Assembly (NCBI GenBank): GCA_902801845.1
Contig: CADCJW010000004.1
Span: forward strand, 195,936 to 259,935
Direction: 5' to 3'
DNA from: an uncultured Eubacteriales bacterium
Lineage (GTDB): Bacteria; Bacillota; Clostridia; Christensenellales; CAG-138
DNA: 64,000 nt
Part shown: positions 1 to 64,000 of the stretch, in pieces
Numbering within the stretch: position 1 is the first letter of the stretch
How the letters are laid out: the number at the start of each line of letters is the position of its first letter
Position numbers and translations under genes: made by a program
The notes under the pieces: model-generated
Seen by the model: only the letters and a program-made list of their open reading frames with translations
Database searches by the model: none
Told to the model about the DNA's origin: nothing

Positions 1-2
1 AT

Positions 3-1298
3 CTATACGAGCAGAAGGGGCCTATCCTGTATCTGTTCTTCGCCCTGGCGGCCCTGATCTCAGGCGAAAGCTTTTTGGGCGTGTTCATCCTTGAAGTAAT
101 ATGCCTGGGCATGTTCCTCTATATCAGCACCCGGATCGCCGCCCTGTGGGTGCGGGACGCCAGCTGGCCCCTGTTCCTGCTGCCGCCGGTGCTGGCCCTT
201 TGTATCGGCATCAGCCCGGCCTTCTCCCACGGCAGCAGCGCGGAGGAGCTGTTCCTGCCGGTGATCGCCCTGTTCTTGAATCTGGCCCTGACGGCCATCC
301 GGGAGGATCGGCCCCTCATTAAGGGGGAGGCCTTTGTCTGCGGCATCCTGGCGGCCCTGGCCCTGTGGGTCAAGTATACCTTCTGCGGCGTCTTCGCCGG
401 CGGCGTTCTGGCCCTGCTCATCTGGTACATCGCCACGAAGAAGGCAAATAAGCTTTAGGTGGCCATCCTCTACGGTCTGTTGGGGGCCTTGGCCGTCACA
501 GTCCCGCTGCTCCTGTGGTTCTGGATCAAGGGAGCATTGCCCTCTTTGTGGCAGGTGTACTTCGTCAACAACCTGACCGCCTATGCCGCGGGGAAGAGCC
601 CCCGCCACGACCCGCCGCTGACGGCCCTGCTGAACAACTGGATCTGGTCGATCCCCGCCGCCGTGGGCTGTCTCTGGCCCCTTGTGCGCCCCAAGAAACA
701 GTGGGGCTGCGGGCTGCTGCTGATCCTTTCCGCCGCAGCATTGGGCCTGTTCACCTACGCCAACGGCCGCACCTACCCCTACTACGCCCTGATCCTCTCG
801 GCGTTCGGCGTCTTCGGCTGGATACCGGTGCTGCTGTTCCTACAATGGGCGCTCCGCAAGGCGCCCCAAGGGGCCGCCCGTCTGTCGGCAGCCCTTCTAT
901 CCATCCTTCTGCTGACCGGCAGCGTCTTTGCCGCGTATAAAAAGAGCCCCAACGTGTATCTGATGGCGTATGAGAAAGAGGATCTGCCCCAATATAGATT
1001 TGCCGAGATCATCCAACAGGACGAAGACGCCTCCCTTCTGAACCTGGGCTTCCTGGATGGAGGCTTCTATCTGGCCTCTGGTGTGGAGCCCCAAAACCGC
1101 TTCTTCTGCACCTTCAACCTGAGCCTGGACGAGCAGGATGAGGAGCACAGGGAGCTCATTCGCACCGGCGCGGTGCAGTATATCGTGGTCCGGGGCAAGA
1201 AGTCCCCCGGCCGAAACTACGCTTTGGTCGACCAATGCTCCTTCCCCTTCGAGGGGCGAACCTGGACCTACAGCCTGTATCAGCTGTCCGACGGATAA
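3..1298 (+). pseudogene. Membrane glycosyltransferase (GT39/ArnT-like), 5' cut by window and interrupted by TAG
   Basis: One reading frame runs from the window edge to 1298 and encodes a protein rich in membrane segments. The early part contains YEQKGP followed by a hydrophobic segment and then HGSSAEEL, which resembles bacterial family-39 glycosyltransferases that use lipid-linked sugars. The frame is broken once by TAG at 456-458, and the same frame continues without a shift as a hydrophobic segment (VAILYGLLGALAV). The GTG after the stop has no ribosome binding site, so re-initiation is unlikely. TAG is used as a normal stop elsewhere (for example at 7993-7995), so recoding is not indicated. 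I infer a nonsense mutation or a sequencing error in a formerly intact gene. The 5' end lies outside the window. Confidence 0.7.
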
Positions 1299-1400
1299 AA
1301 GGAACAATTCATGGTCGAAAGGAGGAAAGGCGGCACGCGCGCGTTGCTCGTCGATCCATGAAGCTTTCGTGTGGGCCATGAAATCGGCAAGCGTAGGGGG

Positions 1401-1416
1401 ACGCAAACGGTTTCGT
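1401..1416. promoter_or_regulatory. Distal LacI-type operator
   Basis: ACGCAAACGGTTTCGT is a near-perfect palindrome that matches the promoter-proximal site at 1617-1632 in 14 of 16 positions. The two sites lie 216 bp apart, a spacing compatible with DNA looping by a tetrameric LacI-family repressor. Binding is inferred. Confidence 0.55.
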
Positions 1417-1574
1417 GAATCGAAGGGGGGGTTGAGGATCGGGCGGGGCAGGCAGGAGCAATTCCTTTGAATTACGATCGTTTATTCGGCTCGTTGATCG
1501 GAAAAAGAGCGGTCGAGGTCGCTCGGACATAGGGACATACTGCCCCGAACAAAAATTATTAGGTTTTTTTCGAT

Positions 1575-1632
1575 TTGCCTCTTGATTTTTAAAATGATAT
1601 ACGATATCCTTAAGGTACGAAAACGATTTCGT
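1575..1632 (+). promoter_or_regulatory. Promoter and proximal operator of the xylose operon
   Basis: TTGCCT at 1575-1580 and TATACG at 1598-1603 are separated by 17 bp. The palindrome ACGAAAACGATTTCGT at 1617-1632 lies just after the expected start of transcription, where a bound LacI-family protein would block RNA polymerase. It precedes the regulator gene, which suggests autoregulation. Confidence 0.6.
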
Positions 1633-1649
1633 GCAAAGGGGGTGTTTCC

Positions 1650-2660
1650 GTGGTTTCCATGAAAGACATTGCGCTTTACTGCGGCGTCTCCGTGAGCACG
1701 GTGAGCAAGGCCCTCAATGGACGAGGGGACGTGGGCGAGGCGACGAAGGAGCAGATCCTTGAAGCGGCGAAGGAACTGGGCTATACGGCCAACTCCGCCG
1801 CCCGCGCCCTGAAGACCAACCGGACCTACAGCATCGGGATCGTTTTTACAGACCTTTCAAACAGCGGCTTCATGCATGAATACTTTGCTTCCATGCTCAA
1901 CTACTTCCGGATGGAGGCGGAGCGCCGCGGATACGATATCACATTTATCAGCGAAAACATGGGGCCCACGAACACCGGGTATCTGCAGCATGCGCGGGCC
2001 CGGGGCCTGGACGGGGTGGCGATCATCTGCGCGGACTTCTTCGATCCGATGATCCAGGATTTGATCCGCTCCGACCTGCCGATCATCAGCCTGGACCATG
2101 CTTTCAACAATCGGTCGGCGATCCTCTCCGACAACATGCGGGGGATGGAGTCTCTCGTCCGATATGTTTACGGGAAGGGGCACCGCCGTATCGCCTATAT
2201 CCACGGGAACCATACGGCCGTTACGGAGAATCGACTGACAGGTTTCTACCGCGCCTGTGAAGCGCTGGGTATTACGGTACCGAACGAATACGTTACCGAA
2301 TGCGAGTACCATGAGCCTGTCAGCTGCCATGCGGCGACCAAGCGACTGTTGGCGCTGCCGGAAAGGCCGACCTGCATCTTCTTTTCCGACGATTATTCCT
2401 ATATTGGGGGGATCAACGCCATCTATGAGGCGGGCCTTCGGGTCCCGGAAGATATTTCGATCGTCGGATACGACGGCATCCATATGGCCAAGATGGTCAG
2501 CCCCAAACTGACCACATGGCAGCAGAACACAGTGGAGCTGGGAAGGATAGCCGCTGAACAGCTCATCGAACGGATCGAGCATCCCCGCACGACGCTGCCG
2601 AAGCACATTACGGTGCAGGGGAAGCTTTTGGAAGGAGAAACAGTCCGGCAACTTGGCTGA
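1650..2660 (+). CDS. LacI-family transcriptional regulator of xylose genes
   Basis: This 336-residue protein has the usual LacI/GalR layout. An N-terminal helix-turn-helix (residues 4-50, with VSVSTVSKALNGRG) and a hinge with an AARAL motif are followed by a periplasmic-binding-like sensor domain (from about residue 60, ending near GKLLEGETVRQLG). The GTG start at 1650 is preferred because AAAGGGGG ends about six bases upstream; an in-frame ATG at 1659 is farther away. It is the first gene of a run that includes beta-xylosidase, a sugar ABC transporter, xylulokinase and xylose isomerase, so xylose or a xylo-oligosaccharide is the likely inducer. Two matching palindromes upstream are probably its operators. 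Confidence 0.9.
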   Translation: MVSMKDIALYCGVSVSTVSKALNGRGDVGEATKEQILEAAKELGYTANSAARALKTNRTYSIGIVFTDLSNSGFMHEYFASMLNYFRMEAERRGYDITFISENMGPTNTGYLQHARARGLDGVAIICADFFDPMIQDLIRSDLPIISLDHAFNNRSAILSDNMRGMESLVRYVYGKGHRRIAYIHGNHTAVTENRLTGFYRACEALGITVPNEYVTECEYHEPVSCHAATKRLLALPERPTCIFFSDDYSYIGGINAIYEAGLRVPEDISIVGYDGIHMAKMVSPKLTTWQQNTVELGRIAAEQLIERIEHPRTTLPKHITVQGKLLEGETVRQLG

Positions 2661-2684
2661 AACGCAGAATGAGGGGAACGACGT

Positions 2685-4781
2685 ATGACGCGTGAACGGG
2701 CGAGACAACTTGCTGAAGAACTGGTCGGCCGCATGACCGCTGAGGAAAAGGCCGGACAGCTTCGCTTTGACGCGCCTGCGATCGAGCGGCTGGGGATCCC
2801 CGCATACAACTGGTGGAACGAGGGGCTGCACGGACTGGCCCGCGGCGGTACCGCCACCAGCTTCCCCCAGGCGATCGGCCTGGCCGCCATGTTCGACGAG
2901 GAGCTCATGGAGAAGATCGCTTCCGTGATCTCCGATGAGGCAAGAGCCAAATACAACGCCCTCTCCCGGGAGGGGGACAGAGACATCTATCACGGCTTGA
3001 CCCTGTGGTCGCCCAACGTGAATATCTTCCGCGACCCGCGCTGGGGACGGGGGCAGGAGACCTACGGAGAGGATCCGACGCTCACGGCACGGCTGGGACG
3101 CGCCTTCGTCAGAGGGCTGCAGGGCAAGGGTGAGATATTGAAGACGGCTGCCTGCGCCAAGCATTTTGCGGCTCACAGCGGTCCCGAGGCCCTTCGGCAC
3201 GGCTTCGATGCCCGTGTATCCGAAAAGGATCTGGAAGAGACCTATCTCGTGGCGTTTCACGAGTTGGTGGATGAGGGCGTGGAAGCCGTCATGGGCGCCT
3301 ACAACCGGCTCAACGGCGAGCCCTGCTGCGCCAGCTCCTATCTCATGGAGAAGCTCCGCGGGGAATGGGGCTTTCAAGGACATTTTGTTTCCGATTGCTG
3401 GGCGATCCGAGACTTTCATGAGAATCATGGCGTGACCGCCGCGCCCGCGGAATCCGTTCAGCTGGCGCTGCGATCGGGCTGCGATCTCAACTGCGGATGT
3501 ACCTATCAGCATATCCTGCGGGCGATGGAGCTGGGCATGATCTCAGAGGAGGAGGTCACCCGCTCCGCGGTACGGCTGTTTACGACCCGGTTCCTGCTGG
3601 GCGTGCTGGGGGAGGAGGGCAGCGAATACGATTCCCTTCCCTATGAGCTGATCGAATGCCCCGAGAGCCTGGATCTGGCACAGAAAGCCGCGCGGACGAG
3701 CTGTGTGCTGCTGAAGAACAGCGGGCTGCTACCCTTGGATCCGGATTCGTGCGGGACCATCGGTGTGATCGGACCGAACGCCAACAGCCGCTCGGCGCTC
3801 GTCGGCAACTATCATGGCACGGCTTCCCGCTATGTGACGGTCCTGGAAGGGATTCAGGACTATGTGGGCGACCGGTGCCGCGTGCTCTATTCTCAGGGAT
3901 GCGCCCTCTGGGCGGATCGTGTGGAGCCGCTGGCTCAGCCCAACGATCGCCTTGCGGAGGCGATCGCCGTAGCCAAAACCAGCGACACGGTGATCCTGGT
4001 CCTCGGTCTGGACGAGACCCTGGAAGGGGAGGAAGGCGACACCGGAAACAGCTATAGCTCCGGGGACAAGGAGGATCTGTTTTTGCCGGAGACCCAGCGG
4101 ATTCTGCTGGACGGCGTCCTTGCCGTGGGAAAACCGACGGTCGTCATCCTGCTGGCGGGAAGCGCCATCGATCTTTCTGAAGCCCAGGAAAAGGCCGACG
4201 CCATACTCCTCGGATGGTATCCGGGTGCGGTTGGCGGCAGGGCCGTGGCGGAGCTGCTGTTCGGTGAGGTATCCCCCTCGGGGAAGCTGCCCGTCACCTT
4301 CTATCGCAACGAAGCGCTTTCGGACATGCCCGCCTTCACCGATTACGCCATGTCCGGGAGGACGTACCGATACTACTGCGGCGAGCCCCTCTATCCCTTC
4401 GGCTACGGGTTGAGCTACGGTGACTGTGAGGTGACCGCCCTTTCGGCTGACCGGACGAACGCCACGGTCAGCCTGGTCAACCGGGGCCCTCGGGATACCG
4501 AAGAGGTGATCCAGCTGTATCTCAGTGATGAGGACAGTCCTTTTGCGCCGCCGAATCCTATCCTTTGCGGCTTTAGAAGGGTGTTCCTGGCGGCGGGGGA
4601 GGAGAAAAATGTGACCGTTCCCCTGGATGAGCAGGCCTTCACCGTGGTCACCGACAGTGGCGAACGTATCACAGGCAGCGGGCAATGGACCCTCTATGCC
4701 GGTTTTGGCGGGCCGGACCCCCGCACGGAGGCGCTGACGGGCCGAAAAGCCCGGGCGGTGCCGATCCGCACCCCTCAGTAA
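2685..4781 (+). CDS. Glycoside hydrolase family 3 beta-xylosidase
   Basis: This 698-residue enzyme has the GH3 architecture: an N-terminal TIM barrel, an alpha/beta sandwich from about residue 330, and a C-terminal fibronectin-III-like domain. KHFAAHSGPE (about 159-168) and the nucleophile motif FVSDCWAI with Asp237 are visible. AYNRLNGEPCCASSYL is typical of the beta-xylosidase branch. There is no signal peptide, so it acts inside the cell on imported xylo-oligosaccharides and releases xylose. It follows the LacI gene by 24 bases and precedes the transporter and the xylB and xylA genes. A beta-glucosidase or arabinofuranosidase side activity cannot be excluded. Confidence 0.88.
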   Translation: MTRERARQLAEELVGRMTAEEKAGQLRFDAPAIERLGIPAYNWWNEGLHGLARGGTATSFPQAIGLAAMFDEELMEKIASVISDEARAKYNALSREGDRDIYHGLTLWSPNVNIFRDPRWGRGQETYGEDPTLTARLGRAFVRGLQGKGEILKTAACAKHFAAHSGPEALRHGFDARVSEKDLEETYLVAFHELVDEGVEAVMGAYNRLNGEPCCASSYLMEKLRGEWGFQGHFVSDCWAIRDFHENHGVTAAPAESVQLALRSGCDLNCGCTYQHILRAMELGMISEEEVTRSAVRLFTTRFLLGVLGEEGSEYDSLPYELIECPESLDLAQKAARTSCVLLKNSGLLPLDPDSCGTIGVIGPNANSRSALVGNYHGTASRYVTVLEGIQDYVGDRCRVLYSQGCALWADRVEPLAQPNDRLAEAIAVAKTSDTVILVLGLDETLEGEEGDTGNSYSSGDKEDLFLPETQRILLDGVLAVGKPTVVILLAGSAIDLSEAQEKADAILLGWYPGAVGGRAVAELLFGEVSPSGKLPVTFYRNEALSDMPAFTDYAMSGRTYRYYCGEPLYPFGYGLSYGDCEVTALSADRTNATVSLVNRGPRDTEEVIQLYLSDEDSPFAPPNPILCGFRRVFLAAGEEKNVTVPLDEQAFTVVTDSGERITGSGQWTLYAGFGGPDPRTEALTGRKARAVPIRTPQ

Positions 4782-4790
4782 GACTTTGGG

Positions 4791-4833
4791 GAGACCGTAC
4801 CGATCCTTATGGACTCGGGACGGTTCGGTCCTC
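4791..4833 (+). other. Imperfect intercistronic hairpin
   Basis: The GACCGTACCG arm at about 4792 pairs imperfectly with CGGTTCGGTC near 4822-4831, between the beta-xylosidase and binding-protein genes. No T-run follows, so mRNA processing or stability is more likely than termination. Confidence 0.35.
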
Positions 4834-4901
4834 ACCCAGATCTTAATACACAAAACGTAACAAACAGGACCCACAAAAAACAATCAAGGAGGAAGCATCA
4901 C

Positions 4902-6161
4902 ATGAAAAAGATCGTATCCCTGGCACTGGCACTCTGCATGGTCTTCGCTCTGTTCACTTTCGCGAACAAGCCCGCGGCCGCTGCAGAAGAAACCGTTCTG
5001 AAGCTCTGGTGTATCGCCACCGAGTCCGATGCGAACCGTCCTGCCTACCTGCAGGCCATCGCCGATTACGAGGCCGCTCATCCCGGCGTCAAGATCGAGA
5101 TGGAAGCTTTCGAGAACGAGTCCTACAAGACCAAGATCAAGGCCGCGATGATGGGCGGTGACACCGAAGATCTGCCCGACATCTTCTTCTCCTGGTCCGG
5201 CGGCTTCCTGGGCGAGTTCGTCAACGCCGGCAGAGTCGTCTGCCTGGACGAGTACTTCAAGGCCTATGCCGACAAGCTCCCCGAGTCCATGCTGTCCACC
5301 ACCACCTATGAAGGCAAGCACTATGGCGTGCCCACCACCTTCAACATCGTGGCCATGTATGCCAATATGGACCTGCTGGCCGAAGTCGGCTATGACCATG
5401 TCCCCCAGACCTATGAAGACCTGACCGCCTGCTGCGACGCCCTGCTCGCCAAGGGCATCATCCCCTTCGGCTGCGCCGGCAAGGAGACCTGGTGCGTGAC
5501 TGAGTACCTGGAGCCCATCATCATCAAGACCATCGGCTACGAGGCGCTCGACAAGATCTTCGCCGGTGAGGCCACCTGGAACGATCCCGACATCGCCACC
5601 GCCGTTACCACCTTCCAGGAGATGATCAACAAGGGTTACTTCGATCCCGCCGGCGCCGCCCTCGGCAACGACGAGACCAAGGCCAACTTCCTGGCCGGCA
5701 AGACCGCCTTCTATCAGAACGGCTCCTGGAACACCGGCGAAGTCGCCAAGGCCGATTTCAAGTCTGCCGTCGGCCTGTTCCCGGTCATGAACGCTGAGCG
5801 CTCCACTTACTATCAGACCATCGGCGGTCCCTCCGACGTGCTGGCTGCCTGCAGCGCTTCCAAGAACGCGGATCTGGCTGCCCAGGTTGCTGTGGAGCTG
5901 GGCAAAGAGATCTGCCACTACAACTTCCTGAACGCCGTTGGCTGCCCCGCCTGGGCCGTCGACTATGACACCAGCTCCCTGACTCCCCTGATGGTCGAGA
6001 TCGGTCAGGTGGTCAACTCCTGCGAGGGCCTGGTCCTCTTCGGCGACACCGCTATGGCCGCTGATCCCGCGCAGACCTATCTTAGCTACGTGGCCCTGGT
6101 CTATGGCTGCGAGATCGATGGTGATGGCTTCGTCGCGGGTCTGACCAACGACCTCGGCTGA
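4902..6161 (+). CDS. Sugar ABC transporter substrate-binding protein (xylo-oligosaccharide)
   Basis: This 419-residue extracellular binding protein belongs to the CUT1 (family 1 solute-binding) group. It begins with a lysine-rich, hydrophobic signal peptide that ends in an AAAAEE region. No lipobox cysteine is placed near the cleavage site, so a type I signal peptide seems likelier than a lipoprotein. The ATG at 4902 is chosen because AAGGAGG lies at 4887-4893 and the signal peptide starts there; an upstream in-frame ATG has no such support. It sits between beta-xylosidase and two permeases and probably delivers xylo-oligosaccharides. A strong hairpin follows the gene. Confidence 0.9.
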   Translation: MKKIVSLALALCMVFALFTFANKPAAAAEETVLKLWCIATESDANRPAYLQAIADYEAAHPGVKIEMEAFENESYKTKIKAAMMGGDTEDLPDIFFSWSGGFLGEFVNAGRVVCLDEYFKAYADKLPESMLSTTTYEGKHYGVPTTFNIVAMYANMDLLAEVGYDHVPQTYEDLTACCDALLAKGIIPFGCAGKETWCVTEYLEPIIIKTIGYEALDKIFAGEATWNDPDIATAVTTFQEMINKGYFDPAGAALGNDETKANFLAGKTAFYQNGSWNTGEVAKADFKSAVGLFPVMNAERSTYYQTIGGPSDVLAACSASKNADLAAQVAVELGKEICHYNFLNAVGCPAWAVDYDTSSLTPLMVEIGQVVNSCEGLVLFGDTAMAADPAQTYLSYVALVYGCEIDGDGFVAGLTNDLG

Positions 6162-6203
6162 TCCTGACAGTCGTTCCCATTCACACCTGACGTAAGCAAC
6201 TAA

Positions 6204-6247
6204 GACGGCACCTCTCCTGTTCATCGGCATGGGGGAGAGGTGCCGTC
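6204..6247 (+). other. Strong hairpin between binding-protein and permease genes
   Basis: GACGGCACCTCTCC at 6204-6217 pairs perfectly with 6234-6247 around a 16-base loop. A C-run rather than a T-run follows, and the permease ribosome binding site lies 14 bases downstream. The position matches the hairpin after malE-type genes that stabilises the binding-protein message over the permease message; this role is inferred. Confidence 0.65.
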
Positions 6248-6275
6248 CCCCCCTATGGTTTGGAGGATACCGGCT

Positions 6276-7154
6276 ATGCATCGGATGTACAGCAAAAAAG
6301 TCTATATCCTGATATTTCTCCTTCCGGCATTGATCCTTTTCTGCGGTGTTCTCATCGCGCCCATCGGCGCCTCGGCCTATTACAGCCTCTTCAACTGGAA
6401 CGGGCTCGGGGCAAAGGTCTTTATCGGATTCAAGAATTATAAGGAGCTATTCACCAGCAATGCCATCGGATTCATGAAGGCATTGCGCAACTCCCTGCTG
6501 CTGGCCGCGCTGTCGGTCTTTCTCCAGCTTCCCTTGGCCCTGGGCCTGGCGCTTACGCTAGGAAAGAGGGTCAAGGGCGAAAGGATATTCCTTTCCGTCT
6601 ATTTTATGCCGGTTTTGATCTCCACGGTCGTTATCGGCCAGCTCTGGCTGAAGATCTACAATCCGGATTATGGTATATTAAATGTTTTTCTCCGCTCGGT
6701 CGGTCTTGAAAAATGGACCAGGATCTGGCTCGGGACAAAAAAGACCGCCCTGGGGGCGGTGTTCGTGCCGACGCTGTGGCAGTATGTGGGCTATCACATG
6801 CTTCTGCTGTATGCGGGCGTCAAGAGCGTTCCGCCGGAGCTGCGGGAAGCCGCCATGCTGGACGGCGCGACGGACGGACAGGTCAACCGGTACATCGTGC
6901 TGCCGTACATAAAGCCCATCATCCGCATCAGCGTCATCTTTGCGGTGACCGGTTCGCTCAAATCCTTCGACCTTATCTATGTTTTGACCAACGGCGGCCC
7001 GCTCCATTCCACGGAGGTGCCGAGCACCCTGATGATCAACATGCTCTTCCTGCGCAACCGCTACGGCATGGGCAGCGCCATCGCCGTGCTGTTGATCGTT
7101 CTCTGCTTCGGCTTTGCGCTTTTGATCAGCGCGATCTTCAGAGAGGAGAAGTGA
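6276..7154 (+). CDS. Sugar ABC transporter permease (UgpA/MalF-like)
   Basis: This 292-residue inner permease has about six membrane segments. The first is near residues 8-30 (VYILIFLLPALILF). The EAA-loop signature EAAMLDGATDGQVNRYIVLP, which contacts the ATPase, lies near residue 200. The ATG at 6276 is preferred because TGGAGG at 6261-6266 is nine bases upstream. It pairs with the next permease gene to form the channel for the binding protein at 4902. No ATPase gene is nearby, so an unlinked ATPase such as the one at 62452 must serve it. Confidence 0.9.
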   Translation: MHRMYSKKVYILIFLLPALILFCGVLIAPIGASAYYSLFNWNGLGAKVFIGFKNYKELFTSNAIGFMKALRNSLLLAALSVFLQLPLALGLALTLGKRVKGERIFLSVYFMPVLISTVVIGQLWLKIYNPDYGILNVFLRSVGLEKWTRIWLGTKKTALGAVFVPTLWQYVGYHMLLLYAGVKSVPPELREAAMLDGATDGQVNRYIVLPYIKPIIRISVIFAVTGSLKSFDLIYVLTNGGPLHSTEVPSTLMINMLFLRNRYGMGSAIAVLLIVLCFGFALLISAIFREEK

Positions 7155-7158
7155 GATC

Positions 7159-7995
7159 ATGATGAGAAACAACTCCAAAGCTGCCCGCGTCGCCATCTAT
7201 ATCGGGCTGGTCCTCTGGATGCTGGTCAACCTCTTTCCGGTCTATTGGATGTTTACCTTCTCCCTGAAGAGCAATCCGGAGATATTCGGCGAGAACGTCA
7301 TCGGCCTTCCCAAGGAATGGCTGTGGTCGAACTATACCAGCGCTTTGAAAACGGGGAACATGGCCAGGTACTTCCTGAACAGCGCCATCGTGGCCGTGGC
7401 CACGATCCTCATCACCCTGGGCGTAGCGCTGATGGCCACCTTCGCGCTCACCCGGCTGATCTGGAAGCGCCGCAAGACCCTGAACAAATTTTTCATGCTG
7501 GGACTCACCATACCGATCCACGCCTCCATTGTGCCGGTATATGTGACGCTGTCCCGCCTCCATATGCTCAACACCTATTGGGCGCTCATCATCCCCTATT
7601 CCGCGTTCTCCCTGTCCATGGCCATCCTCGTTTGCACGGGGTTCATGAACGAGATCCCGCGGGATCTGGACGAATCCGCCTGCATCGACGGCTGCAGCGT
7701 CTGGGGGGTCTTCTTTAGGATCATCTGTCCCATGATGAAGCCCGCCGTGGCGACCGTGGGCATCTATACGTTCCTGCAGTGCTGGAACGAGCTGATGTTC
7801 GCCAACATCTTCATCAGCAAGTCTGCTCTTCGAACGCTCCCGGTGGGCGTGCAGGCCCTTTCCGGACAGTATACCACCGAATGGGGTCCCATCGGCGCCG
7901 CACTGGTGCTGGCCACCTTCCCGACCCTGTTCATCTACATCTTCCTGAGCAAGAAGATCCAGGAGAGCTTCATCGCCGGTGCGATCAAGGGATAG
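7159..7995 (+). CDS. Sugar ABC transporter permease (UgpE/MalG-like)
   Basis: This 278-residue protein is the second CUT1 permease. It has an N-terminal membrane segment (VAIYIGLVLWMLVNLFPVYW) and about five more segments, a LDESACIDGCSVWGVF EAA loop in the second half, and the conserved ending ESFIAGAIKG. It starts four bases after the preceding permease stop, with a purine-rich GGAGAAG upstream, so translation is probably coupled. It ends with TAG. Ninety-two bases separate it from xylulokinase, and nothing is recognised in that gap. Confidence 0.9.
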   Translation: MMRNNSKAARVAIYIGLVLWMLVNLFPVYWMFTFSLKSNPEIFGENVIGLPKEWLWSNYTSALKTGNMARYFLNSAIVAVATILITLGVALMATFALTRLIWKRRKTLNKFFMLGLTIPIHASIVPVYVTLSRLHMLNTYWALIIPYSAFSLSMAILVCTGFMNEIPRDLDESACIDGCSVWGVFFRIICPMMKPAVATVGIYTFLQCWNELMFANIFISKSALRTLPVGVQALSGQYTTEWGPIGAALVLATFPTLFIYIFLSKKIQESFIAGAIKG

Positions 7996-8087
7996 GTCCC
8001 CGTTCCCCGAGTATTCACGTTCTCTGAGGCCATCGGCCGGGAAACTCTATCATAGCTGTCTTGTCAAATGAAACGGAGGAGAATGAC

Positions 8088-9563
8088 ATGTATTATATTG
8101 GCATTGATCTTGGCACCTCGGCGGTGAAACTCCTGCTGGTGAACGAAGCGGGAGAGATCCTGAACACCGTTTCCGAGGAGTACCCGCTGTATTTCCCCCA
8201 GCCCGGCTGGTCGGAGCAAGATCCGGCGGACTGGTGGGCGGCGGTGCAGACGGGCGTTCAAAAGCTGCTGACCGGCTTTGACGCCGGGAAAGTCGCGGGC
8301 GTCGGCTGCGGCGGCCAGATGCACGGTTTGGTGGCCCTGGACAGGGAGGATCGGGTCATCCGTCCCGCCATCCTCTGGAACGACGGGCGCACCGCGAAGG
8401 AAACGGAATGGCTCAACACCGAGATCGGCAAGGGGAAGCTGTCGGAACTGACGGCCAATATCGCCTTCGCCGGGTTCACCGCGCCCAAGCTCCTGTGGAT
8501 GCGGAACAACGAGCCGGACAATTTCGCCCGCATCAGCAAGATCATGCTGCCCAAGGATTATATCAACTATCGGCTCACCGGCGTCCACGCCTGCGACTTC
8601 TCTGACGCCAGCGGCATGCTGCTGTTGGACGTGGCGCACCGGCGCTGGTCGAAGGAGATGCTGGAGATCTGCGGCATGAAGGAGGCACAGATGCCCCGTC
8701 TCTTTGAGAGCTATGAACCCATCGGCACCGTGAAGCCGGAGATCGCTAAAGCGCTGGGCCTGCCGGAAAATGTGAAGGTGGTGGCCGGCGCGGGCGACAA
8801 CGCCGCCGCGGCCGTGGGCACCGGCGTGGTGGGGGAGGGCGGATGCAACATCAGCCTGGGCACCAGCGGCACGCTCTTCATCTCCTCCAAGGCCTTCGGG
8901 GTGGACCCCCACAACGCCCTCCACGCTTTTTGCCACGCGGACGGGGGCTGGCACCTGATGGGCTGCATGCTTTCCGCCGCCTCCTGCAACAAATGGTTCT
9001 GCGAGGATATTCTGAACACCTCTGACTACGCCGCGGAGCAGGCGGGCATCACAGCGGACAAATTGGGAAACAACCGGGTCTTCTTCCTGCCCTATCTCAT
9101 GGGCGAGCGGAGCCCCATCAACGATACGGACGCCCGGGGCTGCTTCATCGGCATGAGCATGGACACCGCCCGAGTTGATCTCGTCCAGGCGGTGCTGGAG
9201 GGCGTGGCCTTTGCCCTTAGGGACAGCTTTGAGGTGGCCAAGGCTATCGGCCTTTCCATCGATCGGTCCCGCCTCTGCGGCGGCGGCGCCAAGAGTCCCC
9301 TGTGGCGGAAGATTTTGGCCAACGTACTGAACATCCCTCTGGACATCCCCCAGACGGAGGAGGGGCCGGGCTACGGCGGGGCCATGCTGGCCATGGTGGG
9401 CACCGGCGCCTACGGCAGCGTGGGCGGCTGCGCCGAGGCTCTCTGCCATGTGCGGGAGACGGTAGAGCCCGATCCCCAGATCGCCGCCCGGTACGAAGCC
9501 CAGTATCGCAAGTTCCAAAGGATCTATCCCACCATGAAGGACCTATTCCAAGAGATCAAATAA
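8088..9563 (+). CDS. xylB: Xylulokinase
   Basis: This 491-residue FGGY-family kinase phosphorylates D-xylulose to xylulose-5-phosphate with ATP. The N-terminal phosphate-binding loop GIDLGTSAVKLLLV, the substrate-domain GGQMHGLV motif, GAGDNAAAAVGTG and the C-terminal GGGAKSPLWRKI adenine-binding motif are all present and in the correct order. The ATG at 8088 is chosen because CGGAGGAG is at 8074-8081; an in-frame TTG at 8061 lacks a ribosome binding site. It is followed 12 bases later by xylose isomerase, completing the route from xylose to the pentose phosphate pathway. Confidence 0.95.
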   Translation: MYYIGIDLGTSAVKLLLVNEAGEILNTVSEEYPLYFPQPGWSEQDPADWWAAVQTGVQKLLTGFDAGKVAGVGCGGQMHGLVALDREDRVIRPAILWNDGRTAKETEWLNTEIGKGKLSELTANIAFAGFTAPKLLWMRNNEPDNFARISKIMLPKDYINYRLTGVHACDFSDASGMLLLDVAHRRWSKEMLEICGMKEAQMPRLFESYEPIGTVKPEIAKALGLPENVKVVAGAGDNAAAAVGTGVVGEGGCNISLGTSGTLFISSKAFGVDPHNALHAFCHADGGWHLMGCMLSAASCNKWFCEDILNTSDYAAEQAGITADKLGNNRVFFLPYLMGERSPINDTDARGCFIGMSMDTARVDLVQAVLEGVAFALRDSFEVAKAIGLSIDRSRLCGGGAKSPLWRKILANVLNIPLDIPQTEEGPGYGGAMLAMVGTGAYGSVGGCAEALCHVRETVEPDPQIAARYEAQYRKFQRIYPTMKDLFQEIK

Positions 9564-9575
9564 AGGAGATATACC

Positions 9576-10892
9576 ATGAAAGAGATTTTCAAGAACATTC
9601 CCGTCATCCCTTACGAGGGAGCCCAGAGCAAGAATCCCCTGGCGTTCAAATTCTATGACGCCGACCGCATCGTCCTGGGCAAGCCCATGAAGGAGCATCT
9701 GCCCTTCGCCATGGCCTGGTGGCACAACCTGTGCGCCGGCGGCACGGACATGTTCGGCCGGGACACGGCGGACAAGTCCTTTGGCGCCGAGAAGGGCACC
9801 ATGGCCCACGCCAAGGCCAAGGTGGACGCGGGCTTCGAGTTCATGAAGAAGCTGGGCGTCAAGTATTTCTGCTTTCATGACGTGGACCTGGTCCCCGAGG
9901 CGGACGACATCAAGGAGACCAACCGGCGCCTCGACGAGATCAGCGACTACATCCTGGAGAAGATGAAGGGCACGGACATCAAGTGTCTCTGGGGCACGGC
10001 CAACATGTTCGGCAACCCCCGCTTCATGAACGGCGCGGGCTCCTCCAACAGCGCGGACGTGTTCTGCTTCGCCGCAGCTCAGATCAAGAAGGCTTTGGAT
10101 CTGACCGTGAAGCTGGGCGGCCGGGGCTATGTATTCTGGGGCGGCCGTGAGGGCTATGAGACCCTGCTGAACACCGACGTGAAGTTCGAGCAGGAGAACA
10201 TCGCCAAGCTCATGCACCTGGCCGTAGAGTACGGCCGCAGCATCGGCTTTACCGGCGACTTCTACATCGAGCCCAAGCCCAAAGAGCCCATGAAGCACCA
10301 GTACGACTTCGACGCCGCCACGGCCATCGGCTTCCTTAGGCAGTACGGCCTCGATAAGGATTTCAAGATGAACATCGAGGCGAACCACGCCACGTTGGCC
10401 GGGCACACCTTCCAGCACGATCTGCGCATCTCCGCCATCAACGGGATGCTGGGCAGCATCGACGCCAACCAGGGCGACCTGCTCCTTGGCTGGGATACCG
10501 ACGAGTTCCCCTTCAACGTGTACGAGGCCACCATGTGCATGTACGAGGTGCTGAAGGCCGGCGGCCTCACCGGCGGCTTCAACTTCGACGCCAAGACCCG
10601 CCGCCCCTCCTACACCCTGGAAGACATGTTCCACGCCTACATCCTGGGCATGGACACCTTCGCCCTGGGCCTTTTGAAGGCCGCGGCCCTTATCGAGGAC
10701 GGTCGCGTCGATCAGTTCGTCGCCGACCGCTACGCCTCCTACCGCACCGGCATCGGCGCCAAGATCCGCTCCGGCGAGACCACTCTCCAGGAGCTGGCCG
10801 AGTACGCCGCCTCCCTGGGTGCCCCCGCTCTGCCCGGCAGCGGCCGGCAGGAGTATTTGGAGAGCGTCGTCAACCAGATCCTGTTCAGCTAA
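9576..10892 (+). CDS. xylA: Xylose isomerase
   Basis: This 438-residue class II xylose isomerase interconverts D-xylose and D-xylulose in the cytoplasm, using two divalent metal ions. The catalytic His101 and Asp104 lie in FHDVDLVPE. The metal-site motif [12 protein letters not shown] is near residue 188, and YIEPKPKEP and [13 protein letters not shown] follow. The length is typical for the class with the extended N-terminus. AAAGGAGA precedes the ATG. It is the last gene of the xylose operon and is followed by a terminator. Confidence 0.97.
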
Positions 10893-10956
10893 TCTCACGG
10901 ACGCCTCTCGTCTTTCCCCCGCCCGGATCATGGGGAAAGATCCGATAAATAAGCAA

Positions 10957-10988
10957 GAACAGTCTGCCCCACGGCAGGCTGTTTTTTG
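10957..10988 (+). terminator. Rho-independent terminator of the xylose operon
   Basis: ACAGTCTGCC at 10959-10968 pairs with GGCAGGCTGT at 10973-10982 with one wobble pair and is followed by a T-run to 10987. A copy of the B-type tail repeat begins directly after it. Confidence 0.85.
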
Positions 10989-11060
10989 GTTGCGGAGGAA
11001 AGGATTTGCGTTTGATACAGAACCGGTTTTGCTTGCCCTTTACAGGCCGGATCATATCTG
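10988..11060 (+). repeat. B-type intergenic repeat, copy 1
   Basis: The block opening GGTTGCGGAGGAAAGGATTT resembles blocks at 14845, 24716 and 60996, each of which directly follows a hairpin and T-run. This copy is the most divergent and has an extra base near the start relative to the others. Confidence 0.5.
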
Positions 11061-11090
11061 TTGATCCATCCCGACGGCCCTGGTTCTTCG

Positions 11091-11119
11091 TTGACAACAG
11101 CGGCAAGATATGCTAAATT
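11091..11119 (+). promoter_or_regulatory. Strong promoter of the dehydrogenase operon
   Basis: A perfect TTGACA at 11091-11096 is followed after 17 bp by TAAATT at 11114-11119, with an extended -10 TG at 11111-11112. Transcription would start near 11126, giving a leader of about 345 bases before the first gene. Confidence 0.65.
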
Positions 11120-11125
11120 ATCCAT

Positions 11126-11471
11126 GGATATTTTATATCGTTCTTTATTGGTGATCCCAGGGGTTCGGGAAGTAAAATACTTCGACTCTTTTGCATAGGA
11201 GTCGAAAAAGGCGGAGTTATGCTAAATGCTTGTTTCGTCACCACGCGACCGGGGAACGACGCTTTGTGCGGTCGTTGGCCCGAGCCAGAAGGACGTCCGG
11301 ATGAGCTCCCGCTCCGTGAGAGAAACCTTCGACCTCTCCGAAACGATCATCTATCCCCCTATATCGGAGAAGCGACAACAACATATTGACCATCGAAGAA
11401 AGCCATGATCGGATTGGCTTTCTTTGTGCGAAAAGGGATACTTCACAAATATTACGAAAGGACATGTGGAA
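11126..11471 (+). promoter_or_regulatory. Long structured leader with terminator-like hairpin
   Basis: No convincing gene is present. TTCGACTC at 11181-11188 pairs with GAGTCGAA at 11199-11206. AAGAAAGCC near 11397 pairs with GGCTTTCTT near 11416-11424, about 45 bases before the first gene, like an attenuator. I recognise no known riboswitch or T-box sequence. A 60-codon open frame (11226-11408) with a weak GGAG upstream has no recognisable product. Confidence 0.45.
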
Positions 11472-11777
11472 ATGAGGATTGCTCAACATCCGATCCTTAC
11501 CTTTGACCGCGGTAAGGAGATCCATTTCACCTTCAACGGACAGCCCATGACGGGATATGAAGGCGAAACCATTGCGGCCGCGCTTCACGCTGCAGGGGTA
11601 AAGGTGCTTGCCAAAAGCTTGGAAAAGCATCGTCCCCGAGGATTCTACTGCGCCATCGGCAACTGCGCTTCCTGTCAGATGATCGTAGACGGAGAGCCCA
11701 ACGTCCGCACCTGCATCACGCTCCTCAAGGAGGGGATGAAGGTGGAGACCCAGGAAGGAAAGGGGAAGATCCAATGA
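11472..11777 (+). CDS. (2Fe-2S)-binding subunit of amino-acid dehydrogenase
   Basis: This 101-residue protein has a plant-type 2Fe-2S fold as in the small subunits of opine, hydroxyproline and cyanide-forming glycine dehydrogenases (Fer2_4 family). The cluster cysteines lie in YCAIGNCASCQMIVDG (C-x4-C-x2-C), with a further cysteine in NVRTCIT. The ATG at 11472 fits AAAGGA nine bases upstream and gives the usual short N-terminus. Its stop overlaps the start of the next gene, implying coupled translation. The protein should pass electrons from the flavin subunits. Confidence 0.85.
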   Translation: MRIAQHPILTFDRGKEIHFTFNGQPMTGYEGETIAAALHAAGVKVLAKSLEKHRPRGFYCAIGNCASCQMIVDGEPNVRTCITLLKEGMKVETQEGKGKIQ

Positions 11778-12856
11778 GAGAAGTCGAACTGCTTGTCATC
11801 GGTTCCGGCCCCGCGGGCCTGTGTGCCGCCATCTCTGCGGCATCCTCCGGCGCGAAGGTCCTCGTTTTGGAGCGCAACTTCAAGCCCGGCGGACAGCTCA
11901 TCAAACAGACCCACATGTTTTTCGGCTCGGAAAGCCAGTATGCCTCCCACAGAGGCGTGGACATCGCCGATATCCTTCTTTCCAAGATTCGGGAATACGG
12001 CGATCAGATCGAGATCATGCTCAATGCGACCGCCGTCGGCTTCTACGAGGACAACGTGGTCACCGTGTTGAAGGATGAAAAGGAATATTTCAAGATCAAA
12101 GCCAGGTCCATACTCTGCGCCACCGGCGCCTATGAAAAGTCGCTGGCCTTCCCCAACAATGACCTGCCGGGCATCTATGGAGCAGGCGCCGTGCAGACGC
12201 TGATGAACGTGTACGGCATCCGTCCCGGCGATCGTGTTTTGATGGTCGGCGCAGGCAACATCGGTGTGATCGTGAGCTATCAGCTCCTGCAGGCCGGCAT
12301 CCAGGTGGTGGCGGTCCTGGACGCCGCACCGCGGATCGGCGCCTATCTGGTCCACGCTTCCAAGCTGGCCAGAATGGGCGTGCCCATCCTCACCTCCCAC
12401 ACGGTCAAGGAGGCCATCGGTACGGATTGTCTCGAGGCGGCCGTGGTGTGCGAAGTGGACGACAGGTTCCAGCCGATCCCCGGCACCGAAAAACGGTATG
12501 ACGTGGACGTCATGTGCATTTCCGTGGGCCTAAGCCCCTTGAACGAGCTTTTGGCCATGCGCGGCGTCGAGATGAAATACGTCCCTCAGCTCAGCGGATA
12601 TGTCCCCCTGCGGACCGAATATTGCGAGACCAGCATCCCCGGTATTTTCGTCGCGGGGGACGCCTCCGGCATAGAGGAGGCCAGCTCCGCCATGGCCGAG
12701 GGATATTTGGCCGGGCTGTGCGCCGCCGCCGGACTTGGTCACGTGCCAGCGGACTTTGAACAGCGCAAACAGACGTATCTAAAGCAACTCGAGGATCTCA
12801 GATCCGGTCCCGTCGGAGATCGGATCCGTGCTGGAATGAAAATCAGCCAGCTGTAA
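11774..12856 (+). CDS. NAD(P)/FAD-binding subunit (alpha) of amino-acid dehydrogenase
   Basis: This 360-residue flavoprotein is of the HcnB / OoxA / dye-linked proline dehydrogenase alpha type. An N-terminal FAD-binding Rossmann motif (VIGSGPAGLCAAISAASSG) is followed by a second dinucleotide motif (VGAGNIGVIVSYQLLQAG, about residue 155) and a C-terminal FAD contact GIFVAGDASGIEEASSAM. Its ATG overlaps the preceding stop by four bases. In characterised relatives this subunit forms a complex with a DAO-type beta subunit such as the one at 13633. The substrate cannot be read from sequence; proline, hydroxyproline, sarcosine or another secondary amine are candidates. Confidence 0.85.
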   Translation: MREVELLVIGSGPAGLCAAISAASSGAKVLVLERNFKPGGQLIKQTHMFFGSESQYASHRGVDIADILLSKIREYGDQIEIMLNATAVGFYEDNVVTVLKDEKEYFKIKARSILCATGAYEKSLAFPNNDLPGIYGAGAVQTLMNVYGIRPGDRVLMVGAGNIGVIVSYQLLQAGIQVVAVLDAAPRIGAYLVHASKLARMGVPILTSHTVKEAIGTDCLEAAVVCEVDDRFQPIPGTEKRYDVDVMCISVGLSPLNELLAMRGVEMKYVPQLSGYVPLRTEYCETSIPGIFVAGDASGIEEASSAMAEGYLAGLCAAAGLGHVPADFEQRKQTYLKQLEDLRSGPVGDRIRAGMKISQL

Positions 12857-12868
12857 GGAGGATGGAAT

Positions 12869-13357
12869 ATGTTTGAAAAAACGGGCGTGGCCTCCCGTGA
12901 GATGGTCATGACGAAGTTCCCTTCCATGGAGAGGATCAACAAAGGTCCCGTCGCCGTGGTGGAGTGCTATCAGAAGATCCCCTGCAATCCCTGTCAAACC
13001 GCCTGCCCTGCCGGCGCGATCCAGATCGGCGACGATATCAACGACATCCCCCGTCGGGATGAGACCCGGTGCACCGGCTGCGGCCTGTGCGTTGCGAAAT
13101 GCCCCGGCCTCGCCATCATGATCGTTGACGGTTCCAAATCCGCCGACACCGTCGAGTTCCGCATCCCCTATGAGTTTCTGCCCCTGCCCAAAGCGGGCGA
13201 GACGGTCGTTGGATTGGATCGGGCCGGACAGCCCATCTGTGAAGCCAGGGTCGTCAGGGTCATGAATCCCCCCGCCTTCGACCGCACGCCGGTCGTTACG
13301 CTGGAGGTGGATCGCCGGTATCTCTACGATTTCAGAAACTTCCGAAGGGAGGCGTAA
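12869..13357 (+). CDS. 4Fe-4S dicluster ferredoxin subunit
   Basis: This 162-residue iron-sulfur protein has CNPCQTACPAGAI and CTGCGLCVAKCPGLAI, each providing C-x2-C-x3-C or C-x2-C-x2-C ligands for 4Fe-4S clusters. The C-terminal half has no recognised domain. An AAGGAGG site directly precedes it, 12 bases after the flavoprotein gene. It probably connects the dehydrogenase flavins to cellular electron carriers in an anaerobe. Confidence 0.85.
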   Translation: MFEKTGVASREMVMTKFPSMERINKGPVAVVECYQKIPCNPCQTACPAGAIQIGDDINDIPRRDETRCTGCGLCVAKCPGLAIMIVDGSKSADTVEFRIPYEFLPLPKAGETVVGLDRAGQPICEARVVRVMNPPAFDRTPVVTLEVDRRYLYDFRNFRREA

Positions 13358-13361
13358 GCGC

Positions 13362-13643
13362 ATGGACGAAAACACCATCATCTGCCGTTGTTCCGACGTG
13401 ACGCTGAAGGATATTCGGGACCTCATCGCCCAAGGGTACGTTACCTACGACGAGATCAAGCGGATCACCCGTGTGGGCATGGGCCCATGCCAGGGCAAGA
13501 CCTGCGGACAGCTTGTGCTCCGGGAGATCGCAAACGCCACGGGCCAGAGCATGGCCGATCTCAAGTTCCACAACCTTCGTCCCCCGGTGGTCGGCGTAAA
13601 GCTCCATCTTATCGCAGAGGAGGCCGAGAAGCATGAAGACTAA
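13362..13643 (+). CDS. BFD-like (2Fe-2S) protein
   Basis: This 93-residue protein has the bacterioferritin-associated ferredoxin-like signature: C-x-C near the start (IICRCSDV) and a later C-x4-C (GPCQGKTCGQLV), giving four cysteine ligands. Such domains are often fused to the alpha subunit of dye-linked amino-acid dehydrogenases; here it is a separate gene. It begins five bases after the ferredoxin stop and overlaps the next gene by 11 bases, which indicates tight translational coupling. Confidence 0.85.
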   Translation: MDENTIICRCSDVTLKDIRDLIAQGYVTYDEIKRITRVGMGPCQGKTCGQLVLREIANATGQSMADLKFHNLRPPVVGVKLHLIAEEAEKHED

Positions 13644-14781
13644 AGCGGATATCGTCATCATCGGCGCAGGGATGTCCGGCTGCTCCATCGCCTACAATCT
13701 GGCCGTTCGCGGCGCGAAGAATATCGTCGTGCTGGAAAAGAGCTTCATCTGTTCCGGCTCCACCGGTGCCTGCGGCGCTGGATTCCGCATGCAGTGGGGC
13801 ACCGAGATGAACTGCCGCATGTCCAAATTCTCCACGGAGTTTTATGAGCATGCCAACGGCATCCTCGAATACGACGGCGACATCGAACTTCGTCAGAGCG
13901 GGTATCTGATGATCGCCGACACGGAAAAAGAGCTGGTCCAGTTCGAAAAGAATGTTGAAGTCCAGCACGCCTGCGGCATCCCTTCCCGCATGGTCAGTTT
14001 GGCGGAGGCCAAGGAGCTGGTCCCCCATCTCAATACCGACGTCCTTTCCGGCGCCGCCTATTGCCCGAAGGACGGCTTTTTGAATCCCCACAAGACGACG
14101 GACGCCTTCTATAAGGTCGCCAAGCGGCTGGGCGTGGAATTCAACACCTTCACCGAGGTGACGGGCATCCGTGTCGAAAAGGGCAGGGTCGTCGGTGTGG
14201 AGACCAACAAGGGCTATATCGAGACCCGCATCGTGGTCAATGCCGCAAACGCCTGGTCACAGGGCATCGCGAAGATGGTGGGCCTGGAGCTGCCCCTCTA
14301 TTCGGAGCGGCACCAGATCCTGGTGACCGAACCCGTGGAGCACATGCAGGACCCCATGGTCATGGCCTTCAACCTGAACCTGTATGTGCAGCAGACGCCC
14401 CACGGCTCGTTCATCATGGGGCGCGCCGACTCCTCGGAGCCCCGGGATCTGAGAAGGACCTCCTCGTGGCAGTTCCTGGAGGAAATGGCCAAGACCATCG
14501 ACAACGTGCTGCCGGCCATCGGCAAATTGCGCGTCATCCGCCAGTGGGCAGGCCTGTACAACATGTCCCCGGACCGTCAGCCCATCTACGATAAGGCGGA
14601 TTCCGTGGAGGGATTCTATATGGCCGTAGGCTTCAGCGGGCATGGCTTCATGTTTGGCCCCGTCACCGGGACCGTTATGTCCGAGATGATCCTGGGCCTT
14701 GAGCCCACCATCGATGCCTCCCGCCTTCGTCTCTCCCGTTTCGCCGAGGGTAACCTGTTCACCGAGCCCTCCGTGGTATAA
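13633..14781 (+). CDS. DAO-type FAD oxidoreductase (beta subunit of amino-acid dehydrogenase)
   Basis: This 382-residue flavoenzyme is of the D-amino-acid oxidase / sarcosine oxidase beta family. The FAD motif IVIIGAGMSGCSIAYNLAVRG is at the N-terminus, the middle holds GAAYCPKDGFLNPHKTTDAF, and the C-terminal FAD contact is FYMAVGFSGHGFMFGPVTG. It probably oxidises a secondary amine or imino acid and hands electrons to the four upstream iron-sulfur and flavin proteins. It is the last gene of the operon and is followed by a bidirectional terminator. The exact substrate is unknown. Confidence 0.87.
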   Translation: MKTKADIVIIGAGMSGCSIAYNLAVRGAKNIVVLEKSFICSGSTGACGAGFRMQWGTEMNCRMSKFSTEFYEHANGILEYDGDIELRQSGYLMIADTEKELVQFEKNVEVQHACGIPSRMVSLAEAKELVPHLNTDVLSGAAYCPKDGFLNPHKTTDAFYKVAKRLGVEFNTFTEVTGIRVEKGRVVGVETNKGYIETRIVVNAANAWSQGIAKMVGLELPLYSERHQILVTEPVEHMQDPMVMAFNLNLYVQQTPHGSFIMGRADSSEPRDLRRTSSWQFLEEMAKTIDNVLPAIGKLRVIRQWAGLYNMSPDRQPIYDKADSVEGFYMAVGFSGHGFMFGPVTGTVMSEMILGLEPTIDASRLRLSRFAEGNLFTEPSVV

Positions 14782-14811
14782 TCCCAATCATCCAAAAGCG
14801 CATCTGCAACA

Positions 14812-14844
14812 TAAAAGACAGCCCCATCTGGGACTGTCTTTTTT
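14812..14844. terminator. Bidirectional terminator between convergent operons
   Basis: AAAAGACAG-CCC pairs with GGG-CTGTCTTTT around a four-base loop, with T-runs on both strands. It serves the dehydrogenase operon (+) and the response-regulator gene (-). Confidence 0.85.
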
Positions 14845-14905
14845 GATTGTGGGGAGAGTAATCCTTTTCGCTGTTGCAGACGGCTTTTCCAGTTTTGATT
14901 TTTCT
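14845..14905 (+). repeat. B-type intergenic repeat, copy 2
   Basis: The block from GATTGTGGGGAGAGTAATCC through TTGCAGACGG aligns with the copy at 24716 and directly follows a hairpin and T-run, as in the other copies. Confidence 0.45.
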
Positions 14906-15638
14906 ATAGACTGTTGCGATACTCGTTGGCGCTCATGCCGGTGAGCTTCTTGAACACCCGGGCGAAATGGGCTGAATCCTGATAGCCCACCAGAGCGCCG
15001 ATGTCGCCCACCCGGAGCTTCGGGTCTGCCAGTAGGCGCTTGGCTTCCCGGACGCGGATCTCGTTTAGGGCATCGTAGAAGGTGCCGTCAGTCTGCTTGT
15101 TCAAGAGCTTGGAGAGATGCCACTGGGACACATAGCAGCTGTCGGCCACCTCCTGCAGCGTCAGTTTTTCGGCGAAGTGGGCCTCCATATAGGCAAGGGC
15201 ATGGTTGACGATATGGCTTTGGGCGTACCGGCTTTCCTTATTTTCGCCGCCGGGAGGGGTCTGTCCGCTGAGCCGCTCGGTGGCCACCCGGAGGGCGTCG
15301 TGGATCTCGTCCAGCTTGGAGGGTTTGAGCAGGAACCGGGTCACGCCCAGACGAATGGCTTCCTGGGCGTAGGTGAACTCTCGATACCCGGTGAGCACCA
15401 CCACCTGCATGTCGGGGAACTCGCTGCGCAGGCCCGCCAGCATGGTGAGCCCATCGTCCCCGGGCATGCGGATGTCGGTGAAGAGGATGTGGGGGCGCGC
15501 TTCGCGAATGAGGGCTGCACCGCGGATGGCGTCGCCGGCGTCGCCCACCACCTGGCAGCCGAAGTCCTGCCAGCGGACCACCTTGCGCAGTCCCTCTAAG
15601 ATCCGCTTTTCATCATCGATCAATACGACCCGATACAT
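14904..15638 (-). CDS. AraC-type response regulator (YesN-like)
   Basis: This 244-residue two-component regulator has an N-terminal receiver domain with acidic DD at residues 8-9, phospho-acceptor Asp55 in LFTDIRMPG and Lys105 in FLLKPSK. The C-terminal third is a pair of AraC-type helix-turn-helices (LQEVADSCYVSQWHLSKLL and VGYQDSAHFARVFKKLTG). It is the last gene of a run that starts with a YesM-type kinase at 20604 and contains a sugar ABC transporter. It probably activates that operon or the adjacent phosphorylase genes when the sugar is sensed outside. Confidence 0.92.
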   Translation of the reverse strand: MYRVVLIDDEKRILEGLRKVVRWQDFGCQVVGDAGDAIRGAALIREARPHILFTDIRMPGDDGLTMLAGLRSEFPDMQVVVLTGYREFTYAQEAIRLGVTRFLLKPSKLDEIHDALRVATERLSGQTPPGGENKESRYAQSHIVNHALAYMEAHFAEKLTLQEVADSCYVSQWHLSKLLNKQTDGTFYDALNEIRVREAKRLLADPKLRVGDIGALVGYQDSAHFARVFKKLTGMSANEYRNSL

Positions 15639-15670
15639 CCTCGTCGCCTCTTCTTACGCTTACCTTGATT

Positions 15671-16537
15671 TTAGCCCTTGATGGCGCCGGCCGTCAATCC
15701 CTTGATGATGTGCTTCTGCAGCATCACGTACACCACCAGCACCGGGATCACCACCAGCACCACGCTGGCGGCCATGAGCCCGTAGTTCACGCCGGCCTGG
15801 GAGCTGATCTCGTTGAGGAGCCCGGTGATGGCCCGCTCCTGGGGATACCGCAGGAAGAAGGACTGGGTGAACAGATCGTTATAGCTCCAGAGGAAGGTGA
15901 AGATGGCCACCGTGGCGAAGGAGGACTTGGCCGCGGGGATGATGATGTGGAAGTAGATGCCGAACACGTTGCAGCCGTCCAGATACGCGCTCTCCTCCAG
16001 ATCGATGGGCACCGATTGGATGAAGCCCATGAGGATGATGATGGAGAAGCACAGATTCCCTGCGATCTGGGGCAGGATCACCGCCAGCAGGCTCAAAAAC
16101 CGATTTCCCGTTCCGGCGATGCCCATGACCGCCTCCAGGCGGAACACGGGGATGATGGTGGAGAACACGGGGAACATCATGCCCGCCATGATGAGACTGT
16201 ACAGGAGCCCTTTGCCCTTGAACTGGTAGCGGACCATGCCGTAGGCGGCGAGACCCGCCAGGATCACCACCACCACCGTCACGGTGCCGGAGATCACGAA
16301 ACTGTTCAAATAGGCGTTCTTGAAATCGGCTCGCTCAAAGGCGGTCAGATAGTTGTCCCAGGTGAAGGCTTCTCCCAGGGGCAGGGAGAAGGAGTCGCTC
16401 ATGATGAGCCCCTTCTGACGGAAGGAATTCAAAATGACCCAGATGAAGGGGTAGATGGTGGTGAGGGCCCACAGGCTCAGCACCAGGTAGGTGACGACTT
16501 TGGAGATCGACGCTTTTTTGAATTTCATGTCGCTCAC
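15671..16537 (-). CDS. Sugar ABC transporter permease (MalG/UgpE-like)
   Basis: This 288-residue CUT1 permease has about six membrane segments, including one near residue 15-35 (TYLVLSLWALTTIYPFIWV). The EAA-like loop is LEESAYLDGCNVFGIYFHII, and the ending KGLTAGAIKG is conserved. It lies four bases after the partner permease gene on the minus strand and 32 bases before the response regulator. It forms the channel with the protein encoded at 16542-17468. Confidence 0.9.
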   Translation of the reverse strand: MSDMKFKKASISKVVTYLVLSLWALTTIYPFIWVILNSFRQKGLIMSDSFSLPLGEAFTWDNYLTAFERADFKNAYLNSFVISGTVTVVVVILAGLAAYGMVRYQFKGKGLLYSLIMAGMMFPVFSTIIPVFRLEAVMGIAGTGNRFLSLLAVILPQIAGNLCFSIIILMGFIQSVPIDLEESAYLDGCNVFGIYFHIIIPAAKSSFATVAIFTFLWSYNDLFTQSFFLRYPQERAITGLLNEISSQAGVNYGLMAASVVLVVIPVLVVYVMLQKHIIKGLTAGAIKG

Positions 16538-16541
16538 CTCC

Positions 16542-17468
16542 TTACAGATCCTCGGACCGGCGGAACACCCGGTTCGACACGTTGGACAGGATCACGCCCA
16601 GCACCACGATGAGCACGGCGATGGTGGAGCCGTAGTCTACATTCATCTTGTTGAAGGTCTGATCGTACATATAGGTCCCGGTGAGCCAGCCCATATTCTC
16701 CGGTATTCCGGCGCCGAACATGACCCAGGGAAGGTCGAACACCTTGAGGGAGCCGGTGATGGCCAGGATCAGGCAGGTGATCAGCACGTTCCGCAGCATG
16801 GGGAGCGTGATATACCGGGTCCTGGTCCAGCCGGTGGCGCCGTCCAGATCCGCCGCTTCGTAGAGCTCCTGGGGAATGTTGTTGAGACCGGTCACCAATA
16901 TGACGAAGTAGAAGCCCACGTACTGCCACATGACCGGCAGGAACATGGTGAAGAGGAAGTGAGCTTGGTCCTTCCAGTCCAGCCAGGTGACCACCACCCG
17001 TCCGCTGGGCATGGTCTTGGTCTCCAGGGCGCCCAGGCTCAGCAGAAGCTGGTTCACCATGCCGCCCTTGTAGAGGAAGATCAGATTGAACATGAGGCCC
17101 AGAGCCGTGGCGGAGATGACGATGGGGAAGAAGTAGACCGTCCGGAAGAACTGAGCGCCCACCCGGATCGTGTCCACCAGCAGAGCCAGTATGAGGGCGA
17201 TGCCCACCTGGAACACAACGGTGCATACGGTCAAAAGCAGGGTGTTCTTGAAGGCCACGCGCATATAGGGGTCGGTGAACAGCCGGGCATAGTTCTCATA
17301 CCAGGGCTCGTTGAACCCTTCGGCCCGCCGACCCAGGCCGCCGATCTTCAAAAAGGTGTTGATGATGTTCTGAACGAAGGGGTAATACAGGAAGACCAGC
17401 AAAAACAGGAAGGCCGGAATCAAAAAGATCAGCAGCGGGGATTTGCGCTTATAGATCATGGAGTTCAT
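16542..17468 (-). CDS. Sugar ABC transporter permease (MalF/UgpA-like)
   Basis: This 308-residue CUT1 permease begins with a cytoplasmic KRKSPLL segment and a long membrane helix (LIFLIPAFLFLLVFLYYPF). Later segments surround the EAA loop YEAADLDGATGWTRTRYITLP. It follows the binding-protein gene after a hairpin-bearing 75-base gap and precedes the MalG-like gene with almost no gap. No ATPase gene is present in the operon. Confidence 0.9.
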   Translation of the reverse strand: MNSMIYKRKSPLLIFLIPAFLFLLVFLYYPFVQNIINTFLKIGGLGRRAEGFNEPWYENYARLFTDPYMRVAFKNTLLLTVCTVVFQVGIALILALLVDTIRVGAQFFRTVYFFPIVISATALGLMFNLIFLYKGGMVNQLLLSLGALETKTMPSGRVVVTWLDWKDQAHFLFTMFLPVMWQYVGFYFVILVTGLNNIPQELYEAADLDGATGWTRTRYITLPMLRNVLITCLILAITGSLKVFDLPWVMFGAGIPENMGWLTGTYMYDQTFNKMNVDYGSTIAVLIVVLGVILSNVSNRVFRRSEDL

Positions 17469-17497
17469 AGCCGTTTCCTCCAGCTTCAGTTTAAGGA

Positions 17498-17526
17498 ACG
17501 GGGCTGCCGGTTCGCAGCAGCCCCGT
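17498..17526 (-). other. Hairpin between binding-protein and permease genes
   Basis: ACGGGGCTGC at 17498-17507 pairs perfectly with GCAGCCCCGT at 17517-17526. It sits just after the binding-protein stop on the minus strand, the same position as the 6204-6247 hairpin in the xylose operon, and probably protects the upstream message from decay. Confidence 0.6.
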
Positions 17527-17543
17527 AGTCAGGTCAAGGGTGA

Positions 17544-18800
17544 TTATTTGTTCAGCGCGAGAGCGGCAGCCAGTGCATCCTCGGCGGTGATCTTGCCGGT
17601 CACGATGTTCTGGATGTTGGCGAACAGATCGCCGCGGGCTTCGGCGGTGAGCAGATCCTGCACGGCGCCGGCGATGGCGGTCACGTTGGCGTTGGTGTCA
17701 GCGGCGGACTGCTGCAGCGGATTGAGGCCGGCAGGCTTGGCGCCGTTGGCGAGGGCGGTGACCTCGGTGGTGACGAAGGTGCTCAAAACCTCGTCAGAAG
17801 TGAGGTACTCCACGAACTTCACAGCGGCTTCCCGCTTGGCAGGATCGTTCCAGGCCTTGGTGGTGATGAAGTAGCCCATGGAGATGCCGCCGATGGCCTC
17901 GCTGGCCTTCCGATCACCCTTGCCGGGGACGTAGGCGATGGCGAAGTCGTTGATGTCGGCCGCGTTCTGGGTGAAGTAACCCACCTTCCAGGAACCGTCG
18001 ATGAGGAAGGCTGCGTCGCCGGCGTTGAAAAGCTCCACGGTCTCGGCGTCGGAAGCGGTCAGGGTGTTGGCGGGGAAGAAGCCGCGCTCATAGAGATCCT
18101 TGATGTCGTTGAGGCCCTTGACCCACTTCTGACCGGCCTCGTCCTCCACGGAGGCGGGCACGTCCAGATGGTTGGCCACGGTGCCGTTGTTCATCACCAT
18201 GAACTCGAACCAGTAGTGGGGCACTTCCACGAGAGAGCAGGCGATGGGCGTGAAGCCGTTGGCCTTGATGGTCTCGCAATCCTGCAGGAACTGATCCCAG
18301 GTGTAGTCGGGGCCGGGAATGGCCACGCCGCAGTCCTCCAGGACCTTTTTGTTGACGAACATGTTCTCCCAGTAACCGGAGGAGGGCACGGAGTACTGCT
18401 TGCCGTCGGCGGCCACAGCCATCATGCTGTCCTTCATGTTGGCGGCGTACTCAGGATACTCCTTGCGGATCTCCTCGATGGAGACCACCTTGCCGGCGCT
18501 CACGAAGGGCTCCGCATCGGCGTTGGTGAAGTAGAAGAGGACGTCGGGCTCGGAACCGGTTTCAAAGTCGGTGAGGACCTTGGCTTTCCAATCCTCGTTG
18601 GAGGTGGCGGAACCGTCGTTGACCTTGTTGCCGGTGGCCTCTTCATAGGCCTTCACCGCGGCTTCGAAGTTCTTCCGGTTGCCGTCGTCGCCGCCGTAGG
18701 AGGTGACCACGTTGATGGTGACGGAATCGTCCGCGGCAGTGACGGCCACGAAGGAGAAGACCATCGCCAGGACCAAAAGAATACTGATCAGCTTTTTCAT
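17544..18800 (-). CDS. Sugar ABC transporter substrate-binding protein
   Basis: This 418-residue CUT1 binding protein has a signal peptide (MKKLISILLVLAMVFSFVAV then TAADD) with no cysteine, so it is probably not a lipoprotein. The mature part has the family's FETGSEPDVLFYF, DGSWKVGYF and IGGISMGYFI features. AAAGGAGCG precedes the ATG. It lies between a YesM-type kinase and two permeases. Given the phosphorylase upstream, the ligand is probably a beta-linked disaccharide or short oligosaccharide; this is inference from context. Confidence 0.9.
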   Translation of the reverse strand: MKKLISILLVLAMVFSFVAVTAADDSVTINVVTSYGGDDGNRKNFEAAVKAYEEATGNKVNDGSATSNEDWKAKVLTDFETGSEPDVLFYFTNADAEPFVSAGKVVSIEEIRKEYPEYAANMKDSMMAVAADGKQYSVPSSGYWENMFVNKKVLEDCGVAIPGPDYTWDQFLQDCETIKANGFTPIACSLVEVPHYWFEFMVMNNGTVANHLDVPASVEDEAGQKWVKGLNDIKDLYERGFFPANTLTASDAETVELFNAGDAAFLIDGSWKVGYFTQNAADINDFAIAYVPGKGDRKASEAIGGISMGYFITTKAWNDPAKREAAVKFVEYLTSDEVLSTFVTTEVTALANGAKPAGLNPLQQSAADTNANVTAIAGAVQDLLTAEARGDLFANIQNIVTGKITAEDALAAALALNK

Positions 18801-18863
18801 GAGAATCGCTCCTTTAGAATATTTGCGCTACTCCCGTATCGCTGTCTTTAGTATACGGCCAAG

Positions 18864-18893
18864 CCTGCCCGGATCGAAAGGGGCAGGCTTGTG
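18864..18893. terminator. Hairpin after the sensor-kinase gene
   Basis: AAGCCTGCCC and GGGCAGGCTT form a 10-bp stem in the 118-base gap between kinase and binding-protein genes. T-rich sequence follows only on the + strand, so on the minus strand it may be a processing hairpin that separates kinase from transporter expression. Confidence 0.5.
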
Positions 18894-18918
18894 CTTTCTT
18901 GTCTTTTCTTGTGCAATA

Positions 18919-20604
18919 TCAGACAAGGGGCAAAACGACCCGGACCAGGATGGTCTTGGCCGGGGTGTTTTCCACGGACAGGCGCCCCTTCTCCCCGTAC
19001 AAAAGCCGAAGCCGTTGGTGGACGTTCTTCAGCCCCACGTGGCCGCTCTTTCCAGGGGAGGGCTCCGTCTCCTCCAGCAGCTCCTGGACGTTCTTCTGGT
19101 CCGCGTCGCTCAGATGCCCGTCGTGCTCCACCTCCAGGACGAGATCGTCCCCCTCGCGCCTGGTCCGGATGAACAGATGCCCGCCCCTTGCCGGGGTCAG
19201 ATCGTGCTCTACCGCGTTCTCCACGATGGGCTGCAGGATGAGGCGGGGGACCAGGGTGTCCAGCACGCCCTCCTGGACCTGCTTGTCCACGACGAGCCCG
19301 TCTCCCAGCCGTTCATGGATGATGTACAGATACGCGTCCGCGTATCGAAGCTCCTCTTTGAGGGGGGCGGTGCCCCGACCGCTCCGGTCCAAGGCCGCGT
19401 CCAGCATGACGGACAAAGCTTCGATCATGTCGCTGACCCGATCGTTCCCAGCGATGCGGGCCTCCCAGTTGATGATCTCCAGGGTGTTGTTGAGAAAATG
19501 GGGGTTGATCTGCATCTGCAGCGCCCGGACCTTCGCCTGCTGCAGGGCCTGCTGCTCCAGATACAGCCGTTCAAACTGCTCCTTCAGCTCTTGGGACATC
19601 TGATTGAGGTGGGCGTACAGGGAGGCGAACTCCTTGCTGTTGGGGCTTTCCTCGATGGTGTAGCCCCGCTCGCCCTCGCCGATGCGCTCCGTCGCATTGA
19701 CCAGGGTATCCACAGGCCGTGTCACGTATCGGTGAAAGAGGACGATCATCACCGGCAGCAACAGCAGGACCGCCGACAAAACGCAAAGAGCGATCATGGT
19801 CAGGGCCGGCACGTCCACCCAAAGCTGGAAGGGAGCAGGCGTGGCAAACAGCGTAAAGCGATGGCTGTCGTCGGTCTCGGCGGTGAAGGTGTATTCTCCC
19901 GTGGGGCTTTCGTCCTCCGCAACGACGTGGTATCCGTCTGCGTCGATGCGGAGCGTTTTGTCGATCACCAGCTGGATGTCTCCGATATGGCGCAGGGACT
20001 TGACGGCACTCAACAGCTGTCCCTCGTTCATGTGCATCACCAGGGTGGCGAAGGGCACGAAATCGTGGCCCACCAGGTTACGGGCGATATACAGTTGGCC
20101 GTTGCAGGCCAGCACGCGGATGTAGGTATCCGCGTCGGCCATGGCGTCCATCAGCTCCTGGCGGACCTCCCTGGGAAAGCTGGAGGATAGACGCCCGTTG
20201 ACAGAGCCCTTGGCGCTGGCATAGGGGACGATGGACGATTCTTCCCAGAAGCCGATGTATACGCCGCTCAGGGATTCGTCCCGGGAATACTTTTGCGCCA
20301 GGTAATCCGTGGCGGTCCGATAGAGGCTGGAGGCATCCTTGCTTTCCTGATAGGCCCGATAGGCCGACAGGATCACGCCGTCGTAGGTGACCTCCTTGGA
20401 GGCGTTGAAGGCATGGGAGAAGAGGAGCTCCGTCTGTCGCAGGGCGCCGGCGGCGTCCGTCTCCAGGATGCTCCTGGCGGTACGCCGATACTCCCGTCCC
20501 AAGAACAGCACGGTGAGCGCGATGAGCACCATGACGGGCACCACCCAGCAAAGCAATATGACGGTCAACAGCTTGGACCGCAGGGAATGAGGCGAAGGTT
20601 TCAT
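18919..20604 (-). CDS. Sensor histidine kinase (YesM-like)
   Basis: This 561-residue membrane kinase has two membrane helices (about residues 12-34 and 282-302) flanking an extracellular sensor domain, then a HAMP segment (RPVDTLVNATERIGEGERG). Next comes a LytS/YesM-type kinase core with the phospho-acceptor His in INPHFLNNTLEIINW, an N-box (QPIVENAVEHDL) and a G-box (GHVGLKNVHQRL). It is separated from the upstream mutase gene by a terminator and heads the group containing the binding protein, permeases and the AraC-type regulator at 14904, its likely partner. Confidence 0.92.
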   Translation of the reverse strand: MKPSPHSLRSKLLTVILLCWVVPVMVLIALTVLFLGREYRRTARSILETDAAGALRQTELLFSHAFNASKEVTYDGVILSAYRAYQESKDASSLYRTATDYLAQKYSRDESLSGVYIGFWEESSIVPYASAKGSVNGRLSSSFPREVRQELMDAMADADTYIRVLACNGQLYIARNLVGHDFVPFATLVMHMNEGQLLSAVKSLRHIGDIQLVIDKTLRIDADGYHVVAEDESPTGEYTFTAETDDSHRFTLFATPAPFQLWVDVPALTMIALCVLSAVLLLLPVMIVLFHRYVTRPVDTLVNATERIGEGERGYTIEESPNSKEFASLYAHLNQMSQELKEQFERLYLEQQALQQAKVRALQMQINPHFLNNTLEIINWEARIAGNDRVSDMIEALSVMLDAALDRSGRGTAPLKEELRYADAYLYIIHERLGDGLVVDKQVQEGVLDTLVPRLILQPIVENAVEHDLTPARGGHLFIRTRREGDDLVLEVEHDGHLSDADQKNVQELLEETEPSPGKSGHVGLKNVHQRLRLLYGEKGRLSVENTPAKTILVRVVLPLV

Positions 20605-20668
20605 GGCCGAAGAGGACCCTTTCCGATTCTGCTTCTATGATAACGCAACTATGCCATCCGGTCAAAGA

Positions 20669-20710
20669 AAAAATGCCCGCGGGCCGAACGGATCGGCTTC
20701 GCGGGCAGGG
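20669..20710 (-). terminator. Terminator of the phosphorylase-mutase operon
   Basis: On the minus strand a GCCCGCG stem pairs with CGCGGGC around an internal AAGCCG/CGGCC pairing and is followed by ATTTTTTC. It lies just downstream of the mutase stop. Confidence 0.8.
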
Positions 20711-20718
20711 GAAGCGCT

Positions 20719-22131
20719 TTACAGGGCCAACAGCTTCCGCCAGGCTTGGATATACCCTTCGGCGACGGCCGGATCGTCCGCCTCCGCCGCCATGCGCAGC
20801 AGGGGCTCCGTGCCGGAAAAGCGGCAGATGACCCAGCTGCCGTCCTTGAAATAGGTCTTTACGCCGTCCTCATAGCTGATCCTATCCACGGGGACGGGGA
20901 AGGCGGGCAAGATCTTTTCCTCGAACAAGGCATGCTTCAGGGCGGCCTTGCGCGCCTCGGTCATGGAGAAATCCGCCTCCCGATAGACCGGGTCTCCATA
21001 CTGGTCCGCGATCTCCCGGTACAGTTCGGAAACGGACTTGCCTGTGACGGCCAGCATCTCCACCAGCAGGGCGGCGGCGTAGATGCCGTCCTTCCCGGAG
21101 ATATGGCCCCGCACGGCGAGACCGCCGGAGGATTCGCCGCCGATGACGGCGTCGGTTTCCGCCATCTTGGCGGAGATCCATTTGAAGCCCACCGGCACCT
21201 CGTAGCAGGTCTGGCCCAGGCCCCTGGCCACCCGGTCCAGCAGGTGGGTGGTGGAGTTGTTGCGCACGCAGGGGCCGGTCCATCCCCGATATTTCACCAG
21301 ATAGTAATCCAGCAGCACCAGCAGCCGGTTGGGGTGGATGAACGCCCCGCTTTCGTCGATGACGCCCAGTCGATCCGCGTCGCCGTCGGTGGCGAGGCCA
21401 AGGTCGCACCGGCTGTCCGTCACGAAGGTGGACAGGGGGATCAGCGTGGCCGCGTTGGGGGCGGGGAGCTTGCCGCCGAAGAGGGTGTCGTGGCGGTCGT
21501 GGATCACTTCAAGCTCGCATCGGCAGGTCATGAGGATGGTCCTGAGGCTGGTCTGGCTCACCCCGTACATGGGGTCCAGGGCGATCTTGAGCCGGGCGTT
21601 CTTGATAGCCTCCGTGTCGATCATGGACAGGATGCTGTCGATGTATTCGTTGGCCGTGGTGTCCTCCCGGACCAGGCCCTGACGAAGGGCGTCGTCATAG
21701 TTCATCGTGCGGATGGCGGCCGGGTCCACCTGGGCGATCTTCGCTTCCAGCCGGTCGGTGACGGCCTTGTCCGCGTCCCGCCCGCCGCTGGTGAACACCT
21801 TGACCCCGTTGTAGATGGCGGGGTTATGGCTGGCGGTGACCATGGCCCCGTAGGGCATGCCGTGGGTCTTCACCGTGAACATAATGAGGGGCGTGGGGCT
21901 GGATCGGTCGATCATCAGCACCCGATAGCCGTTCCCCGCCAAAACTTCCGCCAGCCAGTGGGCTGATTCCTTGGCCAGGAACCGCCGATCGTACCCCAGG
22001 CAGATCTCAGCGCCCCGGTGCCCTTCCTCATCCATGAGGCGGCAGAGGCCCGCGGCCAGCAGCTGCAGATTTGCCTTGGTGAATTCGTCTCCGATGACGG
22101 CGCGCCAGCCGCCCGTTCCGAAATGGATCAT
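20719..22131 (-). CDS. Phosphoglucomutase/phosphomannomutase family protein
   Basis: This 470-residue alpha-D-phosphohexomutase interconverts hexose-1-phosphate and hexose-6-phosphate. The phosphoserine loop TASHNPAIYNGVK, the metal-binding DGDADRLGVID and the sugar-specificity loop GGESSGGLAVRGH are present. The C-terminal phosphate site CRFSGTEPLLRMAAE completes the four-domain layout. Its ATG is one base after the stop of the GH94 phosphorylase, and AAGGAGG lies inside that gene's end, so the two are translationally coupled. It should convert the glucose-1-phosphate or amino-sugar-1-phosphate released by the phosphorylase. Confidence 0.92.
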   Translation of the reverse strand: MIHFGTGGWRAVIGDEFTKANLQLLAAGLCRLMDEEGHRGAEICLGYDRRFLAKESAHWLAEVLAGNGYRVLMIDRSSPTPLIMFTVKTHGMPYGAMVTASHNPAIYNGVKVFTSGGRDADKAVTDRLEAKIAQVDPAAIRTMNYDDALRQGLVREDTTANEYIDSILSMIDTEAIKNARLKIALDPMYGVSQTSLRTILMTCRCELEVIHDRHDTLFGGKLPAPNAATLIPLSTFVTDSRCDLGLATDGDADRLGVIDESGAFIHPNRLLVLLDYYLVKYRGWTGPCVRNNSTTHLLDRVARGLGQTCYEVPVGFKWISAKMAETDAVIGGESSGGLAVRGHISGKDGIYAAALLVEMLAVTGKSVSELYREIADQYGDPVYREADFSMTEARKAALKHALFEEKILPAFPVPVDRISYEDGVKTYFKDGSWVICRFSGTEPLLRMAAEADDPAVAEGYIQAWRKLLAL

Positions 22132-22132
22132 G

Positions 22133-24526
22133 TCATGCCTCCTTGTGTCCCATAATCACCAGCACCTCCGCCACGCTGCCCGCGGCCAGAGGCGGGAGCT
22201 TTTGGCAGGGCTGGCCGTTCATGCGCATTTCTTTCACGCCCTTTTGCACCCCATCGGGGTTCTCCACCTGGATGCGGTAGGTGGCGCCCCGCCAGCGTCG
22301 GACGGCGGAGAAGGACCGCCAGTCGGCGGGGATGCAGGGGTCCACCACGAGCCCGTCGAAATCGGGCCGGATGCCCAGGATGTATTGGGTGGCGGCAAAG
22401 TAGGCCCACCCGGAGGAGCCGGTCATGAAGGGATGATGGGCCCGACCGAAGGCGGGATGATCTTTCCCCACCACGAACTGACAGTAGGCATAGGGCTCCG
22501 ACTGTCGTATCTCGATCCTGTCGTTCTGCCCGGCGGGGCAGAGGGCGTCATAGAACTTCATGGCTCGATCCCCTCGGCCCAGCATGGCCTCCGCCACCCA
22601 GGCCCAGGGGTTGGGATGGCTGAAGATGGCTCCGTTCTCCTTCAATCCGGGATAGACCCGGGTCACAAAGCCGATGGCGTCGTCAGGCTGGGTGAAGCAG
22701 GGGGCGTTGAGCATGAGACCGTAGGGAGTGAACAGATATTCGTCCACGCTGTCCATGGCGCTTTTGCCCTGCTCTTCGTCTGCGGCGCCGGAGATCACGG
22801 CCCAGGTGTTGGACTCCATGTGCACCCGGCCCTCCGCATCCTGCTGGGTGCCGATCTTTCGCCCGTCGGCGGTGATGCCCCGGATGAACCATTTCCCGTC
22901 CCACAGGGCCCGGTCCGCCGTTTCCTTCACCCGGTCCGCCAACGCTTCATACCGGTCCGCGTCGCTTGTCCGGCCCAGCCGTCGGGCCAGGGCCGTGAAC
23001 CCGTTCAGAGCCCACAGGTGGAGGAAGCTCACCATGGCGCTCTCCCCGCCGCCCAGGTTCAGACAGTCGTTCCAGTCGGCGCGAAGCCCCTTGCAGATGC
23101 CGTTTTTTCCCACCTGACGGGCGGAAAAATCCAGGATGCGGGTGAGGTGCTCATAGACCGTGCCCTGGCCCCCGTCCGCGTAGGTCACGGTTTCATCCAC
23201 GAAGCCCAGATCGCCGGTCTCCTTCACGTACTGGACCACGGCGGAGACGAGCCAAAGGGCGTCGTCGGCACAGGCGTCCTTGATCCCATGAACGATCTCG
23301 CTCTTGTCCGGCGTGGGGATCACGGTGGGGGAGCGGAAGGACTGGCTGCTCTTTTCCGGCTCGAACCAGCGGGGCTCGAAGAGATGGAGCCCATAGCCCT
23401 CCTGTGTGAGGGCCCGCAGGAGCTCCACCATGCGGCTCCGGCATTTTTCGGGGTTGGAATGGACCGCCGTCATGGCATCCTGGGCCGTGTCCCGATAGCC
23501 GAGGCCCACCCGGCCGCCCACCTCGATGAAGGAGGTGAACCGGGAGAACATGACGTTGATCTCGCTCTGATACAGGTTCCAGATGTTGATCTCCGTGTCC
23601 ATGGCCGGATTGGGGGTCTGTATCTGCAAGGCGGACAGTTTCCTGTCCCAGAAGTCGTGGAGACGCCGGAAATCCTCGTCCACCTTCTCCGCAGTATATT
23701 TGCTTCGCATGTTCCGCCCGGCGGCAAGGCCCCCCTCGCCCAGCAGGAACAGGAACCGCTTCTCCTCCCCGGGTGCCAGGGTGACGAGCTTTTGCAGGCA
23801 CGCGCAGTGGTTCCCGCCGTTTTCAAAGGAGCCTTTGCATCGGCCGCTCTCCACGGTCTCGGGATTTCGCTCCGTGTGGTAGCCGCCGATGAACGTATCT
23901 CGGAGACAGTCGAATCCGTCCGGATGGAAGTCGGCGGTGAAGAACTGGTATCCGTCCTCCTCATAGTGGAGGTCGTATTCGATGATCCCGTCCTCGTACC
24001 GGCTGCCGGCGGCGTACAGGCTCATCTGGAAATTCTGGTTGTCCATGGCCACGTGGTGGAAGCTGAACTCCGCGTAGGAATAGACGGACAGTCGCCGGGG
24101 CCGATCGCTCATGTTCTTCAAAGCCACGTCCCAGATCTCCACCGGGTCGTTCATGGCCACGAATAGGGTCTCGGAGGCGTCGATGCCCCCGTAGGTGCTC
24201 AGATACTTCACGTACCCCAGCCCGTGTCGGCAGGAGAACTGCTCCTTTGGCTTGCCCACCGGCTGCCAGGAGATGGTCCAATAGTCCCCCGTGTCCTCGT
24301 CCCTGAGGTACACGTAGTGGCCCGGCCCGTCCATGGGCACGCCGTTGGGCCGAAAGCGGGTGATGCGATGGTATTCGGAGCTCTTATAAATGAGGTATCC
24401 GCCCGCCGTATGGTTGAATACGCCATACATGTCCTTGGTGCCGATATAGTTGGTCCATGACACGGGTACGTCTACCCGGTCGATCACATACTCCCGATGC
24501 TCATTGTCAAAATGACCGTACTGCAT
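22133..24526 (-). CDS. Glycoside hydrolase family 94 phosphorylase
   Basis: This 797-residue enzyme matches cellobiose and chitobiose phosphorylases along its length. YGHFDNEHREYVI and WTNYIGTKDMYGVFNHTAGG are at the N-terminus. The catalytic acid lies in ADWNDCLNLGGGES, and EPYAYCQFVVGKDHPAFG and GIRPDFDGLVVDPCIPADW are in the C-terminal part. It lacks a signal peptide and acts on imported sugar, cleaving a beta-linked disaccharide with phosphate. The ATG at 24526 gives the family's normal N-terminus; longer starts are unsupported. Which disaccharide is used (cellobiose, chitobiose or another) is not decided by sequence. Confidence 0.87.
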   Translation of the reverse strand: MQYGHFDNEHREYVIDRVDVPVSWTNYIGTKDMYGVFNHTAGGYLIYKSSEYHRITRFRPNGVPMDGPGHYVYLRDEDTGDYWTISWQPVGKPKEQFSCRHGLGYVKYLSTYGGIDASETLFVAMNDPVEIWDVALKNMSDRPRRLSVYSYAEFSFHHVAMDNQNFQMSLYAAGSRYEDGIIEYDLHYEEDGYQFFTADFHPDGFDCLRDTFIGGYHTERNPETVESGRCKGSFENGGNHCACLQKLVTLAPGEEKRFLFLLGEGGLAAGRNMRSKYTAEKVDEDFRRLHDFWDRKLSALQIQTPNPAMDTEINIWNLYQSEINVMFSRFTSFIEVGGRVGLGYRDTAQDAMTAVHSNPEKCRSRMVELLRALTQEGYGLHLFEPRWFEPEKSSQSFRSPTVIPTPDKSEIVHGIKDACADDALWLVSAVVQYVKETGDLGFVDETVTYADGGQGTVYEHLTRILDFSARQVGKNGICKGLRADWNDCLNLGGGESAMVSFLHLWALNGFTALARRLGRTSDADRYEALADRVKETADRALWDGKWFIRGITADGRKIGTQQDAEGRVHMESNTWAVISGAADEEQGKSAMDSVDEYLFTPYGLMLNAPCFTQPDDAIGFVTRVYPGLKENGAIFSHPNPWAWVAEAMLGRGDRAMKFYDALCPAGQNDRIEIRQSEPYAYCQFVVGKDHPAFGRAHHPFMTGSSGWAYFAATQYILGIRPDFDGLVVDPCIPADWRSFSAVRRWRGATYRIQVENPDGVQKGVKEMRMNGQPCQKLPPLAAGSVAEVLVIMGHKEA

Positions 24527-24679
24527 AGCCCGATCCTTCCTTTTCCCAAATCTCCACATTGTCAGTATATAGAAAAAGCAGTCGATTGCAAAGGCCTCGC
24601 CCTGCCCATTCTTGACTGTGGTTGTGCTGTTTGCCCCTCCCAACTCCCACACCCCTCAACGCCTTCCTGATCCACGTAT

Positions 24680-24713
24680 AAAAAAGACAGCCCCGGATGG
24701 GACTGTCTTTTTT
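24680..24713. terminator. Bidirectional terminator after the LysR gene
   Basis: AAAAAAGACAG-CCC pairs with GGG-CTGTCTTTTTT around a short loop, with T-runs on both strands. On the minus strand it lies downstream of the LysR gene. Confidence 0.8.
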
Positions 24714-24715
24714 CT

Positions 24716-24780
24716 GGTTGCGCGGGAAGGATCCTTGTCGCATATGCAGACCGTTCTGCCGATCCTGCTTGGGTACAGAT
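24716..24780 (+). repeat. B-type intergenic repeat, copy 3
   Basis: GGTTGCGCGGGAAGGATCCT and the CAGACC-GTTCTGCCGATCCTG stretch closely match the copy at 60996. The block directly follows a hairpin with a T-run. Confidence 0.6.
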
Positions 24781-24863
24781 GATCGCGATTCATGCGTTAT
24801 TCAATTTCAAAAGAAAATAGATGACCTTTTTTGACGCTGGTTTCTTGTTGTTGCAAGAACGCA

Positions 24864-25844
24864 TTATTCAAACTGACGGGAATACTGGGTGACGTTAGCG
24901 GTGAGAAGCTTCAGGGACTTCACGTAGAGGCGGGCGACCTCCTCCGTCACGGCGATGAAGTCCCGGGCGAACTGGGGCATGGGGTCGTCCCGCCGATAGA
25001 CAAGGGACATGGCGTTCTTTTGCAGGGAATGGCAGATGGGGAAGGAGATCATGCCGTCCAGTTCCTGCTGCCGGTCGAAGAGGGCGATGGGGGAGATGAC
25101 TGCGAGGCCCATGTTCCGCCGGGCCAGCTCGTAGAGAAGGAGCTGGGAGTTGGATTCAAAATAGATGTAGGGCCGGACGCTGCCGTCCAGATAGTATTTG
25201 TCCAGCTGGCGGCGAATGCGGTTGGAGGGCTGGGTGACCAGCAGGGGCAGGCCGTGGAGGGTGCGGATGTCCCGCTCGTTGTTGAGGAAGTGCTGCATCT
25301 CCGATTCCTCGGAGAACTGCGCCCGGAAAAAGCTTTGAGAGGTGCAGCCCCAGATCTCCTCCTCCACCAGGGGCACTTGGACCTCATTCATGCCGGTCTC
25401 TACGTTGACGCCCACGTACATGTCCACCTTGTTCTCCAGTAACAGCCCCTGCAGTACGTCCGTACTGCCGTCCACCAGCTCGATGGTCACGTTGGGGTAA
25501 TTCTTCCGATACCGCTCCATGATCTCGGGCATCATGGCGTTGGCCCGCAGCCGGGCGATGCCAATGCGGATGCGGCCCCGGCAGTTGATGCTGATGTCGT
25601 GGAGGTTGGCCCGTAAGGCCTTTTCGGCGGACAGGATCTGCTGGGCCCAGTACCGCAATTCTTCCCCCTTTTGCGTCAGGGCCAGAACGGGCTTGCGGTG
25701 AAAGAGTTCCGCGTCGTATTCCGCTTCCAGCCGTTGAATGTGGCTGCTGAGGGCCTGTTGGGTGATGAACAGACGCTCCGCCGCCCGGGTGAAGTTCATC
25801 TCCTCCGTGACCACCAGAAAGTATTCCAGACTTCGCAGGTTCAT
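24864..25844 (-). CDS. LysR-family transcriptional regulator
   Basis: This 326-residue regulator has the N-terminal LysR winged helix (MNLRSLEYFLVVTEEMNFTR, AAERLFITQQALSSHIQRLE) and a C-terminal inducer-binding domain from about residue 90. It is transcribed divergently from the aldolase/carboxylate-transporter operon at 26162, so it is the likely activator of that operon, with a substrate or intermediate as coinducer. Two 87-bp repeats with a palindromic CAATAT-AA-ATATTG core lie in the shared intergenic region and are the probable binding sites. Confidence 0.92.
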   Translation of the reverse strand: MNLRSLEYFLVVTEEMNFTRAAERLFITQQALSSHIQRLEAEYDAELFHRKPVLALTQKGEELRYWAQQILSAEKALRANLHDISINCRGRIRIGIARLRANAMMPEIMERYRKNYPNVTIELVDGSTDVLQGLLLENKVDMYVGVNVETGMNEVQVPLVEEEIWGCTSQSFFRAQFSEESEMQHFLNNERDIRTLHGLPLLVTQPSNRIRRQLDKYYLDGSVRPYIYFESNSQLLLYELARRNMGLAVISPIALFDRQQELDGMISFPICHSLQKNAMSLVYRRDDPMPQFARDFIAVTEEVARLYVKSLKLLTANVTQYSRQFE

Positions 25845-25854
25845 AGGACCACCT

Positions 25855-25941
25855 CACAATATAAATATTGTCTAAAACTAAAATTTTTACTGTTTCCCTT
25901 TTGTGCAAGGTCATTGTATCATACCATTGTAAGCAAGTAAA
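25855..25941. repeat. LysR control-region repeat, copy 1
   Basis: This 87-bp block matches 26041-26127 at 71 of 87 positions, ungapped. It contains the perfect palindrome CAATATAAATATTG and a degraded -10 region. It lies immediately upstream of the LysR gene. Confidence 0.75.
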
Positions 25942-25982
25942 TTATTTTTCTTCTTCATAGATAGATCCCTCCAAAAACAAAT

Positions 25983-26025
25983 AGAGCAGGGCCTGCCGCA
26001 GGGGATGAGCGACGGGCCCTGTTCT
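25983..26025. terminator. Hairpin between the two control repeats
   Basis: AGAGCAGGGCC at 25983-25993 pairs with GGCCCTGTTCT at 26015-26025 with one G-U pair. No T-run follows. The sequence resembles the operon's own terminator hairpin at 32180-32221. Confidence 0.5.
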
Positions 26026-26040
26026 ATTCCACACTTGTTT

Positions 26041-26127
26041 CACAAGATAAATATTGTCGAAAACTAAAATATTACCTGTTTCCATTTTGTGACGAGACAT
26101 TGTATTATACTATTGTATTCAAGCAAA
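26041..26127 (+). promoter_or_regulatory. LysR control-region repeat, copy 2 (operon promoter)
   Basis: This is the second copy of the 87-bp block, with CAAGATAAATATTG as the palindromic core. A TATACT -10 element near 26104-26111 and only a poor -35 are consistent with LysR-dependent activation. The first gene starts 34 bases downstream. Confidence 0.65.
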
Positions 26128-26161
26128 CCCCTTCAAAAAGCATAATAAGGAGCGGACAAAT

Positions 26162-27169
26162 ATGAGCGTTAAATTGATGGATTGCACGCTGCGGGACGGC
26201 GGAAACGTGGTCGGCAAGGGCTTCAACGCTGAGATCACCGATCTCGTTCTGGATGGACTCACCTCGGCTGGGGTGCCCATCGTGGAGCTGGGCAACGCCG
26301 GCGGCATCGGCGCCTACGAGGTGGCCGGGTTCACCAAGGCGGAGACCGACGAGACCTATTTGAAGATCGCCCAGAAGTACATGGGCCGGGGCACGGAGCT
26401 GGGCATGTTCCTGAACGCCAAACGGTATCTGAAGAAGAGCGTGGACGCGGCCAAGGACGCGGGCCTGGCCTTCCTGCGGGTAGGTGCGGACGCTGGTGAC
26501 GGCGCCATCTCCATTCCCGCCATCAAGGACATCAAGGCGTCCGGCCTCAAGGCTTTCTACTCCGAGATGAAGGCCTACGTCCTCAATGCGGACGAGCTCG
26601 CGGAGGAAGCGAAGATGCTGGAAGACGCGGGCCTCGATATGATCACCATCATGGATTCCGCCGGCACCATGGTCCCCGAGCAGGTAGCTGAATACACCCG
26701 CAAGATGAAGGCGGCGGTGAAGATCCCCGTGGCCTTCCATTGCCACAACAACCTGTACCTCTCTGCCGCCAACGCCATCGCGGCCTACGAGAACGGCGCG
26801 GACATCCTGGACTGCGGTCTCATGGGCATGGCCCGCAGCGCCGGCAACCTGGCCACCGAGGCCTGCGTGGCCCTCATGCGCCGGTACGGCGAGATGCAGG
26901 ACATCGACCTCTATGGCCTCCTCACCTTCGTGGAGCAGCGGCTCATGCCCGCCATGGAGCCCTTCGGTTATCACAATCCAGTGGCCCCCATCGACCTCAT
27001 CTTCGGCCTCTCGGGCTGCCACTCCAGCTTCCTGAAGCGGTATCAGACCGTGGCCGCCGAGACCGGCGTGAATCTGTTCCAGCTGATCGTGGAGGCCTCT
27101 GCCGTCAACCGGAAGGCCCCCTCCGAGGAGCTGATCCGGGACGTGGCCAAAACCATTCTGGAACGATAA
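26162..27169 (+). CDS. DRE-TIM metallolyase, 4-hydroxy-2-oxovalerate aldolase-like
   Basis: This 335-residue protein starts with the DRE-TIM motif DCTLRDGGNV and has the metal-binding HCHNN motif (AFHCHNNLYLSAANAIAAY). GADILDCGLMGMARSAGN follows. The C-terminal part (FGLSGCHSSFLKRY) resembles the aldolase communication region of DmpG/BphI. Family members cleave 4-hydroxy-2-oxo acids to pyruvate and an aldehyde. The acylating aldehyde dehydrogenase that usually partners DmpG is not in this operon, so the aldehyde must go elsewhere or the reaction differs. An HMG-CoA-lyase-like activity is an alternative. Confidence 0.75.
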   Translation: MSVKLMDCTLRDGGNVVGKGFNAEITDLVLDGLTSAGVPIVELGNAGGIGAYEVAGFTKAETDETYLKIAQKYMGRGTELGMFLNAKRYLKKSVDAAKDAGLAFLRVGADAGDGAISIPAIKDIKASGLKAFYSEMKAYVLNADELAEEAKMLEDAGLDMITIMDSAGTMVPEQVAEYTRKMKAAVKIPVAFHCHNNLYLSAANAIAAYENGADILDCGLMGMARSAGNLATEACVALMRRYGEMQDIDLYGLLTFVEQRLMPAMEPFGYHNPVAPIDLIFGLSGCHSSFLKRYQTVAAETGVNLFQLIVEASAVNRKAPSEELIRDVAKTILER

Positions 27170-27224
27170 GCTGTATGCAGCAGAAGCCGGCTTGAATAGA
27201 GCAGACCAAAAAGGAGGAGACCCC

Positions 27225-28049
27225 ATGGGCTATGATCTGACCGGAAGCTTTGATCTGCATATCCACACAGGCCCGGACGTGATCCCGCGGAAGCTGGACG
27301 ATCTGGAGATGGCCCGGCAGGCGGCGGATGCCGGAATGCGAGGCTTTGCGGTCAAGAGCCACGTTTTCCCCACGCCGGGACGGGCGGCCATCCTGCGGGC
27401 GCTGTATCCGGAACTGGATGTTGTGGGCGGCATCGCCCTGAACCGGGAAGTGGGCGGTATCCACGCGGACGCCGTGGAGGCGGCCGCCAAGATGGGGGCA
27501 AGGATGCTGTGGTTCCCCACCATGGATGCCAAAGCCTATCGGAAGGAAAGGAACGATCCCAACTGGGCCGCCGGCCTCACCGCTCTCGACGAGGACGGGA
27601 ACGTTTCCGAGGAAGCGCTGCAGGTCCTGGAAGTGGCCAAGCGATACGACCTGGTGGTCGGCACCGGCCATCTCGGTGGGGAGGAAGCGATCCGGCTGGT
27701 GGAAGCGGGCCATAAGCTGGGCCTCAAACGCATGTGCCTCACCCACGTCACCCTGCCCGTGTGCCAGATGTCCGTCGAGCAGCTGAACCGATGCGTGGCC
27801 TGGGGCGCCATGTCGGAATATTCCTACTGCCACTTGCTCAGCGGAAAATGCTCCATCGAGTACGTCGTTGAACAGATCCGGGCCATCGGAGCGGAGCACG
27901 TTTACCTCAGCACCGATCTGGGCCAGAAGAACAACCCGTATCCGGTGGAAGGGCTTCTCACATTCTGCACTCTTTTGCAGGAGCACGGCATAACGGACAG
28001 CGAGCTGGACCGTATGCTGAAGATAAATCCCCATACGTTGCTTTACTAA
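27225..28049 (+). CDS. DUF6282-type metal-dependent hydrolase-like protein
   Basis: This 274-residue cytoplasmic protein begins FDLHIHTGPDVIPRKLDD, with an H-x-H pair near residue 13 as in amidohydrolase/PHP barrels. GFAVKSHVFPTPGRAA, GTGHLGGEEAIRL and LTHVTLPVC supply further histidines (about residues 40-190) that could complete a metal site. I recognise the pattern as DUF6282, which has no assigned reaction. AAGGAGGAG precedes the ATG at 27225. Its place between an aldolase and a carboxylate transporter suggests it hydrolyses, dehydrates or isomerises the imported compound or an intermediate. Confidence 0.75.
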   Translation: MGYDLTGSFDLHIHTGPDVIPRKLDDLEMARQAADAGMRGFAVKSHVFPTPGRAAILRALYPELDVVGGIALNREVGGIHADAVEAAAKMGARMLWFPTMDAKAYRKERNDPNWAAGLTALDEDGNVSEEALQVLEVAKRYDLVVGTGHLGGEEAIRLVEAGHKLGLKRMCLTHVTLPVCQMSVEQLNRCVAWGAMSEYSYCHLLSGKCSIEYVVEQIRAIGAEHVYLSTDLGQKNNPYPVEGLLTFCTLLQEHGITDSELDRMLKINPHTLLY

Positions 28050-28099
28050 AGACAATCAGGACCAAATCAAGAAAGGTAAAAAAGGAAGGAGAAACCACC

Positions 28100-29122
28100 A
28101 TGAAGAAAATCGTATCCCTCATTCTCGTTTGCGCTCTCGCCCTAACGTTCGTTGCTTGCGGGACCAAGACCGAGCAGACCAGCACCCAGCCCGCCGCTCA
28201 GGTCGAAGGCCTCCCCGCCAAGCCGGCTGACTTCCCGAAGAGCACCATCACCTGCTACGTGGGCTATGCTGCCGGCGGCGGCGTGGACACCGCGGCCCGT
28301 CTGCTCCTCAAGTACGCCCAGAAGTATCTGGATGTTCCCGTCGTCGTTACCAATGTGACCGGTGCTGCCGGTGCCGTTGCGGTCACCCAGGCCCTCTCCA
28401 ATAAGGCGGATGGCACCACCCTGATCTCCATCGCTTCCGGCGCCATGCTGGGCGACATCACCGGCGCGGTCCAGTATGACTTTCTGAAGGATCTGCAGAT
28501 GGTCGCTCTGCAGGATTCCGTTCCCTACTCCCTGGTGTTCCGCAGCGACGACACCCGCTTCTCCACTCCCGAAGAGTTCCTGGCCTATGTGAAGGATCAT
28601 CCCGGTGAACTGACCGTGGGCACCTCCGGCGTCAACAACGCCAACTATTTCGCCACCAAGAGCTTCTTTGAGGACAACGGCATGAAGGTGGAGATCGTTC
28701 CCTTCGGCGGCAGCGCGGAAGCCAAGAGCGGCTTCCTGGGCAAGCATGTGGACCTGTTCTGCGAGACGATCCTGGAGACCATCCAGATGAACCGTGACGG
28801 CAGCGCCACCTTCGTGTGCACCTTCGGCGACGAGCCCTACGTGGAGGGCGTCAAGACCAACAAGGATCTGGGCATCAACATGTCCGTTACCGGCACCTTC
28901 CGTGGCTATGCCTACAAGGCCGGCGTCTCCAAGGAAGTCATCGAGTACCTGTCCGCCATCTTCAAGCTCTGTGAGCAGGATCCCGAATTCATCGCCGAGT
29001 GTGCGAACCTGGGTCTTGACAAGTGCATCAACTATAAGGACCCCGCCGAATCCAGCGCTTTCATGCAGAACGAATACGACAGCTACACCAAGTTCTGCAA
29101 GGAGTTGGGCATCGCCAAATAA
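28100..29122 (+). CDS. Tripartite tricarboxylate transporter binding protein (TctC family)
   Basis: This 340-residue protein is an extracellular solute receptor of the Bug/TctC family. It has a lipoprotein-like signal sequence (MKKIVSLILVCALALTFVAC then GTKTEQ), with Cys at about residue 20. The mature protein has VGYAAGGGVDTAARLL, the carboxylate-binding glycine-rich loop, and VVVTNVTGAAGAVAVTQAL. It should capture an organic acid and hand it to the TctB/TctA membrane pair encoded directly downstream. AAGGAAGGAG precedes the ATG. The ligand cannot be deduced, because the family binds many carboxylates. Confidence 0.9.
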   Translation: MKKIVSLILVCALALTFVACGTKTEQTSTQPAAQVEGLPAKPADFPKSTITCYVGYAAGGGVDTAARLLLKYAQKYLDVPVVVTNVTGAAGAVAVTQALSNKADGTTLISIASGAMLGDITGAVQYDFLKDLQMVALQDSVPYSLVFRSDDTRFSTPEEFLAYVKDHPGELTVGTSGVNNANYFATKSFFEDNGMKVEIVPFGGSAEAKSGFLGKHVDLFCETILETIQMNRDGSATFVCTFGDEPYVEGVKTNKDLGINMSVTGTFRGYAYKAGVSKEVIEYLSAIFKLCEQDPEFIAECANLGLDKCINYKDPAESSAFMQNEYDSYTKFCKELGIAK

Positions 29123-29159
29123 GCTCCCTTCAAACACGTAAGAAAAGAGGAATGGCAAT

Positions 29160-29624
29160 ATGACAAAAAACAATAAAATTGCGGGTGCTGTCCTGCTCGT
29201 GTTCTTTGCCATCGCATTGTTTATGGCCCGGTCGTTCCCGACGCAGTCCTCTTATTTCCCCACCATCATCTGCGTGCTGGGGATACTCCTGAGTGTGATA
29301 CTGATCGTCTCCGCCTTTGTCACGGAAGCCCGCGGCAAGGGGAAGCCGGCCAAGCCTCTGACCTCCAAGGCCAAGAAGATGATCGCGATCATGACCGGCT
29401 TGATCGTTCTGTACGCTATCGGGATGAAGACCATCGGCTTTGCTGTGTCGACGTTCATCTACATCGTCGTTTCGGGACTGATCCTCTATCCGGAGAAGAT
29501 CACGAAGGAGAACAAGAAGCCCATCCTGATCGTGGTTCTTTCGGCGCTGATCGTTTCGGTGCTGATCACCGTGGTCTTCAAGAAGATCCTGTACGTCCCG
29601 CTCCCGTCTGGACTGCTGATTTAA
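29160..29624 (+). CDS. Tripartite tricarboxylate transporter small membrane protein (TctB family)
   Basis: This 154-residue protein has four predicted membrane helices: near residues 9-24, 35-55, 79-96 and 117-138. The size and position between TctC and TctA genes are typical of TctB (DUF1468). It assists the large TctA subunit in sodium- or proton-driven uptake. An AGAGGAATGG segment precedes the start. Confidence 0.87.
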   Translation: MTKNNKIAGAVLLVFFAIALFMARSFPTQSSYFPTIICVLGILLSVILIVSAFVTEARGKGKPAKPLTSKAKKMIAIMTGLIVLYAIGMKTIGFAVSTFIYIVVSGLILYPEKITKENKKPILIVVLSALIVSVLITVVFKKILYVPLPSGLLI

Positions 29625-29640
29625 AGGAGGAAAGCGAACT

Positions 29641-31161
29641 ATGTTATCCAACATTTTACAGGGGTTCGCTACGGCGACTCAGCCGTTGAACCTTCTGATA
29701 ATCGCGCTGGGAACCGTGCTCGGGATCGTGTTCGGCGCTCTTCCCGGCCTGTCCGGCACCATGGGCATCGCGATCCTGCTGCCCATCACCTACGGGATGC
29801 ACCCCACGGCGGCGCTGCTGCTGATGGTTTCCATCTTCTGCGGCTCCCTGTATGGCGGCAGCATCTCGGCGATCCTGCTCTCCACGCCCGGCACGCCCGC
29901 CGCGGCGGCGACGATCTTCGACGGCTATCCTATGACTAAGCAGGGACGCGCCAGTGAAGCGTTGATGGAAGCCGCCATCTCCTCGTTCTGGGGCGGCGTC
30001 GTCAGCCTTATCGCCTTGTTCACCATGGCCCCGGCCATCGCGAAGTTCTCCTTGAAGTTCGGCTCCATCGAAAACTTCATGATCGCCATCTTCGGCCTCA
30101 CGATTATCGCTTCCCTGGCTTCCAAGAACATGCTCAAGGGCCTCATCAGCGGTCTGATCGGCCTTCTGATGGGCTGCGTAGGCATGGACAGCTTCGTGGG
30201 TCACGCCCGCTACACCTTCCACATCGCCTACCTACAGACAGGCATCCAGCTGATCGTTGCCCTGATCGGACTCTTCTCCATCTCCCAGGTGCTGACGCTG
30301 GCCTCCAGCGACAACAGGGCCATCGTGGACAAGGAGATGATCAAGAACCTGAAACCGGCGAAATTCACGCTGAAGGACATCTGCCGGTACCCCCTGACCT
30401 ACCTGCGCTCGGGCATCATCGGCACCATCGTCGGGATCATCCCCGGCGCGGGCGGCAGCATCGCTGCGTTCCTGGGGTACAATGAAGCCAAGCGCGCTTC
30501 CAAGACTCCTGAGCTCTTCGGCACCGGCCTTCGTGAGGGCGTGGGTGCTTCCGAATCCGCCAACAACGCGGTCTCCGGCGGCGCTCTGATCCCCATGCTG
30601 ACCTTGGGCATTCCCGGCAGCACGGCCTGCGCCGTCATGCTGGGCGGCATGATGGTCCATGGCCTTCTGCCCGGCAACGACCTGTTCACCGTCCAGGCGG
30701 GTATCATCTATCCCGTGATGTCCGGCATGTTCTATGCGAATTTGGCCTTTATGATCATCGGCATCACCTGCGCCAAGTACTTCGCCTACATTGCCCGGGT
30801 GCCCATCTACATCCTGACCCCGATCATCGTGGTGTTCTGCGCCGTCGGCGCCTTCGCCATCAGCAACTCCATGATCGACGTCTACGTGATGATCCTCTTC
30901 GGCGTCGTTGGATTCTTCCTGATCCACTTCGATTTCGACGTGACGTCGGTGGTCCTGGGCCTGATCCTGGGGCCCATCGCAGAGGGCGGCTTCGGTCGTG
31001 CCATCATGATCAATGGCGGCGTGGCCGGCGCCTTCGGCAGCATCTTCAAGAGCCCGATCTGCATCATCCTGCTGCTCATCTCCGTGGTCTCCCTGTTTGC
31101 GCCCCTCATTCGGGAATTCGCCAGCAAGAAGACTGGGAAGAAGCTGCCGGACGCTGAGTGA
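29641..31161 (+). CDS. Tripartite tricarboxylate transporter permease (TctA family)
   Basis: This 506-residue polytopic protein forms the transport path. The signature GIVFGALPGLSGTMGIAILLP near residue 30 and the repeated motif GIIPGAGGSIAAFLGYNEAKR near residue 260 are the family's paired glycine/proline-rich re-entrant loops. AAGGAGG lies just before the ATG. The gene follows tctB by 16 bases and precedes the dehydrogenase gene by a few bases, so one transcript is likely. Confidence 0.93.
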   Translation: MLSNILQGFATATQPLNLLIIALGTVLGIVFGALPGLSGTMGIAILLPITYGMHPTAALLLMVSIFCGSLYGGSISAILLSTPGTPAAAATIFDGYPMTKQGRASEALMEAAISSFWGGVVSLIALFTMAPAIAKFSLKFGSIENFMIAIFGLTIIASLASKNMLKGLISGLIGLLMGCVGMDSFVGHARYTFHIAYLQTGIQLIVALIGLFSISQVLTLASSDNRAIVDKEMIKNLKPAKFTLKDICRYPLTYLRSGIIGTIVGIIPGAGGSIAAFLGYNEAKRASKTPELFGTGLREGVGASESANNAVSGGALIPMLTLGIPGSTACAVMLGGMMVHGLLPGNDLFTVQAGIIYPVMSGMFYANLAFMIIGITCAKYFAYIARVPIYILTPIIVVFCAVGAFAISNSMIDVYVMILFGVVGFFLIHFDFDVTSVVLGLILGPIAEGGFGRAIMINGGVAGAFGSIFKSPICIILLLISVVSLFAPLIREFASKKTGKKLPDAE

Positions 31162-31179
31162 GCCATGAGGGATACGCCA

Positions 31180-32148
31180 ATGACGAACGTGATCCTGGCC
31201 GGACAATACCCGGCCCACACCTTCGAGACCCTGAAAGAGTTGCTGGGGGATCTGCCCGTGACATTGAAGGCTGTGGACACCCCCGAAGCCTACGAGGCCA
31301 TGACGGATGCCGAGATCATGATCCTGCGGATCTTCAAGGCCCCCGAGGCGGTCATCGCCCGGAACCCAAAGCTAAAGATGATCATGCGCTGGGGCGCGGG
31401 CTTCGACTCAGTAGATATCGAGACGGCGGGGAAGCGGGGTATCTTGGTGACCAACACCCCCGGCGCCAACGCCGACGCCGTGTCCGAGCTCGCTGTGCTC
31501 CTGATGCTGGCCGTGGGCCGGAAGCTGGTGTGCCATACGGACTGTCTGCGCAAGGGCGACTGGAGCAAGAACGAGTTCATCAACAGCTCTTACACCCTCA
31601 TGAACAAGACCGTGGGCATTTTAGGCGCCGGGAACATCGGCCGGAAGGTAGCCCAGCGGGCCCAGGCCTTCGGAGCCAAGACCGTGTATTACGATCCCTT
31701 CCGTCTCCCCGAGGAGCGGGAAAAGGCCTTCCACTTGAAGTATATGCCCCTGGACGAACTGCTGCCCATCTGCGACGTGATCACGTTGCACCTGCCGCTG
31801 ACCGATGAGACGAAGCACCTCATCGACGGGGCCGCCATCGAAAAGATGAAGCCCGGCGCCATCGTGATCAACACGGCCCGGGGCGGCCTGGTGGACGACT
31901 GCGCCCTCTTTGCTGCGGTCCAGAGCGGCAAGCTTTTGGGCGCGGGCCTCGATGGTGTGGAGCGGGAGCCCCTACAGCCCGACGACGAGCTGTTCACCAA
32001 CGACAACATCATCGTGACGCCCCATGTGGGCGGCGGTACCGCCGACATCGGTGAGGCCATCATGCCCATGCTGGTGGAGGATATCCGCCTCTTCCTGACC
32101 GGCGACCAACCTCGGTTCGTGGTGAACCGCCAGTATCTCGCCAAATAA
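31180..32148 (+). CDS. D-2-hydroxyacid dehydrogenase (NAD-dependent)
   Basis: This 322-residue enzyme has the two-domain D-isomer hydroxyacid dehydrogenase fold. The NAD-binding GILGAGNIGRKVAQRAQAFG lies in the middle. The catalytic Arg is in NTARGGLVDD, an acidic residue follows in LDGVEREPL, and His is in VTPHVGGGT. The ATG at 31180 is preferred to the one at 31165 because GAGGGA ends seven bases before it. Phosphoglycerate-dehydrogenase-like proteins share this fold, but the operon position suggests reduction of a 2-oxo acid or oxidation of a 2-hydroxy acid in the transported compound's pathway. Confidence 0.87.
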   Translation: MTNVILAGQYPAHTFETLKELLGDLPVTLKAVDTPEAYEAMTDAEIMILRIFKAPEAVIARNPKLKMIMRWGAGFDSVDIETAGKRGILVTNTPGANADAVSELAVLLMLAVGRKLVCHTDCLRKGDWSKNEFINSSYTLMNKTVGILGAGNIGRKVAQRAQAFGAKTVYYDPFRLPEEREKAFHLKYMPLDELLPICDVITLHLPLTDETKHLIDGAAIEKMKPGAIVINTARGGLVDDCALFAAVQSGKLLGAGLDGVEREPLQPDDELFTNDNIIVTPHVGGGTADIGEAIMPMLVEDIRLFLTGDQPRFVVNRQYLAK

Positions 32149-32179
32149 ACCGCTTTCCTTCTGAAAGCTGGGGAAACCC

Positions 32180-32221
32180 GAACAGGACCCGTCGATACAG
32201 GGCATCGACGGGGTCCTGTTC
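32180..32221 (+). terminator. Terminator of the aldolase-transporter operon
   Basis: GAACAGGACCCGTCGAT at 32180-32196 pairs with 32204-32221 with one bulge. The T-run is short (TTCTAT). The hairpin resembles the one at 25983-26025 before the operon. Confidence 0.65.
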
Positions 32222-32239
32222 TATAGACTCACTTAAAAC

Positions 32240-32394
32240 GGAAAAAAAGACTTCAGCGTGGAATCCACGCTGAAGTCTATACAAAAATGGTTGCGGGGGA
32301 GATTTTCATTCACTACACAGATGAGCGGTTTCCTTTTTTGCTTGGCAGAAAAGGCACTTTTGACGCAAAAGGCGCCTATTTATCGATTGTTTGA
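32240..32394 (+). repeat. A-type intergenic repeat, copy 1, with hairpin
   Basis: A 15-bp stem (AGACTTCAGCGTGGA and its complement, about 32250-32280) is followed by the A-type block from 32287. The block reads as a 35-codon frame (ATG 32287, TGA 32392) beginning MVAGEIFIHYTDERFPFLLG. No ribosome binding site is seen. Copies lie at 55991-56095 (+) and 33891-33971 (-). Confidence 0.65.
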
Positions 32395-32742
32395 GGGGAT
32401 AACAGGTCCGAACAACACAATGTGCTTCACCCGGAAATCTGCGTGTCAAACAAATCAAAGGATGGCATGTTCACGCAGAGACAGAGAACAACGTGCAATG
32501 TGAAACAATCAAAAAAGCCAGGCAATACGGGCATTTTCGGCATGTTGGCGGGATTTGGGGATACCGATCTCTTAACTTGGTTGCGGTGTTTTTCGATTTG
32601 AACCATGTGCAAAACGGGAAGCAGATTATTCTGAAGAATTATCGTATTATCAATAACGAGGAGGAGTGTTTCATTCCAATGGCATATATGTTTCAGTAAT
32701 AAAACAATTGCGGCGCATCAAAACGGTGCGCCGCGAGTTTGA
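32395..32742. other. Intergenic stretch without a supported gene
   Basis: A 68-codon frame at 32493-32699 has no ribosome binding site and no recognisable domain. The hairpin GCGGCGCA/TGCGCCGC near 32712-32737 reads on the minus strand into a T-rich stretch and probably terminates the toxin gene. Confidence 0.4.
32712..32737 (-). terminator. Terminator of the toxin-antitoxin operon
   Basis: On the minus strand GCGGCGCA pairs with TGCGCCGC around a nine-base loop, followed by AATTGTTTTATT. It lies just after the toxin stop. Confidence 0.65.
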
Positions 32743-33051
32743 CTATACAAGATTTCGGTATTCCTGCCTTGCGTCCACGACGGCGTGAAGAATGACCGTT
32801 TTCTTTTCTTCGTACACCTTGTAAAAGATCAGGTGCCGCTCGACGATCAATACTCGATAACCCTGCTTCCTGAGAGTCGAATAGCGCGGCGTTACACCGG
32901 AATACGGAAACTCCGCAAGGTTCATCACGGCGGATTCCAGCTTGTCGAGATAATTCAGAGCAGTATCGATGCTCGAATCGGCGGCAATGTACTGGATCAG
33001 ATCATACAGCTGATCGTTGGCTTTATCGGTGCGCAGGATTCGATAACTCAT
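32743..33051 (-). CDS. RelE/ParE-family toxin
   Basis: This 102-residue basic protein has the RelE/ParE fold signature: an N-terminal helix pair (TDKANDQLYDLIQYIAAD and TALNYLDKLESAVMNLAEFP) and a beta-sheet core with GYRVLIVERHLIFYKVYEE. The C-terminus ends in HAVVDARQEYRNLV. Such proteins inhibit gyrase (ParE) or cleave mRNA on the ribosome (RelE); the sequence does not decide which. Its ATG overlaps the antitoxin stop by four bases. Confidence 0.87.
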   Translation of the reverse strand: MSYRILRTDKANDQLYDLIQYIAADSSIDTALNYLDKLESAVMNLAEFPYSGVTPRYSTLRKQGYRVLIVERHLIFYKVYEEKKTVILHAVVDARQEYRNLV

Positions 33052-33326
33052 CCGTTCTTCCTTTCGGTCAGACGCGCGCGAAGATCACGGAAGGTTTCTT
33101 CGACAGGGGCGACGCGATCAGCGGCAACGTCCGCTTCACTATCGGCGAGCATCCGCAAAAGCTCCAACTCCGCTTGCATTTGGCGGTATTCCTGCAAATT
33201 CAGAACAGCCGTATCACCGCGACCGTTGACCGTGATAATCACCGGCTGGCGGGACTGCTTGCAGGTTTTTGATATCTCGGCATAATGATTTCTCAGATCA
33301 GCCGACGGACGGATCATTTCTTCCAT
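33048..33326 (-). CDS. Phd/YefM-family antitoxin
   Basis: This 92-residue protein has the Phd/YefM N-terminal DNA-binding fold (RPSADLRNHYAEISKTCKQS and PVIITVNGRGDTAVLNLQEY) and a C-terminal tail that would wrap the toxin. The ATG at 33326 has AAGGAGG nine bases upstream and is preferred over the one at 33353, which overlaps the ribosome binding site. It precedes the toxin gene with an ATGA overlap. A palindrome overlapping its promoter suggests the usual autorepression. Confidence 0.87.
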   Translation of the reverse strand: MEEMIRPSADLRNHYAEISKTCKQSRQPVIITVNGRGDTAVLNLQEYRQMQAELELLRMLADSEADVAADRVAPVEETFRDLRARLTERKNG

Positions 33327-33353
33327 AGGTTTCGACCTCCTTTTGATAGTCAA

Positions 33354-33382
33354 ATCATATCATAATATGCCGATCTCGTCAA
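33354..33382 (-). promoter_or_regulatory. Toxin-antitoxin promoter with overlapping palindrome
   Basis: On the minus strand TTGACG (33377-33382) and TATGAT (33354-33359) are separated by 17 bp. The 14-base imperfect palindrome CATATCATAATATG at 33356-33369 overlaps the -10, a likely operator for the antitoxin. Confidence 0.6.
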
Positions 33383-33483
33383 GCTGTTATACAGCAGTGA
33401 GCACATTTTTTGTTTTCCGGAATAGCAATACAACCCAAGAGTGTTGTTCAATTTGTACATAGCGTACTGACTTCAATTTCCAT

Positions 33484-33696
33484 TTATTCCCTCTCCGTCA
33501 CCGTACAATCCATGCCTAAAAAGGTTGCGATCCGGATCGCCTTTTCCAGTTCGATCGTCGGCTTTCCGTTTTCAAGGTCGGACAGAAAGCTGACGCTTAT
33601 TCCGGTAACCGCGGATAGGTACGCCTGAGTATACCCCAGCTGTTTCCGTCTTTTGCGGATCGCTTCTCCGAACGATTTTGCATCTGTTACGATCAT
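33484..33696 (-). CDS. Small XRE-family helix-turn-helix regulator (HipB-like)
   Basis: This 70-residue protein is almost entirely an XRE helix-turn-helix: FGEAIRKRRKQLGYTQAYLSAVTGISVSFLSDLENGKPTIE, followed by a short C-terminal strand (FLGMDCTVTERE) as in HipB-type antitoxins. No HipA kinase gene lies next to it; downstream is a 130-base gap and then the Phd/ParE operon in the same direction. Two matching palindromes bracket its promoter, strongly suggesting autoregulation. Confidence 0.85.
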   Translation of the reverse strand: MIVTDAKSFGEAIRKRRKQLGYTQAYLSAVTGISVSFLSDLENGKPTIELEKAIRIATFLGMDCTVTERE

Positions 33697-33743
33697 CTAC
33701 GCTCCTTTGCCGAACGAATCAATTCAAACACATTCGGCTAAGT

Positions 33744-33797
33744 TTCGCCGTATGGCTAATTTTCTTTGTTATCATTATAATTTAGCCGTACGGCGAA
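33744..33797 (-). promoter_or_regulatory. Double operator and promoter of the XRE gene
   Basis: TTCGCCGTATGGCTAA (33744-33759) and TTAGCCGTACGGCGAA (33782-33797) are inverted copies with a GCCGTA-Y-GGC palindromic core, centred 38 bp apart. A minus-strand TATAAT lies between them at 33774-33779. Confidence 0.75.
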
Positions 33798-33890
33798 ATC
33801 ATTCATCTTACCAACAAAAAAGTCAATTACGATAGATTCATCATAATTGACCTTCTTGCTCCAGAAATCCGAAGGACCATTTTCACGGAA

Positions 33891-33971
33891 TCATAGGAAT
33901 AACCGCACTTCCTTGCCCAGCAGAAGCGGGAAGTGCTCTTCTGTGTAACGGACGAAAATCTCCCCCGCAAC
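33891..33971 (-). repeat. A-type intergenic repeat, copy 3
   Basis: On the minus strand the block reads VAGEIFVRYTEEHFPLLLGK and then diverges to a stop at 33891. A hairpin (AGTATCCCCC with GGGGGATACT, about 33977-34006) lies directly before it, as with copy 1. Confidence 0.6.
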
Positions 33972-33976
33972 AAGCA

Positions 33977-34006
33977 AGTATCCCCCAGGCTCCGCCGGGG
34001 GATACT
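33977..34006 (-). terminator. Hairpin downstream of the polysaccharide operon
   Basis: A perfect 10-bp stem AGTATCCCCC/GGGGGATACT is followed on the minus strand by TGCTTGTTG. It is the first strong hairpin after the last exopolysaccharide gene and may end that transcript. Confidence 0.5.
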
Positions 34007-34222
34007 TATTGGCCCTTTTGAGTTACCTTGATCCGCTGCTCAAAAAATATGTAACTTGAGAACTCCTTTGATGGAATCCAACCAAATCGCGACCGTATCT
34101 GTCGAATAGTGCTCAGACGCCCCAGTTTTTGCTTGACCTCTATTCTTTTGACGGCTAGCTCCACTCTCCCACCAAATTCCGTATAAATCCCTTTAGGATT
34201 GATCCGGAGAGGAAGTTTCTCA
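34007..34222. other. Intergenic stretch, nothing recognised
   Basis: No gene, repeat or clear signal was seen between the hairpin and the end of the epimerase gene. Confidence 0.4.
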
Positions 34223-35296
34223 TCACGTTCTCATATAGTATACTCTATACCACTCGCAGAATTTACGCAGCCCTTCTCGAATTCCAACCCGCGGACGGAA
34301 CCCATACTCTTCCTCTAAGGCTCGGCTGTCTGCAAAGGTCACCGGCACGTCACCCGCCTGCATTCCCACCAGCTCTCTATGCCCTTCAAAATCATAATCT
34401 GTGGGAAGCACGCCGGCTCTCACTAATTCTTCCTGCAGCGTTGAAATATAATCTAGCAGGTTCTCCGGTGTTCCGCCCCCGATGTTGTATATGGCATATG
34501 GAGGCACGGGCAACCCATCCTCGCCGCGGAGGCGCCGAGGGGCCCCTTGCATCACCCGTAGAATTCCTTCCACAATGTCATCTATAAAGGTAAAATCCCG
34601 CTTCATATCGCCATAATTGAAAATCTGGATTGTTTCTCCCCGGACCAACTTTTGCGTCGCAGAGAAATAGAACATGTCCGGCCGTCCCGCAGGTCCGTAG
34701 ACCGTAAAGAAGCGAAGACCTGTCGACGGAATATCGTAAAGCTTTGAATACGAATGGGCCAGCAACTCGTTGGATTTCTTTGTTGCTGCATAGAGCGATA
34801 CCGGGTGATCCACAGGATCCTCCGTAGAAAAGGGGACCTTCCTGTTTCCTCCGTACACGGAAGAAGATGACGCATACACCAGATGCTCCACCGGGTAGTG
34901 CCGACAGGCTTCCAGAATGTTGAAAAAGCCGATCAGGTTGGACTCGATATATACGTCCGGATGATCGATGGAGTATCGTACCCCTGCCTGGGCCGCTAAG
35001 TTTACCACTATCGCAGGTCTATATTCAGCGAAAAGCTGATCCACCAAAGCTTTATCTGCGATAGAACCCTGCACAAACAGGTGCCGGGCAGCAGCCGTTT
35101 CAGCCGCCTCGTTTATCAGCCGGAGACGGTATTCCTTCAGGGCCGGATCATAATACTCGTTCATGTTGTCCAGGCTGATGACCAGGCCGGAGGACATTTC
35201 CCGTAAAAGCCGCAGGACCAGATTCGCCCCTATAAATCCCGGGCTGCCGGTCACCAGAACCGTTTTTCCATTCAATTCAACTTTTTCTTTTGCCAT
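34223..35296 (-). CDS. NAD-dependent epimerase, UDP-glucuronate 4-epimerase-like
   Basis: This 357-residue extended short-chain dehydrogenase has the nucleotide motif VTGSPGFIGANLVLRLL (TGSPGFIG where TGxAGFIG is usual). The sugar-positioning SSSSVYGGNRKVPF and the catalytic Tyr-x3-Lys in YAATKKSNELLAHSY follow. The DNMNEYYDPALKEYRL segment is typical of CapI-type UDP-glucuronate epimerases. It follows the UDP-sugar dehydrogenase gene by two bases, with GGAGG inside that gene's end. Together they would make UDP-glucuronate and then UDP-galacturonate for the polysaccharide. It is the last gene of the operon. Confidence 0.85.
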   Translation of the reverse strand: MAKEKVELNGKTVLVTGSPGFIGANLVLRLLREMSSGLVISLDNMNEYYDPALKEYRLRLINEAAETAAARHLFVQGSIADKALVDQLFAEYRPAIVVNLAAQAGVRYSIDHPDVYIESNLIGFFNILEACRHYPVEHLVYASSSSVYGGNRKVPFSTEDPVDHPVSLYAATKKSNELLAHSYSKLYDIPSTGLRFFTVYGPAGRPDMFYFSATQKLVRGETIQIFNYGDMKRDFTFIDDIVEGILRVMQGAPRRLRGEDGLPVPPYAIYNIGGGTPENLLDYISTLQEELVRAGVLPTDYDFEGHRELVGMQAGDVPVTFADSRALEEEYGFRPRVGIREGLRKFCEWYRVYYMRT

Positions 35297-35298
35297 GG

Positions 35299-36792
35299 TT
35301 AATCCCTCCTGAACAAATCGCGGGTATACACCTTGTCCTGCACATCATCTAAAACCGGATCATACCGATTGGCGACGATGCACCCGCACATCTTTTTGAA
35401 CCTCTCCAGATTATTGACGACCCGCGACCCGAAGAATGTACTGCCATCTTCCAGGGTCGGCTCATAGATGACCACGGTGGCCCCTTTAGCCTTGATCCGC
35501 TTCATCACGCCCTGGATGGCGCTCTGCCGGAAATTGTCGCTATTGCTCTTCATCGTCAGGCGATACACCCCCACCACGGTCTCCTTCTGCCGCACTTCCT
35601 GATCATTGCTGAAAGAGGCCGAAGCCGTATAGGTCCCGGCGATCTCCAACACCTGATCCGCGATAAAATCCTTCCGGGTACGGTTGCTTTCTACAATTGC
35701 ATGGATCAAATTCTGGGGAACGTCACGATAATTCGCCAACAGCTGCTTGGTGTCCTTGGGCAGGCAATATCCGCCATAGCCAAAAGATGGATTGTTATAG
35801 TAATCTCCCACCCGAGGATCCAGGCAAACGCCTTTGATGATCGGTGCGGTCTCGAGATGCTTCACTTCCGCGTAAGTATCCAGCTCATTGAAATAGGATA
35901 CCCGCAGCGCCAGATACGTATTCACAAACAGCTTCGTCGCCTCTGCCTCAGTGGGCTGCATGAACAACACGGGAATGCCGATCTTCACAGCGCCTTGCTG
36001 CAGCATTGCGGCAAAGGTTTCAGCGTTATCTCTGTTCTTCTCGTCCGCTCCAACGATAATCCGGCTGGGATAGAGATTGTCGTAAAGCGCTTTTGATTCC
36101 CGCAGAAACTCAGGGCTGAACAGGATATTGTCCATTCCCAGCCTTTCTCGGGCAGAAACCGTGTATCCCACCGGTACCGTGGATTTGATCACGATGACGG
36201 GCTTTTTCTCCTGCCCAAAGGTCACATCTCGGATCTGTTTCAGCACGCTTTCTACTGCAGAGCAATCAAAGAAATTGGTCTTGGGATCATAATTGGTGGG
36301 GGCGGCCACGACGATATAATCCGCCTGTGCATAGGCTGAAGCTCCGTCCGTTGTGGCACGAAGGGATAAACCACGTTCCTCGTGTTCGGTCAGGAACCTC
36401 TCGATGTAAGCATCCTGGATAGGACTCTCCCACCGGTTAAGCTCCTCAACCTTAGCCTCGGCAATGTCCACCGCGGTCACGTCGTGATGCTGAGAAAGAA
36501 GCACTGCCAAAGACAACCCCACATAGCCCGTTCCGGCGATCGCAACCTGCTTGCGCGGCACCGAAACGACCGCTACGGACTCGTCCCGAATGACTTCATC
36601 CAAAGAGAAGCCAAGCACTTCTGCCAAACACAGCAGCTGATCTACCGAAGGCGTGTACTCTCCCCGTTCCAATCCGGATACCTTGCTGCGGTTGATACCG
36701 GTCTTCACCGCCAGCTCCCTCTGGGAAAGCCCCAAGGCTTTTCTGCGTTCGCTCACCACCTGAGCAAATAGAGATACAGATACCTTTTTCAA
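35299..36792 (-). CDS. UDP-glucose 6-dehydrogenase with N-terminal XRE helix-turn-helix
   Basis: This 497-residue protein joins two domains. Residues about 8-66 form an XRE helix-turn-helix ([20 protein letters not shown] then [20 protein letters not shown]). From about residue 80 a full UDP-sugar dehydrogenase follows, with [14 protein letters not shown] for NAD and catalytic Cys in [16 protein letters not shown]. The TTG start at 36792 is chosen because GGAGGG lies six bases upstream; the longer ATG at 36840 has no such site. The dehydrogenase part oxidises UDP-glucose to UDP-glucuronate. The helix-turn-helix may let the enzyme control its own operon. Confidence 0.83.
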
Positions 36793-36882
36793 ACGAATCC
36801 CTCCATGTGCGTTGCTCATACTGACAAAAAAAGGAAGCAAGCTATGGGCTGTTCTTCAGCCGCTATCGACAAGGAAATATCG

Positions 36883-38373
36883 TTACATGGCCCCTTTTCG
36901 GTTCAGCACGACCCATACGGTTTTGAATAGAATCTGAATGTCCCGCTTGAGAGACCAGTTTTCGATGTATTCCCGATCCAGGCGAACCACCGTGTCAAAG
37001 TCGCGTATTTCACTGCGTCCGCTGACCTGCCAAAGGCCGGTGATTCCCGGCTTTGTGGACATTCTGGAGCGGTGAAAAGGTTCGTACCGATGCCACTCAT
37101 CCACCGTGGGCGGGCGTGTTCCGACCAGAGACATATCCCCCTTCAGAACATTGAAAAACTGAGGGAACTCGTCAATGGACAAACCTCGGATCCAGCCACC
37201 AACGCCTTTTTTCCATTTTCCGTTGGAAAGCTGCTTTTGGCCGATGATGCGCGGGTCATGCTCCAGCTTGAACATGAGTTGATCTTCCTGCCCGCTTTCC
37301 AAGGCCAGCTGCTTCTTCCGCTCTTCCGCATCCATATACATGCTGCGGAACTTGTACATCTGGAACTTTTTCCCGTTTTCACCGATCCGGGTCTGTGTGA
37401 AAAAGATCGGTCCAGGATCAGACAGCCATATCGCCGCCGCAATGGGAGGCGTAAGAATGATCGTAACCAGCGCGCCTAGCAATCCGCCTGCTATATCCAT
37501 GACCCGCTTTAGGAAAACATCGCGGCCTGTGATGTAGCCCAGGGAAGTCGTGATCGTCAGATGACCACAGATCCATTCCACATTCTTATGTCTGGATTCG
37601 ATCTCATCCAGATTCGTGAGGGATGTGTGGATGGTTATCCCCATGCGCATGAGACTGTTGATCAGATCTACAGGCAGATTGGCTTTGGGCGGCACATCCA
37701 GATACACCTCGTCCACCCAGTTGTTGGTCAGGTACTGCTCGAGCGTATCGGTCGTCGCAACGATAGGGATCGTTTCAAGTTCCGGGTACTCCTCCCACAG
37801 AGAACGGAGTGCCTGCCGTGCCTCCTCTTCGGAAGGGTCGGCACCCATTATTGCAATGCCGATGAACCGGTACGACCCATAATTCGATCGGAGAAGGCGC
37901 GGGATGACTGAGAGGATCTGAGAAGTCTCCAGCGCGATAAGCATGGAATGCCGATTGAGAATGTGGTGTTTTTTCTTCAGAAAGCTTTTGTACGCCTGAC
38001 GCATGATGTAACAGGAAACAATATACAGCGGCACGGCATACAACGCGATCTTCGAAAGCCCGTTATCACTCGTCTGATTCAGCAACTGTAAAACCAGAAG
38101 GATAAGGATCACGCGCCCCGTCTGACCGAGAAGCCGGGTCATCTCATCCCATGGCGAATGATGCAGCACGCTGTGGTAGGTATCCAGGCCGATCATCACG
38201 ACCAGGTTCACAAGGACAGCTTCCAAAACCAGCCGCCAGAAGAAGAGGGAACCCAGTACCCCATCCTTTTTAACCAGCAAAAACCCTGCCAAAAGGCTGA
38301 GAAAAAGGCAAAGATTGTCCAAAAGCATGAAATCAATATGCTGGGACCAGCCGCGTAGTCTTCGTTTATACAT
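36883..38373 (-). CDS. Polyprenyl glycosylphosphotransferase (initiating sugar transferase)
   Basis: This 496-residue membrane enzyme has about four N-terminal helices, a CoA-binding-like central domain and a fifth membrane segment (AGGLLGALVTIILTPPIAAA). The C-terminal catalytic domain has FFTQTRIGENGKKFQMYKFR, GLSIDEFPQFFNVLKGDMSLVGTRPP and KPGITGLWQVSGRS. This is the WbaP/CpsE type that transfers a sugar-1-phosphate from UDP-sugar to undecaprenyl phosphate, the first step of polysaccharide repeat-unit assembly. Confidence 0.92.
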   Translation of the reverse strand: MYKRRLRGWSQHIDFMLLDNLCLFLSLLAGFLLVKKDGVLGSLFFWRLVLEAVLVNLVVMIGLDTYHSVLHHSPWDEMTRLLGQTGRVILILLVLQLLNQTSDNGLSKIALYAVPLYIVSCYIMRQAYKSFLKKKHHILNRHSMLIALETSQILSVIPRLLRSNYGSYRFIGIAIMGADPSEEEARQALRSLWEEYPELETIPIVATTDTLEQYLTNNWVDEVYLDVPPKANLPVDLINSLMRMGITIHTSLTNLDEIESRHKNVEWICGHLTITTSLGYITGRDVFLKRVMDIAGGLLGALVTIILTPPIAAAIWLSDPGPIFFTQTRIGENGKKFQMYKFRSMYMDAEERKKQLALESGQEDQLMFKLEHDPRIIGQKQLSNGKWKKGVGGWIRGLSIDEFPQFFNVLKGDMSLVGTRPPTVDEWHRYEPFHRSRMSTKPGITGLWQVSGRSEIRDFDTVVRLDREYIENWSLKRDIQILFKTVWVVLNRKGAM

Positions 38374-38432
38374 CTTCTACCTGCCCTCCATTGTCTGGAC
38401 ATTTCTGAACGCGATCATGATTTCAAAAGCCG

Positions 38433-39467
38433 TCATGGCTGTTTCGCTTGTTTTTCTTGCTGTCTGACCCTGACCGCACAAAGAAGCATGGCCGGCAGAT
38501 ACAAGTGCATCTTAAGCAGGAGCATAACGGCTCCCACCTTTGGGGGCAAACCTTTCACAGTCACAAATGAAAGCATATCCGATTTACGAAGCCCTTCCTT
38601 CAGATGCCGTGCGGCTTCCCGCAAAGAGGGATCCGTCTCAGCGCGCCACTTTCCTGTACGGATGATCAGCATGGCGGCATATTCGTTGAGCTGACGGTCT
38701 ACAGCCGGTCCGTTTCCACCCATATGCTCCCGCATATATATGATTAAATAGCGAAAGCTCTTTGTCAATAGGTTCTCCCTGCTCTTTGCGCGAATGGAAT
38801 CCTCGTTGGTTTTATTGTACATATACAGACGTTCGTTGCATATATACACGTTTCGGCAGTGCAGAAGGCATTCATAGGTCATGGGCACATCGGTGAAAAC
38901 ACGGATCCTTTCCTCCCGTGTATAGTGTTCCAGCAGCAGTTCCCGCCTGAACGCCTTGTCCCAGGTATGCGCCTGAATGACGCCGACCTGAAGTCCTTTC
39001 CTCGTATCCGTAAGGAGAAAGGGGATGATCTCCTTCTCCAGCCTTGTCCTGTCGTAAAACCCTTCAGGTACATTGTTGAGGGTCGCTTCCAGATGATCCT
39101 CATATACGCTGCTTGCCGCGAACAGCACCATATCCAAAGACACTGGAGACCGCGACACCGTTTCATGGATAAATTGCAGCATGTTTTCAAGCGCCCAGTC
39201 ATCCCCGTCCACGATGCAGACGTAGTCCCCTTTTGCGGCGAGTATCCCCACGTTTCGGGCAGAGATCAACCCGCCGTTGGGTTTGTGTATCACCCGCACA
39301 CGGGGATCCAGGCGTGCGTATTCATCACAAATCTGCGGGCATCCGTCCGGCGATCCGTCATCGATCAGGAGCAGTTCAAAATCCGTATAGGTCTGAGAAA
39401 GGATGCTGTCCACGCAGTGCCGCAGATATTTTTCCACCTTGTACACAGGCACGATTACGCTGATCAT
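38433..39467 (-). CDS. Family 2 glycosyltransferase
   Basis: This 344-residue protein has the GT-A fold. ISVIVPVYKVEKYLRHCVDS and LLLIDDGSPDGCPQI are at the N-terminus, and the metal/UDP-binding DxD lies in YVCIVDGDDWALENML near residue 90. A single hydrophobic C-terminal segment may associate with the membrane. It adds one sugar to the lipid-linked repeat unit; donor and acceptor cannot be read from sequence. Confidence 0.9.
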   Translation of the reverse strand: MISVIVPVYKVEKYLRHCVDSILSQTYTDFELLLIDDGSPDGCPQICDEYARLDPRVRVIHKPNGGLISARNVGILAAKGDYVCIVDGDDWALENMLQFIHETVSRSPVSLDMVLFAASSVYEDHLEATLNNVPEGFYDRTRLEKEIIPFLLTDTRKGLQVGVIQAHTWDKAFRRELLLEHYTREERIRVFTDVPMTYECLLHCRNVYICNERLYMYNKTNEDSIRAKSRENLLTKSFRYLIIYMREHMGGNGPAVDRQLNEYAAMLIIRTGKWRAETDPSLREAARHLKEGLRKSDMLSFVTVKGLPPKVGAVMLLLKMHLYLPAMLLCAVRVRQQEKQAKQP

Positions 39468-39541
39468 TTTGTTTCACCTTTCCTTGATGCTTTATTCAGT
39501 CCAAACCGCCGATGATGCTGGGTTCGAAATCCCATACGCTT

Positions 39542-41095
39542 TTATGGCGTCGAATCGATCTTTGTCCCTGATTTGGGCAGGATGCTTCTTTTTATTTGTG
39601 CAAGGCTATCCCTCAATAGGGGGTTGCGTCCGAAGAAAACAAAGTAGCATAGATTCGGCACCGTGAAGCTCATTACGGCATTCAGGATAAGAGATCCCCA
39701 TACATTCAGAGAAAACAGACCGCATACAAACCATGATGCCGCGCAGGAGATCAAAGCGACTGCCGTTAATCCGCAGAAGAGCCGCACAAACCTCCCTCTG
39801 TTCGCGCGGGGAAACACCTCCAGAAACAGATTGCGGAACAGCCATGGAATCTGAACGAGAACGATGGAGACAACGGAGGAAAGGAGCACCCCGTACAATC
39901 CCAGCCATTGTACCGTCGCCAGGTTCAGGCCCAGATTCACCAGCGCCGCGGTTAAAGGCCGCCAACGGTCCATCTTCCAAATGCCCGCCGAGTCTTTAAA
40001 CATATTGAGAAGTTTGTTGGCTCCCATGGAATAGTAATACACAACGAAGCAAAACACAAATCCGATGGCAAGCATATTGTCCTCGCCCATCCAGATTTGC
40101 ATGAATGGCTGGTACAGGCAGAGCAGCATGGAACTGCTCACGCCCAGTAGCCAGCAGAACAAAAGACTTATCTTTTCAAGATCCCGGTAATTCGAGTCCT
40201 TGCTTTCCATAACCAGCTTGTTGCCTACGCCTGCCATACAGGCGTTGAGGATTATGACCAGCATCATGCGTAGCGCAGTGATAATGAAATAGTAATTCTG
40301 ATAGAGCGCTAAAGCGCTCAACCCCATGAAGGCAGAAATCACCAGCGTATCTGCGGAATCGAAAACCGTAGCGGACAGCTTCGACGTGAACAGGTCCCGC
40401 ACCCTGCGGAAGATATCCCGTGTTTTTTCCTTCGGCAGCTTCCCGACCGGCACGTACTGGGGATACATCTTCGAAGCGCATACCGCGGTCAGAACGTTTG
40501 TGACGATCTGGCACAGCAGTTGGACGGCCAGAAACAGATAGTAATTCCGAGTAAAGACAAGGATCAGGATCTTCAGGATGTATTCCGTCAATCGCACGGC
40601 AATGCTGACTTTGCTGATCATGTCCCGCCGCTGATGCGCCTGCAGCAGACTTCCCTTGTATGCGAACAGCCAATACGTCAGCACCGTGTTGCCGAGGTTC
40701 ATTAGATACAGGACATACAGATTCATCCCTGCGGGCAGATCGTCCCTGATGAGGATGTGCAGAACGGGTATTATAAGCAGTCCGACCGCCGCAATCGCAA
40801 GGCCGATGATCCTGTATAACGTCCGGTACAGCCGCAGCAAGGCGCAGATTGCGGGGGTGTCGTCCTCTGCGATCGGCTTGTACATACTGAACACCATCGC
40901 ACTGCCCACACCGAGCTCCGCCAGGTTCAAAAACATCAGGAGCGACTTGAACAAGCCGTTCAGGCCCAGATACTGCGTTCCCAGATAATGTAGCATTACG
41001 GAACGAATGACGAAAGGAAACAGCATATTGACCGTTTCCTGTATTCCGCCGAACACAATGTTTCTTGCTGCGTTTTTAGTTCGTTCAAGCTTCAT
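39542..41095 (-). CDS. Polysaccharide flippase (Wzx-like)
   Basis: This 517-residue protein has about 12-14 membrane helices with short loops, as in the MOP/PST exporter superfamily. It begins MKLERTKNAARNIVFGGIQE, and the first helix pair includes NMLFPFVIRSVMLHYLG, typical of O-unit and teichoic-type flippases. It should move the undecaprenyl-linked repeat unit across the membrane. It lies between a family 4 and a family 2 glycosyltransferase gene. Confidence 0.88.
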   Translation of the reverse strand: MKLERTKNAARNIVFGGIQETVNMLFPFVIRSVMLHYLGTQYLGLNGLFKSLLMFLNLAELGVGSAMVFSMYKPIAEDDTPAICALLRLYRTLYRIIGLAIAAVGLLIIPVLHILIRDDLPAGMNLYVLYLMNLGNTVLTYWLFAYKGSLLQAHQRRDMISKVSIAVRLTEYILKILILVFTRNYYLFLAVQLLCQIVTNVLTAVCASKMYPQYVPVGKLPKEKTRDIFRRVRDLFTSKLSATVFDSADTLVISAFMGLSALALYQNYYFIITALRMMLVIILNACMAGVGNKLVMESKDSNYRDLEKISLLFCWLLGVSSSMLLCLYQPFMQIWMGEDNMLAIGFVFCFVVYYYSMGANKLLNMFKDSAGIWKMDRWRPLTAALVNLGLNLATVQWLGLYGVLLSSVVSIVLVQIPWLFRNLFLEVFPRANRGRFVRLFCGLTAVALISCAASWFVCGLFSLNVWGSLILNAVMSFTVPNLCYFVFFGRNPLLRDSLAQIKRSILPKSGTKIDSTP

Positions 41096-41141
41096 GCCGC
41101 TTACCAGGCTCCTTTTGGGTCAGGGACTACAGAAACAACGT

Positions 41142-42308
41142 TCAATCCGTCTTTACTGTTTCGATTCGGCACTCCAAAAGCGTGCGGTACAGTTCGTGCG
41201 TCTTGGCAGTGATATCCTGCCAGGTGTATTTTGAGGAGACCGTCTTACGAGCTTCAATGCGAAGCTCCTCCGCCCTTTCAGGATGATCGCACAGATCCTG
41301 CAGTGCTTCCCGCAAAGCTCCCGCGCTCCCGCGAGGAAAAGTAATGCCGCAGCCGTTCATGACATCCGCGCACTCACCGATGTCAGAAGTCACACAGCAG
41401 CATCCGTAGTTCATAGCTTCCAGAAGCGTCAATGGCATCCCTTCCAGATCGCTCGGCAATACATACAAGTATGCATTGCTGTACAGCTCTTCCAGGACAA
41501 GCCCCTGCTGGAAACCGGCAAAGATGATGGAAGGATTGTCCTCTGCCATTTCCTGCAGGCTCTTCACGTAGTCGTCTGTGTCCGATGTGCGGCCGACTAT
41601 CACCAGCTTTTTATCCGTCGACAGCTTCTGATAGGCTTCAATGAGATAATGAATGCCCTTCTCCGGCACCAGCCGGCCCAGGAACAGGATATAGTCCCTC
41701 GAGGAAAGCCCGAAAAGCTTCGTGATCTCAGAAGCAGGGCGGATCTCAGCCGGATCGATCCCATTAGGGATCTGCACGGTGTCCCGTCCGTATTTTTCCC
41801 GGAAATACGCCTGCACGCCCCTGGACAGCACAATGATGCTGTGCGCGTAGCGGACAGCCATCTTCTCACCCAGCATGATATAAGCGGAAGCGAACTTTCC
41901 CCATTTCTGCCGCTGATGATCGAGTCCATGGATCGTAACCACCACCTTCTTGCCCAGCAGCCTCGGCAGCCAGCAAATGACGCACGGTCCTTCCGTATGG
42001 AAGTGGACCAGATCAAAGCGACGGAAAGAAGCCATCACCGTCGCAATGATAGATGAAGACATAGCCGCCAGCCCGCGGCGGTCAACGGTCGGCGTCCAGA
42101 CCAGATGGACGCCCCGGTGTTCCCGCGGCAGCGGAGCGCTTTTCCGCATCTTTTTGAATTTCTTATTCGTCCGGTTATAGCAGGTCACGTCATATCCGAT
42201 CTCCGTAAGATGCGGCGCCAGGTTGCTGACGACAACCTCCACGCCTCCTTCACGGGAAGGAATAAACTTGTGCCCGATCATCGCGATCCGTTTCGATGCT
42301 TTCTGCAT
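41142..42308 (-). CDS. Family 4 glycosyltransferase
   Basis: This 388-residue protein has the GT-B fold. An N-terminal acceptor domain (IAMIGHKFIPSREGGVEVVV) is followed by a C-terminal donor domain with LFLGRLVPEKGIHYLIEAYQ and the E-x7-E signature DLEGMPLTLLEAMNYG. The ATG at 42308 is chosen because TGGAG is about seven bases upstream; an ATG 12 bases earlier is possible. It retains the sugar configuration when adding to the repeat unit. The sugar is unknown. Confidence 0.88.
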   Translation of the reverse strand: MQKASKRIAMIGHKFIPSREGGVEVVVSNLAPHLTEIGYDVTCYNRTNKKFKKMRKSAPLPREHRGVHLVWTPTVDRRGLAAMSSSIIATVMASFRRFDLVHFHTEGPCVICWLPRLLGKKVVVTIHGLDHQRQKWGKFASAYIMLGEKMAVRYAHSIIVLSRGVQAYFREKYGRDTVQIPNGIDPAEIRPASEITKLFGLSSRDYILFLGRLVPEKGIHYLIEAYQKLSTDKKLVIVGRTSDTDDYVKSLQEMAEDNPSIIFAGFQQGLVLEELYSNAYLYVLPSDLEGMPLTLLEAMNYGCCCVTSDIGECADVMNGCGITFPRGSAGALREALQDLCDHPERAEELRIEARKTVSSKYTWQDITAKTHELYRTLLECRIETVKTD

Positions 42309-42368
42309 GTTTTTCTCCATCTCTCCTTTACGCAGCAGCATGGCGGCCGATTTTTCCGGCCCCATCCG

Positions 42369-43505
42369 TCAGGGTTGCGGTCTGATCCCGGGATATGCGC
42401 GATCTGCCATCTCCAGATAGATCTCCTGCAGTTTCCGCGCTTCTGTTTGGATGTCATACCCCGCCCGGCGGACGATATCTCTCCCCTGGGCCCGGTCCGG
42501 TTTCAAGCGCCTCACTGCCATTATCTCCCCGGCCCACTCCATGTCCTCTGCCTGGAGGGATATCCTGCGAGCCTCTGTGGAAAGCAACACCTCGTCAGTG
42601 ACCCGGTCGGAGAAAAAGCACGGCAACCCTGCCGCCTGCGCCTCGATACCTACCACGGGAAGCCCTTCAAACAGCGAAGGCAACACGAAGCAGTCCATTG
42701 CCTGATACCATCCGCTGACATCGGCCATCTGTCCCAGGAAGAGTGTTTTGTCCTGGATCCCCATAGCCCGGGCTTTTTCTTTCACGGATTGCTCCAGTTC
42801 CCCTACGCCGATCAGGGCAAGCCGGGCGTCAGGGACGGCCTTTACGATCTCCGCGAATATATCCAAAAGGCGGCTGTGGTTTTTCTGAACGTTGAACCTG
42901 CCCACATGGCCGATCACAAAGCAACCATCAAGATCATGCAGCCGCCTCAGGCGGTCACGCTCTTCCTGCCGGAACGCGAATCTCGACACGTTTATCGCGT
43001 TGCGCAGGATGAATCCGGACTCCCTCCAGCGCTTTTCCCCGTAATAGTATATCCCCGCGTCCCTGCCGCAGCTCCAGTAATCCGTTGCCGCTCCAGGAAG
43101 GAGCTGCTTGCAGATCAGCTTCAGCGGATACTTGTAATCACGGATGATCTGCGTATTATGCGCGTGCGCGATGCGGACCCGGACCCCGGCGTCTTTTGCG
43201 CTTTTCAGGGCGTAATACCCCATAGCTTCGTTATGCGCGTGGACGATCTTTATCTCCGGGTCGGTATGCACCAGATCCGCCACAAACCGCTTGTATTTGG
43301 GAAAGTGCAGGGGGTTGAGACCCGGGCTGACAAAGACCCGCCCGTCCATGCGGCGGATCTCCTCGTCGTATTCTCCGGGAGCGGGTTTATTGGCCAGAAA
43401 ATCGAACTGGACCTGGCTCCTGTCCACCTCCCGGTAGTAATTCATCAGCATGGTCTCGATCCCCGCCCGCGCCATATTGCTGACGGAATGAAGTACACGT
43501 AGCAT
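42369..43505 (-). CDS. Family 4 glycosyltransferase (EpsF/CapM-like)
   Basis: This 378-residue GT-B enzyme begins VLHSVSNMARAGIETMLMNY, the EpsF-like N-terminus. Its donor domain has IGHVGRFNVQKNHSRLLDIF and SLFEGLPVVGIEAQAAGLPC with the E-x7-E pair. It is the second retaining glycosyltransferase in this operon and follows the teichoic-type transferase gene by 36 bases. Confidence 0.9.
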   Translation of the reverse strand: MLRVLHSVSNMARAGIETMLMNYYREVDRSQVQFDFLANKPAPGEYDEEIRRMDGRVFVSPGLNPLHFPKYKRFVADLVHTDPEIKIVHAHNEAMGYYALKSAKDAGVRVRIAHAHNTQIIRDYKYPLKLICKQLLPGAATDYWSCGRDAGIYYYGEKRWRESGFILRNAINVSRFAFRQEERDRLRRLHDLDGCFVIGHVGRFNVQKNHSRLLDIFAEIVKAVPDARLALIGVGELEQSVKEKARAMGIQDKTLFLGQMADVSGWYQAMDCFVLPSLFEGLPVVGIEAQAAGLPCFFSDRVTDEVLLSTEARRISLQAEDMEWAGEIMAVRRLKPDRAQGRDIVRRAGYDIQTEARKLQEIYLEMADRAYPGIRPQP

Positions 43506-43541
43506 CTCCCTGTCCCTCTGGTCCCTGCTTTCTTCCCTCGG

Positions 43542-44726
43542 TCATCTTCCCACAGCCATCTGCCGGAGGATCTGATATGTCCGCTCACAGTTCTGCGCGT
43601 CCCGGACCGGATAAAAAGCATCCAGGCGGTCGCGGTATTCCCGCTGCATCCGAAAACCGTTTTCGGCACATTCATACAAAGCGTTCAGCAGCGCTCCTTC
43701 CGTCATGACGACAGGTCCGAATCCATGCTTCTCATATGAGAAATATCCTTCCTGATAATGGTATTTCCGGAACTCATCCAGGTCGAACTGGTAATAGATC
43801 ACCGGCTTTTCCATGTAGCCTGCATCGAAAAACACGCTGGAATAATCCGTGATCAGCACATTGCAGCGCATCAGGAGGGTCTGGACATCATAGTCCCGCC
43901 AGCTTGCGAGAATGATCCGTTCGGAAGGCGACTTGAACTTGTCGAGCTCTTTCTGCAGCTCTATGTGAGGATAAAAGACTAGTTTGAGATCCCGCTCCTC
44001 AAGGAGGCTGAGCAGGCGCGGATTATCCAGCAGGGATTGGAACTGCCGGTAAAAAGCAGTTTCGAAAAAACGTTCCCCCTGCGGATAATCCGACCCGCGC
44101 CAGGTCGGCATCACAAGAATCTCCCCGGAGGGATCTTTTTCCCGGATCAGGTTGTCGAAACGGCATAGCCCAGTGTATTGAACGACGCCCTCCGGAAAAC
44201 CGAATTCCGAAACCAGGTAATCATATTCCATCTTTCCGCCGCTTGCGAAAAAATCGACCTTCAGGCGCGGATAGCGCATCCACATCATCTCATCCTTGAT
44301 GATGCCGTGCTGCAGAAAGATCTCCCTGCCCCTCGGACGGATCCCGATTTGTCGCAGATGATAATATCCCATCAGATCGGGAGCCCCGGGCTGTACATGG
44401 GTGCTGATCAGGTAATCGGCCGCCAGATACATCAGATAATGCTGTAGCGATCTCCAGTCGACGGTCCTGCCGAGCCGCGCGACCTTCGGGCAGTCTGGAC
44501 TTTCCGGATCGATCACATAGCATACATTGATCTCAGGATGCCGTTCCCGCAGATACCGAAAAAACCAGTATGCGTTATCCCTGGCGTCAAACCCTCGTTC
44601 CGTCACCAGCCAAACATGCCGGTACGCCTCGTTCGTTTTCCGCAGCACGGCAGCAACGGGCCATAGAACGGCAAGAAGAAAGACATTTTTCAGATAAACC
44701 GTCAATCGCTTCAGTTTATACAGCAT
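43542..44726 (-). CDS. CDP-glycerol glycerophosphotransferase-family protein
   Basis: This 394-residue protein belongs to the TagB/TagF family. A short hydrophobic N-terminal segment (VFLLAVLWPVAAVL) may dip into the membrane. LISTHVQPGAPDLMG, FLQHGIIKDEMMWM and the donor-site motif LITDYSSVFFDAGYMEKPV follow. Family members transfer glycerol- or ribitol-phosphate to polymers, so the polysaccharide may carry a polyol phosphate. The ATG at 44726 is preferred (AAGGAC upstream) and overlaps the preceding gene by 11 bases. Confidence 0.85.
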   Translation of the reverse strand: MLYKLKRLTVYLKNVFLLAVLWPVAAVLRKTNEAYRHVWLVTERGFDARDNAYWFFRYLRERHPEINVCYVIDPESPDCPKVARLGRTVDWRSLQHYLMYLAADYLISTHVQPGAPDLMGYYHLRQIGIRPRGREIFLQHGIIKDEMMWMRYPRLKVDFFASGGKMEYDYLVSEFGFPEGVVQYTGLCRFDNLIREKDPSGEILVMPTWRGSDYPQGERFFETAFYRQFQSLLDNPRLLSLLEERDLKLVFYPHIELQKELDKFKSPSERIILASWRDYDVQTLLMRCNVLITDYSSVFFDAGYMEKPVIYYQFDLDEFRKYHYQEGYFSYEKHGFGPVVMTEGALLNALYECAENGFRMQREYRDRLDAFYPVRDAQNCERTYQILRQMAVGR

Positions 44727-46053
44727 TTTTTGTCCTTCCCTCCATTTCAATCGCCCATATTTCGTCGGCTGATTCCTCCGGCGTCGGCGGACGCCATTTC
44801 CCCTGCGTTTCGGATTTCAAAACCCGATAGCTAAAACTCATGGGAATGAGTTTCAGGCCGATGCTGCACCAAAAATAGAAGGCGGTATTGTCCGTGAGAT
44901 ATGTCACTGTCATGTAGGCAAGGATCGCCATATACAAGAGACCGGTCTCCGTATTGTGTTTCTTTATCCAATATCTCGGATACACGATATAATTGATGCC
45001 AGCCCATAGGGTGAACCCCAATGCGCCGAGTTCAATGAAGATCTTGAGAATATCGTTGTGCAGCGGATACGCACGGTTGATGAGCCCTTCCCGATACCAC
45101 ATGTTCACAAGGTCCGTGACGCCTTCAAAGCCCAGTCCCTTCCATACAGGGGAAAGCTGATAGTAGTCGTTCGGCAGACGCCACAGTAGGTCGCGTCCCA
45201 TCATGTCGATCCCCAGCGATTCCAGGAACGCTACGAGGATGCCAGATCGCGTAAGGTAGAGATACAGGTAAAAAAACAGAAACAGACTGATGCCGGTCAC
45301 CAGAATAAACTTCTGCGTTTTTCGTGCCAGGCGAAGCAGTTTCACATAGATGCACACAAGCAGTACCGCCGGAAGCGTGCTGCGTTTCAATCCAACCAGC
45401 AGAAAGAAAAGGGAGAGGATCACGCCGCAGTACTTCACCCGTTTTTCCGCCTTCGTGTCCTTGGGTGCAAACATCATATAGTAGATGAAGAACTGTCCGA
45501 ACAGAAAGGTGATATCGTGAATCTCCAGCGCCCGCACAAACCCTTCCGCCGATCCGAAGGTGACGATACATTTCACTATGGACGCAACGCTCTCAACAAC
45601 CCCGTACTTGGGCATTTCCAGCAGCATAATGGCAGCGTTTGCTGCGCATATGCTGAAGAACAGATGATCGACGGCCTTTTCTTCAAACAGATAGCACATG
45701 AAGACCGCATAGATGATCGTGATCGTCTGAAACAGGATCTTCTGTCCCGCCCTGCTGATGGATGACGCCTGCGAGAAATCCGTGACCCAGATATACATGC
45801 TGATCAGGACATAAACAGCTATCAGGAGCAGATACATAGGGAAAAAGCCCACTGCCCTTTTCAGCTTTGCGAAATCAGCAACAACAAGGAAATGCAGGAA
45901 AGCGCAGACGATCGTCCCCAGCGCGATTACCTTCGGCAATCCTCCATATGCATTGTTGAGGACCTTCCAGTCCCCGAGGGCGGCCAGAACGGTGCACGCA
46001 ACGGCAAGGAAGGCGATGAATAACGGGCATTCCTTCTTCTTTTCCAGGATCAT
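44716..46053 (-). CDS. O-antigen ligase/polymerase-like membrane protein (Wzy candidate)
   Basis: This 445-residue protein has about ten membrane helices with one larger loop near residues 330-370 (LSPVWKGLGFEGVTDLVNMW), the layout of Wzy/WaaL-type polymerases. Sequence conservation in this group is low, so the call rests on topology and operon position next to chain-length-regulator-like genes. The ATG at 46053 follows GGAGGAGGAG; a longer start at 46071 is less likely. Confidence 0.72.
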   Translation of the reverse strand: MILEKKKECPLFIAFLAVACTVLAALGDWKVLNNAYGGLPKVIALGTIVCAFLHFLVVADFAKLKRAVGFFPMYLLLIAVYVLISMYIWVTDFSQASSISRAGQKILFQTITIIYAVFMCYLFEEKAVDHLFFSICAANAAIMLLEMPKYGVVESVASIVKCIVTFGSAEGFVRALEIHDITFLFGQFFIYYMMFAPKDTKAEKRVKYCGVILSLFFLLVGLKRSTLPAVLLVCIYVKLLRLARKTQKFILVTGISLFLFFYLYLYLTRSGILVAFLESLGIDMMGRDLLWRLPNDYYQLSPVWKGLGFEGVTDLVNMWYREGLINRAYPLHNDILKIFIELGALGFTLWAGINYIVYPRYWIKKHNTETGLLYMAILAYMTVTYLTDNTAFYFWCSIGLKLIPMSFSYRVLKSETQGKWRPPTPEESADEIWAIEMEGRTKNAV

Positions 46054-46182
46054 CTCCTCCTCCCGCACCACAGCAACCGAGTCTGTCGTCTACCGCAACC
46101 TGTCTCCGCGTCCTCTGTCTTTACAGGGGCCTCAGCATTATCTCCGTTTTCACCTAAGATTTCTTTTGAAACATGGGAAGTC

Positions 46183-47979
46183 TTATTTTTTGTCCATCCT
46201 CTGCATCGCAAGACGGAGCAGCTGTCTGATCTCAAAAACATTGTCCGCGCTTGATACAGCCTTCCCGCAGGTATAGCAGATCGTCTGCTCCGGGTTCACC
46301 GTGTTGTATTTTTGGACCTGCCGCTCGATCGCTTCCAAGATCACATCCGTCTTCTGCGGCGAACAATCCGGGAAAAACGTAAGGAAAACACCGCTGCCGT
46401 TATAGCCGACGAATCCATGCGAACCGCCGAAGCTCTTCAGAATCATCGCAAAGTCTTTCAGCACTGCATCGCCGACTTCGCGTCCGTACGTGCTTGATAG
46501 GCTGCCCAAAGAATCCATCCTCAAAGCCATGCAGGAGAAGTTCTCGTCGAGTATCCGCCCGGAGCTTTCGTTAATGAACACATCGCACTTTGCCCGGTTC
46601 GGCAGTTGCACGGTCTTATCGATATACCGGAAATAGTCGATAAAGTCGAGCGTTCTTCCCAGGAGGACAGCAATGATCCCCCCCACCACCAAGAACAGAA
46701 CGACTGCGATCGCGAGGTAGAGCTTGATGTTCACCGCCGGCTGTACGCTGATGCTGCTGACCATCGTCAGATAGTTTGCGCTGAGATAACGGTTCAGTTC
46801 ATGACCCGTATCCTCAACATACTGATAGTATTCCGTCGCCAGATCCGCGCAGTGCCCGATCTTGTCACGGATCTCTTCCTGCGTTGAGGCGTTGCCCTTT
46901 CCGCGTGCAGCTGAATCAAATATGGAAAGCAGATATTCCTTGTGCTCTTTCTCAATCGTTTTTTGACGGACGCTGATGTTCAGGTCCACATATTCCTGAA
47001 TCAATCCGTCATATGTCGTCTCTTTTTCCCCTTTTTCCCGGTTATATTCAACATCTTTCAGGATATACTCCGTACCAATCTCCTGGCCGGTTGAACTGTG
47101 ATAATGGTAATCCATTATTTCCTTGTTTCGTTCGCTGTACGTATCGATCAGCTTTTTCAGGGCACCGGCGCGTTCCTGTCTGTTTTCGATGTACAGCTGC
47201 GCATCTTCGCAGTCCATTGTCAAACGGCTCGTCAGTAGGTCGATATCGTTTGTTTCCGCATTGGTCAGAATCGAAGCATACAGGCTCGGGATCTCATAAT
47301 CGTATAGGAAGCTGTAGATCTGATACAGATCGTTGTATGTATATCCCGTTTCGACCGAGCGGAAATACGGGTAGCATGCTCGTTTATCCAACAGATAATC
47401 CAGCATCTCCGACACGGAATCGTCCAGCACCTGCGCGCTTTCCAGATAGTCATAGCTTCCTTCGGAAAGCACGGAGACCCCGTTGTTCTGCAGCGGCTGC
47501 TCAACATATTTCCCGGCATAGAACTCGTAGTAATTGTTGACGATCGCATCCAGCACATTCCACGCAAACTCCTCACCGGATTCGCTGTCACCGACATAAT
47601 TGACCCGGTATGTGTCCGCGACGTAGTTGGGCTGTTCTCCCTTTTCCAGCAGCGCGTCGTTTAGTTTCTGCTGCTCTTCCGGAATGACCTCTTCCGCATA
47701 GCAGTTGGAGCGGATGATGTCGATGCTGGACTCATAGCCCAGGTCCGTAAGGGCGGCGTCTATGACGGCCGGTGAAAAGATCTCTTCAACGTTCAGAGGG
47801 CTCCCGTCCGGCGTATACCCTTCTTTCGCCCCGCTGTTCGTGTATTGGATCACCGTGGACGCGATATAGCGCTGCTGAGATCTTCCATAGAAATATACGG
47901 TCAAAGAACCGATGACAGCCAGGAGCAGGATCAGCAGGCTGAACTGTTTCAGATAACGAAAAACGCTGAATTCTTTCAT
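46183..47979 (-). CDS. Wzz-like chain-length protein with C-terminal degenerate GGDEF domain
   Basis: This 598-residue protein has an N-terminal membrane helix (about 12-30), a long extracytoplasmic region with coiled-coil-like segments, and a second helix near residue 418-438 (LYLAIAVVLFLVVGGIIAVL), which is the Wzz/polysaccharide co-polymerase plan. After a short linker a GGDEF-like domain follows (DKTVQLPNRAKCD, then MRMDSLGSLSSTYGREVGDAV in outline). The active-site loop reads GSGVF in place of GGDEF, so diguanylate cyclase activity is not expected. The domain may bind a nucleotide or serve as a scaffold. Its ATG overlaps the preceding stop. Confidence 0.75.
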   Translation of the reverse strand: MKEFSVFRYLKQFSLLILLLAVIGSLTVYFYGRSQQRYIASTVIQYTNSGAKEGYTPDGSPLNVEEIFSPAVIDAALTDLGYESSIDIIRSNCYAEEVIPEEQQKLNDALLEKGEQPNYVADTYRVNYVGDSESGEEFAWNVLDAIVNNYYEFYAGKYVEQPLQNNGVSVLSEGSYDYLESAQVLDDSVSEMLDYLLDKRACYPYFRSVETGYTYNDLYQIYSFLYDYEIPSLYASILTNAETNDIDLLTSRLTMDCEDAQLYIENRQERAGALKKLIDTYSERNKEIMDYHYHSSTGQEIGTEYILKDVEYNREKGEKETTYDGLIQEYVDLNISVRQKTIEKEHKEYLLSIFDSAARGKGNASTQEEIRDKIGHCADLATEYYQYVEDTGHELNRYLSANYLTMVSSISVQPAVNIKLYLAIAVVLFLVVGGIIAVLLGRTLDFIDYFRYIDKTVQLPNRAKCDVFINESSGRILDENFSCMALRMDSLGSLSSTYGREVGDAVLKDFAMILKSFGGSHGFVGYNGSGVFLTFFPDCSPQKTDVILEAIERQVQKYNTVNPEQTICYTCGKAVSSADNVFEIRQLLRLAMQRMDKK

Positions 47980-49328
47980 GCTTCTTTCTCCTTTTTCTTG
48001 GAAAAGAATGTGCGCAGGAACACGCAGATGAATGCAGCAGCAAGGATCAGCGCGGCCAGGAGCAGCGACCCGATCAGGCCGGACCGTTCCGCAAAACCGG
48101 TGCCGTCATCGCTAAAGCTGAGATAGTTGCGTGCTTTTGTGCTGGTATACGAACTGTCTACCGTCTGGATATCCGCGGCAAGCTTTTCAAGCGATGTCTG
48201 TATCTCATCGAGCATGGCATCGGCCTTTTCCTTTTGAACAGAATCGGAACCGCTCGTCTTCAGCTTTTCCGTCAGATAGGTGTTGTATTCGATCCGTTCC
48301 AGCCGCTCCGTCGCACCTGTCAGCTGCATGTTCGCATGGAGCGCCATATTATCCATCCCTGTTTTTGTCCTGGACATATAATACTGCATCGTCTGATCCT
48401 GCGTAGGGATCATTACGATCGCGCTCATGGCGGTATCATACAGCCGGATGCCCTCGTTATCTTCATCGTATGCGGCGATCATTTTGTCGTACATCAGCCG
48501 GTCCATGCGGATTTTGTAGTTCAGCATGGTGTTCAGACTGAATCTGTCGTTCACGATGCCGTTTTCGATAATGTAGGAACGCGCCTTGGCTATGTCATAG
48601 GTGCAGAGGTTTTTCGCCCGCTGTTCCAGCGCGGAAAAGGTGAGCCCCGTGCCAGGATCCCGGTAGTTCTTGCTCTCCCGGTTGCGAAGCTGCACGTATT
48701 TTTCCAGCTGGCCGCATTTAAGCTCCAGCAAGTCGACCGTCATCACATATTCGTCATTGAATTTCAGATCGTCGACAGCAAAAGACAGGATTGAGTGATT
48801 GAACCCGTAGTGCTCCACAAAGTATTCGCGGTATGTCTTGCAGAGAAGGGACAGCATATCTTCCGCACTTCTATCTCGCACAGCGCCTTTGCCTGTGAAC
48901 TTAATGACAAAAGAAGTGCTGATATAGTTCTCGCTGACACTGACGGTTTTGTCGTGAGTTGCCTTTACGCTGATGCATTCGCTCAGTTCCTCCGGTGTTA
49001 TCTTCCCCTCCAGGCCCGCATATCCGATCAGCCGGCCCATTACTTCACTGCTCCGAATCTCGTAAATGCTGAACCTGGTCCCGTTGGGGGCAAGTCCTTT
49101 GGAAGCTTCCTCATAATCCAGCGACAGGACGGTGCTGGCTGTGCTGTGCGTATTCATAAGATACTGGACGCCGCACAACACCAGAGCAATGATCAGAAAG
49201 GCAGAGAGGACAAGACACTTCCGTTTTCGGAATGCCTCAAAAGCGCTTTGCAGGCTGTCGCGCCGTTTGCCGGGGATACCGGAGAAAGCTGCGTTCCGTG
49301 ATGCTTTCAATCTGTCTGTCTCTTGCAT
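47976..49328 (-). CDS. Wzz-like polysaccharide co-polymerase
   Basis: This 450-residue protein has a cytoplasmic N-terminus, a membrane helix (CLVLSAFLIIALVLCGVQYL, about residues 38-57) and a large extracytoplasmic domain. A second helix near the C-terminus (LLAALILAAAFICVFLRTF) and a basic tail follow. The pattern is that of chain-length regulators, although sequence identity to known Wzz is not obvious. It overlaps the next gene, which has the same topology plus an extra cytoplasmic domain, so the two may form a hetero-oligomer. Confidence 0.65.
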   Translation of the reverse strand: MQETDRLKASRNAAFSGIPGKRRDSLQSAFEAFRKRKCLVLSAFLIIALVLCGVQYLMNTHSTASTVLSLDYEEASKGLAPNGTRFSIYEIRSSEVMGRLIGYAGLEGKITPEELSECISVKATHDKTVSVSENYISTSFVIKFTGKGAVRDRSAEDMLSLLCKTYREYFVEHYGFNHSILSFAVDDLKFNDEYVMTVDLLELKCGQLEKYVQLRNRESKNYRDPGTGLTFSALEQRAKNLCTYDIAKARSYIIENGIVNDRFSLNTMLNYKIRMDRLMYDKMIAAYDEDNEGIRLYDTAMSAIVMIPTQDQTMQYYMSRTKTGMDNMALHANMQLTGATERLERIEYNTYLTEKLKTSGSDSVQKEKADAMLDEIQTSLEKLAADIQTVDSSYTSTKARNYLSFSDDGTGFAERSGLIGSLLLAALILAAAFICVFLRTFFSKKKEKEA

Positions 49329-49395
49329 GCCTTTTCTCCTTTTGCTTGTTTATAAATCACTTGTTGCCGGGGCATACAGCCTCCGCCAAATATAT

Positions 49396-50313
49396 TTATC
49401 GATTTACATCGATGACAACCAGTTCCGGAGAATTGTTGATCCTGGGCGGGAACAACTTGCTGTCACCGAGTCCCGCGCTGATGATCAGGGACTGCTGTTT
49501 GTCTAGTGTATATTTCCCTGCACATAGCTTCGGGAAAAAACCCTCTTCATCGGAATACAGCCCCCCGACGAAAGGGAGATTCACGATTCCGCCATGCACA
49601 TGACCCGCAATTCCCAAATCGAAATCGTATTCTGACAATTGCGATTCGAAGAGGATCGGAATATGGGTCATTACAATGCTATACGCATCAGGATCTATCT
49701 CCGTTTTTTCCATGAATTCCCTACCGCCGTATTGTTCGAATCCATAAGCGGTTCCTTCTATGCCGAAAAGCTGGATCCTGTTGCGTCCAACGTGTATATC
49801 CTCACGAGCGTTCCGCAGCAGTTTCAACCCCGCTTTTTCGAACTTTTCGGGCAGATCCCTGTCATTATTATAATATATCCTTTCGCTTTCGTGGTTGCCC
49901 AGTACGCCGTAGCAGGGCGCTATCGCGGTAGATTCCGTAACAAGATCCAGCACGGATTGATACTCCTCCTGTTCACGTATTACCATGTCACCGAGGAAGA
50001 GGATAAGGTCTGGTTTCAACGCTCGAAGGTCGGAAAGAAGCGCTTCGCTGTGTTCTCCGTATTCGCGGGTATGAATATCGGAGATGACCGCGATCCGAAT
50101 ATTGCTGTCAACCTTTGGGGATGTTTCCTGATAAAAACTGATTTTGTAGTGCGTTCTGTACCGTAATGCATAACCGGTCATGATGGCACCGCAGACGAGT
50201 GTCAGAAGAAGCAAAATGCCAAGAAGCCGAACACACGTTTTCCAAAATCCGTGTTTTTTCTTTGCATCGTTTGCAGTTGCTCTTTTCGAAACCAACTCAG
50301 TCCCCGTTTCCAT
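49396..50313 (-). CDS. Membrane-anchored metallophosphoesterase
   Basis: This 305-residue protein has an N-terminal membrane helix (VRLLGILLLLTLVCGAIMTG) followed by a calcineurin-like phosphoesterase domain. The metal ligands appear as AVISDIHTREYG, LFLGDMV, VLGNHES, MTHIPI and GHVHGGIV, in the family order. The active site should face outside. It is the first gene of the exopolysaccharide operon, so it may act on a lipid-linked or phosphate-bearing intermediate; this is context only. Confidence 0.87.
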   Translation of the reverse strand: METGTELVSKRATANDAKKKHGFWKTCVRLLGILLLLTLVCGAIMTGYALRYRTHYKISFYQETSPKVDSNIRIAVISDIHTREYGEHSEALLSDLRALKPDLILFLGDMVIREQEEYQSVLDLVTESTAIAPCYGVLGNHESERIYYNNDRDLPEKFEKAGLKLLRNAREDIHVGRNRIQLFGIEGTAYGFEQYGGREFMEKTEIDPDAYSIVMTHIPILFESQLSEYDFDLGIAGHVHGGIVNLPFVGGLYSDEEGFFPKLCAGKYTLDKQQSLIISAGLGDSKLFPPRINNSPELVVIDVNR

Positions 50314-50349
50314 CTTTGCGGTTCACCCTGACACTTTGTTTTATCAATA

Positions 50350-50378
50350 ATTATATTGCTTTTTGGCCGTTATTGCAA
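50350..50378 (-). promoter_or_regulatory. Promoter of the exopolysaccharide operon
   Basis: On the minus strand TTGCAA (50373-50378) and a perfect TATAAT (50350-50355) are separated by 17 bp, 37 bases before the metallophosphoesterase gene. No other strong promoter was noticed within the 12-gene run. Confidence 0.65.
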
Positions 50379-50648
50379 GCACTTGCCGATTCAATTCGAA
50401 ACGTTTTCCGATAATAATCGGTTCCATGCTTCAAGCTTCAGAAGCGACCGTCCGCGCAGACCATCACTACAGGACTCCTGCGGTTGTTTACCCCGATGTT
50501 ACCATAGAATCATGATGGACCATTGATCCTGAAAGTATTGAAAGGAGTTCGAACTTCACCGCATCGTATGTCCTGGCCAAGGCTTCCGGCAACGGCAAGA
50601 ACAGTATCGCCTGCTGCTGAATCCGTTATCACTGCTCGTGTCATTTCG

Positions 50649-50691
50649 AGTGGTGATAACGGATTTGGTTATCACCACTCGATTTTTGTTT
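50649..50691 (+). terminator. Strong + strand terminator-like hairpin
   Basis: GAGTGGTGATAAC pairs perfectly with GTTATCACCACTC around GGATTTG and is followed by GATTTTTGTTTTT. No intact + strand gene lies upstream, so it may be part of a degraded mobile element. Confidence 0.65.
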
Positions 50692-50693
50692 TT

Positions 50694-50955
50694 CTACGAA
50701 GTCTCAACCCTTGGCAGATATCGGACCGCTACGCCTTTGCGCGTGTTTTCCGTCACATCGTCCAGACCTGCCCGATGAGGAAGATCCAGATACCCTACGA
50801 ACCGGTAATAGATCACGATCCTCTGCGTGCGATCCTCGCCCCGGCCTTCCATCTCATGAACCTCGATTCTGTCTATCAGCTCCTGTAAAAGCGGCGCTGT
50901 CAGCGTTTCCATATCCATGAACCTGCGCACTGCAGCCAGGAATGGGGAACTGAAC
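50694..50955 (-). pseudogene. Serine recombinase C-terminal fragment (DUF4368-like)
   Basis: The minus-strand frame contains FMDMETLTAPLLQELIDRIE, VHEMEGRGED and RIVIYYRFVGYLD, which match the DUF4368 tail of large serine recombinases carried by conjugative transposons. The catalytic N-terminal domain is absent, and upstream sequence changes character near 50950. It is a relic of a mobile element. Confidence 0.65.
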
Positions 50956-51031
50956 AGGATTGTAAGTAAGACGGAATACGATGATCTTGAAAAGCTGTAT
51001 ATCAGCATCTTTATGGAGGAGGCAGACAGAT
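50955..51031 (+). pseudogene. ABC exporter ATPase C-terminal fragment
   Basis: A + strand frame ends DDLEKLYISIFMEEADR at the TGA at 51029-51031, like the last residues of ABC exporter ATPases. The rest of the gene is missing at the junction with the recombinase fragment. The following permease start overlaps its stop. Confidence 0.5.
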
Positions 51032-51284
51032 GAGATTGTATGCACAGGAATTGAGAAGGATTCTGAAATCAACCAGGGCCAAAGTAGTTATTCTTCTTGC
51101 CGTTCTTCTGCCAATTCTGATGGCGCTTCTCGCAAATGAGTTTAACGACGCAAATTACCTTGATTCAGACGGGAACATTGTGCCCCTTCACGGACGGGAC
51201 GCGCTGCTGTTCATTAAGGAAAACAGCGCAGAAGGAAACGGAGAGGCCACGGTCGAGCGCCTCCAGGACGCACTGCTATCCTGA
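51030..51284 (+). pseudogene. ABC-2 permease N-terminal fragment
   Basis: The frame begins MRLYAQELRRILKSTRAKVV, followed by a membrane helix ([16 protein letters not shown]) and an extracellular stretch, typical of the start of an ABC-2-type permease. It stops after 84 codons, where such proteins normally have several hundred residues. GGAGGAGG precedes the ATG. It is the truncated partner of the ATPase fragment. Confidence 0.6.
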
Positions 51285-51483
51285 AACGCTCGTCTGGGAG
51301 ACATGCACGCCATACTTTGAGACCAGGAATATTCATTTCTATGTCAATAAATGCGGTTTCCACATCGTGGAGTTTTTTAACAGCCATCATCCGGATCCGC
51401 ACGATCCGGAAACCGGCGAAGAGAACAATTACGAGGGGGAAGATTTCGATGGCATGTTCCGCTTTGAGAAGCGAATGAAATAA
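51285..51483 (+). pseudogene. GNAT acetyltransferase C-terminal fragment
   Basis: After the permease break, a frame reads [20 protein letters not shown] and [17 protein letters not shown] and ends [11 protein letters not shown]. This resembles the end of GNAT-family acetyltransferases. The upstream acetyl-CoA-binding part is missing. Confidence 0.5.
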
Positions 51484-51510
51484 TCTTTCTTATGTTATTC
51501 ACAAAGGTTA

Positions 51511-51558
51511 TTGACATATGTTGTTATTCGATGTAGTATTATAACTGACATATGTCAG
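51511..51558 (+). promoter_or_regulatory. Promoter with two TGACATATGT operators
   Basis: TTGACA at 51511-51516 and TAGTAT at 51534-51539 are 17 bp apart. TGACATATGT occurs at 51512-51521 and again within the perfect palindrome CTGACATATGTCAG at 51545-51558, which ends at the ribosome binding site. The DUF134 helix-turn-helix protein encoded directly downstream is the likely ligand. Confidence 0.65.
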
Positions 51559-51570
51559 AAAGGAGCGCTT

Positions 51571-52425
51571 ATGGCAAGACCGTTCAAATGCCGCAGGATC
51601 GAACAGCTTCCTGTTTACCGCAGCTTCTCGCCTGACGACATTACAGCCGCAGAAAGTGTACAGATGACTGTAGACGAGTATGAGACATTAAGACTTCTGG
51701 ATGATGAAGGCCTCACGCAGGAAGCCTGCGCCGCCCGGATGAACATCGCCAGGACCACTGTCACGGCCATCTACGACAGTGCCCGACGGAAGGTGGCGGA
51801 CGCCCTCGTCCGCGGGAAGCGGCTGCTGATCACGGGCGGCAGATGCTCCTTTGAACCGGTTGAACTGAAGCAAACCGTTATGGAGAAAGGAAACAACAGT
51901 ATGAGAATCGCAGTCACCTATGAAAACGGAGAGATTTTCCAACATTTCGGTCATACCGAGCAGTTTAAGCTATACGACGTTGCGGAGGGCAGGATCGTAA
52001 ACGAACAGATCGTACCGACCAACGGCAGCGGCCATGGAGCTCTTGCAGGATTTCTGCAGGCGGTTCAGGCGGATACTCTGATTTGCGGAGGCATTGGCAT
52101 GGGTGCGCAAACGGCACTTGCCGATGCCGGGATCAAGCTTTACGCAGGGGTTCAGGGCGCTGCTGATGCTGCTGCAAAAGCTTTTGTTGAAGGAACGCTT
52201 GAATATGACCCCGATGCCCACTGTGACCACCACGGGCATCATCACGTCGAGGGGCATGCGTGCGGGCATCACGGTGAAGGACAGGAATGCGGTAATCATC
52301 ATGGCGATGAGGACTGCCGCCATCATCACGGCGAAGAACACGAGTGCGGGCATCATCACGGAAATAGTCTCAACTGCGGCCATCAGGAGGGCGACGAGGG
52401 CTGCCGCCGTCATCACGGGGAGTAA
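51571..52425 (+). CDS. DUF134 regulator fused to NifX-like domain and His-rich tail
   Basis: This 284-residue protein has three parts. Residues 1-100 are a DUF134 helix-turn-helix (MARPFKCRRIEQLP, then LTQEACAARMNIARTTVTAI). About 112-215 is a NifX/NafY-like dinitrogenase cofactor domain (MRIAVTYENGEIFQHFGHTE, LICGGIGMGAQTALADAGI). From about 220 to the end is a run of C-x-H-H-G-type repeats rich in histidine. AAAGGAGCG precedes the ATG. The tail should bind nickel, zinc, cobalt or iron. Metal-responsive regulation of its own promoter is inferred from the adjacent operators. Confidence 0.83.
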   Translation: MARPFKCRRIEQLPVYRSFSPDDITAAESVQMTVDEYETLRLLDDEGLTQEACAARMNIARTTVTAIYDSARRKVADALVRGKRLLITGGRCSFEPVELKQTVMEKGNNSMRIAVTYENGEIFQHFGHTEQFKLYDVAEGRIVNEQIVPTNGSGHGALAGFLQAVQADTLICGGIGMGAQTALADAGIKLYAGVQGAADAAAKAFVEGTLEYDPDAHCDHHGHHHVEGHACGHHGEGQECGNHHGDEDCRHHHGEEHECGHHHGNSLNCGHQEGDEGCRRHHGE

Positions 52426-52451
52426 ACCGCTGCCGAATCTGAAAAGGTAAC

Positions 52452-52586
52452 AGGAAATATATCTGTTCCGTCTGCGGATATGTGTACGATCCCGATGAGC
52501 ATGACGGCGTAGCGTTCGAAGAACAGCCGGACGACCGGAAATGCCCGCGCTGCAAGTACCTGAAAGAGACGCTCAAAAAGGCATAA
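52452..52586 (+). pseudogene. Rubredoxin-like zinc-ribbon fragment without a start codon
   Basis: The frame reads [20 protein letters not shown] then [14 protein letters not shown], with paired C-x2-C ligands as in rubredoxin. A TGA lies in frame a few codons upstream, and no ATG, GTG or TTG precedes the first cysteine pair; AGG stands where ATG is expected. It may be a gene that lost its start, or be read through frameshifting from the preceding gene. Confidence 0.5.
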
Positions 52587-52598
52587 TCGATCGGTATA

Positions 52599-52623
52599 GC
52601 CGGCACGTAATCATCGTGCCGGC
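52599..52623. terminator. Hairpin terminator
   Basis: GCCGGCACG at 52599-52607 pairs perfectly with CGTGCCGGC at 52615-52623 and is followed by TTTAATC. It lies between convergent genes. Confidence 0.65.
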
Positions 52624-52638
52624 TTTAATCGCAACACA

Positions 52639-53184
52639 TTACCATGGGCGAAGCACGAGGGGGATATGCCTGACAGCGGCGCATTCCCGCAATTCCTTTT
52701 CAAGCCGCTCCGCCTTGTCGTGTAAGGAAAGCGCGTTGCTCTGTGAATCCACACGGGACAGTACGTTCTGAAGGTCTTCCACCTCAAGCATATTGACCGC
52801 GAGACAGAAGAAAACTTCCTTTGTCCCGTCGTCGCAGTCTGTGAGAAAGCGGGCCAGGATCTCCTTTTTGGCGCGCTGTTCGGCAAGATATGCATCGATG
52901 CCCATCTCCTTTGCTTTTGCCATATCCCGTTTCTGGTTTCGGTGGGAGATCAGGGAATCGTGGCGGTCAATACCGTCATAACGCTTGCACGGGTATTCTT
53001 CACACTGAAAACAGTAATCAACGTTGCCGTGTTTTACGCTGCAAGGCGCTATGGGGCAGGTCTGATAGCAGGTGCTGCCGTTGAAGCACCCGCTGCATTC
53101 GTCCCGGATCTGCATGGGACAGAGTCCGCAGTTGAGTCCGCAGAGGGAGAACAGACCGTCCGTTCTGTTGAATTCGTTTTTCAT
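52639..53184 (-). CDS. DUF3795 family cysteine-rich protein
   Basis: This 181-residue protein has a cysteine-rich N-terminal half, with SLCGLNCGLCPM, CSGCFNGSTCYQTCPIAPC and YCFQCEEYPCKRYDG. This is the DUF3795 pattern, thought to bind metal or an Fe-S cluster, followed by a helical C-terminal half. Its start overlaps the radical SAM gene stop by one base. No reaction is established for the family. Confidence 0.75.
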   Translation of the reverse strand: MKNEFNRTDGLFSLCGLNCGLCPMQIRDECSGCFNGSTCYQTCPIAPCSVKHGNVDYCFQCEEYPCKRYDGIDRHDSLISHRNQKRDMAKAKEMGIDAYLAEQRAKKEILARFLTDCDDGTKEVFFCLAVNMLEVEDLQNVLSRVDSQSNALSLHDKAERLEKELRECAAVRHIPLVLRPW

Positions 53185-54062
53185 TACAGCGTCCTCTTGC
53201 TTCGGCGGATAGCCGCAAGTCTATCCATGTCCCCGTAACGGATCTCATGATCCAGTGCTTCGATGATCTTATTCTTTCTCTTCAGGAAAACGGGACCGGA
53301 CAGATGGATGCCGGAGGTATGGTGGGTGTTGAAATAGCAGTCGCAGGTCAGGTGCTCCACGAAAACCTTCAGCTCGATCAGCATTTCTTTCTCCGTAAGC
53401 GGAGTAAACGCACCGCGTTCGGCTTCCTCAAGAAGCGGTGTGCCGGGGAAAAGCGTCAATCCGCCGGTACCGACGAGCATGGGGTTGCACCGACTGAAAA
53501 GCTCCGCGGAGTGGATCGCGTGATCCATACTGTGTTCTTTCCCGGCGACGCCGTTGAGAAAGCAGAGCCAGAAGTCGATTCCTGCTTCCGTCAGCTTTCC
53601 GCACTGTTCGATAATGTCTGCCGCACGGCAATTCTTGTTGACACGTTCCAGTGTCCAGTCATCGCCGCTTTCCGATCCCAGCGAGATCTCGCGCAGCCCC
53701 ATTTCTTTCAGGTTTTTCAGCTGCTCAACCGTTTTGTTCCGGATATCTGTAACTCTGGTACATGCGTAAATGTACTCCATCCTGGGCAGGTATTTGTTTA
53801 TCATCTCAAGGATCGGCGCCAGTTTATCATAGGTCATGCAGAGCGGATTAGCCGAAAGCAGCTGGATCGTCTTTGCATTCGGGTCGCTCTCGGCAAGCTC
53901 ACAAAGGTCTTCTTCGATCCATTCCATCGGGGACATCCGAAAGGGGACTTCCTTGTACATCGTGCAGAACTTGCACTTGTTGTGCGTGCAGCCCTGCGTG
54001 ATCTCCAAAAGCGGCCATGTCGGCCAATACGGGTTGCGGTATACGGTTCCTGTAAAATGCAT
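53184..54062 (-). CDS. Radical SAM protein
   Basis: This 292-residue enzyme has the cluster motif GCTHNKCKFCTMYKEVP, with C-x4-C-x2-C spacing (one residue longer than the classic C-x3-C-x2-C) as in a subgroup of COG1032-like proteins. LREISLGSESGDDWTLERV and GTGGLTLFPGTPLLEEAERG follow. Its substrate is unknown. It lies in a minus-strand run with a DUF3795 protein, a flavodoxin-like reductase and a nitroreductase. Confidence 0.85.
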   Translation of the reverse strand: MHFTGTVYRNPYWPTWPLLEITQGCTHNKCKFCTMYKEVPFRMSPMEWIEEDLCELAESDPNAKTIQLLSANPLCMTYDKLAPILEMINKYLPRMEYIYACTRVTDIRNKTVEQLKNLKEMGLREISLGSESGDDWTLERVNKNCRAADIIEQCGKLTEAGIDFWLCFLNGVAGKEHSMDHAIHSAELFSRCNPMLVGTGGLTLFPGTPLLEEAERGAFTPLTEKEMLIELKVFVEHLTCDCYFNTHHTSGIHLSGPVFLKRKNKIIEALDHEIRYGDMDRLAAIRRSKRTL

Positions 54063-54074
54063 GGTTCTTCTCCT

Positions 54075-54725
54075 TTACCAGCCTTCCCGAACCATCTGCG
54101 CGCCGAGCGCGAACGCTTTTTCCTGCTCCTTCGGGAACACGGTTTCGTGCCGTTCCTGCTTGGCGGCAGGGTTGAACATCGTCCAGTTGTAACGGCTGTA
54201 ATCCTTCACCTGCAGCGTATCGCCTGCGATCATGACCTTTGTATTGCCCACCGCGTCGTTCAGCGCCTTCTGATACGCCTTCAAGGTTTTCCGATAGCCG
54301 ATGACCGGATAGTATTCCTCGGGGCAGTTGCTTGTCATGAGGAACAGGACGGGAATCTTCCGAATGTCATACCGATGCGGATCCTTCCGATACGTCAGAG
54401 ACTGAAAGACCAACCGTTCGTAAAGCGCACGGAACCCTGCAGAAGCATCCCCAAGATAGTTCGGTGTGCCGATGACCAGTCCGTCCGCCTCGCGGATCGC
54501 TTCCAGCACCGGCGCAAGTCCGTCTTTATAAACACATTTTCCTTCATTTGGCGCGAGCTTGCAGGCGAAGCAGGACATGTAGCCATGCACTTTCTCCAGT
54601 CGGTACAGGTCAAACACCTGCACCTCGGCGCCTTCCGCTTCCGCGCCTTTCGCCGCTTCCCGCACCAGAGTCCCGGTATTCATGTTGGTGCGCGGGCTGC
54701 AGTTCACAACAACGATCTTTTTCAT
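54075..54725 (-). CDS. NAD(P)H-dependent FMN reductase / flavodoxin-fold protein
   Basis: This 216-residue protein has the flavodoxin-like FMN reductase fold. VVVNCSPRTNMNTGTLVRE binds the FMN phosphate, CFACKLAPNEGKCVYKDGL has a small cysteine cluster as in iron-sulfur flavoproteins, and VIGTPNYLGDASAGFRALYE stacks on the flavin. It is followed by the radical SAM gene. It may supply electrons to neighbouring enzymes. Confidence 0.85.
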   Translation of the reverse strand: MKKIVVVNCSPRTNMNTGTLVREAAKGAEAEGAEVQVFDLYRLEKVHGYMSCFACKLAPNEGKCVYKDGLAPVLEAIREADGLVIGTPNYLGDASAGFRALYERLVFQSLTYRKDPHRYDIRKIPVLFLMTSNCPEEYYPVIGYRKTLKAYQKALNDAVGNTKVMIAGDTLQVKDYSRYNWTMFNPAAKQERHETVFPKEQEKAFALGAQMVREGW

Positions 54726-54735
54726 AGCAGCCTCC

Positions 54736-55260
54736 TTACAGCTCGGTCACGAAGTTCTCAAGCGGCATGCGCTTAAAGTGCCATGCGTTGGGTTTCGCCT
54801 TCTCCGAGGGATAGCCCATGGCGAACATCATGACCGGGATGATATTCCCCGGCAGGTCAAAGACCTCAGAAACGGTCTTGGCGTCGAAGCCGCGGAGCCA
54901 GACGTTGTGAATGCCGAGTTCCTCCGCTTCATACATCATCGTGGTCGCGGCGATACTTGCGTCCTGCTCGCCGGAGTTGTAATGATCAAACATGCGGTCG
55001 TGCGGCGCTTTCCACACGGTATTCAGGTCGTAGCAGACCAGCAGCATCAGCGGGGCGTTGTAGTGGAACGGCGTCACCGTTCTTGCCTTTGCCAGCGCTT
55101 CGGGGCTTTTCAGCACGTAGAAGCGCTGCGGCTGATAGTTGCAGGCGGTGGGTACGATGCGCCCAGCTTCCAGGATCTTGTCCAGCTTTTCCTGCTCTAC
55201 GGGGCGGGAATCAAAAAAACGTTCCGAATACCGGTTCTTTGCCAAGGTTAAAAAGTCCAT
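54736..55260 (-). CDS. Nitroreductase-family flavoprotein
   Basis: This 174-residue FMN protein begins MDFLTLAKNRYSERFFDSRP, the family's phosphate-binding RxSxR-type start, with ACNYQPQRFYVL next and IPVMMFAMGYPSEKAKPN near the end. It uses NAD(P)H to reduce quinones, nitro compounds or flavins. It is divergent from a TetR-type regulator gene 131 bases away and heads the minus-strand run of redox genes, so that regulator probably controls it. Confidence 0.88.
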   Translation of the reverse strand: MDFLTLAKNRYSERFFDSRPVEQEKLDKILEAGRIVPTACNYQPQRFYVLKSPEALAKARTVTPFHYNAPLMLLVCYDLNTVWKAPHDRMFDHYNSGEQDASIAATTMMYEAEELGIHNVWLRGFDAKTVSEVFDLPGNIIPVMMFAMGYPSEKAKPNAWHFKRMPLENFVTEL

Positions 55261-55307
55261 ATGATCCTCCTGATCTGTTTTCTTTGCACCTATTTTATAA
55301 AAATATG

Positions 55308-55373
55308 TTGCGTATTACCATATACAGAAGTATAATAATAGAAGATAATCTTACAATTATAGATTATTGTAAG
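55308..55373 (+). promoter_or_regulatory. Promoter and operator of the TetR gene
   Basis: TTGCGT (55308-55313) and TATAAT (55331-55336) are separated by 17 bp. CTTACAAT (55350-55357) and ATTGTAAG (55366-55373) form an eight-base inverted repeat downstream of the start point, a probable site for the encoded regulator. Confidence 0.6.
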
Positions 55374-55391
55374 AACGACGGAGGAGTGTTA

Positions 55392-55916
55392 ATGGCAGAA
55401 ATCACAAAACTGTGGATCGCGGACAAGATGCGGGAGCTGATGAAGCACAAATCCATCGACAAGATCCGCGTCACCGAAATCTGCAAAACGGCGGATATCG
55501 AGCGTCCGACCTTTTATTATCATTTCAAGGATAAGTACGAGCTTGTGGCGTGGATGTTCTGTACGGACGCCTACGGCACAGACCTTACCTCCGTTGCCTC
55601 CGCGGCCGCAGGGATGAACAAGATGAAGCAGGAGATCCTGTTTTACAAGCGCGCGTATGAAGATTCGTCACAAAACGCCTTATGGCATTATATGCTCGAG
55701 TACTTTGTGCGCAGCTATACTGATCTTGCCAGGAAAAAGCTGCATACCGAGGTCCTCGATCCGCAGCTTGCGTACAGCATTCGGTTCTATTGCATGGGCG
55801 CCGTCGGCATGACGCAGGAATGGGTGCTTTATGACAACATCACCTCGGCGGAAACCGTTGTACAGATGATGTTCGCGTCCATGCCGGAGAACATGCGAAG
55901 GATTTATTTCCTGTAA
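55392..55916 (+). CDS. TetR-family transcriptional regulator
   Basis: This 174-residue protein begins with a TetR helix-turn-helix (IRVTEICKTADIERPTFYYHF at about residues 24-44) and has a helical ligand domain ending in MPENMRRIYFL. GGAGG precedes the ATG. It is divergent from the nitroreductase gene, with an inverted repeat between them. The ligand is unknown. Confidence 0.9.
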   Translation: MAEITKLWIADKMRELMKHKSIDKIRVTEICKTADIERPTFYYHFKDKYELVAWMFCTDAYGTDLTSVASAAAGMNKMKQEILFYKRAYEDSSQNALWHYMLEYFVRSYTDLARKKLHTEVLDPQLAYSIRFYCMGAVGMTQEWVLYDNITSAETVVQMMFASMPENMRRIYFL

Positions 55917-55990
55917 ACGCAGTTCTTTATGATGCCGTGCTGGATCTATTATTGTTCAATAGATACATTGTATATCAATATGTCCATTTA

Positions 55991-56095
55991 GTGGCGGGGG
56001 AGATTTTCATTGAGTACGCAAATGAAGCATTCCCGTTCCTGCTGGGCAGAAAGGGCACTTTTGACAGAGAAGGCGTATACTTATCGGTGATTTGA
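55991..56095 (+). repeat. A-type intergenic repeat, copy 2
   Basis: The block reads VAGEIFIEYANEAFPFLLGR and ends with TGA at 56093. It aligns with 32290-32394 over 34 codons with 24 base differences: 9 at first, 3 at second and 12 at third codon positions. A weak hairpin (ATCTATT/AATAGAT) lies upstream near 55942-55962. Confidence 0.65.
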
Positions 56096-56189
56096 AGATG
56101 GCCTCGTTCTCTGGCGAACAACCTGGGTTTTCTCGTGTAAATGCGCATCTGCTGGATACATGACGCGGGGGTCATTGAATCACGCAGAA

Positions 56190-56222
56190 ATACGATAAAA
56201 CAGCACGGAAAGCCCGTGCTGT
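56190..56222 (-). terminator. Terminator of the NifX-FKBP gene
   Basis: ACAGCACGG pairs with CCGTGCTGT around a short loop and is followed on the minus strand by TTTATC. Confidence 0.7.
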
Positions 56223-56239
56223 TTGATTATGAGGTGTCG

Positions 56240-57088
56240 TTATTCCGATACTTCGATCAATTCGATCGTAAAGTTCAGTTCCTTGCCCGCCATTTCGTGA
56301 TTGGCGTCGAACGTGATCGTGGTTTCGTCCTTTGCGACGACCTTGACCGGCACCGGTTGACCGTACGCGTTTCGCAGATACACCCGTTGTCCGACCGAAA
56401 CGCTCTCTGCGCTAGGCATGCGCGCGATCTCGACGGAGAAGATCGCGTTGGGATCGGACTCGCCGTACGCTTCGGCGGGGGAGAGATGCACTTCTTTGAT
56501 CTCGCCGACTTCCATATCCGCAACTGCGGCGTCAAAGCCTTTGATCATCTGACCGATGCCGCAGATAAACTCCAACGGTTCGCCGCGATCATACGAGGAA
56601 TCGAACTGCGTCCCGTCGTTGAACGTGCCGCGATAGTGCGTGCGGACCTTTTTGCCGACGTTTTTACCCGTAAGCTCCGGCTCCGTGTGACAACCGGCGC
56701 ATCCGCCTTCGCCGCACGAGGCATGTCCATCGTCGTGACAGGAATGGCCTTCTTCATGGTGATGGTCACAGTTCGCTCCGGTATTTTTCAATTCTCCCCG
56801 AAGAAACGCTTCCACCGCTTCATCGGCGCTGCCTTTTGCACCGGCGCAAAGCTCGACGCCGTTTTCCTCCAAAGCAGCCTGTGCGCCGCCGCCGATGCCG
56901 CCGCAGATCAGAACGTTGATCTTTCGCTCCCTGAGAAGTCCGGCAAGCGCTTCATGACCGCTGCCGTCAGAACCGATCAGCTCGGAAGAAACAATCCTGC
57001 CGTCCTTTACCTCATAAACCTTGAACGTCTCCGTATGTCCGAAGTGCTGAAACACATCGCCGTTTTCATACGTCACAGCAATTCTCAT
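56240..57088 (-). CDS. NifX-like domain fused to FKBP/SlyD-type peptidyl-prolyl isomerase
   Basis: This 282-residue protein has an N-terminal NifX/NafY-like domain (MRIAVTYENGDVFQHFGHTE, LICGGIGGGAQAALEENGV). A linker rich in His and Cys follows (about residues 110-140: CDHHHEEGHSCHDDGH, CGEGGCAGCH). The C-terminal FKBP domain of the SlyD type has RGTFNDGTQFDSSYDRGEPL and GQMIKGFDAAVADMEVGE, with an insert-in-flap region. The ATG follows AAGGAGAG. Its first domain closely resembles that of the protein at 51571. SlyD proteins deliver nickel, so metal handling with a folding activity is plausible. Confidence 0.83.
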   Translation of the reverse strand: MRIAVTYENGDVFQHFGHTETFKVYEVKDGRIVSSELIGSDGSGHEALAGLLRERKINVLICGGIGGGAQAALEENGVELCAGAKGSADEAVEAFLRGELKNTGANCDHHHEEGHSCHDDGHASCGEGGCAGCHTEPELTGKNVGKKVRTHYRGTFNDGTQFDSSYDRGEPLEFICGIGQMIKGFDAAVADMEVGEIKEVHLSPAEAYGESDPNAIFSVEIARMPSAESVSVGQRVYLRNAYGQPVPVKVVAKDETTITFDANHEMAGKELNFTIELIEVSE

Positions 57089-57178
57089 TCAATACTCTCC
57101 TTATTTCCGATATTGCGTCCATTATAACAAGACTTGCCTAAACGTGCAATCTACAGCTAAAAATTTAAAAAAGCGATT

Positions 57179-57220
57179 TGTAACAATGTTACAGAAGACG
57201 GTTTACTTGTATGGTACACT
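57179..57220 (+). promoter_or_regulatory. Crp/Fnr-type site and promoter of the thioredoxin operon
   Basis: TGTAACAATGTTACA at 57179-57193 is a perfect palindrome with TGT/ACA ends, the Crp/Fnr pattern. A TACACT -10 element at 57215-57220 puts the site centre at about -41, the class II activator position. The Crp/Fnr-family gene at 60010 is the last gene of this operon. Confidence 0.6.
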
Positions 57221-57250
57221 TCGGGTATACTGAAACAGGAGGATTAGAAA

Positions 57251-57553
57251 ATGCTGACGATCACGAAGGATAATTTCAATGCGCAGGTCCTGCAGTCGGA
57301 CAAACCTGTACTGCTGGATTTCTGGGCGACCTGGTGCGGACCTTGCCGCATGTTCGCGCCGATCCTGGCGCAGTTTGCCGAGAAGCACCCGGAGATCAAG
57401 GTCGGCAAGGTGGATGTGGACGAAGAGCCGGAGCTGGCGATGGAACACAGGATCGTGAGCATCCCCTCATTGGTTTTGTTCCGCGATGGGAAGCTCGAAA
57501 AGACAGCGGTCGGCGCTATGCCGCTCGCTGCGCTGGAAAACTGGATACGATAA
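57251..57553 (+). CDS. Thioredoxin
   Basis: This 100-residue protein has the thioredoxin active site WCGPC (residues 28-32) in LLDFWATWCGPCRMF and the cis-proline segment VSIPSLVLF. It reduces protein disulfides in the cytoplasm. It begins an operon with a CoA-disulfide-reductase-like fusion and a Crp/Fnr regulator, so it may supply or accept electrons for sulfur chemistry there. AGGAGG precedes the ATG. Confidence 0.95.
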   Translation: MLTITKDNFNAQVLQSDKPVLLDFWATWCGPCRMFAPILAQFAEKHPEIKVGKVDVDEEPELAMEHRIVSIPSLVLFRDGKLEKTAVGAMPLAALENWIR

Positions 57554-57566
57554 TCAGGAGGTGTCC

Positions 57567-60029
57567 ATGAGCGAACAGAGAAAAACCGTCATCATCGGCG
57601 GCGTTGCCGGCGGCGCAAGCTGCGCAGCCCGATTGAGAAGACTGGACGCGGACCGCGAGATTGTCATTTTGGAGCGGGGCCCGTATATTTCCTACGCGAA
57701 CTGCGGCCTGCCGTATCACGTGGGCGACGTGATCAAAAACCGGAGTGCGCTCCTCCTGATGACGCCTGAGCGCATGTGGGAACGGTTCCGCATCGACGTG
57801 CGCGTGCAGAACGAAGTAACGAAGATCGACCGCGTGAAGAAGACGGTCACCGTCCGAAAAACCGAGACCGGTGAAACGTACGAGCAGCCCTACGACGATC
57901 TGGTGATCGCAACCGGTTCGTCGCCGCTGCGTCCGCGCATCCCCGGCATCGATACCCCGAGGATCAAAACACTGTGGACCGTGCCCGACACGGACGAGAT
58001 CCGCGCCATGGTGCAGAGCGGTACGCTGAGGACCGTGGCGGTGATCGGCGGCGGGTTCATCGGCCTCGAGATGGCGGAGAACCTGCATCACGCGGGCCTT
58101 CAGGTGTCGCTCATCGAAGCTCTCGATCAGGTCATGGCGCCGGTTGACTTTGAGATGGCCCAGATGCTCCACGAAAATATCCGCAGCCACGGCGTGAAGC
58201 TGCACCTTTCCGACGGCGTGGACAGCTTCAAAGAGCAGGGCGAGCAGGTGGTCGTCACCCTGAAAAGCGGCACGGAAGTCACGGCGGATCTGGTGATCCT
58301 GTCCATCGGCGTGCGGCCGAACAGCGCACTTGCAAGGGACGCAGGGCTTAAGCTCAATGAACGCGGAGGGATCGTCGTGGACGAACACATGCGCACCAAT
58401 GATCCGTCTGTCTATGCCGTGGGCGACGTGATCGAGGTGGAGGACTTTGTGTTCAAAGGCCGCACCATGGTACCGCTGGCGGGTCCTGCCAACAAGCAGG
58501 GCAGGATCGTGGCGGACGTGCTGGCGGGCAGGGATTCCACGTACAAGGGCACTCAGGGCTCCTCAGTCGCCAAGGTCTTCGGCCTTACCGTCGCGTCCAC
58601 CGGCGCTAACGAGAAGACGCTCAAAAAGCGCGGCATGGAGAAGGGCGCCGACTACGAAAGCCTGATCATCACCCAGAATTCCCATGCGGGCTACTATCCC
58701 GGCGCCACGCCCATGACGCTGAAGCTCCTGTTCGCACCCGATTCTGGACGCATATTCGGCGCACAAATCGTGGGCCGCGAAGGCGTGGACAAGCGCATCG
58801 ACACCATCGGCGTCACCATGCGGCTGGGCGGCACGGCTTCCGATCTCAAGGATCTTGAGCTTGCCTATGCGCCGCCGTATTCGTCGGCGAAGGATCCCGT
58901 CAACATGGCGGGGTATGTGGCGGAGAACATCCGCACGGGGCTCGTCAGGATCGCCCCCTACGACGCGCCGATGACCGATCCGGAGGCAACGCTTCTGGAT
59001 GTGCGCGAGGAGGCGGAGGTCATGGCGTACGCCGTGCCAAACGCGATCAACATCCCGCTCGGCAAGCTTCGCGTAAGAATGAACGAGCTCGATCCTGAAA
59101 AGCGCATCATCGTGCTCTGCGGGATCGGCGTCCGCGCCTATACGGCTGCACGCATCCTGGATCAGAACGGATTCAAAAATGCGGAAGTCTACCCGGGCGG
59201 CGTTCGCCTGTATCAGGCTAACTATCCCGAACCAGAAGAAGAACCGATCGCGGACGTTAAGAAGGAGGTCTCCGTGGAACAGGCAACCATTACGAACAAG
59301 ATCCGCCTGGACTGCTGCGGCATGCAGTGCCCTGGCCCGATCATGGAGGTGTTCAGATCCGTCAAAGAGATGAAGGACGGCGAGCTTCTGGAGGTCTCCG
59401 CGTCCGATCCGGGCTTTGCGAAGGACATCGCTTCCTGGTGCAAGCGCACCGGCAACACGCTGGTTTCCAACGAGGAGCGCGACGGCGCATACGTCGCCAT
59501 TATCCGCCGCGGAACGAACGCGCCTGCCGTGCAGAAGGCAGCGCAGGCCGACGCTGCGCCGAAGGGCAAGACCATCATCGTGTTCGACGGCGATATGGAT
59601 AAAGTGCTGGCGAGCTTCGTCATCGCAAACGGCGCTTTAGCCATGGGCCGGCCGGTGACCATGTTCTTCACCTTCTGGGGATTGACTGCCCTTCGCAAGA
59701 CGGAAAAGGTGCCGGTAAAGAAGTCTTTGATTGAGAAGATGTTCGGGTTCATGCTGCCTCGGGGTGCAGGGAAGCTCAAGCTGTCCAAGATGAACATGGG
59801 CGGCATGGGCACCGCCATGATGCAGGGTATCATGAAGGACAAGAACATCGACTCGCTGGAGACCATGATGAAGAAGGCAATGGAAAACGGCGTCAAGATC
59901 ATCGCCTGCTCCATGAGCATGGACGTTATGGGTATCCATCCCGAGGAACTGATCGACGGCGTGGAGATCGGCGGCGTCGGCACGTATTTGGGCGACGCGG
60001 AGGAATCCGATGTCAACCTCTTCATCTGA
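57567..60029 (+). CDS. CoA-disulfide reductase-like flavoprotein with rhodanese, TusA and DsrE-like domains
   Basis: This 820-residue protein chains four modules. Residues 1-450 are a CoA-disulfide/persulfide reductase, with an FAD motif VIIGGVAGGASCAARLRRL, redox Cys46 in YANCGLPYHVGD and GDVIEVEDFVFKG. About 465-560 is a rhodanese domain with Cys518 in LCGIGVRAYTAARIL. About 575-650 is a TusA domain with the CGMQCPGPIM motif, Cys588. From about 665 a DsrE-family domain follows (VFDGDMDKVLASFVIANGAL). All four carry sulfur-transfer cysteines. It probably moves persulfide sulfur from CoA or thioredoxin. The ATG at 57567 follows AGGAGG. Confidence 0.87.
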   Translation: MSEQRKTVIIGGVAGGASCAARLRRLDADREIVILERGPYISYANCGLPYHVGDVIKNRSALLLMTPERMWERFRIDVRVQNEVTKIDRVKKTVTVRKTETGETYEQPYDDLVIATGSSPLRPRIPGIDTPRIKTLWTVPDTDEIRAMVQSGTLRTVAVIGGGFIGLEMAENLHHAGLQVSLIEALDQVMAPVDFEMAQMLHENIRSHGVKLHLSDGVDSFKEQGEQVVVTLKSGTEVTADLVILSIGVRPNSALARDAGLKLNERGGIVVDEHMRTNDPSVYAVGDVIEVEDFVFKGRTMVPLAGPANKQGRIVADVLAGRDSTYKGTQGSSVAKVFGLTVASTGANEKTLKKRGMEKGADYESLIITQNSHAGYYPGATPMTLKLLFAPDSGRIFGAQIVGREGVDKRIDTIGVTMRLGGTASDLKDLELAYAPPYSSAKDPVNMAGYVAENIRTGLVRIAPYDAPMTDPEATLLDVREEAEVMAYAVPNAINIPLGKLRVRMNELDPEKRIIVLCGIGVRAYTAARILDQNGFKNAEVYPGGVRLYQANYPEPEEEPIADVKKEVSVEQATITNKIRLDCCGMQCPGPIMEVFRSVKEMKDGELLEVSASDPGFAKDIASWCKRTGNTLVSNEERDGAYVAIIRRGTNAPAVQKAAQADAAPKGKTIIVFDGDMDKVLASFVIANGALAMGRPVTMFFTFWGLTALRKTEKVPVKKSLIEKMFGFMLPRGAGKLKLSKMNMGGMGTAMMQGIMKDKNIDSLETMMKKAMENGVKIIACSMSMDVMGIHPEELIDGVEIGGVGTYLGDAEESDVNLFI

Positions 60030-60690
60030 AATCAGAAAGCAGCTTTCGGCGCTCCCTTTCTGGGGAGCGCTGACGGCGCGCGAACAGGAAACCATGCAGT
60101 CCTGCGCTCAGATCAGAAGCTATGCAAGGGACGAGCTGATCTACTCCAAGGAGCAGGAATGTCTCGGGCTCATCCGTGTGCTGTCCGGCTCGGTCCGCAC
60201 GTTCATGCTGTCCGCCGAAGGCAGGGAGGTGCGGCTCTATCGCGTCGACGAAAAAGACACGGACGTGTTGTCTGCATCATGCGTGATGAATCAGATCACA
60301 TTTGAAACGCAGATGGTCGCGGATTCCGACTGTACGCTGTTGATCGTGCCGGCGGTCTGTCTGTCTAATTTCAAGGAGAATAACCTGCATGTACGCAGTT
60401 TCCTGTTTGAAAAGCTAGGCGAACGGTTTTCCGACGTAATGCTGAAGATGCAGGCAATCCTGTTTACGCGGCTGGACCAACGGATCGCACAAGCGCTCCT
60501 TTCACGCGGCAGCACGACCGTACGTATCACCCACGAACAGCTGGCCGGCGAGATCAACTCGACGCGCGAAGCCGTCTCCCGCATTTTGAAAGACATGGAG
60601 CGTCAATCTCTGATCCGTCTCGGCAGAGGACAGATCACGCTTTCCGATCCCGACGCGCTGCGCATGCTCGCTGGCGAAGAGAACCCGTAA
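60010..60690 (+). CDS. Crp/Fnr-family transcriptional regulator
   Basis: This 226-residue protein has an N-terminal cyclic-nucleotide-binding-like domain and a C-terminal winged helix (VRITHEQLAGEINSTREAVS then RILKDMERQSLIRLGRGQIT). Its several cysteines do not match the classic Fnr cluster set at the N-terminus, so the signal may be redox or a sulfur compound instead of oxygen through 4Fe-4S. Its start overlaps the end of the sulfur-transfer gene by 20 bases. A perfect Crp/Fnr-type palindrome upstream of the operon suggests self-activation. Confidence 0.9.
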   Translation: MSTSSSEIRKQLSALPFWGALTAREQETMQSCAQIRSYARDELIYSKEQECLGLIRVLSGSVRTFMLSAEGREVRLYRVDEKDTDVLSASCVMNQITFETQMVADSDCTLLIVPAVCLSNFKENNLHVRSFLFEKLGERFSDVMLKMQAILFTRLDQRIAQALLSRGSTTVRITHEQLAGEINSTREAVSRILKDMERQSLIRLGRGQITLSDPDALRMLAGEENP

Positions 60691-60728
60691 TCTCAGTTGA
60701 CTTTGTTGCAATGGGAGAAAACAATTTG

Positions 60729-60757
60729 CGGCACACCGAAACCCGGTGTGCCGCTCG
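60729..60757. terminator. Terminator after the sulfur operon
   Basis: TGCGGCACACCG pairs with CGGTGTGCCGC around a short loop. TCGCAACC follows on the + strand, and the minus-strand side is AT-rich. Confidence 0.6.
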
Positions 60758-60959
60758 CAACCAAACCGCACTGTTTTATGTTCATATTCTTGGTTCTATA
60801 GTCGAGAGGGAAACATATATGCCCATGTGATAAAGGAAGCCGACCAGAAAAACGCCGACATTTTGGCAAGCGTATTTCTGAAAAAGGCGTAGGGAAAGCC
60901 CGATTTTTCAAGGCAAGTTGAATTATTTGCATTGATTGCACGGCAACGAATAGAGCAAG

Positions 60960-60995
60960 AAAAGGAAAAAGCCCCAGATTTTGGGCTTTTTTAGT
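60960..60995. terminator. Bidirectional terminator before the LacI gene end
   Basis: AAAAAGCCC pairs with GGGCTTTTTT around a loop containing CAGATTTT, with T-runs on both strands. It separates the sulfur operon from the convergent LacI gene. Confidence 0.75.
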
Positions 60996-61060
60996 GGTTG
61001 CGGGGGAAGGATCCTTATCCTCGATACAGACTTGCCTGCCGATACTGTTCGCATATGAGC
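60996..61060 (+). repeat. B-type intergenic repeat, copy 4
   Basis: The block GGTTGCGGGGGAAGGATCCT with the ATACAGACTTGCCTGCCGAT stretch is a close match of copy 3 at 24716. Many differences between the two fall every third base. It directly follows a hairpin and T-run. Confidence 0.6.
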
Positions 61061-61134
61061 AGCATGGCATATAGAAGAGATGAAAAAACAGGAGGCGGTT
61101 CAAAGCCTCTTGATTTGTCATGCTTCGTAATATT

Positions 61135-62166
61135 CTACCGTGTGCTGCCGCCCCAGACGGGGGTGGACTTGACGTTGGTCCAGCGGCAGGGGTGTTCCGG
61201 GTGCCGGATGCGGTCGATGAGCAGCATGGCGGACAGACGGCCGATGTCGGTGCTTGGGATGGTGGCGGTGGTGAGCGAGGGCTCCGCCATGGATGCTTCG
61301 GGGGACCCGTCGAAGCCGGTCACCATCACATCCTGGGGGATGCGCATGCCCATCCGCTTCAGGGCAGCCATGATATGGATGGCCAAGTAATCGTTGGCGC
61401 AGACGAAGGCGTCTGGAACGGTGGGCATGGCCGTCAGGCGGGAGAGGAGCCAGTCCACATCCCCGTAGTTTTCGCTGTCCTCCTCCAGGATGCAAAGGGA
61501 CCTGTCCAGCGTCAGCTCCGCATCGGCCAGGGCTGCGGAATAGGCGGTCCAGCGCTCATAAAAGCTGTTGCAGTGTTCCTTGTCCCCCACGAAACCGATC
61601 CGCTTTGCCCCAGCGGCGATGAGCCGTTCTACCAGGCAGAGGGTGGCGGCGTAGTTTTCCATGGAAATGAAATCACACCCCATCAAGGCCTTGCTGGTCC
61701 GGGCATATCCGTCTACAAAGGCGCAGGGGATGCCTAAGGAACAAAGCATTTCCTGATAGGGTTTGCTGAACAGCTCGATGCAAAGAAAGCCGGCCGTTTC
61801 TTTTAAAGAGAGATGAGGCGGCAGTTTTTTGTCTTCAATTTCCTGCGGGGAGATCTCAAACATCTTCAGCGTGTAGCCGGCGCGGCAGACCTGATCCGTG
61901 AAGCTGGTGATAAAGAACGCGCCGAAGTTATGGCTCAGCAGCTTATGCTGGGTGAGCAGGGCGATGTTCTTGTTCTGGGAGATTTCAGGTGCATACCCGG
62001 TCTCCTCGGGCAGTTGGTAATACCCCAGCTCCTGTGCCGTCTGGATGACCGTTTTGCGGGTGGCCTCCGGGACGGCGCCCCGGTTGTTGAAGACCTTGGA
62101 GACCGTGTTGCGGCTCAGCCCGCAGGCAGTCGCAATATCCTGGATGGTGACTCGTTTGAGTGCCAT
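61135..62166 (-). CDS. LacI-family transcriptional regulator
   Basis: This 343-residue regulator begins MALKRVTIQDIATACGLSRN and TVSKVFNNRG, a LacI helix-turn-helix, and has a sensor domain with FVDGYARTSKALMGCDF and ANDYLAIHIMAALKRMGM. It is divergent from a sugar ABC transporter gene pair. GTAAATTTAC palindromes and TTGTAAAT half-sites lie in both promoters, so it probably represses both genes. GGGAAAGGAA precedes the ATG. Confidence 0.9.
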   Translation of the reverse strand: MALKRVTIQDIATACGLSRNTVSKVFNNRGAVPEATRKTVIQTAQELGYYQLPEETGYAPEISQNKNIALLTQHKLLSHNFGAFFITSFTDQVCRAGYTLKMFEISPQEIEDKKLPPHLSLKETAGFLCIELFSKPYQEMLCSLGIPCAFVDGYARTSKALMGCDFISMENYAATLCLVERLIAAGAKRIGFVGDKEHCNSFYERWTAYSAALADAELTLDRSLCILEEDSENYGDVDWLLSRLTAMPTVPDAFVCANDYLAIHIMAALKRMGMRIPQDVMVTGFDGSPEASMAEPSLTTATIPSTDIGRLSAMLLIDRIRHPEHPCRWTNVKSTPVWGGSTR

Positions 62167-62198
62167 GTGCCGATTCCTTTCCCTGTCGGTTAGCTATT

Positions 62199-62235
62199 GT
62201 AAATTTACTATAACATAGTATAGACGAAAAATCAA
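62199..62235 (-). promoter_or_regulatory. Promoter and operator of the LacI gene
   Basis: On the minus strand TTGATT (62230-62235) and TATAGT (62207-62212) are 17 bp apart. The perfect palindrome GTAAATTTAC at 62199-62208 overlaps the -10 and start region. Confidence 0.6.
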
Positions 62236-62333
62236 GATATGCAAAATGTAAACCAATCAAAAAGTTATTCATGATGCAGCATCGTTATTCCACAAAAATA
62301 TTACAAAATGTAAAGATTTATTTCACATTTATG

Positions 62334-62362
62334 TTGACAGATTGTAAATACATCGGTATAAT
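62334..62362 (+). promoter_or_regulatory. Consensus promoter of the sugar ABC operon
   Basis: A perfect TTGACA (62334-62339) and TATAAT (62357-62362) are separated by exactly 17 bp. ATTGTAAATACAT lies in the spacer, related to the palindrome at 62199, and further TGTAAA half-sites occur at about 62250 and 62310. Confidence 0.8.
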
Positions 62363-62451
62363 GTAACTGGATAAGACCACCAAAGGGTCAAACGCATATT
62401 TTCATTTTGTAAAACAAATCAGAAAGGAATCCAGAAGGAGGAAACGGCAGC

Positions 62452-63606
62452 ATGTCAGAAGTCGTGATGAAGGGACTGAAGAAGGTCTACGACAACAAGG
62501 TGACCGCGGTTCACGATGTGAACCTGGAGATCAAGGACAAGGAGTTCATCGTCCTGGTGGGCCCCTCCGGCTGCGGCAAGAGCACCACGCTCAGGATGGT
62601 GGCCGGCCTTGAGGAGATCAGCGACGGTGAGCTCTACATCGACGGCAAGCTGGTCAACGATGTGGCGCCCAAGGATCGGGACATCGCCATGGTGTTCCAG
62701 AACTACGCCCTGTACCCCCACAAGACTGTGTATGACAATCTGGCCTTCGCCCTGAAGCTGCGCAAGGAGAGCAAGGAAGTCATCGACAAGAAAGTCCGCG
62801 AAGTGGCGGAGATCCTGGACATCACCCAATACCTCAAGCGCAAGCCCAAGGCCCTGTCCGGCGGTCAGCGGCAGCGTGTGGCCATCGGCCGCGCCATGGT
62901 CCGCGATCCCAAGGTGTTTTTGATGGACGAACCTCTTAGTAACCTGGACGCCAAGCTCCGCAACCAGATGCGGGCCGAGATCATCAAGCTCCGCTCCCGT
63001 ATCAACACCACATTCATGTATGTGACCCACGATCAGACCGAGGCCATGACCCTGGGTGATCGGATCGTCATCATGAAGGACGGCTATGTGAACCAGATCG
63101 GCACCCCCCAGGAGGTGTTCAACAAGCCCGTGAACCTGTTCGTGGCCGGCTTCATCGGCATGCCCGTCATGAACTTCTTCGACAACTGCAAGCTCCTGTT
63201 GGAAGACGGCAAATATTATGCGGAGATCCGCGGGGTCAAATTCCTTCTGGGCGATTTCCAGCAGAAGGCTTTGAAGCAGATCAACGCCAAGTCCTGCGAC
63301 ATCGTGGCCGGCATCCGTCCCCAGCATGTGACCGTGGGGGAGGGCGAGCTCTCCGCCAAGATCGAGGTCAGCGAGATGATGGGCAGCGAATACAACATCC
63401 ACGCCCGCACCGACAAGGATGAAGTGGTCATGCTGATCCCCACGGTGGATCTCACTACCGACGTGTCCATGGGAAAGACCATCAATTTCACCACCCGGCC
63501 CCATCTCATTCAGCTCTTCGATCGGGAGACCGGCAACAACATCATCTGGTACGACGCTGAATCCGCCGCCAACAACGCCCCCGTCTGCAAGCGGTACGAC
63601 TTCTAA
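62452..63606 (+). CDS. Sugar ABC transporter ATP-binding protein (MsmK/UgpC-like)
   Basis: This 384-residue ATPase has Walker A GPSGCGKST (37-45), a Q-loop VFQNYALYPH, signature LSGGQ (135-139), Walker B VFLMDE (155-160) and the H-loop in YVTHDQ. A C-terminal TOBE-type regulatory domain follows. It is of the type that serves several CUT1 transporters in Firmicutes. The next gene is a permease, and two other CUT1 systems in this window lack an ATPase, so it may energise all three. Confidence 0.93.
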   Translation: MSEVVMKGLKKVYDNKVTAVHDVNLEIKDKEFIVLVGPSGCGKSTTLRMVAGLEEISDGELYIDGKLVNDVAPKDRDIAMVFQNYALYPHKTVYDNLAFALKLRKESKEVIDKKVREVAEILDITQYLKRKPKALSGGQRQRVAIGRAMVRDPKVFLMDEPLSNLDAKLRNQMRAEIIKLRSRINTTFMYVTHDQTEAMTLGDRIVIMKDGYVNQIGTPQEVFNKPVNLFVAGFIGMPVMNFFDNCKLLLEDGKYYAEIRGVKFLLGDFQQKALKQINAKSCDIVAGIRPQHVTVGEGELSAKIEVSEMMGSEYNIHARTDKDEVVMLIPTVDLTTDVSMGKTINFTTRPHLIQLFDRETGNNIIWYDAESAANNAPVCKRYDF

Positions 63607-63618
63607 GGAGGGAAACCC

Positions 63619-64000
63619 ATGGAAGCAAATGCAAAGCGCCTGTCCCTGAAGAAGGAGCGCGCGCCAAAAAAGAAAATGACCAAGGAGAAGCGGGTCCGGT
63701 ACTTCAAGGACAACTCTCCGTATCTGCTGATGGTCCTCCCTGCGGTGCTGGTCGTGTTCCTGTTCAACTACCTGCCCATCTACGGCGTGCTCATCGCCTT
63801 TCAGGACTTCATGCCCGGCGATAAGATCCTCTCCGATTCCACCATCTGGGTCGGGTTCCAGAACTTCGAGCGGTTCTTCTCCGATCCCCAGTTCTGGCCC
63901 TTGATGAAGAACACCTTCCTCATCTGCATCATCGGCTTCGTGATCGGCTTCCCGCTGCCCATCATCGTTTCCCTCATGCTCAACGCCATGAAGGGCAAGA
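63619..64000 (+). CDS. Sugar ABC transporter permease (LplB-like), truncated by window end
   Basis: The visible 127 codons begin with a lysine-rich cytoplasmic segment (KKERAPKKKMTKEKRVRYF), then the membrane helix LLMVLPAVLVVFLFNYLPIY and the LplB-type motif GVLIAFQDFMPG. A second helix follows in NTFLICIIGFVIGFPLPIIV. AGGAGG lies upstream of the ATG. The gene runs off the window end. Confidence 0.87.
   Translation, partial: MEANAKRLSLKKERAPKKKMTKEKRVRYFKDNSPYLLMVLPAVLVVFLFNYLPIYGVLIAFQDFMPGDKILSDSTIWVGFQNFERFFSDPQFWPLMKNTFLICIIGFVIGFPLPIIVSLMLNAMKGK

Follow-up and report, generated by a model that had tools for sequence, protein, structure and literature searches.

A recurrent aldolase-dehydrogenase-transporter module in gut- and rumen-type anaerobes, with a separate DRE-TIM aldolase subfamily and an accessory DUF6282 protein

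Introduction

The window analysed here, a stretch of 64,000 nucleotides from an uncultured Eubacteriales bacterium, carries an operon that combines a pyruvate-aldolase-like enzyme of the DRE-TIM superfamily with a DUF6282 protein, a tripartite tricarboxylate transporter (TTT) and a D-2-hydroxyacid dehydrogenase (2HADH). This module is real, recurrent and undescribed in the literature searched; the kinds of enzyme and pathway involved are themselves known, and it constitutes no new category. In gut- and rumen-type anaerobes, the gene set probably marks a breakdown route new to the literature. Quite possibly, though short of probably, this is an undescribed anaerobic route for 2,4-dihydroxy (di)carboxylates or their lactones in gut and rumen Clostridia and Synergistaceae, which would use the aldolase, called N/H-type here after two characteristic residues, together with, in certain variants, a DUF6282 lactonase. 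Gene content, recurrence, the coupling of aldolase and dehydrogenase, a residue swap in the aldolase, the predicted fold of DUF6282 and a conserved operator are the observations on which this reading is built. If the route is true, it uncovers a compound on which anaerobes of the rumen and gut feed. C. symbiosum, a gut species available in culture, lends itself to testing the route.

Organization of the Operon

Six genes follow one another on the + strand (26162-32148) in the order aldolase-DUF6282-TctC-TctB-TctA-D-2-hydroxyacid dehydrogenase, with a divergent LysR gene. The initial annotation had described such an arrangement, and every gene that it named is confirmed by Pfam and NCBIfam. The features are as follows.

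24864-25844, - strand: LysR-family regulator, divergent to the operon (PF00126 and PF03466)
25854-25941, + strand: operator/promoter-like element, copy 1 of an 88-nt direct repeat, with the palindrome ACAATATAAATATTGT near its start
26040-26127, + strand: operator/promoter-like element, copy 2, on the same basis, adjoining the aldolase gene
26162-27169, + strand: DRE-TIM pyruvate-aldolase-like enzyme of a separate subfamily (PF00682, E 4e-29; weak PF07836, 28.7 bits)
27225-28049 (ORF from TTG 27192), + strand: DUF6282 protein (PF19799, E 1e-64)
28100-29122, + strand: TctC solute-binding lipoprotein (PF03401, E 1e-22; lipobox FVAC)
29160-29624, + strand: TctB small membrane subunit (PF07331, E 6e-19)
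29641-31161, + strand: TctA large membrane subunit (PF01970, E 1.5e-146)
31180-32148 (ORF from 31165), + strand: D-2-hydroxyacid dehydrogenase, NAD-type, PGDH/glyoxylate-reductase-like (PF02826, E 8e-60; PF00389, E 1e-22)

The DUF6282 gene is likelier to start at ATG 27225, behind AAAGGAGG, than at TTG 27192, and ATG 31180 is more likely than 31165 as the start of the dehydrogenase gene. Gaps between the + strand genes are 16-55 nt, as expected of one operon. The gene set is not a chance assembly, because it recurs, with the transporter varying, in other families and another phylum, and because the operator between the LysR and aldolase genes is kept between lineages. In this gap lies the 88-nt direct repeat, whose copies are 82% identical and each contain a CTGTT box as well as a palindrome resembling ACAATATAAATATTGT; no further site of this sequence occurs in the genome. 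The same layout, ACAA-N8-TTGT followed by CTGTT and an A+T-rich -10-like box, is also present in C. symbiosum L132, Synergistaceae L009, L156, L158 and L159, where it sits upstream of the aldolase gene or of the transporter gene leading the operon. LysR genes of 30-47% identity lie divergently beside the aldolase gene in L009, L132, L152, L153, L156, L158 and L159. The repeat footprint supports a dedicated LysR-controlled unit.

The adjacent TctA, TctB and TctC genes make up a full tripartite transporter (PF01970, PF07331 and PF03401). Among solved structures, TctC comes closest to a TTT binding protein and to BugD, and the homology search with TctC indicated no ligand. The transporter class changes freely from locus to locus (TTT, GltS-like, MFS, TRAP), which argues against deducing the substrate from TctC alone; the transporter was for this reason given up as a guide to the substrate.

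A Separate Subfamily of DRE-TIM Aldolases

The aldolase belongs to the DRE-TIM (HMGL-like) superfamily, as seen from PF00682, a TLRDG motif and an Asp/His/His metal site, the ligands of which (D12, H193 and H195) are invariant in the alignment. Over its whole length, it shares about 31% identity with DmpG-type enzymes, and the solved relatives that match it best are without exception 4-hydroxy-2-oxovalerate aldolases. Against TIGR03217, with its curated equivalog cut-off of 286 bits, the window aldolase scores 176.7 bits and those relatives that were scored, which are some of the family, reach 184-208, versus 540-542 for DmpG-type controls. The DmpG communication domain is also weak in the family, at 19-29 bits versus 111 in one DmpG type.

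In BphI and DmpG, His20 is the catalytic base. In an alignment of 28 DmpG-type proteins with 29 family rows of 45-100% identity to the window aldolase (the window protein being present twice, as query and as L049), the place of BphI His20 is held by Asn (N15) in 29/29 family rows and that of BphI Tyr290 by His (H287) in all 27 complete members, whereas the DmpG-type controls have His and Tyr there in 28/28. A homocitrate-synthase-like relative, L099, has Gln at the His20 place. Stereospecificity of BphI is set by Tyr290 together with Leu87, and the length of the aldehyde accepted by Leu89 (review, PMC3962088); in the alignment, the Leu87/Leu89 and Tyr290 stretches are replaced in the window aldolase family. 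Two cationic residues, K137 (MKxY) and R225 (GMARS), are conserved in this family and found in none of the DmpG types, and they may be fit for binding a second carboxylate of the substrate. Their placement follows the sequence alignment, as the structure model, made from two sequences, is poor (pLDDT 62).

By these residue patterns, the N/H-type aldolases form a separate subfamily with an active site unlike that of DmpG. The initial annotation had called the enzyme DmpG-like and similar to a 4-hydroxy-2-oxo-acid aldolase; the active site, with N15 and H287, is not of the DmpG kind. Assignment as a DmpG-type 4-hydroxy-2-oxovalerate aldolase was rejected, given the score below the TIGR03217 cut-off, the family-wide N/H swap and the lack of an acylating aldehyde dehydrogenase partner. 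Proteins that are nearest to this aldolase and yet under its cut-off are easily misnamed; the two-residue signature and a conserved dehydrogenase partner mark them out as a separate family with testable chemistry.

Recurrence of the Module

Relatives of the N/H aldolase occur in Synergistaceae, in the families to which C. symbiosum and genome G427 belong, and in a single further genome from the same order as the window; the plasmids searched contained no aldolase of this type. C. symbiosum (Lachnospiraceae) has two N/H copies plus one RraA version. Among 28 aldolase loci, which are not independent samples, a 2HADH gene lies within 7 kb of the aldolase gene in 22 (22/25 when three loci cut by contig ends are left aside), and an organic-anion transporter lies beside it in 20. 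The transporters are of the TTT (7), GltS-like (6), MFS (5), TRAP (4) and CitMHS (1) classes, counts that overlap as one locus can carry more than one class. Other genes found are LysR (13), DUF6282 (4), an Ldh_2 dehydrogenase (4) and a convincing aminotransferase (3). The initial annotation had already pointed out that an acylating aldehyde dehydrogenase is missing from the operon; this holds, and none is present in the 28 N/H aldolase neighbourhoods either, versus 5/5 for DmpG-type control neighbourhoods. That annotation had also held that its reading would fall if the gene set did not recur in other genomes; it does recur. The recurrent core is aldolase, dehydrogenase and organic-anion transporter; DUF6282 is accessory and the transporter class is freely exchanged.

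The window 2HADH has a GAGNIG motif, an Asp after beta-2 and the catalytic Arg and His, the latter two being kept in 19/19 aligned 2HADHs; its nearest solved structures are PGDH and glyoxylate reductase. The dehydrogenases that partner the aldolase form three clades that share 24-35% identity with one another, and the pairing therefore arose more than once. One of them, in L154, is 70% identical to a dehydrogenase of C. symbiosum L007 that is found there with an RraA-type gene and DUF6282, so that the N/H aldolase and the RraA-type gene seem to fill one and the same position.

L166, L168 and L169 have an aminotransferase but no 2HADH. This suggests a reaction ahead of the aldolase that yields a 2-oxo acid, starting from an amino acid at these three loci and from a hydroxy acid at most loci. 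An extra malate/L-lactate-type (Ldh_2) dehydrogenase is found in L154 and L161-163, and this enzyme and the aminotransferases suggest alternative routes to the 2-oxo acid ahead of the aldolase.

Predicted Fold and Neighbourhoods of DUF6282

Across 32 members, residues H23, H25, K55, H57, H160, H185 and D242 of DUF6282 are invariant (numbers counted from the 27192 start), a pattern of HxH, Lys-x-His, two more His and a late Asp. The invariant K55 comes early in the chain, and no Lys on strand 4 is seen in the alignment. Sequence and profile searches against the PDB yielded nothing useful beyond a weak match to a phosphotriesterase homologue. The AlphaFold2 model, built from four sequences (pLDDT 85.3, pTM 0.86), has phosphotriesterase-like lactonases as its best Foldseek matches (6jst, E 2.6e-8, TM 0.62), and VIA-align gave Z 20.4 (rmsd 3.2, 239 aligned) for dihydroorotase 1xrf and Z 19 for a probable 2-pyrone-4,6-dicarboxylate hydrolase. 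A distorted TIM barrel of the amidohydrolase superfamily is predicted, with H23, H25, H160, H185 and D242 as candidate metal ligands. Fold likeness alone shows no function, and many of the fold matches open rings; a ring-opening hydrolase (lactonase) is proposed on the basis of the model. The earlier idea that DUF6282 opens a lactone or cyclic form gains from the predicted likeness to lactonases and dihydroorotase and loses from the accessory status of the gene. No mention of DUF6282 was found in the literature searched, and the lactonase reading, if true, would give this family its first function.

In 30 genomes with DUF6282, six RraA-like or HpcH/HpaI genes were seen within 6 kb of it versus 0.27 expected (about 23-fold; Poisson P 4e-7, a value that takes no account of kinship or of catabolic-gene clustering). 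A gene like the N/H aldolase, RraA, HpcH or a homocitrate-synthase-like enzyme is found within 6 kb in 17/49 DUF6282 loci. DUF6282 directly adjoins the N/H aldolase gene (30-59 nt) in three lineages, namely the window, L079 and L155, and is 2.5 kb from it in L009. C. symbiosum L007 has RraA in the aldolase slot, together with two 2HADH genes, a citrate-type transporter and DUF6282, and RraA is also beside DUF6282 in L091 and L011. Other DUF6282 genes are beside molybdenum hydroxylases (clusters L080-L087), DHODH or PucR, so that DUF6282 is not bound to a single pathway.

Proposed Pathway and Alternatives

In the proposed pathway, TctCBA would import a 2-hydroxy carboxylic acid, its gamma-lactone or both, the acid being probably 2,4-dihydroxylated and likely to bear a second carboxylate; where present, DUF6282, as a metal-dependent enzyme of amidohydrolase fold, would open the lactone; the NAD-type D-2-hydroxyacid dehydrogenase would oxidize C2 to give a 4-hydroxy-2-oxo acid; and the N/H-type aldolase would cleave this to pyruvate and an oxo acid (e.g., glyoxylate, pyruvate or oxaloacetate). 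With an oxo acid as second product, an acylating aldehyde dehydrogenase would not be needed. A dicarboxylate is favoured because of the transporter classes and the extra K137 and R225. We infer the substrate, and the direction and order of all reactions, from the features above. Aldolase adducts reduced at C2 give 2,4-dihydroxy acids in vitro, which become 2-hydroxy-4-butyrolactones on work-up (PMC10127515), and this chemistry is an in vitro precedent, in the reverse direction, for the route. LysR-controlled catabolism of a 2,4-dihydroxy acid or lactone in the order TctCBA-DUF6282-2HADH-aldolase is put forward tentatively, with somewhat less than even confidence. A carboxylate-catabolic operon lacking a described counterpart had been claimed from the outset, and no matching pathway was found in the literature searched.

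Some loci carry two kinds of dehydrogenase, so that 2HADH might instead work downstream of the aldolase step. In that case, the aldolase would cleave a 4-hydroxy-2-oxo dicarboxylate to pyruvate and glyoxylate, or a similar oxo acid, and 2HADH would reduce this oxo acid, recycling NADH in a fermenter. Glyoxylate reductases among the nearest solved relatives of 2HADH, as well as the Ldh_2 enzymes of L161-163, which could carry out the oxidation instead, would fit this, but the aminotransferases without 2HADH suit a 2-oxo-acid-making step better, and the reversed role is judged rather unlikely. The Asn at the putative base place leaves retro-aldol activity not assured, and together with the Gln of L099 and the weak communication domain it might suggest other metal-enolate chemistry, that of a Claisen-type lyase/synthase or decarboxylase without retro-aldol cleavage. 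This is improbable, as the best solved relatives are exclusively 4-hydroxy-2-oxovalerate aldolases and an RraA-type gene stands in for the aldolase in a related cluster.

With DUF6282 in 4/28 aldolase loci and many of its genes in other settings, its reaction need not be lactone opening. It might be a passenger with a cyclic-amide substrate of its own, as the genes beside molybdenum hydroxylases, DHODH and PucR would allow, and the pathway would then consist of aldolase, dehydrogenase and transporter alone; the close spacing to the N/H aldolase in the window, L079, L155 and L009 and the enrichment near pyruvate-aldolase genes of other folds make such a passenger unlikely. An ordinary 4-hydroxy-2-oxovalerate (meta-cleavage) module that has lost its partner would account for PF00682 and the weak PF07836, but it is highly improbable when set against the TIGR03217 score, the family-wide replacement of catalytic residues and the acylating aldehyde dehydrogenase count of 0/28. 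If the proposed route is true, the aldolase has an altered acceptor specificity that is useful in biocatalysis.

Comparison with Known Systems

Sulfolactate uptake and oxidation modules combine a TTT transporter with paired hydroxyacid dehydrogenases. They share the TTT importer and a 2-hydroxyacid dehydrogenase with the window operon, and some aldolase loci add Ldh_2, but a C-S lyase takes the place of the aldolase. RraA-type HMG/CHA aldolase clusters are comparable in that RraA, in C. symbiosum L007, holds the aldolase position next to 2HADH, DUF6282 and a transporter of citrate type; its fold is unrelated to that of the DRE-TIM enzyme that replaces it in the window operon.

Phosphotriesterase-like lactonases (GkaP, drPLL), dihydroorotase and 2-pyrone-4,6-dicarboxylate hydrolase share the amidohydrolase-superfamily fold predicted for DUF6282 and its candidate metal-ligand places, at 9-16% identity. 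They carry a carbamylated Lys on strand 4, which bridges two metals in the phosphotriesterase-like lactonases, whereas DUF6282 has the early Lys-x-His. Finally, DmpG, BphI and MhpE (TIGR03217) have the DRE-TIM barrel, the R-D-G motif and the Asp/His/His ligands in common with the window aldolase. However, they lack the Asn/His swap and K137/R225, have a strong communication domain and are partnered by an acylating aldehyde dehydrogenase, whereas the partners of the window family are a 2-hydroxyacid dehydrogenase and carboxylate transporters.

Probable control region and downstream genes

Upstream of the aldolase gene, the window carries a direct repeat whose two copies are separated by a hairpin, and further small genes lie downstream of the operon:

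25854-25941 and 26040-26127, direct repeat of 88 nt (82% identity), one likely LysR operator per copy
25980-26028, G+C-rich hairpin between the two copies
32743-33353, - strand, candidate toxin-antitoxin pair (RelE/ParE-type toxin, Phd/YefM-type antitoxin), recognized by eye
33484-33696, - strand, small XRE-like regulator near this pair

The repeat likely holds the LysR operator in duplicate, and the same operator layout is kept in C. symbiosum and Synergistaceae. From its sequence, the small gene pair reads like a RelE/ParE-type toxin with its Phd/YefM-type antitoxin.

Variation among related loci

Among loci of the N/H aldolase (the subfamily with Asn/His in place of His20/Tyr290 of DmpG/BphI), L154, L161-L163, L166, and L168 contain an extra Ldh_2 (malate/L-lactate-type) dehydrogenase or class I/II aminotransferase, hinting that several feeder substrates enter through one aldolase family. 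In L153 (genome G888), the aldolase frame is disrupted by an in-frame stop and split in two, and the adjoining 2-hydroxyacid dehydrogenase is intact.

DUF6282 in other settings

Xanthine-dehydrogenase-type molybdenum hydroxylase subunits adjoin DUF6282 in loci L080 (genome G437), L082 (G169), L084 (G105), and L087 (G243), and a DHO_dh/4Fe-4S protein, PucR, and an Asp/Glu racemase relative are also present in L080, L082, and L084; these loci look like N-heterocycle breakdown clusters. On Thermus oshimai plasmid pTHEOS01 (L011), DUF6282 is grouped with a PIG-L deacetylase, an RraA-type aldolase, catechol 2,3-dioxygenase, and 4-hydroxybenzoate 3-monooxygenase, and is probably part of an aromatic ring-cleavage pathway.

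The C. symbiosum genome has two N/H aldolase copies besides locus L007 (4276-10825), which comprises LysR, RraA, two 2-hydroxyacid dehydrogenases, a CitMHS transporter, and DUF6282. This locus is a counterpart of the operon in the window, built around an aldolase of a different type.

Follow-up and report, generated by a model that had tools for sequence, protein, structure and literature searches.

A co-polymerase-like membrane protein with a degenerate GGDEF domain in Wzx/Wzy-type polysaccharide loci of Clostridia

Among described systems, the capsule co-polymerase Wzc (PCP-2) and the CpsC-CpsD pair of Gram-positives most resemble the protein reported here, a second co-polymerase-like protein (PCP2) with a C-terminal GGDEF domain. 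Shared features are two membrane helices, a large extracytoplasmic domain of the same predicted fold, a Wzx/Wzy locus, and a cytoplasmic regulatory domain after the second helix. The present family differs in that a GGDEF or EAL domain replaces the BY-kinase, with no match to TIGR01007 above cut-off near the loci. It also differs in having a tandem partner (PCP1) and a metallophosphatase, and in scoring below the Pfam Wzz cut-off. LapD and FimX offer a parallel of another kind. Both have catalytically degenerate EAL domains that keep their ligand residues, as appears to be the case in nine of 11 EAL-bearing relatives of our protein. LapD and FimX have no co-polymerase part and different outputs, which sets them apart from the EAL and GGDEF forms of PCP2 alike.

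In the available portions of PMC8461298, c-di-GMP is described as directly controlling sugar-polymer machines, namely the cellulose, alginate, Pel, and PNAG synthases. According to the same text, the alginate co-polymerase Alg44 carries a PilZ c-di-GMP domain, and is in this sense a co-polymerase with a c-di-GMP-type domain like ours. It differs in that the domain is PilZ, not GGDEF, and in belonging to the alginate synthase pathway instead of a Wzx/Wzy one. PelD (P. aeruginosa, B. cereus) and PssE (Listeria) are degenerate GGDEF receptors in exopolysaccharide operons that bind c-di-GMP through an RxxD I-site (available portions of PMC8461298, PMC7112168, and PMC4125290). As described there, they resemble our protein as membrane proteins with a dead GGDEF domain belonging to a polysaccharide machine, and differ in binding through the RxxD I-site, which is absent in the PCP2-GGDEF family. 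In the accessible portions of a 2025 review on capsule chain length, c-di-GMP comes up solely in connection with synthase-dependent systems, and GGDEF goes unmentioned. Searches of open-access papers, judged by title and abstract opening, yielded no co-polymerase fused to a GGDEF or EAL domain. As its novelty rests on open-access literature, we provisionally consider the PCP-GGDEF fusion previously undescribed.

The locus and the co-polymerase half

The stretch of DNA analysed (the window) comprises 64,000 nt of contig CADCJW010000004.1, positions 195,936 to 259,935; window coordinates are used below. PCP2-GGDEF, which a preliminary description had taken for a Wzz-like co-polymerase with a degenerate GGDEF domain, lies in a Wzx/Wzy-type polysaccharide locus with the following genes:

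36883-38373, minus strand: initiating sugar-phosphate transferase (PF02397, 200 bits)
38433-39467, minus strand: GT2 glycosyltransferase (Pfam)
39542-41095, minus strand: Wzx-like flippase (PF01943, 38.7 bits)
41142-42365, minus strand: GT4 glycosyltransferase (Pfam)
42369-43505, minus strand: GT4 glycosyltransferase (Pfam)
43542-44750, minus strand: CDP-glycerol glycerophosphotransferase family, TagB/F-like (PF04464, 139.7 bits)
44716-46071, minus strand: Wzy-like polymerase / O-antigen ligase family (PF04932, 33.1 bits, cut-off 31.7)
46183-47979, minus strand: PCP2-GGDEF, co-polymerase-like with a C-terminal degenerate GGDEF domain (598 aa, exact ORF)
47976-49328, minus strand: PCP1, 450-aa tandem co-polymerase-like partner without a cytoplasmic domain (topology; PCP2-profile match 5.8e-27)
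49396-50313, minus strand: calcineurin-like metallophosphatase with an N-terminal hydrophobic segment (PF00149, 64 bits)

PCP1 lies upstream of PCP2-GGDEF, overlaps it by 4 bp, and has the same topology. The two genes adjoined in all 28 loci with at least 1.4 kb of upstream sequence, the window included, and the metallophosphatase was close by in 27 of 28 GGDEF loci, the exception (L010) having only 1.5 kb of sequence. For this count L006 and L104 are one locus, and L016 and L017 are near-identical. PCP1 and the metallophosphatase were likewise present in all 11 genomes carrying an EAL form of PCP2. Both in the window (49396-50313) and in all related loci, the metallophosphatase accompanies the PCP pair whatever the tail. 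An ORF at 35299-36840 (minus strand; start codon set mechanically) reads as a putative fusion of a helix-turn-helix domain (HTH_3, residues 31-82) to a UDP-glucose/GDP-mannose dehydrogenase.

Pfam revealed no BY-kinase domain in the window protein. TIGR01007 (BY-kinase) scored above cut-off in 13 of 20 carrier genomes, and near the PCP2 locus in none of the 20. Only in G271 did a match fall on the locus contig, 0.68 Mb or more away. The window's own genome had no TIGR01007 match above cut-off. It also encodes a further PCP pair in tandem (495 and 535 aa; L176:1985-5073, on G000:C4, outside the window) that has neither a GGDEF nor an EAL domain.

Within PCP2-GGDEF itself, the following parts were assigned:

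47878-47940, minus strand: membrane helix 1, residues 14-34 (AlphaFold2 helix 14-34 at pLDDT about 80; hydrophobic sequence)
46729-47877, minus strand: extracytoplasmic co-polymerase domain, residues 35-417, ~380 aa (fold comparison)
46645-46728, minus strand: membrane helix 2, residues 418-445 (AlphaFold2 helix 418-455; sequence)
46192-46626, minus strand: degenerate GGDEF domain, cytoplasmic, residues 452-596 (PF00990, AlphaFold2, Foldseek)
46384-46410, minus strand: remodelled active-site hairpin VGYNGSGVF, residues 524-532, replacing (a)RyGG[DE]EF (alignment)

The modelled topology is that of co-polymerases, with two membrane helices around one large extracytoplasmic domain of ~380 residues. 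This domain begins with an alpha/beta part followed by long helices, and its middle has a pLDDT under 50 in AlphaFold2. Modelling of the full-length protein with 17 close orthologues gave low confidence (pLDDT 60.9, pTM 0.40), weak in the helical middle; much of residues 11-150 was near pLDDT 80. Wzc chains were the top Foldseek matches to this model (E 2.8e-5), with WzzE among the matches listed, and Wzc was also the best row in VIA-align (Z 14.2, 4.9 A, 182 residues). The latter alignment spans model residues 1-444 and Wzc residues 17-452, such that the GGDEF domain starts where Wzc continues into its kinase. The predicted fold is therefore that of a PCP (Wzz/Wzc), with moderate support since the pLDDT of the model is only 60.9.

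Comparison by sequence was less generous. The window protein had no match to Pfam PF02706 (Wzz), and the best relatives seen in full scored 17-19 bits against a curated cut-off of 25.5. A Wzz match at E 0.05 or better was obtained for eight of 19 N-terminal family rows (best 0.0009), while no other Pfam family matched more than two of the 19. Classical Wzz proteins have a proline-rich segment before helix 2. This segment is absent here, with a single Pro in the window protein (SVQPAVNIKLY) and none in several relatives. A PDB sequence-profile search with the PCP half recovered no PCP and only weak matches to unrelated helical proteins. Given the predicted fold and locus context, the sub-threshold Wzz score, and the lack of a PCP in the PDB profile search, we therefore call the window protein a co-polymerase by fold and context, outside Pfam Wzz. 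The earlier label holds in the sense of a Wzz/Wzc-like fold, and not in that of a classical Wzz by Pfam score.

A GGDEF domain stripped of catalytic residues

The preliminary description had recognized GGDEF landmarks (DKTVQLPNR) after the second membrane helix and an active-site loop, GSGVF, without the Asp-Glu pair. Both readings were borne out. PF00990 matched residues 452-596 at 1.8e-13, its 51 bits being well above chance relative to the cut-off of 23.8, and GGDEF was the sole Pfam family found in the 598-aa protein. DKTVQLPNR corresponds to residues 454-462, and GSGVF occupies the GG[DE]EF position. AlphaFold2 applied to the C-terminal 155 residues alone (17 alignment rows) predicted a GGDEF fold and no different one (pLDDT 82.7, pTM 0.78). 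The best 50 Foldseek matches listed for this model were all GGDEF-containing structures, and the GGDEF chains of LapD and FimX were among the fold matches. A chance resemblance of the loop was rejected, as the domain's Pfam score is double the cut-off and its predicted fold is that of GGDEF domains. The domain is conserved among orthologues, being present in all 17 close relatives found and in the wider family. L023, the last of the 18 loci returned, was rejected as a distant relative; it encodes an unrelated intact cyclase.

To count residues, we aligned 39 family members together with 10 intact cyclase domains encoded in the retrieved loci, leaving out the partial proteins L020 and L021 (also omitted from the tree below). 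Roles were assigned from PleD-type cyclases, to which we take the positions to correspond. The catalytic Glu was present in none of the 39 members, the phosphate Lys in three, and the first metal Asp in 12, to the exclusion of the window protein. The GG[DE]EF loop, catalytic Glu, and metal Asp that define a diguanylate cyclase are thus not found in the window protein. The I-site was similarly depleted, its Arg being left in one of the 39 members and its Asp in two, and the RxxD pair before the loop occurred in no aligned member, window protein included. Other positions were retained or consistently replaced: the guanine-site Asp of GD was kept in 38 of 39, the His of GH was changed to Arg in 36 of 39, and the Asn before the loop and the last Phe of the loop were present in all 39.

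Across nine representatives under 65 percent identity, mean entropy was 0.96 for the loop hairpin and 0.90 for DKTVQLPNR. The former I-site segment stood at 2.03 and the remainder of the domain at 1.91; nine columns of the domain were invariant. Hairpin and GRxxGD positions ranked among the most conserved, and beyond the domain start many of the top positions belong to former active-site motifs (R500, G503, D504, N527, G528, F532). Median dN/dS in 15 close orthologues was 0.165 for the GGDEF part and 0.127 for the ectodomain (defined for 100 and 104 of 105 pairs, respectively). On these alignments, the domain looks dead as a cyclase, yet kept under purifying selection.

Distribution, EAL relatives, and links to c-di-GMP

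Because the genome search scores only some candidates per genome, the following domain and riboswitch counts are lower bounds. With the window's own genome counted each time, full-length fusions were found in at least 4 of 103 genomes in the family (G038 matching in two pieces), at least 7 of 297 in the order draw, and at least 20 of 391 in the class draw. Carriers span 13 family-level groups of Clostridia. At phylum level, at least 6 of 398 drawn genomes had PCP2 at 1e-12; in the four that lie outside the class, the tail is short.

In at least 11 of the 391 class-draw genomes, the second helix of PCP2 is followed by an EAL domain, in the same place as GGDEF (assigned by Pfam for two genomes and by alignment for all 11). 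Under the residue roles that we presume from the alignment, all 11 rows kept the Glu and Arg of ExxxRW, the Asn, the Glu of the LE motif, the first Asp, the Lys, and the Gln. The second Asp was kept only in L088, and the AEG Glu only in L088 and L137. With these losses and the other motif residues kept, nine of the 11 domains look catalytically dead while retaining most ligand residues.

In the PCP2 tree (74 rows), all 39 GGDEF rows formed one clade and all 11 EAL rows another (SH-aLRT 99 each), with 20 tail-less rows scattered around them. PCP2 matches under 200 bits were left out, except for four PCP1 rows serving as the outgroup, and near-duplicates sharing an identical 150-residue stretch were removed (L017 and repeats of one gene under two ids). 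As several long branches meet in this tree, a single origin for each fusion is likely, not proven. Should the family sense a nucleotide, this one scaffold, found with a GGDEF domain, with an EAL domain, and tail-less, would amount to a natural experiment.

Riboswitches provide a further connection. Matches to RF01051 (c-di-GMP-I) numbered at least 17 in 20 genomes and at least 27 in another 37, or at least 44 in 57 carrier genomes. Twelve of the 44 found lay within 15 kb of the PCP2 gene and on its strand, where 0.24 were expected; the corresponding Poisson value is rough, since the 57 genomes were chosen as PCP2 carriers and related genomes are not independent. Ten of the 12 were upstream (G435, G113, G402, G688, G566, G479, G385, G622, G563, G668) and two downstream (G486, G585). 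By tail, seven accompanied EAL forms, three GGDEF forms (G435, G113, G486), and two tail-less forms; the association is strongest in the EAL group and weaker in the GGDEF group. In G566, G479, G385, G622, and G688 the riboswitch heads a run of GT2, initiating transferase, PCP1, PCP2-EAL, and metallophosphatase, while in G113 and G435 it precedes an EAL gene at the cluster head. RF01786 (c-di-GMP-II) gave at least 5 matches in the 57 genomes, one of them (G532) 286 bases before the first gene of a PCP-GGDEF operon.

Genes for c-di-GMP enzymes also occur in the clusters. Another GGDEF or EAL protein is encoded in 7 of 13 GGDEF-group 20-kb loci, and several clusters encode stand-alone EAL proteins. 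At L174:2045-3094 and L173:3081-5144, a c-di-GMP-I riboswitch followed by an EAL gene heads a polysaccharide cluster, and in L174 both are preceded by a gene whose cyclase loop looks intact. This arrangement is a possible feedback circuit.

Nearer to the window these features were sparse. None of the four carrier genomes of its family (G000, G039, G006, G038) had a c-di-GMP-I or -II riboswitch, Rfam had no match in the window, and the flanks examined in close orthologues contained no other GGDEF or EAL gene. The exception is G038, a distant member of the same genus, whose locus is adjoined by a cyclase-like gene and a GGDEF-EAL gene. The window's own genome encodes one intact-looking cyclase (loop RFGGDEF, RxxD I-site present) and had no PilZ match. 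It further encodes a receiver-GGDEF-EAL-GGDEF protein (G000:C7, around 96576-98339) in which the EAL domain looks intact and both GGDEF loops look altered.

Possible function of the fusion

We read PCP2-GGDEF as a Wzc/Wzz-fold PCP that is the second member of a tandem pair, in a capsule or exopolysaccharide locus of the Wzx/Wzy type, and whose dead GGDEF domain at the BY-kinase place would be a c-di-GMP-linked regulatory module (probability about 0.55). A dead but preserved domain suggests that the assembly of capsule or biofilm sugars is switched by a signal. In the mechanism that we infer, the remodelled pocket would be occupied either by a guanine nucleotide as ligand, such as c-di-GMP or GTP, or by a c-di-GMP enzyme acting as partner. 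Occupancy would change the packing of PCP subunits, and altered packing would in turn change Wzy polymerisation, and with it chain length or output. A direct link between nucleotide sensing and polymer length had been proposed in the preliminary description. Of this, the connection with nucleotide signalling gains indirect backing from the EAL sister clade, the riboswitches leading several operons, and the c-di-GMP enzymes in the clusters; nucleotide binding by the domain and an effect on polymer length would be further, putative steps. The RxxD I-site through which degenerate GGDEF receptors are known to bind is absent. More tentatively, Clostridia may possess a class of Wzx/Wzy co-polymerases in which an I-site-free GGDEF or, in the sister clade, EAL domain replaces the BY-kinase as the control of PCP assembly. 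Length or output would then be set by c-di-GMP or a guanine nucleotide in a new type of pocket (GRxxGD plus YNGxxxF), with riboswitches setting the expression of some operons.

The main rival is that the GGDEF fold is a mere scaffold for dimerisation or docking. With no small ligand involved, it would pack the PCP ring on its cytoplasmic face, or serve to recruit a glycosyltransferase or a phosphodiesterase. GGDEF domains can dimerise, the catalytic residues and I-site are lost here, and the stand-alone EAL proteins of several clusters are potential partners. We nevertheless regard a pure scaffold as rather unlikely, given that many of the most-conserved positions sit in former active-site motifs, and that both the EAL replacement in the sister clade and the riboswitches point to c-di-GMP.

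Three other explanations were rejected on residue counts, dN/dS, and distribution. A receptor that binds c-di-GMP at an I-site, as PelD and PssE do, would suit the type of locus and of domain, but is very improbable when the Arg and Asp never form an RxxD pair and the conservation of the segment that held them falls below that of the remaining domain. PelD is not a Wzz/Wzc-like co-polymerase, nor is PssE known to be one, a further difference between such receptors and the present family. Slimmer still are the chances of a decaying relic of the fusion event: loss of catalytic residues would be expected of one, but the median dN/dS of the GGDEF part is close to that of the ectodomain, and one fusion has been kept over 13 family-level groups with nine columns invariant. 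Only the fold speaks for an active diguanylate cyclase, which the missing Glu and the scarcity of the phosphate Lys and first metal Asp make scarcely credible.

If the PCP2-GGDEF family does sense a nucleotide, as the regulatory reading would have it, it would constitute a direct second-messenger switch for the Wzx/Wzy pathway that dispenses with tyrosine phosphorylation. It would probably also serve as an effector for those gut and rumen clostridia that produce c-di-GMP and have no PilZ match, an absence seen in one genome. On gut clostridia, this membrane protein probably governs the building of sugar chains.

Some relatives depart from the common layout. In one PCP-GGDEF member of 880 aa (L095:9678-12317), the GGDEF domain is followed by a long low-complexity tail. 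Degenerate GGDEF domains (GRNGGN[EK]F) also occur in stand-alone proteins of ~250 aa whose N-terminal part is hydrophobic, encoded at L109:9100-9840, L110:9562-10296, and L111:9642-10424. In L109, the gene sits between a PHP-domain gene and a transglutaminase gene.
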